A DNA stretch of 13,632 nt from Paramuribaculum sp. (lineage in GTDB: Bacteria > Bacteroidota > Bacteroidia > Bacteroidales > Muribaculaceae): the NCBI GenBank assembly GCA_029051965.1, contig JAIDJZ010000258.1, positions 1 through 13,632 of the forward strand, given 5' to 3'. Made by a program: the position numbers and the translations under genes. The notes below the pieces were generated by a model. It was not told the origin of the DNA and searched no databases. It worked only from the letters and a program-made list of their open reading frames with translations. Shown here piece after piece: positions 1 to 13,632 of this stretch; position 1 is the first letter of the stretch, and the number at the start of each line of letters is the position of its first letter.

Positions 1-10
1 TCTTTTCCAT
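1..10 (-). CDS. Start of a gene leaving the window leftward (partial)
   Basis: Read on the minus strand, an ATG at 10-8 is followed by codons for Glu and Lys before the window ends, giving M-E-K. It is proposed as a real start only because a Bacteroidetes-type -7 box lies about 20 nt upstream of it. Nothing can be said about the product. It has the same orientation as the tonB operon but is separated from it by a strong hairpin. Confidence 0.35.
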
Positions 11-29
11 TGCAGTTTATTTTCTACTA

Positions 30-37
30 CAAAGGTA
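30..37 (-). promoter_or_regulatory. Putative -7 promoter box for the left-edge gene
   Basis: On the minus strand this reads TACCTTTG, a full match to the Bacteroidetes -7 consensus TAnnTTTG. It sits about 19 nt ahead of the ATG at 10-8. No good TTTG -33 element is seen at the usual 19-21 nt spacing; the nearest TTTG, at 52-55, is only 14 nt away. The call therefore rests on the -7 box alone. Confidence 0.4.
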
Positions 38-161
38 GGCTTTTTATCCCACAAACACAGCTTTTTTACCATGCGCCAATCCCATTCCCTCTATCAACCC
101 ATTAAAGACAACACTCCACACTGCCGGCAGTACAATCATAAAACAGAATTCTGCAAGACAA

Positions 162-192
162 GAGCGGTGCGCCCAAAAAAGGCGCACCGCTC
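162..192 (-). terminator. Hairpin terminator at the end of the exbB-exbD-exbD-tonB operon
   Basis: A perfect 12-bp GC-rich inverted repeat (162-173 with 181-192) flanks a 7-nt loop, 27 nt beyond the tonB stop codon. On the minus strand the loop contains six T residues, but there is no clean T tract after the stem. It is a very stable terminator-like hairpin placed as expected. It could also act for any transcript arriving from the left on the plus strand. Confidence 0.7.
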
Positions 193-219
193 ATATTTAA
201 GATAATTAATCGCGAAGGA

Positions 220-1092
220 TTATTTTGTAAGCTTGAAGGTAATCGGAAGGGTATACCACACGTTAACGGGGTTACCGTTCATCTTACCGGGAGTGAACTT
301 CTTGAGAGTCTTAACCACTCGTTTAGCTTCTTTATCAAGATCCGGGTCTTTACCGCGAACAACCTTAACTTCACCTACGGTACCGTTTTTCGTTACAACG
401 AACTGCACGACAACTTTACCTTCGATGCCGTTTTCCTGAGCAACACTCGGATAACGGATGTTCTTGGACACGTCAGCGAGAAGAGCTGCATCGCCACCAG
501 GATACTGAGGCATCTGTTCTACAGAAGTGAAGACTTTGTTGTCATCTTCTTTCTTCTCAACCTTCGGGGGTTCGGGCTTAGGCTCATCGACAACTACAAC
601 GTCTTTGTGCTCCTGAGCATCAATGATGTCATCGACACCCTGATCCTGATTCTGGCTACCGACTGCAGTAGTATTTTCTTTGAGTTCGTCCTGGTTCTTG
701 ATCTGTTCTGTAACCTTATCGTCTTCGATAATGGCGATCTCAGTAAGTTTCACCGTGTTAAGAAGCTCTTCTTTGATCACTTCCTCTTTCGGTTCTTCAT
801 ACTTCTGAGGTTCTTCTTCGGGAGTTTCCTCCTCCTGAGCTTCCTCGGTCACCATTTCAACGAGAGCCTGTTCATTTTCATCTTCCGGACGGGCTTCAGC
901 TGCTGCAATCACTGTGTTGACGAGCACAGCGAGAATAGCAACGATAGCCAGAATGAGAATGATAACAACCATAGCTCTGTTGTGACGCTTTGCGGATTCG
1001 GCGCGAAGCTCGTAAGCTCCATACGCTTTATTCTTTCCAGCGAAGACAATGTCACGCCACTCTTTTGATGAAAGATCTACATCTTTTGCCAT
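220..1092 (-). CDS. tonB: TonB energy-transducing protein
   Basis: This is a TonB family protein of 290 aa that carries energy from the ExbB/ExbD motor across the periplasm to outer-membrane TonB-dependent transporters. Residues 20-30 hold the segment KNKAYGAYELR typical of Bacteroidetes TonB. One hydrophobic helix lies at about 40-66 and anchors the protein in the inner membrane. A Glu/Lys/Pro-rich linker spans about 68-185. The TonB C-terminal domain covers 187-290, with a YP..A...G..G.V.V.F.V...G pattern starting near residue 213. It is the last gene of the operon, 44 nt after the second exbD, and is followed by a hairpin. The linker is mostly acidic with scattered Lys and Pro rather than long clean Pro-Lys repeats. 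Family assignment is secure; which transporters it serves is unknown. Confidence 0.95.
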   Translation of the reverse strand: MAKDVDLSSKEWRDIVFAGKNKAYGAYELRAESAKRHNRAMVVIILILAIVAILAVLVNTVIAAAEARPEDENEQALVEMVTEEAQEEETPEEEPQKYEEPKEEVIKEELLNTVKLTEIAIIEDDKVTEQIKNQDELKENTTAVGSQNQDQGVDDIIDAQEHKDVVVVDEPKPEPPKVEKKEDDNKVFTSVEQMPQYPGGDAALLADVSKNIRYPSVAQENGIEGKVVVQFVVTKNGTVGEVKVVRGKDPDLDKEAKRVVKTLKKFTPGKMNGNPVNVWYTLPITFKLTK

Positions 1093-1136
1093 ATTTCATT
1101 CAAATTTTGGAGTTCAACATAAAATCAATCATCAAA

Positions 1137-1901
1137 TTATTTCGCGGGATGCTTTTTGAGGTAGTCTTCAAGCATGAGAGAGTCAATCTTATTCATGTTG
1201 TCGATCTGATAACGTGAAATCTGGTTGATCTGCATCTCATCAAGAGCCCCGATCAGACCTTCCCAAGATGCACGGCTTGTAGCCTTGATGACAACAACCG
1301 GACGGGTAAGGGTAGAGTCGTTACGGATTTCTTTAGCGCGGGCCTGATAGATACTGTCGTTAGCATCTTTGTTGGGAGACAGCTTTTTTTCACGCCAGTC
1401 CTTCTTCAAGACATCGATCTTGGAAAGAACTGCAGTGTTGCGGTCGTGGAGGATTTTGCGGATACCACGCTGAACGTCGCCTTCGTTTCCGACGAAAGCT
1501 TCCTGCGCAAGTTTATTATTGGGCAGAGAGCCAGTCGAGATGAATGCCTGAATAGCATCATTGTCAACTTCGGGCTTACCTTCATAGTAGTAAACGATAT
1601 TCTTGGGTTTGCCGTTTTCATCCTTTTTGATGTTACCGTCAGCGTCGCGTTCGGTATCAACAATAAGGGTGATGGCTTCTGATTCTTTAGCTTGGTTCAT
1701 GTCAGACTGTTCCACCTTCTCGTTGGTCGGGAGAGTGATCTGAAGAGTCTGGGATTTGATCATTGTGGTACAAAGCATAAAGAATGTAATCAAGAGCATG
1801 TTCATATCCACCATGGGCGTAAAGTCCACATGGATCGACATCTTCTTCTGGGCGCCTTTTTTCTTTTTGCCGCCTTTGTCTGATTGTTCTATCTGTGCCA
1901 T
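1137..1901 (-). CDS. exbD: ExbD/TolR family motor protein, second copy
   Basis: This is a biopolymer transport protein of 254 aa that forms the ion-conducting motor with ExbB and drives TonB. A Lys-rich cytoplasmic N terminus (residues 9-20) leads into a single transmembrane helix at about 28-48. The motif VDFTPMVDMNMLL contains Asp32, which aligns with the proton-carrying Asp25 of E. coli ExbD (family knowledge). The periplasmic part is far longer than the roughly 140-aa E. coli protein; the extra residues lie about 70-200 and are charged. The C-terminal portion (about 205-254) resembles the usual ExbD periplasmic domain. The gene starts only 5 nt after the stop of the first exbD, so the two are surely cotranscribed. 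Two non-identical ExbD proteins in one operon are common in this phylum; their separate roles are not clear from sequence. Confidence 0.93.
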   Translation of the reverse strand: MAQIEQSDKGGKKKKGAQKKMSIHVDFTPMVDMNMLLITFFMLCTTMIKSQTLQITLPTNEKVEQSDMNQAKESEAITLIVDTERDADGNIKKDENGKPKNIVYYYEGKPEVDNDAIQAFISTGSLPNNKLAQEAFVGNEGDVQRGIRKILHDRNTAVLSKIDVLKKDWREKKLSPNKDANDSIYQARAKEIRNDSTLTRPVVVIKATSRASWEGLIGALDEMQINQISRYQIDNMNKIDSLMLEDYLKKHPAK

Positions 1902-1906
1902 AATGA

Positions 1907-2623
1907 TTAATCCTGTTCGGTTTTAAGAGCAGTCATCAAGCTGAATCGGTTCATCTTGAGAGTCTGAAGATTGTCAAGAACGTTATGAACTGTTTCATAG
2001 GGAGTATCCTTATCGGCCTTGACAGCAATACCTTCACCTTTCTTCATCTGGCTCTGGAGGTTGTCGTTGCCTGAAGAATAGATGGCACGCATCCAGATCT
2101 GGAATTCGTTGGGTTTTGTAAGGTCTTTGTTGTCATCCAAGGGGATACCGACCCCAGGATTGCTCATGTCAGTGATGTACTTGTCCTGTTCGGTCTGAGA
2201 CATTGCGAGGAATTTCTTCAAGTCCTTCATCGGGACACCGAAAGTGCCGATTTTCGAGAAAGCGTCAACTTCAGCTTCGGTGAGGTTCACCTTGTTTGAG
2301 TGAGACTTGTTGTACTCGGCAACGGCATTTTTAAGCACTTCCTTACGGATAGGCTCAGTAGCCCATGCACCTTCTGCCACATTGGGATCGGCTTCACCTG
2401 AAATAGAGATGAACACCTTACCTTCCGGGCTCACGAGGATCGAAGCGAGGTTGGCAGTCGGGACCTTCGTTTCAGAAACAGAAGAAGGAGTCAGCACAGT
2501 GACAGGTTCTTTCTGAAGGAAGGTAGAAGTCAACATGAAGAAAGTAAGCAAAAGAACAGTAACGTCACTCATCGCGGTCATGTCGATGAGGGTACTTTTT
2601 CTTTTAATTTTTACTTTTCCCAT
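1907..2623 (-). CDS. exbD: ExbD/TolR family motor protein, first copy
   Basis: An ExbD/TolR-type protein of 238 aa and a partner of ExbB in the TonB motor. A short basic N terminus (KVKIKRK) precedes one transmembrane helix at about 18-36. The motif IDMTAMSDVTVLLL carries Asp20, aligned with the essential membrane Asp of ExbD. The periplasmic region contains a central insertion (about 70-180) absent from short proteobacterial ExbDs. The C-terminal stretch GIAVKADKDTPYETVHNVLD (about 198-217) is the recognisable ExbD domain core. It lies between exbB (45 nt upstream) and the second exbD (5 nt downstream). It differs strongly from that neighbour outside the transmembrane motif, so the pair is old rather than a recent duplication. 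Confidence 0.93.
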   Translation of the reverse strand: MGKVKIKRKSTLIDMTAMSDVTVLLLTFFMLTSTFLQKEPVTVLTPSSVSETKVPTANLASILVSPEGKVFISISGEADPNVAEGAWATEPIRKEVLKNAVAEYNKSHSNKVNLTEAEVDAFSKIGTFGVPMKDLKKFLAMSQTEQDKYITDMSNPGVGIPLDDNKDLTKPNEFQIWMRAIYSSGNDNLQSQMKKGEGIAVKADKDTPYETVHNVLDNLQTLKMNRFSLMTALKTEQD

Positions 2624-2668
2624 ATTACTTAATTATATGATTCGAGTTAATAAATTAGGTAATAGGGA

Positions 2669-3502
2669 TTAGTGAGTAGCTGCGAATGTCTGAACAATCG
2701 AGAAGCCGATTTCGTCGATAGCGTAAGTAAGGTTATCGATTTTGTTGGTGTAGAAGTTGTAAGAGATAACAGCGAATGCACCAGTTGCGATACCGAATGC
2801 GGTATTGATAAGTGCCTCCGAGATACCAGTTGAAAGTTCAGTCGAGTCAGGAGCACCAGACTGAGCGAGTGCCTGGAACGACTTGATCATACCCATTACA
2901 GTACCGAGAAGACCGACGAGAGTACCGAGGGTAGTCATGGTAGCAACGATGGGGAGGTTCTGCTGAAGAGCGGGCATTTCAAGAGCAGTAGCTTCTTCAA
3001 CTTCTTTCTGAAGCATGGCAACTTTCTGTTCTTTTGTAAGTTCAGTGTTGGCATCCATTTCCTGATATTTCACGAGAGCGGCAGCAACTACAGCGGCAAC
3101 AGAACCTTTCTGTTTTTCGCAGAGAGCCTTAGCACCAGCGATGTCTTTTTTCTGAAGGCAAGCTTTCACACCAGCAACGAATTTTGCGATGTTACCTTTA
3201 CCTTTAGCAGACTTCATGGCGATGAAACGTTCAACAGAGAGAACAATTACAGTAAGGAAGAGGGTCTGGAGGATAGGCACGATGAAACCACCTTTATAGA
3301 TAGTACCCCAAAGGTCGATGGGGTGACCTTCTTCAACTTGAGACTCGTGACCGAACCAGAACATGAAAAGACAGATTGCTACAACAAAGCAAGCGCAGAT
3401 AACCATGAAGGCATTCTTGATACCGGTTACATTGCTACCAGAGTTAGCAACTTTCTTTGCGGCGGGCTTAGCCTGCGGCTGAGTGGGCTTTTGAGCTTCC
3501 AT
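2669..3502 (-). CDS. exbB: ExbB, MotA/TolQ/ExbB proton-channel family protein
   Basis: An inner-membrane motor subunit of 277 aa that assembles as a ring around ExbD and couples ion flow to TonB. The N terminus (1-25) is Pro/Ala/Lys-rich. Hydrophobic helices lie at about 31-50, 73-95, 183-207 and 231-252. The family core is seen in TLGTLVGLLGTVMGMIKSF (191-209) and in the following ALINTAFGIATGAFAVISYNFY helix. One more N-terminal helix than E. coli ExbB fits the longer Bacteroidetes form. It is first in the operon, and a good promoter lies about 150 nt upstream. The ATG is preceded by A/T-rich DNA with no Shine-Dalgarno sequence, as usual in this phylum. MotA/TolQ/ExbB membership is clear; the ExbB rather than TolQ reading rests on the adjacent tonB. 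Confidence 0.93.
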   Translation of the reverse strand: MEAQKPTQPQAKPAAKKVANSGSNVTGIKNAFMVICACFVVAICLFMFWFGHESQVEEGHPIDLWGTIYKGGFIVPILQTLFLTVIVLSVERFIAMKSAKGKGNIAKFVAGVKACLQKKDIAGAKALCEKQKGSVAAVVAAALVKYQEMDANTELTKEQKVAMLQKEVEEATALEMPALQQNLPIVATMTTLGTLVGLLGTVMGMIKSFQALAQSGAPDSTELSTGISEALINTAFGIATGAFAVISYNFYTNKIDNLTYAIDEIGFSIVQTFAATH

Positions 3503-3656
3503 AATAGATAATTACTAAATTTTGATGATTTAAATGGTTATAATTTTAAGTTAGTTAATAGTTTTCAGTTATTAAGACCCACGACCAGCTGCGCTGTTGC
3601 AGATTTTCATGGTTTAAAGTGCGACTATGATGGTTATGATGTCGCAATGCATTACG

Positions 3657-3688
3657 CAAAATTATTGATTATTTTTCCAACTTCCAAA
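3657..3688 (-). promoter_or_regulatory. Promoter of the exbB operon
   Basis: On the minus strand TTTG (3685-3688) is followed after exactly 20 nt by TAATTTTG (3657-3664). Both match the Bacteroidetes sigma-ABfr consensus (-33 TTTG, -7 TAnnTTTG) with ideal spacing. Transcription would start near 3650, leaving about 145 nt before the exbB ATG. Confidence 0.7.
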
Positions 3689-3834
3689 CTTTTTCGGCCA
3701 AAAAAGCATGAATCTTCATTCTTTTCCGATCTTTTTACTTTCAATCTGAAATCGACCACTTCAATACGGCAAATGGACCGGCCGGCCCAACACAACGACA
3801 TACCATAGATTTTTAGTCAGTTTCTTAAAAAAGA

Positions 3835-3866
3835 TTTAAAGTTCTCAAAAAATATCGGTAACTTTG
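3835..3866 (+). promoter_or_regulatory. Promoter of the nqr operon
   Basis: TAACTTTG (3859-3866) matches the Bacteroidetes -7 consensus perfectly. TTTA at 3835-3838, 20 nt upstream, is one base off the -33 TTTG. The predicted start near 3872 gives a leader of about 33 nt before the nqrA ATG. The leader is A/T-rich with no Shine-Dalgarno sequence. Confidence 0.7.
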
Positions 3867-3904
3867 CATCCAGTCAATAAATAATTTTAATTCAAGCTTT
3901 ACAC

Positions 3905-5248
3905 ATGGGCAAATCCATAAAACTTAACAGGGGACTTGACCTAAGACTCGAGGGAGGTCTGGACGGCTCAGAAAAGCCGATTGCGATTCCTTCATCGTCC
4001 GTGGCAATCTACCCCGATGATTTTCCGGGATTCACTCCCAAGCTTAGTGTCAGAGAAGGAGACCTGGTGAAGCCAGGCACTCCCCTGATGTTTGACAAAG
4101 TCAACGAGCAGATAAAACTTGTGTCGCCCGCAGGGGGCAAAGTCAAGGCCGTTGTCAGAGGCGAAAGACGCAAGATCATCCGCGTCGAAGTCGAAACTGA
4201 GAACGGAGCACCCTCCGCGACAGTGACAGCCCCGGGGAAGTCGGCAGACGAAATCGCGACGTGGCTTCAGAACAACGGGTTCTGGGCAATGATGCGCCAG
4301 CGACCCTACGACATCGTTCCTACTCCCGGAGTCACACCAGTCAACATTTTCGTCACGGCTTTTGACTCGGCTCCTCTCGCCCTCTCTCTTGCACAGACTA
4401 CAGGAGGAGCGGCCACTGAGATCGCAAAGGGTCTTGAACTGCTGAAGACACTTACATCGGGCGAGATCTATGTTTCGACCCGACGAAACGACAACATCGA
4501 GCTGCCGTCGTTTGTCCACAATATTATTATAGAGGGCCCCCACCCTGCCGGCAATCCTGGAGTTCAGATCGCCAACATCGCTCCGGTCAACAAAGGCGAG
4601 ACGGTCTGGACGCTCGACATTGTCACAGTCATGCGTATCGGCCGACTGGCACTTACCGGTGTGGCCGACTGGTCGACAACTGTCGCCATTGTCGGTTCGG
4701 AGGTCAAAGAGCCTCGTCTTGTGACCACACAGGCGGGCGCTGCCATCGCCCCGCTTATCGCAGGGGCGACTGAAGGAAACGAGCGTCATCTGCGCATCAT
4801 CGCAGGCAATGTGCTGACGGGCGTCAACGCAGGCGAAAACGGGTTTCTCCATTTCCCCTACCGTCAGGTCACTGTCATACCGGAAGGTGACGACGTCGAC
4901 GAGTTTATGGGCTGGGCCTCAATGAGCCCGAAGAAAATGAGTGTTAGCCGTTCGTTCATCTCATCGCTTCTGCCGGGAAAGAAATTCGCGCCTGACGCAC
5001 GTCTCAACGGCGGAAGAAGAGCAATGATCATGTCTGAGCAGTATGACAAAGTCATGCCGATGGACATCCTGCCGGAATATCTCATCAAGGCGGTTCTTGC
5101 CCGCGATATCGACCAGATGGAACGTCTCGGCATCTACGAGGTCGCTCCTGAAGATTTCGCATTATGCGAGTATGTCGATCCCTCGAAACTCGAACTTCAG
5201 AAAATCGTTCGCGAAGGACTCGACTATCTCCGCAAGGAACTTGAATAG
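3905..5248 (+). CDS. nqrA: Na+-translocating NADH:quinone reductase subunit A
   Basis: NqrA, 447 aa, the peripheral cytoplasmic subunit of the six-subunit Na+-NQR, which couples NADH oxidation and quinone reduction to Na+ export. Length matches the family (about 445-450 aa). The N terminus SIKLNRGLDLRLEGG is characteristic. Residues about 32-100 form a barrel-sandwich-like section (IYPDDFPGFTPKLSVREGDL, then PAGGKVKAVVRGERRK). The C-terminal part (about 330-447) has the usual NqrA tail ending in EGLDYLRKELE. It heads a complete nqrABCDEF operon, 34 nt ahead of nqrB. No cofactor-binding Cys cluster is expected in this subunit. Confidence 0.96.
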   Translation: MGKSIKLNRGLDLRLEGGLDGSEKPIAIPSSSVAIYPDDFPGFTPKLSVREGDLVKPGTPLMFDKVNEQIKLVSPAGGKVKAVVRGERRKIIRVEVETENGAPSATVTAPGKSADEIATWLQNNGFWAMMRQRPYDIVPTPGVTPVNIFVTAFDSAPLALSLAQTTGGAATEIAKGLELLKTLTSGEIYVSTRRNDNIELPSFVHNIIIEGPHPAGNPGVQIANIAPVNKGETVWTLDIVTVMRIGRLALTGVADWSTTVAIVGSEVKEPRLVTTQAGAAIAPLIAGATEGNERHLRIIAGNVLTGVNAGENGFLHFPYRQVTVIPEGDDVDEFMGWASMSPKKMSVSRSFISSLLPGKKFAPDARLNGGRRAMIMSEQYDKVMPMDILPEYLIKAVLARDIDQMERLGIYEVAPEDFALCEYVDPSKLELQKIVREGLDYLRKELE

Positions 5249-5282
5249 ACAATATGTAACCCACTATCAAGCAAAGAAATAA

Positions 5283-6473
5283 ATGTTACGCAAATATCTT
5301 GACAAAATAAAGCCGAATTTCGAGCCAGATGGGAAGCTTCATGCGTTCCGCTCGGTGTTCGACGGTTTCGAGACATTTCTCTACACTCCGCGCTCGACGT
5401 CACAGTCGGGAGTCCATGTCCACGACAGTCTCGACTCAAAGCGCGTGATGATCATCGTTGTGGCTGCGCTGATGCCATGTCTGCTTTTCGGAATGTACAA
5501 TGCCGGATATCAGAACTTCATCGGGTCAGGCATAAGTGACCTGAACTTCTGGTCAATAATGCTCTACGGCTTCCTTGCCATCCTTCCTAAAATCCTTGTG
5601 ACATATATTGTCGGTCTGGGGATCGAATTCGTAGTCGCGCAGTGGCGCGGCGAAGAGATCCAGGAGGGTTTCCTTGTGACCGGTATTCTTGTGCCGCTTA
5701 TCTGTCCGATCACGACCCCGCTCTGGATGCTGGCCGTTGCAACCGCATTTTCCGTGATATTCGTCAAGGAAGTATTCGGAGGCACAGGCTTCAACATCTT
5801 CAATGTCGCACTTGTGACCCGTGCGGTGCTTTTCTTCGGCTATCCGGCACAGATGAGCGGAGACCGCGCATTCATCTCTGCAGAACCGATCTGCGGTCTT
5901 GGCGGAACGGTCCATTACAGTGATGCTTTTACAGGCGCGACTCCGCTTGGCCAGATCGCCAACGGCGCAAGCGCAGCGACAGACGCGGCCGGCAACATAC
6001 TTTCGACATGGAACGCATTTCTTGGGCTCTATCCGGGATCGTTCGGCGAAACCTCGACCCTTTGCGTGCTGATCGGTGCGGCCATACTTCTGGCCACAGG
6101 CATCGCCAGCTGGAAGATCATGGCATCGGTTTTTGCCGGAGGCCTGTTCATGGGGTGGATCGCCTACACATTCCAAAGCCCTCTCTACCCGGGGTCTGCC
6201 CTTCAACCGATCGACCAGCTTGTCTATGGCGGATTCGCATTCGCGGCAGTCTTCATGGCCACAGACCCAGTCACGGCGGCGCGAACCGGGGTCGGGAAAT
6301 ATATCTACGGCTTCCTTGTCGGCGTCATAGCCATCATTATCCGCGTCTACAACAACGGTTATCCCGAGGGTGCGATGCTTGCCGTACTGCTTATGAATGC
6401 ACTGGCACCGCTGATCGACTATTGCGTGGTGCAGGCGAATATCTCACGCCGTATGAAACGCACGCTAAGATAA
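5283..6473 (+). CDS. nqrB: Na+-translocating NADH:quinone reductase subunit B
   Basis: NqrB, 396 aa, the main membrane subunit, thought to hold riboflavin, a covalent FMN and the Na+ path. It is polytopic, with hydrophobic segments starting at about 55, 92, 135 and 150 and several more after 245. The flavinylation motif appears as DAFTGAT at 214-220; Thr220 corresponds to the FMN-bearing Thr of the SGAT motif (Thr236 in Vibrio cholerae). That FMN is attached by ApbE, whose gene is not in this window. Length is slightly shorter than the proteobacterial protein (about 412-415 aa). The gene lies 34 nt after nqrA and 27 nt before nqrC. Confidence 0.96.
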   Translation: MLRKYLDKIKPNFEPDGKLHAFRSVFDGFETFLYTPRSTSQSGVHVHDSLDSKRVMIIVVAALMPCLLFGMYNAGYQNFIGSGISDLNFWSIMLYGFLAILPKILVTYIVGLGIEFVVAQWRGEEIQEGFLVTGILVPLICPITTPLWMLAVATAFSVIFVKEVFGGTGFNIFNVALVTRAVLFFGYPAQMSGDRAFISAEPICGLGGTVHYSDAFTGATPLGQIANGASAATDAAGNILSTWNAFLGLYPGSFGETSTLCVLIGAAILLATGIASWKIMASVFAGGLFMGWIAYTFQSPLYPGSALQPIDQLVYGGFAFAAVFMATDPVTAARTGVGKYIYGFLVGVIAIIIRVYNNGYPEGAMLAVLLMNALAPLIDYCVVQANISRRMKRTLR

Positions 6474-6500
6474 TGAATATAACCTAATGACTAAAACAAG

Positions 6501-7208
6501 ATGAACAAACAAAGCAACGTCTACACGACAATTTATATAATTGTTCTCGTGCTGGTTGTCGGCACGGCGCTTGCGGTCACTTCGCTTGCACTGAAGCCAC
6601 GTCAGCAGGAGAATATCGACGCCGACAAAATGCGCCAGATTCTTGCAGCTGTCCACATCACGCCAGCCCCGGGCGAAATCAAAGAGGATTTCAGCCGCTA
6701 TATCACAAAACAGATTCTCGTCGACGCCCAGGGTCATGAGATCGAAGGCGACGCCTTCACAATCAATATGGCCCAGGAAGTCAAGGTTGAAGAAGAGAAC
6801 CGCAAGCTCCCGGTGTTCGTATGCGAACTTGAAAACGGAGAGACCAAGTATATCCTTCCGGCATACGGAGCGGGCCTGTGGGGTCCGATCTGGGGGTATA
6901 TCGCCATTGACAGCAACGGATCGACCGTCTACGGCGCCTATTTCGCCCATCAGGGTGAGACTCCGGGACTCGGTGCGGAAATCGAGAAGCCGGCATTCAC
7001 GGACCAGTTCAATTCCGAGCTGAACCTGTTCAAAGATGGCCGCTATCTGCCGATCGAAGTTGTCAAAGGCGGAGTGGCACCGTCGAACGGAGCCGATTAT
7101 GTCAACGGGATCTCGGGCGGAACAATCACGAGCAAGGGCGTCAGCGCAATGCTTGAGAACTGCCTCCTGCCCTATAAAAACTATCTTGAACAATTAAGCA
7201 AGAACTAA
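6501..7208 (+). CDS. nqrC: Na+-translocating NADH:quinone reductase subunit C
   Basis: NqrC, 235 aa, carries the second covalent FMN in the electron path of the complex. One N-terminal membrane helix at about 11-31 anchors a large extracytoplasmic FMN-binding domain. The flavinylation site near the C terminus reads NGISGGTITSKGV, with Thr208 as the predicted FMN acceptor. The motif here is SGGT rather than the SGAT best known from Vibrio. The segment GAGLWGPIWGYIAID (about 123-137) is a typical NqrC feature. The stop is 5 nt before nqrD, so translation of the two is probably coupled. Confidence 0.95.
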   Translation: MNKQSNVYTTIYIIVLVLVVGTALAVTSLALKPRQQENIDADKMRQILAAVHITPAPGEIKEDFSRYITKQILVDAQGHEIEGDAFTINMAQEVKVEEENRKLPVFVCELENGETKYILPAYGAGLWGPIWGYIAIDSNGSTVYGAYFAHQGETPGLGAEIEKPAFTDQFNSELNLFKDGRYLPIEVVKGGVAPSNGADYVNGISGGTITSKGVSAMLENCLLPYKNYLEQLSKN

Positions 7209-7213
7209 AAGAA

Positions 7214-7840
7214 ATGGCAGATAAAATCAATTATAAGAGCGTTTTCTTCAATCCGTTTTCGAAGAACAATCCGGTGATTGTCCAGGTACTCGGCATCTGT
7301 TCGGTGCTCGCAGTGACCGCTCAGCTTGAGCCTGCAATCGTCATGGGAATGTCGGTTATCGCGGTGCTCGCATTCTCGAATGTGATCATCTCGCTTCTCC
7401 GCAACACTATCCCCACCAATATCCGAATCATCGTGCAGCTTGTCGTTGTTGCAGGTCTGGTTGTCATTGTCGACCAGTTGCTAAAGGCCTATACGTATGA
7501 CGTCAGCAAACAGCTGTCGGTGTTTATCGGACTTATAATTACAAACTGTATCCTGATGGGACGCCTCGAAGCGTTTGCAATGGCCAACAGCCCGTGGCCG
7601 TCGTTTCTCGACGGTATCGGCAACGGCATTGGCTACACGATCATTCTTGTGATCGTCGGATTCTTCCGCGAACTACTCGGAAGCGGCACCCTTCTGGGGT
7701 ATCAGATTATTCCGCAGTGGTGTTACGATCACGGCTACGTCAACAACGGTCTGATGATCCTTCCGCCGATGGCACTCATCGTCGTGGCCTGCATCATCTG
7801 GGTTCACCGACTCTGCAACAAAGACCTTCAGGAAGATTGA
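7214..7840 (+). CDS. nqrD: Na+-translocating NADH:quinone reductase subunit D
   Basis: NqrD, 208 aa, a six-helix membrane subunit. With NqrE it forms a pseudo-symmetric pair that binds an intramembrane iron-sulfur centre and lines the Na+ route. The two conserved half-helix Cys residues are present at Cys29 (VLGICSVLAV) and Cys112 (LIITNCILMG), the same numbers as in Vibrio cholerae. Length is typical. The N-terminal segment SVFFNPFSKNNPVIVQVLG is family-specific. It starts 5 nt after nqrC and ends 30 nt before nqrE. Confidence 0.96.
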   Translation: MADKINYKSVFFNPFSKNNPVIVQVLGICSVLAVTAQLEPAIVMGMSVIAVLAFSNVIISLLRNTIPTNIRIIVQLVVVAGLVVIVDQLLKAYTYDVSKQLSVFIGLIITNCILMGRLEAFAMANSPWPSFLDGIGNGIGYTIILVIVGFFRELLGSGTLLGYQIIPQWCYDHGYVNNGLMILPPMALIVVACIIWVHRLCNKDLQED

Positions 7841-7870
7841 TTACGAACCACATAGCACATTAATAACAAG

Positions 7871-8488
7871 ATGGAAAATCTTAACCTGTTCATACGATCG
7901 ATATTTGTCGACAACATGATTTTCGCCTACTTTCTGGGGATGTGTTCGTTCCTGGCGGTTTCGAAGAACGTCAAGACAGCACTCGGCCTCGGAGTCGCCG
8001 TCACGTTCATGCTTGTTGTCACACTTCCAATCAACTATCTGCTCAACACCTACGTGCTTTCGGCTGGCGCACTGACGTGGCTCGGTCCGGAGTATGCGGA
8101 TGTTGACCTGAGCTTCCTCTCGCTGATCATGTTTATCGCGGTCATCGCCTCGATGACACAGCTTGTCGAGATGGCAGTCGAGAAATTCTCACCGTCGCTC
8201 TATGCGTCGCTCGGAATCTTCCTTCCGCTTATCGCGGTCAACTGCGCCATTCTCGGAGGATCGCTCTTCATGCAGCAGCGCGAATTCTCAAGCATCGGCA
8301 CGGCAATCTGCGCCGGCGGAGGATGGGGTCTCGGCTGGCTACTTGCGATCACAGCCATCGCTGCGATCCGCGAACGTCTCGCGACCTACTCCAATATTCC
8401 TAAACCGCTTCGCGGAATCGGCATCACGTTTATCCTTACAGCCCTGATGGGAATCGCGTTCATGAGTTTCCTCGGGATTAAGCTTTGA
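7871..8488 (+). CDS. nqrE: Na+-translocating NADH:quinone reductase subunit E
   Basis: NqrE, 205 aa, the partner of NqrD, with inverted membrane topology and about six helices. The cluster-binding Cys residues are seen at Cys25 (FLGMCSFLAV) and Cys125 (LIAVNCAILGG), in the same sequence contexts as in characterised NqrE proteins. The start MENLNLFIRSIFVDNMIFAY is typical. The charged segment MTQLVEMAVEKFSPSLY (about 95-111) is conserved in the family. Its stop lies 9 nt before the nqrF ATG. Confidence 0.96.
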   Translation: MENLNLFIRSIFVDNMIFAYFLGMCSFLAVSKNVKTALGLGVAVTFMLVVTLPINYLLNTYVLSAGALTWLGPEYADVDLSFLSLIMFIAVIASMTQLVEMAVEKFSPSLYASLGIFLPLIAVNCAILGGSLFMQQREFSSIGTAICAGGGWGLGWLLAITAIAAIRERLATYSNIPKPLRGIGITFILTALMGIAFMSFLGIKL

Positions 8489-8497
8489 TAGAAAAAA

Positions 8498-9802
8498 ATG
8501 ACTATGAAATTACTGACTATCATATTGTCGCAGACGTCTCTCACAATCGTGTCGGGCGTCGGCATATTCCTGTTGATTACCCTGCTGCTGGTTGCCGTAT
8601 TGCTGACGGCCAAACATTTCCTCGTCCACTCAGGGAAGGTCAAGATCACGATCAACAACGACACCACCATTGAGACGGATTCGGGAAAAGCCCTGCTTTC
8701 GACAATGGCGGACAACAACGTGTTCCTCCCGTCGGCATGCGGCGGCAAGGGCAGCTGCGGCCAGTGTAAGGTGCAGGTGCTCGAGGGTGGCGGCAACATA
8801 CTGCCGACCGAAACGGTCCATTTCAGCCGCAAGGAGATGAAGGACAACTGGCGTCTTGCCTGTCAGGTCAAGGTGAAGGAGGATATGAAACTCGCCGTTC
8901 CGGCATCGGTTCTCGATGTCAAGGAGTGGGAATGTACGGTTGTGTCGAACAAGAATGTGGCTACGTTCATCAAGGAGTTCATCGTCGCACTGCCTGAGGG
9001 AGCGCACATGGACTTTATTCCGGGTTCGTATGCGCAGATCAAGATTCCGGCCTATGAAATGGACTACGACAAGGATATCGACAAGGATTCGATCGGAGCA
9101 GAATATCTTCCGGCATGGGAGAAATTCGGTCTGTTCGGTCTGAAATGCCGCAACGAAGAGGCTACGGTCCGCGCCTATTCAATGGCCAACTATCCTGCCG
9201 AGGGCGACCGCTTCATGCTTACGGTCAGAATCGCCACTCCGCCGTTCAAGCCGAAACCCGAGGTCGGGTTCATGGATGTGATGCCGGGCATCGCTTCAAG
9301 CTATATCTTCACGCTGAAACCGGGCGACAAGGTGCTGATGAGCGGTCCTTACGGAGATTTCCACCCGATTTTCGATTCGAAGAAAGAGATGATGTGGATC
9401 GGCGGTGGCGCGGGCATGGCTCCGCTGCGCGCCCAGATCATGCACATGACAAAAACACTCAACACGCGCGACCGCGAAATGCACTATTTCTACGGCGCAC
9501 GCGCGCTCAACGAGGTGTTCTATCTCGAGGATTTCCTAAATCTGGAAAAGGAATTCCCGAACTTCCATTTCCATCTCGCGCTCGACCGCCCCGATCCCGC
9601 AGCGGATGCAGCCGGTGTGAAATATACTCCGGGCTTCGTCCATCAGGTCATCTTGGAAACATATCTTAAGGACCACGAGAATCCGGAAGATATCGAATAC
9701 TACATGTGCGGTCCCGGCCCGATGAGCAATGCTGTCAACAAGATGCTCGACTCTCTGGGCGTCGATCCGGAAAATATCCACTACGACAACTTCGGAGGCT
9801 GA
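8498..9802 (+). CDS. nqrF: Na+-translocating NADH:quinone reductase subunit F (NADH-oxidising)
   Basis: NqrF, 434 aa, is where electrons enter: NADH reduces FAD and electrons pass to a [2Fe-2S] cluster. An N-terminal membrane helix spans about 13-38. The ferredoxin-like domain (about 45-130) has the cluster ligands Cys81, Cys87, Cys90 and Cys122 in the pattern C-x5-C-x2-C-x31-C. The FAD-binding motif RAYSMAN is at 225-231. NADH-binding segments are GGGAGMAPLR (302-311) and MCGPGPM (403-409, including Cys404). The C-terminal NFGG is conserved. A second ATG two codons downstream is possible, but the first preserves the usual spacing to nqrE (9 nt). It is the last gene of the operon, with a terminator 44 nt after the stop. 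Confidence 0.97.
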   Translation: MTMKLLTIILSQTSLTIVSGVGIFLLITLLLVAVLLTAKHFLVHSGKVKITINNDTTIETDSGKALLSTMADNNVFLPSACGGKGSCGQCKVQVLEGGGNILPTETVHFSRKEMKDNWRLACQVKVKEDMKLAVPASVLDVKEWECTVVSNKNVATFIKEFIVALPEGAHMDFIPGSYAQIKIPAYEMDYDKDIDKDSIGAEYLPAWEKFGLFGLKCRNEEATVRAYSMANYPAEGDRFMLTVRIATPPFKPKPEVGFMDVMPGIASSYIFTLKPGDKVLMSGPYGDFHPIFDSKKEMMWIGGGAGMAPLRAQIMHMTKTLNTRDREMHYFYGARALNEVFYLEDFLNLEKEFPNFHFHLALDRPDPAADAAGVKYTPGFVHQVILETYLKDHENPEDIEYYMCGPGPMSNAVNKMLDSLGVDPENIHYDNFGG

Positions 9803-9845
9803 TCGAGGGGGTGAATTCCTGCCGATCAAGCTCTTAACCATTACT

Positions 9846-9875
9846 GGCGCTGTGTTCAAACACAGCGCCATTTTT
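9846..9875 (+). terminator. Rho-independent terminator of the nqr operon
   Basis: A perfect inverted repeat (9846-9856 with 9859-9869, GGCGCTGTGTT and its complement) is followed by A and then TTTTT. The GC-rich stem and T run 44 nt after the nqrF stop make a textbook intrinsic terminator. Confidence 0.93.
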
Positions 9876-9920
9876 ATGCGCGGCTACCGTTTGTGGCCGA
9901 GGTGGATAAAACAAAATGTC

Positions 9921-9981
9921 AAAGGTCTCTTTGCCGTATTTGGTTCCGGAGAGAGAGTCCGGACCTTTGCGCGCATACGGC
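9921..9981. repeat. Cluster of crossing short inverted repeats
   Basis: Three short complementary pairs lie between the nqr terminator and the next gene: 9921-9927 with 9962-9968 (AAAGGTC/GACCTTT), 9933-9939 with 9975-9981 (GCCGTAT/ATACGGC), and 9942-9950 with 9958-9965 (one bulge). The first two cross each other, which would be a pseudoknot-like arrangement in RNA. The third could be a weak terminator for the minus-strand gene at 9987, but no T run follows it. Function is unknown and chance is possible. Confidence 0.3.
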
Positions 9982-9986
9982 GGCGC

Positions 9987-10727
9987 TCATGAGAGAAAGG
10001 CTTGTCGGGGCGGAGAAATCGGCGGCGGGAGCGGCGGCCGGCCGGGATGGTGAAGCATCATGACCATGGGCGGCTGAATTACAGCGGCGGAAGCAGACTG
10101 TCGGACGGATTCGTCAGGAGGCAATCCGAGATCGAGAACCGGAAGCCGCGCCTGCCGGACGAGGCGGGCGAAGTAGTTGACGCGGGTACGGGAGCGATAT
10201 GTGCCACAGAGGATGAGCAGCGACTGGGGGCCGAGGTCGATGGCGGGAAGGATCGCACGCCAGTGTTGCTCGAGAGCGCGGCCACGATGGGGGAAACAGT
10301 CGCCATCGAGGATCAGGGCGAGCCTGAAGTTGAGACCGCGGCAGTGGTCGGGCGTCCGGGAGGAGACGAGGATCGGCTGCCACCGGGGATCGGGGAGAAC
10401 GGACAGTTTACGTTTGGGGAGAATGCGACTGATGTCGGCGCGACTACGGCCGACAACACAGAAGGAATCGCCGGGCTGCACGACAGCGGCGCGCCAGCGG
10501 ATATAGTCGGCGAGCGTGGCACGGAGTATGTCGGTCGAAGCCGGGTCGTTGGAGACGATCACGCGCTGTGGCTGACGGCGAGCGCGCTGCCTCTCGATGA
10601 ATGCGACGACGCGTCGTGCGTGGGGGTGCAGACGATAGCCTGCCCAGCGTTCAAACTGGGCGGCGTAGTCGCGCGGAAAGAGAACAGGACGGGGCCGCTG
10701 AGGTGTAAATTGTCGGCGTGCAAACAT
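9987..10727 (-). CDS. Hypothetical protein, GC-rich; faint resemblance to terminase-type ATPase motifs
   Basis: A 246-aa protein that I do not recognise. It is Arg/Pro-rich, has no signal peptide or membrane helix, and shows alternating beta-strand-like runs RVIVSN (55-60), PILVSS (118-123), LALILDGD (136-143) and SLLILCGT (169-176). The order of a hydrophobic strand ending in Asp, then a strand ending in Gly-Thr, recalls the Walker B and coupling motifs of large terminase or helicase ATPases. However, no Walker A lysine loop is seen and the catalytic Glu position reads Gly, so any such domain would be inactive; this is a weak inference. The C-terminal 35 residues are Pro-rich. The minus frame was preferred over the overlapping plus frame because it has this strand pattern and a -7 box directly ahead of its ATG. 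The DNA is visibly more GC-rich than its neighbours. Confidence 0.6.
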   Translation of the reverse strand: MFARRQFTPQRPRPVLFPRDYAAQFERWAGYRLHPHARRVVAFIERQRARRQPQRVIVSNDPASTDILRATLADYIRWRAAVVQPGDSFCVVGRSRADISRILPKRKLSVLPDPRWQPILVSSRTPDHCRGLNFRLALILDGDCFPHRGRALEQHWRAILPAIDLGPQSLLILCGTYRSRTRVNYFARLVRQARLPVLDLGLPPDESVRQSASAAVIQPPMVMMLHHPGRPPLPPPISPPRQAFLS

Positions 10728-10731
10728 GCCG

Positions 10732-10739
10732 CAAATATA
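10732..10739 (-). promoter_or_regulatory. -7 box giving a probably leaderless start for the minus-strand gene
   Basis: On the minus strand TATATTTG (TAnnTTTG consensus) ends only 4 nt before the ATG at 10727-10725. Transcription would begin at or very near the ATG, giving a leaderless mRNA. No good TTTG is seen at the -33 position. Confidence 0.45.
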
Positions 10740-10893
10740 ACGCGAGGACGCCCGACCGGATGTCGAATTTCAAGAATTGAGGATGATCCGGTTTGCGGCG
10801 GAATGTAATGGCTGTTCAAGAGCCTCTAATATCCACTGACATACAAACAGAGTATAATTATTTAGTTAAAAATGATTAAATATTAGCATGTTC

Positions 10894-10924
10894 TTGCGAT
10901 TCGCATCCCAAGTCATTATCTTTG
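10894..10924 (+). promoter_or_regulatory. Promoter of the tandem lipoprotein array
   Basis: TTG at 10894-10896 and TATCTTTG at 10917-10924 are separated by 20 nt, matching the Bacteroidetes -33/-7 pattern. The leader would be about 38 nt before the ATG at 10969. The -7 box also lies in a short palindrome (TATCTTT-GCT-AAAGATA, 10917-10933), which may be chance. The remaining DNA from 10728 to 10893 shows no gene. Confidence 0.7.
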
Positions 10925-10968
10925 CTAAAGATAACCTTTTAACCAACCATTAAATCACCCCAATTACC

Positions 10969-11796
10969 ATGAAACGGATTTTGTTTAGCTGCGTGATGAT
11001 TGCGTCAGTGCTGAGTTTTTTCAGCTGCAAGGATGAACCGGAAGAAGTGTTGTGTGAATGGATTCCGCCGCACACGTTCACAACGATTAAGGATGCCCGC
11101 GAAGTCTGGGTATCCGGAACAGAATGGATAGGTGGTTATAGATTAAATGATAGTTTCGAGATGACCGACACTCTGATTGAAGGAAGACCATATCTGCTGA
11201 TGTTACGAAACGGGCAGCGGACCAACGTGTGTATACGGGTGGAGCGCGACCGGATTTTCGGCTACAATCCAAATGACGGTTCGGAGTTTATGATGTATGA
11301 TTTCAGCAAAAAACCACACAGGGAAGAACCGTTCGAAGTCACTCTGTTTTTTGAGCATACGGACGGATCTGTAGAACCGATGACGTATCATGCCGACTTC
11401 GATTACGTCAATGATTTTGAAAATGGCTCTATGTGCTTTGAATTATGTCTTGACGGAGAGTTTTGGCCCAACGCAACAGATTGGGGGTTCTCCTTTAATG
11501 GCATCTTTCATGGGATAAGATATTTTAAGAAAACACGGGAAAAGTTAATAGCCCATTGTTTTCCCCTGATCAGTGAAGACGGGAAGATTATACTTGCATA
11601 TTATACAGAATATATGGGCATAGCCAGTTGTCCGTTGGTCGTCGCTGAGAATGACATAAATTCGGAACTGAGTTATTCGGAACAGGGTTATTATTGTGAT
11701 TTTTTTAAAGTGACGGGTAAAGGCCATATGCATGCTAATGATTATGTCGAATGCGATGGTGTCATAGATTACAGAATCTTTTATGGTTGTGTCTGA
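10969..11796 (+). CDS. Putative surface lipoprotein, array copy 1 (unknown family)
   Basis: A 275-aa protein with a lipoprotein signal peptide: basic start MKR, hydrophobic core about 4-18, and Cys20 as the predicted lipidated residue (FFSC). The residues after it, KDEPEE, are acidic and resemble the lipoprotein export signal that sends lipoproteins to the cell surface in Bacteroidetes (known for other proteins, inferred here). The mature part is probably beta-rich and I do not recognise it. Segments shared with its neighbours are TIKDARE (about 41-47), a core from MLRNGQ through RIFGYNPNDG to MYDFSKK (about 80-116), EYMG followed by CPLVV (about 216-226), and GKG near the C terminus. It is the first of three tandem paralogs, behind a good promoter. 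Its core is about 93% identical at the DNA level to copy 3. Confidence 0.85.
   Translation: MKRILFSCVMIASVLSFFSCKDEPEEVLCEWIPPHTFTTIKDAREVWVSGTEWIGGYRLNDSFEMTDTLIEGRPYLLMLRNGQRTNVCIRVERDRIFGYNPNDGSEFMMYDFSKKPHREEPFEVTLFFEHTDGSVEPMTYHADFDYVNDFENGSMCFELCLDGEFWPNATDWGFSFNGIFHGIRYFKKTREKLIAHCFPLISEDGKIILAYYTEYMGIASCPLVVAENDINSELSYSEQGYYCDFFKVTGKGHMHANDYVECDGVIDYRIFYGCV
11161..11400 (+). repeat. 240-bp core repeat shared with copy 3 (12851-13090)
   Basis: Ungapped alignment of 11161-11400 with 12851-13090 shows 17 mismatches in 240 positions by my own count, about 93% identity. Identity drops sharply downstream of both segments. Copy 2 is clearly more diverged over the same protein region. Confidence 0.85.
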
Positions 11797-11847
11797 AACG
11801 GCAGACGGTTGGAATTGCAAAGGGATCAGAACTGATTATCAAACATA

Positions 11848-11941
11848 AAAACTAATAGAGAGATGAAACGGATTTTGTTTAGCTGCGTGATGATTGCGTC
11901 AGCGCTGAGTTTTTTCAGCTGCAAGGATGAACCGGAAGGAA
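11848..11941 (+). repeat. 94-bp leader and signal-peptide repeat shared with copy 3 (12662-12755)
   Basis: The 15 nt before the ATG plus the first 79 nt of the gene match 12662-12755 with only 2 mismatches. One of those creates the nonsense codon in copy 3. Copy 1 matches over the coding portion (10969-11047) with one mismatch but has a different upstream sequence. Confidence 0.88.
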
Positions 11942-12654
11942 ATAGTGACGAATGGGTTGATCCATACACATTCGCAACCATTAAGGATGCCCGCGAATTC
12001 TGGAAGCCGGGGCTGAAGTGGATCGCATCTGGTCCGAACCGAGATGAGCATGGCAGATATACTGTAGATGATATTGAAATGGTCAATAGCAAGATTGCGG
12101 GAAAGTCATATCTGCGGATGTTGAGAAACGGCCAACCGACAAACATATATATCAGAGTCGAACGTGAACGGATTTTCGGATATAATCCGAATGAAGGTTC
12201 TGAGTTCCTAATGTATGATTTCAGTAAAAAAATATCGCATGACGAAAGCCCGGAAATTACTTTGTTTTTAGAACGGCTTGATGGTTCGTTAGAGCGACTG
12301 AAACTAAATGCCGACGTCAACAACGATCAAACGTTGCTTGACGGAGATCCTTTAGACTGGGATGACTGCGGCGGCTTATTTCGAGGAGTAGCTTCTTTTA
12401 CCAAACATAAGATGGTGTTTCACTGGCTGACATTCCTAAATCGAGAGATCTACAATGGTACTTACAAATATATTGAATATATGGGTATTTTTGAATGGCC
12501 GCTGGTAGTCAGCGAAGAACAGACATCTGACAATCAGATTACTCATACAGGCAATGTGTGGGGTTACACAGTTCCGGGGAAAGGCTCAATGGATATTAAT
12601 GAATATTCTGATCGTGACGGCGTATGCACCCCTTTCGGGAGACCTATGAATTAG
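11863..12654 (+). CDS. Putative surface lipoprotein, array copy 2 (unknown family)
   Basis: A 263-aa paralog of the gene upstream, 66 nt after its stop. The signal peptide is the same apart from one residue, with Cys20 followed by KDEPEG, so it is again a predicted lipoprotein that may be surface exposed. The shared core is recognisable: TIKDAREFW, MLRNGQPTNIYIRVERERIF, GYNPNEGSEFLMYDFSKK, EYMG, PLVV and PGKGSM. Outside the signal block the DNA is much more diverged from copies 1 and 3 than they are from each other. The C terminus differs completely from copy 1 (CTPFGRPMN against IDYRIFYGCV). The sequence just before the ATG (CTAATAGAGAG) recurs before copy 3 and may serve translation initiation. 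Function is unknown. Confidence 0.85.
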   Translation: MKRILFSCVMIASALSFFSCKDEPEGNSDEWVDPYTFATIKDAREFWKPGLKWIASGPNRDEHGRYTVDDIEMVNSKIAGKSYLRMLRNGQPTNIYIRVERERIFGYNPNEGSEFLMYDFSKKISHDESPEITLFLERLDGSLERLKLNADVNNDQTLLDGDPLDWDDCGGLFRGVASFTKHKMVFHWLTFLNREIYNGTYKYIEYMGIFEWPLVVSEEQTSDNQITHTGNVWGYTVPGKGSMDINEYSDRDGVCTPFGRPMN

Positions 12655-13284
12655 ATCAAACAAAACTAATAGAGAGATGAAACGGATTTAGTTTAGCTGC
12701 GTGATGATTGCGTCGGCGCTGAGTTTTTTCAGCTGCAAGGATGAACCGGAAGGAAGAATTAAGCCACACACGTTCGCAACGACCATTAAGGATGCAAGAG
12801 AATTCTGGGTCTCCGGAGTAACCTGGAATGCAAGAATTGACAGTATCGAGATGAGCGACACTCTGATTGAGGGGAAGCCATATCTGCTGATGTTACGAAA
12901 CGGGCAGCGGACCAACGTGTGCATACGGGTGGAGCGTGACCGGATTTTCGGCTACAATCCAAATGACGGGTCGGAGTTTATGATGTATGATTTCAGCAAA
13001 AAACCAAGCAGGGAAGAACCATTAGAAGTCACTCTGTTTTTTGAGCATTTGGACGGCTCTGTAGAACCGTTGACGTATCATGCTGACTTCGACAATAAAG
13101 GCTATTGGGTATGGCTTGACGGAGATTTGTGGCCTGATGGTGTTTTTCACATGCTGAGTTATTTTGCTGAAACAGAAGAGAAATTAACACACCATAAGAT
13201 ACACTTTGTTAGTGAAGACGGAAGGTCTGTGATTACAGGCTATACTGAATATATGGGCTTTCATTCTTGTCCGTTAGTGATCTA

Positions 13285-13480
13285 AGAGAGTGTTTGAATT
13301 TAAACCGCGTTAACAGTAATACGCATGAAAGGTAGAAACTTCAAAATAATCCTGAGGTCTTTTTTGGCGCTTTCCGCCAAGTCTCATCAGTCGCATAGCC
13401 CGCTATGCTCCTTCTTCAACTCGCGAAATCCGCTCAAAAAATCCTCTCAGTCTTAATTTGATTTAAATTCAAACACTCTC
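13285..13480. mobile_element. 196-bp MITE-like element with TA target duplication
   Basis: Terminal inverted repeats of about 19 bp (13286-13304 with 13462-13480, GAGAGTGTTTGAATTTAAA) bound the element. It is flanked by TA at 13283-13284 and 13481-13482. Insert plus duplicated TA is 198 bp, a multiple of three, and removing it rejoins the host reading frame. Inside are a perfect 7-bp hairpin (GCATAGC-CC-GCTATGC near 13394-13409), a GGCG/CGCC hairpin, and imperfect complementary arms near CTGAG at both sides, so much of the element can fold. It is too short for a transposase, which fits a non-autonomous element. TA duplication is known in IS630/Tc1-mariner and some IS5-type elements; the family is not established here. 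Confidence 0.85.
13325..13456 (+). CDS. Small ORF inside the MITE-like element (doubtful)
   Basis: A 43-codon frame, ATG to TAA, covers most of the element interior and encodes a Ser/Lys/Phe-rich peptide (start MKGRNFKIILRSFLAL). It contains both internal hairpins, so it may be only a by-product of folded DNA. There is no promoter evidence and no recognisable family. It is listed because annotation programs may call it. Confidence 0.2.
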   Translation: MKGRNFKIILRSFLALSAKSHQSHSPLCSFFNSRNPLKKSSQS

Positions 13481-13560
13481 TATGAGCCTGAAATATGGTT
13501 TAACCACACGCATTCTTATTGCTACTCCTTCAGAGTGCCGGGGAAAGGCATAATGGAATA

Positions 13561-13632
13561 AGTAAGTGTTCAAATTTAAACGATAGTAAGTGAACGAAAA
13601 TCTTTTATACAATCTGCTGCTTCTTTTCTGCC
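13561..13632. mobile_element. End of a second, related mobile element (partial, runs off the right edge)
   Basis: The first 21 nt from 13561 match the left end of the 196-bp element at 17 of 21 positions (from 13285) without gaps, including GTGTT and AATTTAAAC. It is also preceded directly by TA (13559-13560). This marks a second insertion by the same kind of element into the tail of lipoprotein copy 3. Only 72 nt are visible, so its size and class are unknown. Confidence 0.6.
13576..13632 (-). CDS. Possible C-terminal end of a transposase (partial)
   Basis: On the minus strand an open frame enters from the right edge and runs 18 codons (GRKEAADCIKDFRSLTIV) to TAA at 13578-13576, within the presumed terminal repeat. 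A transposase ending just inside the terminal repeat is common in insertion sequences, so this may be an autonomous relative of the 196-bp element. The visible peptide is too short to assign a family. Confidence 0.3.
   Translation of the reverse strand, partial: GRKEAADCIKDFRSLTIV

Follow-up and report, generated by a model that had tools for sequence, protein, structure and literature searches.

The window, i.e. the whole stretch of 13,632 nucleotides of Paramuribaculum sp. DNA that was analysed, carries close to its right end the third copy of a duplicated lipoprotein gene, into which a small mobile element is inserted. The features of this locus are the following:

12677–13558, forward strand: lipoprotein gene copy 3, broken by a stop at codon 5 and a MITE, then followed by a second MITE at 13561
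13283–13285, no strand: left flanking triplet TAA, 3-bp TNA target duplication
13286–13480, reverse strand (the hairpin module reads inward on this strand): MITE of family F1, 195 bp
13286–13304, forward strand: left terminal inverted repeat (TIR), 19 bp, perfect, exact GAGAGTGTTTGAATTTAAA
13366–13434, reverse strand: subterminal hairpin module of 69 nt, its start 46 bp in from the right end
13394–13407, no strand: inner 5-bp stem and tetraloop of the module, with compensatory changes between genomes
13462–13480, reverse strand: right TIR, 19 bp, perfect, exact GAGAGTGTTTGAATTTAAA
13481–13483, no strand: right flanking triplet TAT, its third base unlike that of the left triplet
13561–13632, forward strand: left part of the second MITE, which belongs to family F2 (ends AGTAAGTGTTCAAATTTAA) and is truncated by the window end

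A sequence-only reading of this DNA had placed an element of 196 (to 200) bp with inverted ends of about 19 bp at 13283–13482. The inverted ends were indeed found there as perfect 19-bp TIRs, which are part of a pair of 29-nt arms with 86% complementarity, but the element measures 195 bp. It has no transposase gene and its longest internal frame is of 43 amino acids. As DNA, the predicted fold of the element lies 6.9 s.d. below that of 200 dinucleotide shuffles, and as RNA 7.4 s.d. below that of shuffles; since the fold is so far below the shuffles and the element recurs at six other sites of its own genome, a chance origin was dismissed. These six copies, detected by DNA search, cover 197 to 200 of 202 bases with 92–96% identity, and were accompanied by a further copy at 78% identity and by many partial or contig-end copies. 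The assembly of this genome (2.30 Mb, 442 contigs, 88% complete) is often broken at repeats of this kind. Shortened F1 copies of 103, 100 and 77 bp retain both ends. The window element is thus a MITE with two TIRs, dispersed copies and no transposase gene, and this part of the analysis is firm.

The 43-codon frame had been noted in the window element. An ORF of at least 38 codons is present at that place in only 36 of 72 elements, 27 of these 36 belonging to the own genome and its nearest relative, and a conserved 43-codon peptide was rejected. Two copies in other surroundings were recorded. At L009/L016 (G000:C253), an F3 MITE is nested within an F1 MITE with TTA on both sides. At L007 (G000:C232), only 4 bases separate the end of an F1 copy from the start codon of a tRNA thiouridylase-type gene (Pfam tRNA_Me_trans), the start of which is present in 31 of the 34 genus genomes.

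The fate of the lipoprotein locus was followed by DNA search in the 34 genomes of the genus, where it occurs in the own genome and in the nearest relative, G020, only. The gene of G020 is 97% identical to the window copy and is continuous across the insertion point, without the F1 element; the empty site expected in a relative therefore exists. The uninterrupted translation of the G020 gene (...CPLVI-x-EPEIWFNHTHSYCYSFRVPGKG...) is in agreement with the predicted rejoining of CPLVI to YEPEIWF and then VPGKG, except for one residue: the relative reads CPLVI-x-EPEIWF...VPGKG. The possibility that the 195 bp are ordinary coding sequence of the lipoprotein family, to which the 43-codon frame of the window copy could lend some credit, is already refuted by this empty site in the orthologous gene. 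F1 copies also sit in unrelated places, and this reading now has practically no chance of being correct.

The insertion had been called in frame. The element plus one triplet does amount to 198 bp, but the insertion opens with a stop triplet, and the gene has its codon-5 stop besides. The latter (12689–12691) is separate from the MITE, and the copy of the relative is uninterrupted. No Pfam or NCBIfam match was obtained with the longest remaining frame of copy 3. The G020 gene also lacks the second MITE at 13561 and the codon-5 stop; as all three are missing from the sole relative with the locus, their order is not fixed, contrary to the dated order of events initially claimed. The exact target site was claimed as well, and the G020 gene is indeed intact at that point, but its three bases match neither TAA nor TAT of the window. 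Given this and the mismatch between the two window triplets, the duplication is not proven by the window copy alone. Seven own-genome sites were queried in G020. At L003 and L005 the aligned region lacks the element, with 74–80% identity and gaps right at the site; at L024 both flanks map close to G020 contig ends, which would fit a shared insertion; no match was obtained in that genome for the remaining four.

The flanks had been described as TA dinucleotides. TA is present on both sides of the window element, but the repeat of the family is longer. When ends were paired across the fetched loci, 97 F1 pairs were obtained, of which the 94 longer than 60 bp were tested. The flanking triplets are identical in 64 of these 94 pairs and unequal in 30, for a shuffled mean of 32.8 and a maximum of 47 in 10,000 shuffles; the pairs are not all independent, as related genomes may share insertions. 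Among the pairs with TNA on both sides, 64 of 78 are identical, and the commonest flanks are TTA/TTA (33) and TAA/TAA (28 of 97 pairs). The target duplication of F1 is a 3-bp TNA, and a TA duplication was rejected on the identity of the TNA triplets. In the related family F3 (ends GAAACTGTTTAAATTTA), triplets are identical in 13 of 21 pairs, a value matched by 130 of 10,000 shuffles. F1 and F3 are alike in sequence beyond the hairpin module, so they are not independent families. F2, unlike F1, does look TA-flanked: identical triplets were found in 0 of 9 pairs and TAA..TTA in 7 of 9, that is TA outside an A..T pair, and a TA stands at 13559–13560, left of the second MITE. Allowing at most 2 mismatches, 59 F2 end sites were counted in the own genome; many lie close to the ends of contigs, so that F2 probably breaks the assembly.

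The spread of the F1 family was then delimited. In the genus, 10 of the 34 genomes, own included, gave matches at E <= 1e-5 in a DNA search, this figure including G002 (shared centre only) and G009 (ends only); G020 has 27 matches to the MITE. The many copies with both ends that a BLAST-type search was expected to return are thus represented by the six other near-full copies and by these genus matches. A widespread Bacteroidales MITE, as suggested initially, is not what the exact TIR indicates. It is patchy in the family, with 23 of 397 Muribaculaceae genomes (own included) in 6 of 30 genera, and none of the 392 other genomes sampled from the order has it, only 5 of those 392 belonging to the same family. 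The reversed control pattern gave 0 wherever counts were shown, in the family and in the order. A scan of named genomes with the exact TIR returned at least 113 stretches, whose titles are Bacteroidales-type or, once, just 'bacterium'. The MITE was not found in phages, and in plasmids only its 43-bp core was detected, in two Prevotella nigrescens records.

To account for the movement of an element without its own transposase gene, DDE_Tnp_1 was searched over the ten genus genomes with MITE matches. In G009, a different species of the same genus, an IS5-family element of 891 bp (G009:C41) carries perfect 19-bp TIRs identical to those of the window MITE and an open transposase frame of 259 amino acids with DUF4096 and DDE_Tnp_1 (NCBIfam IS5 NF033580, 182.6 bits for a cut-off of 110). 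It stands between the triplets TAA and TTA. No match to this transposase was found in the own genome at E <= 1e-6, in an assembly 88% complete and in 442 contigs. A decayed DDE_Tnp_1 relic of the own genome (L031) was discarded as the parent because no pair of ends of F1, F2 or F3 was found to surround it, and a search with PF13586 yielded only matches below its cut-off. In G001, two contig ends carry an F3 end and, next to it, 38 C-terminal residues with 66% identity to the G009 transposase. At L085 (G020:C196, 1235–1710), half an F1 MITE is cut inside the hairpin, with a decayed IS5 transposase directly after.

Members of the IS1031 group are described as preferring TNA and giving a 3-bp repeat (PMC12016507). 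We infer that a transposase of the G009 type, or a relative of it missing from the assembly, mobilised the window copy. An IS5-family (IS1031-type) transposase recognising GAGAGTGTTTGAATTTAAA would move the MITE in trans and insert it at TNA with duplication of 3 bp; the IS1031-type label is suggested by the TNA target, the transposase being placed in IS5 by Pfam and NCBIfam only. Landing in the duplicated lipoprotein gene would have occurred after the split from the nearest sequenced relative, unless the element was lost in that relative.

The internal folding arms noticed at the outset are present, and they proved to be a conserved module common to other elements. Despite their differing TIRs, the elements of F1, F2, F3 and other loci have a middle that reads CRGTCR-[hairpin]-CTCCY. 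The pairing of its stem was tested without bias in the F1 and F3 alignments, for which elements were chosen by TIR. Across 72 distinct F1 elements picked solely for their TIRs, 353 of 355 cells of the 5-bp stem are paired, compared with a mean of 266.7 and a maximum of 286 in 1,000 shuffles, and its pairs 2 to 4 vary as AT 46/GC 24, AT 39/TA 32 and TA 39/AT 32. The F3 stem is paired in 94 of 100 cells (shuffled maximum, 85). Beside the F1 stem lie conserved mismatches, namely three TC/CT doublets with each position kept in 66 to 70 of the 72 rows. Between the doublets lie paired positions, one of which switches between AT (33) and GC (31) with 7 rows unpaired. On the inward strand, the F1 doublets read as three tandem 5'-GA/3'-AG motifs, a kind of motif that forms sheared G.A pairs. 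All three tandem mismatches are conserved in F1 and in F3, the families for which they were counted; by eye, not all three are evident in elements outside these families (e.g. L066, L219, L329).

A broader alignment, A1, holds 39 of 52 representatives, after removal of 11 with cores of 15 or 16 nt, one with N and one other; seven chance-looking cores had been removed beforehand. As anchor letters and pairing were the criteria by which A1 was chosen, the invariant letters it shows, and some of the pairing, arise by construction. Predicted folds are more stable on the inward strand, in 39 of 39 modules for RNA (mean of −24.9 vs −17.0 kcal/mol) and in 36 of 39 for DNA. Rfam gave no match above gathering (best E of 1.2, far below its gathering score); a hammerhead or C/D-box RNA, which CTGATGAG-like letters on the inward strand could have indicated, was rejected for want of such a match. 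Within F1 alone there are three main stem alleles, and others exist elsewhere. F1 and F3 share the main stem allele in G000, G020, G005, G006 and JAAVGE, and differ in G004, G001 and SCEG. Could the sharing in five genomes come from conversion between families, or from a host factor?

The position of the module was assessed with a covariance model, R1, built from 39 modules, against which the window module, itself in the model, scores 82.2 bits. In loci outside its building set, the model finds an inward-facing module at both ends of two IS5-family elements of G014, L079 and L087, and at both ends of three shorter, probably decayed elements, L109, L115 and L116, the left match of L109 being weak (E 0.042). 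Some of these two-ended loci had been seen earlier by letter pattern. In the five elements, the distances from module to end are 46/46, 46/47, 49/46, 46/46 and 46/46. A module was found at one end of L120, L110 and L092, at 46, 46 and 48. The same spacing is held in the MITE families: the module lies at 45–47 in 69 of 78 F1 elements (none in 8, at 78 bp in one), at 45–46 in 18 of 21 F3 elements and at 45–46 in 4 of 5 F2 elements. Of the 82 model matches with E <= 0.01, 70 were entered in an offset test, after exclusion of the window, of truncated matches and of those repeating a place or sequence already present; 66 of the 70 were distinct and had sufficient flank. Many of these 66 are F1 copies like those in the model. 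In 48 of them a TNA with G after it lies at exactly 46 bases outward from the module, and each of the other offsets from 34 to 57 occurs 0 to 4 times. MITEs of about 310–366 bp with one module per end, like fused IS ends, were observed at L066, L074 and L180. On comparative grounds, the module is regarded as a real, conserved and position-locked structure.

Outside the family, the two P. nigrescens records carry a module at apparently the same place (E 2.3e-9 and 2.3e-8). Its inner stem has two unpaired positions, and neither inverted ends nor TNA-G at 46 were found; for these reasons the pair is a relic or lies outside any element. A 200-kb sample of one P. nigrescens replicon holds one more module (E 9.5e-6); inspection by eye puts it 47 bases from a GGCAGGTTC.. 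end, opposite which stands a similar end in inverted orientation. Further queries with the module, three against plasmids and one against phages, returned nothing. In viral-database contigs, 13 pattern matches included only two with a paired hairpin, and a further pattern gave four contigs, two already known and two without a model match. The viral contigs L313 and L320 carry the module, L313 having AGTAAGTGTTGG-like letters where an end is expected. Relatives of the G014 (L079) transposase were not confirmed in viral contigs; in plasmids they amounted to 1958 records, all under 60% identity.

The module could simply be a functionless remnant of the ends of a parent IS, with its pairing inherited and its stems swapped as blocks by recombination. 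The common F1 and F3 allele in the five genomes listed above and the likeness of the two families in flanking sequence are compatible with such an origin. It accounts poorly for pairing that is almost complete across the three main stem alleles of F1, for L116, whose two ends carry different stems in the same architecture, for the different F1 and F3 alleles of the other three genomes, and for a spacing of about 46 bp held across elements with different TIRs, and we consider it rather unlikely. The module would instead be a folded cis-acting end signal. That one strand is the stable one speaks for a single-stranded form, and we think an inward structure of this kind, either read-through RNA or single-stranded DNA, more probable than a protein site on double-stranded DNA. 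Its symmetric presence at both IS ends argues against a mere 5' leader of the transposase. Not every IS of the group requires the module, as the 891-bp element of G009 gave no match to it, nor did the IS elements of G031.

Two forms of such a signal were rated about equal. IS10 and IS50 are protected by RNA structures that form on read-through transcription. By analogy, read-through from either side of the element could yield a folded RNA by which expression of the transposase, or of the element, is blocked. The lower energy of the inward RNA strand in every module examined would suit this role, as would the location of one L079 module, which separates the end of the element from the beginning of the transposase frame. 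L079 carries its other module at the transposase-distal end, and transcription running inward from there gives antisense RNA; the want of an Rfam match also counts against an RNA, so that this insulator is retained as a tentative possibility. At the DNA level, a cruciform or single-stranded hairpin could be bound by the transposase or by a host factor in transposition or replication. This would agree with the symmetric location at both ends of five IS elements, 46–49 bp from the tip, and with the preference of the DNA fold for the inward strand, but F1 MITEs have spread with a module at one end only and the 891-bp IS does without it; the DNA form is, taken singly, on the unlikely side.

For the window, an IS5-type MITE presumably mobilised in trans, inserted at TNA and bearing at one end a module that would act as a folded cis-acting end signal is an explanation in which we have high confidence. 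The general proposal, namely that IS5 elements of Bacteroidales carry an undescribed inward-facing, single-stranded end module that controls transposition or expression and is kept in their MITEs, is advanced as a conjecture more apt to fail than to hold.

REPINs are known to form hairpins. Like the F1 MITE, they are small bacterial mobile repeats without a transposase gene (PMC3116915). The F1 MITE differs from them by its TIRs, its target duplication and the DDE type of its presumed transposase. ISLrh, of the IS1031 group, resembles the G009 IS in length (857 vs 891 bp), in a TIR starting with GA and in TNA with a 3-bp repeat, but its host is Lacticaseibacillus and its 17-bp TIR is different; the passage describing it mentions no subterminal module (PMC12016507). 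The closest systems are the MITEs of Porphyromonas gingivalis (MITE239, MITE700, MITEPgRS/464 and BrickBuilt), which are described as having IS5-type TIRs (PMC4596501). The resemblance covers a Bacteroidales host, short TIRs matching those of IS5-family ISs (e.g. GAGACTGTTGCA of ISPg4 and MITE464), about 10–20 copies per genome and the nesting of MITE in MITE, whereas the TIR sequences differ, the target duplications of BrickBuilt are unequal in length and sequence as against the 3-bp TNA of F1, and BrickBuilt and 464/PgRS, unlike the F1 MITE, are reported to hold tandem repeats (PMC4596501). Among the literature titles and abstract openings listed, ISfinder being outside the scope, no description of a Muribaculaceae MITE or of a subterminal IS5 hairpin was found. 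As IS5-derived MITEs are known in Bacteroidales, the window MITE in itself is one more of a known sort. What would matter is a module common to elements with several clearly different ends, from one gut family to Prevotella, and the covariance model finds the elements that bear it and indicates where they end. The usual picture of a DDE insertion sequence is that of two short TIRs and a gene; a folded signal at a fixed distance inside the ends would, if true, add to this picture a new requirement or control point.
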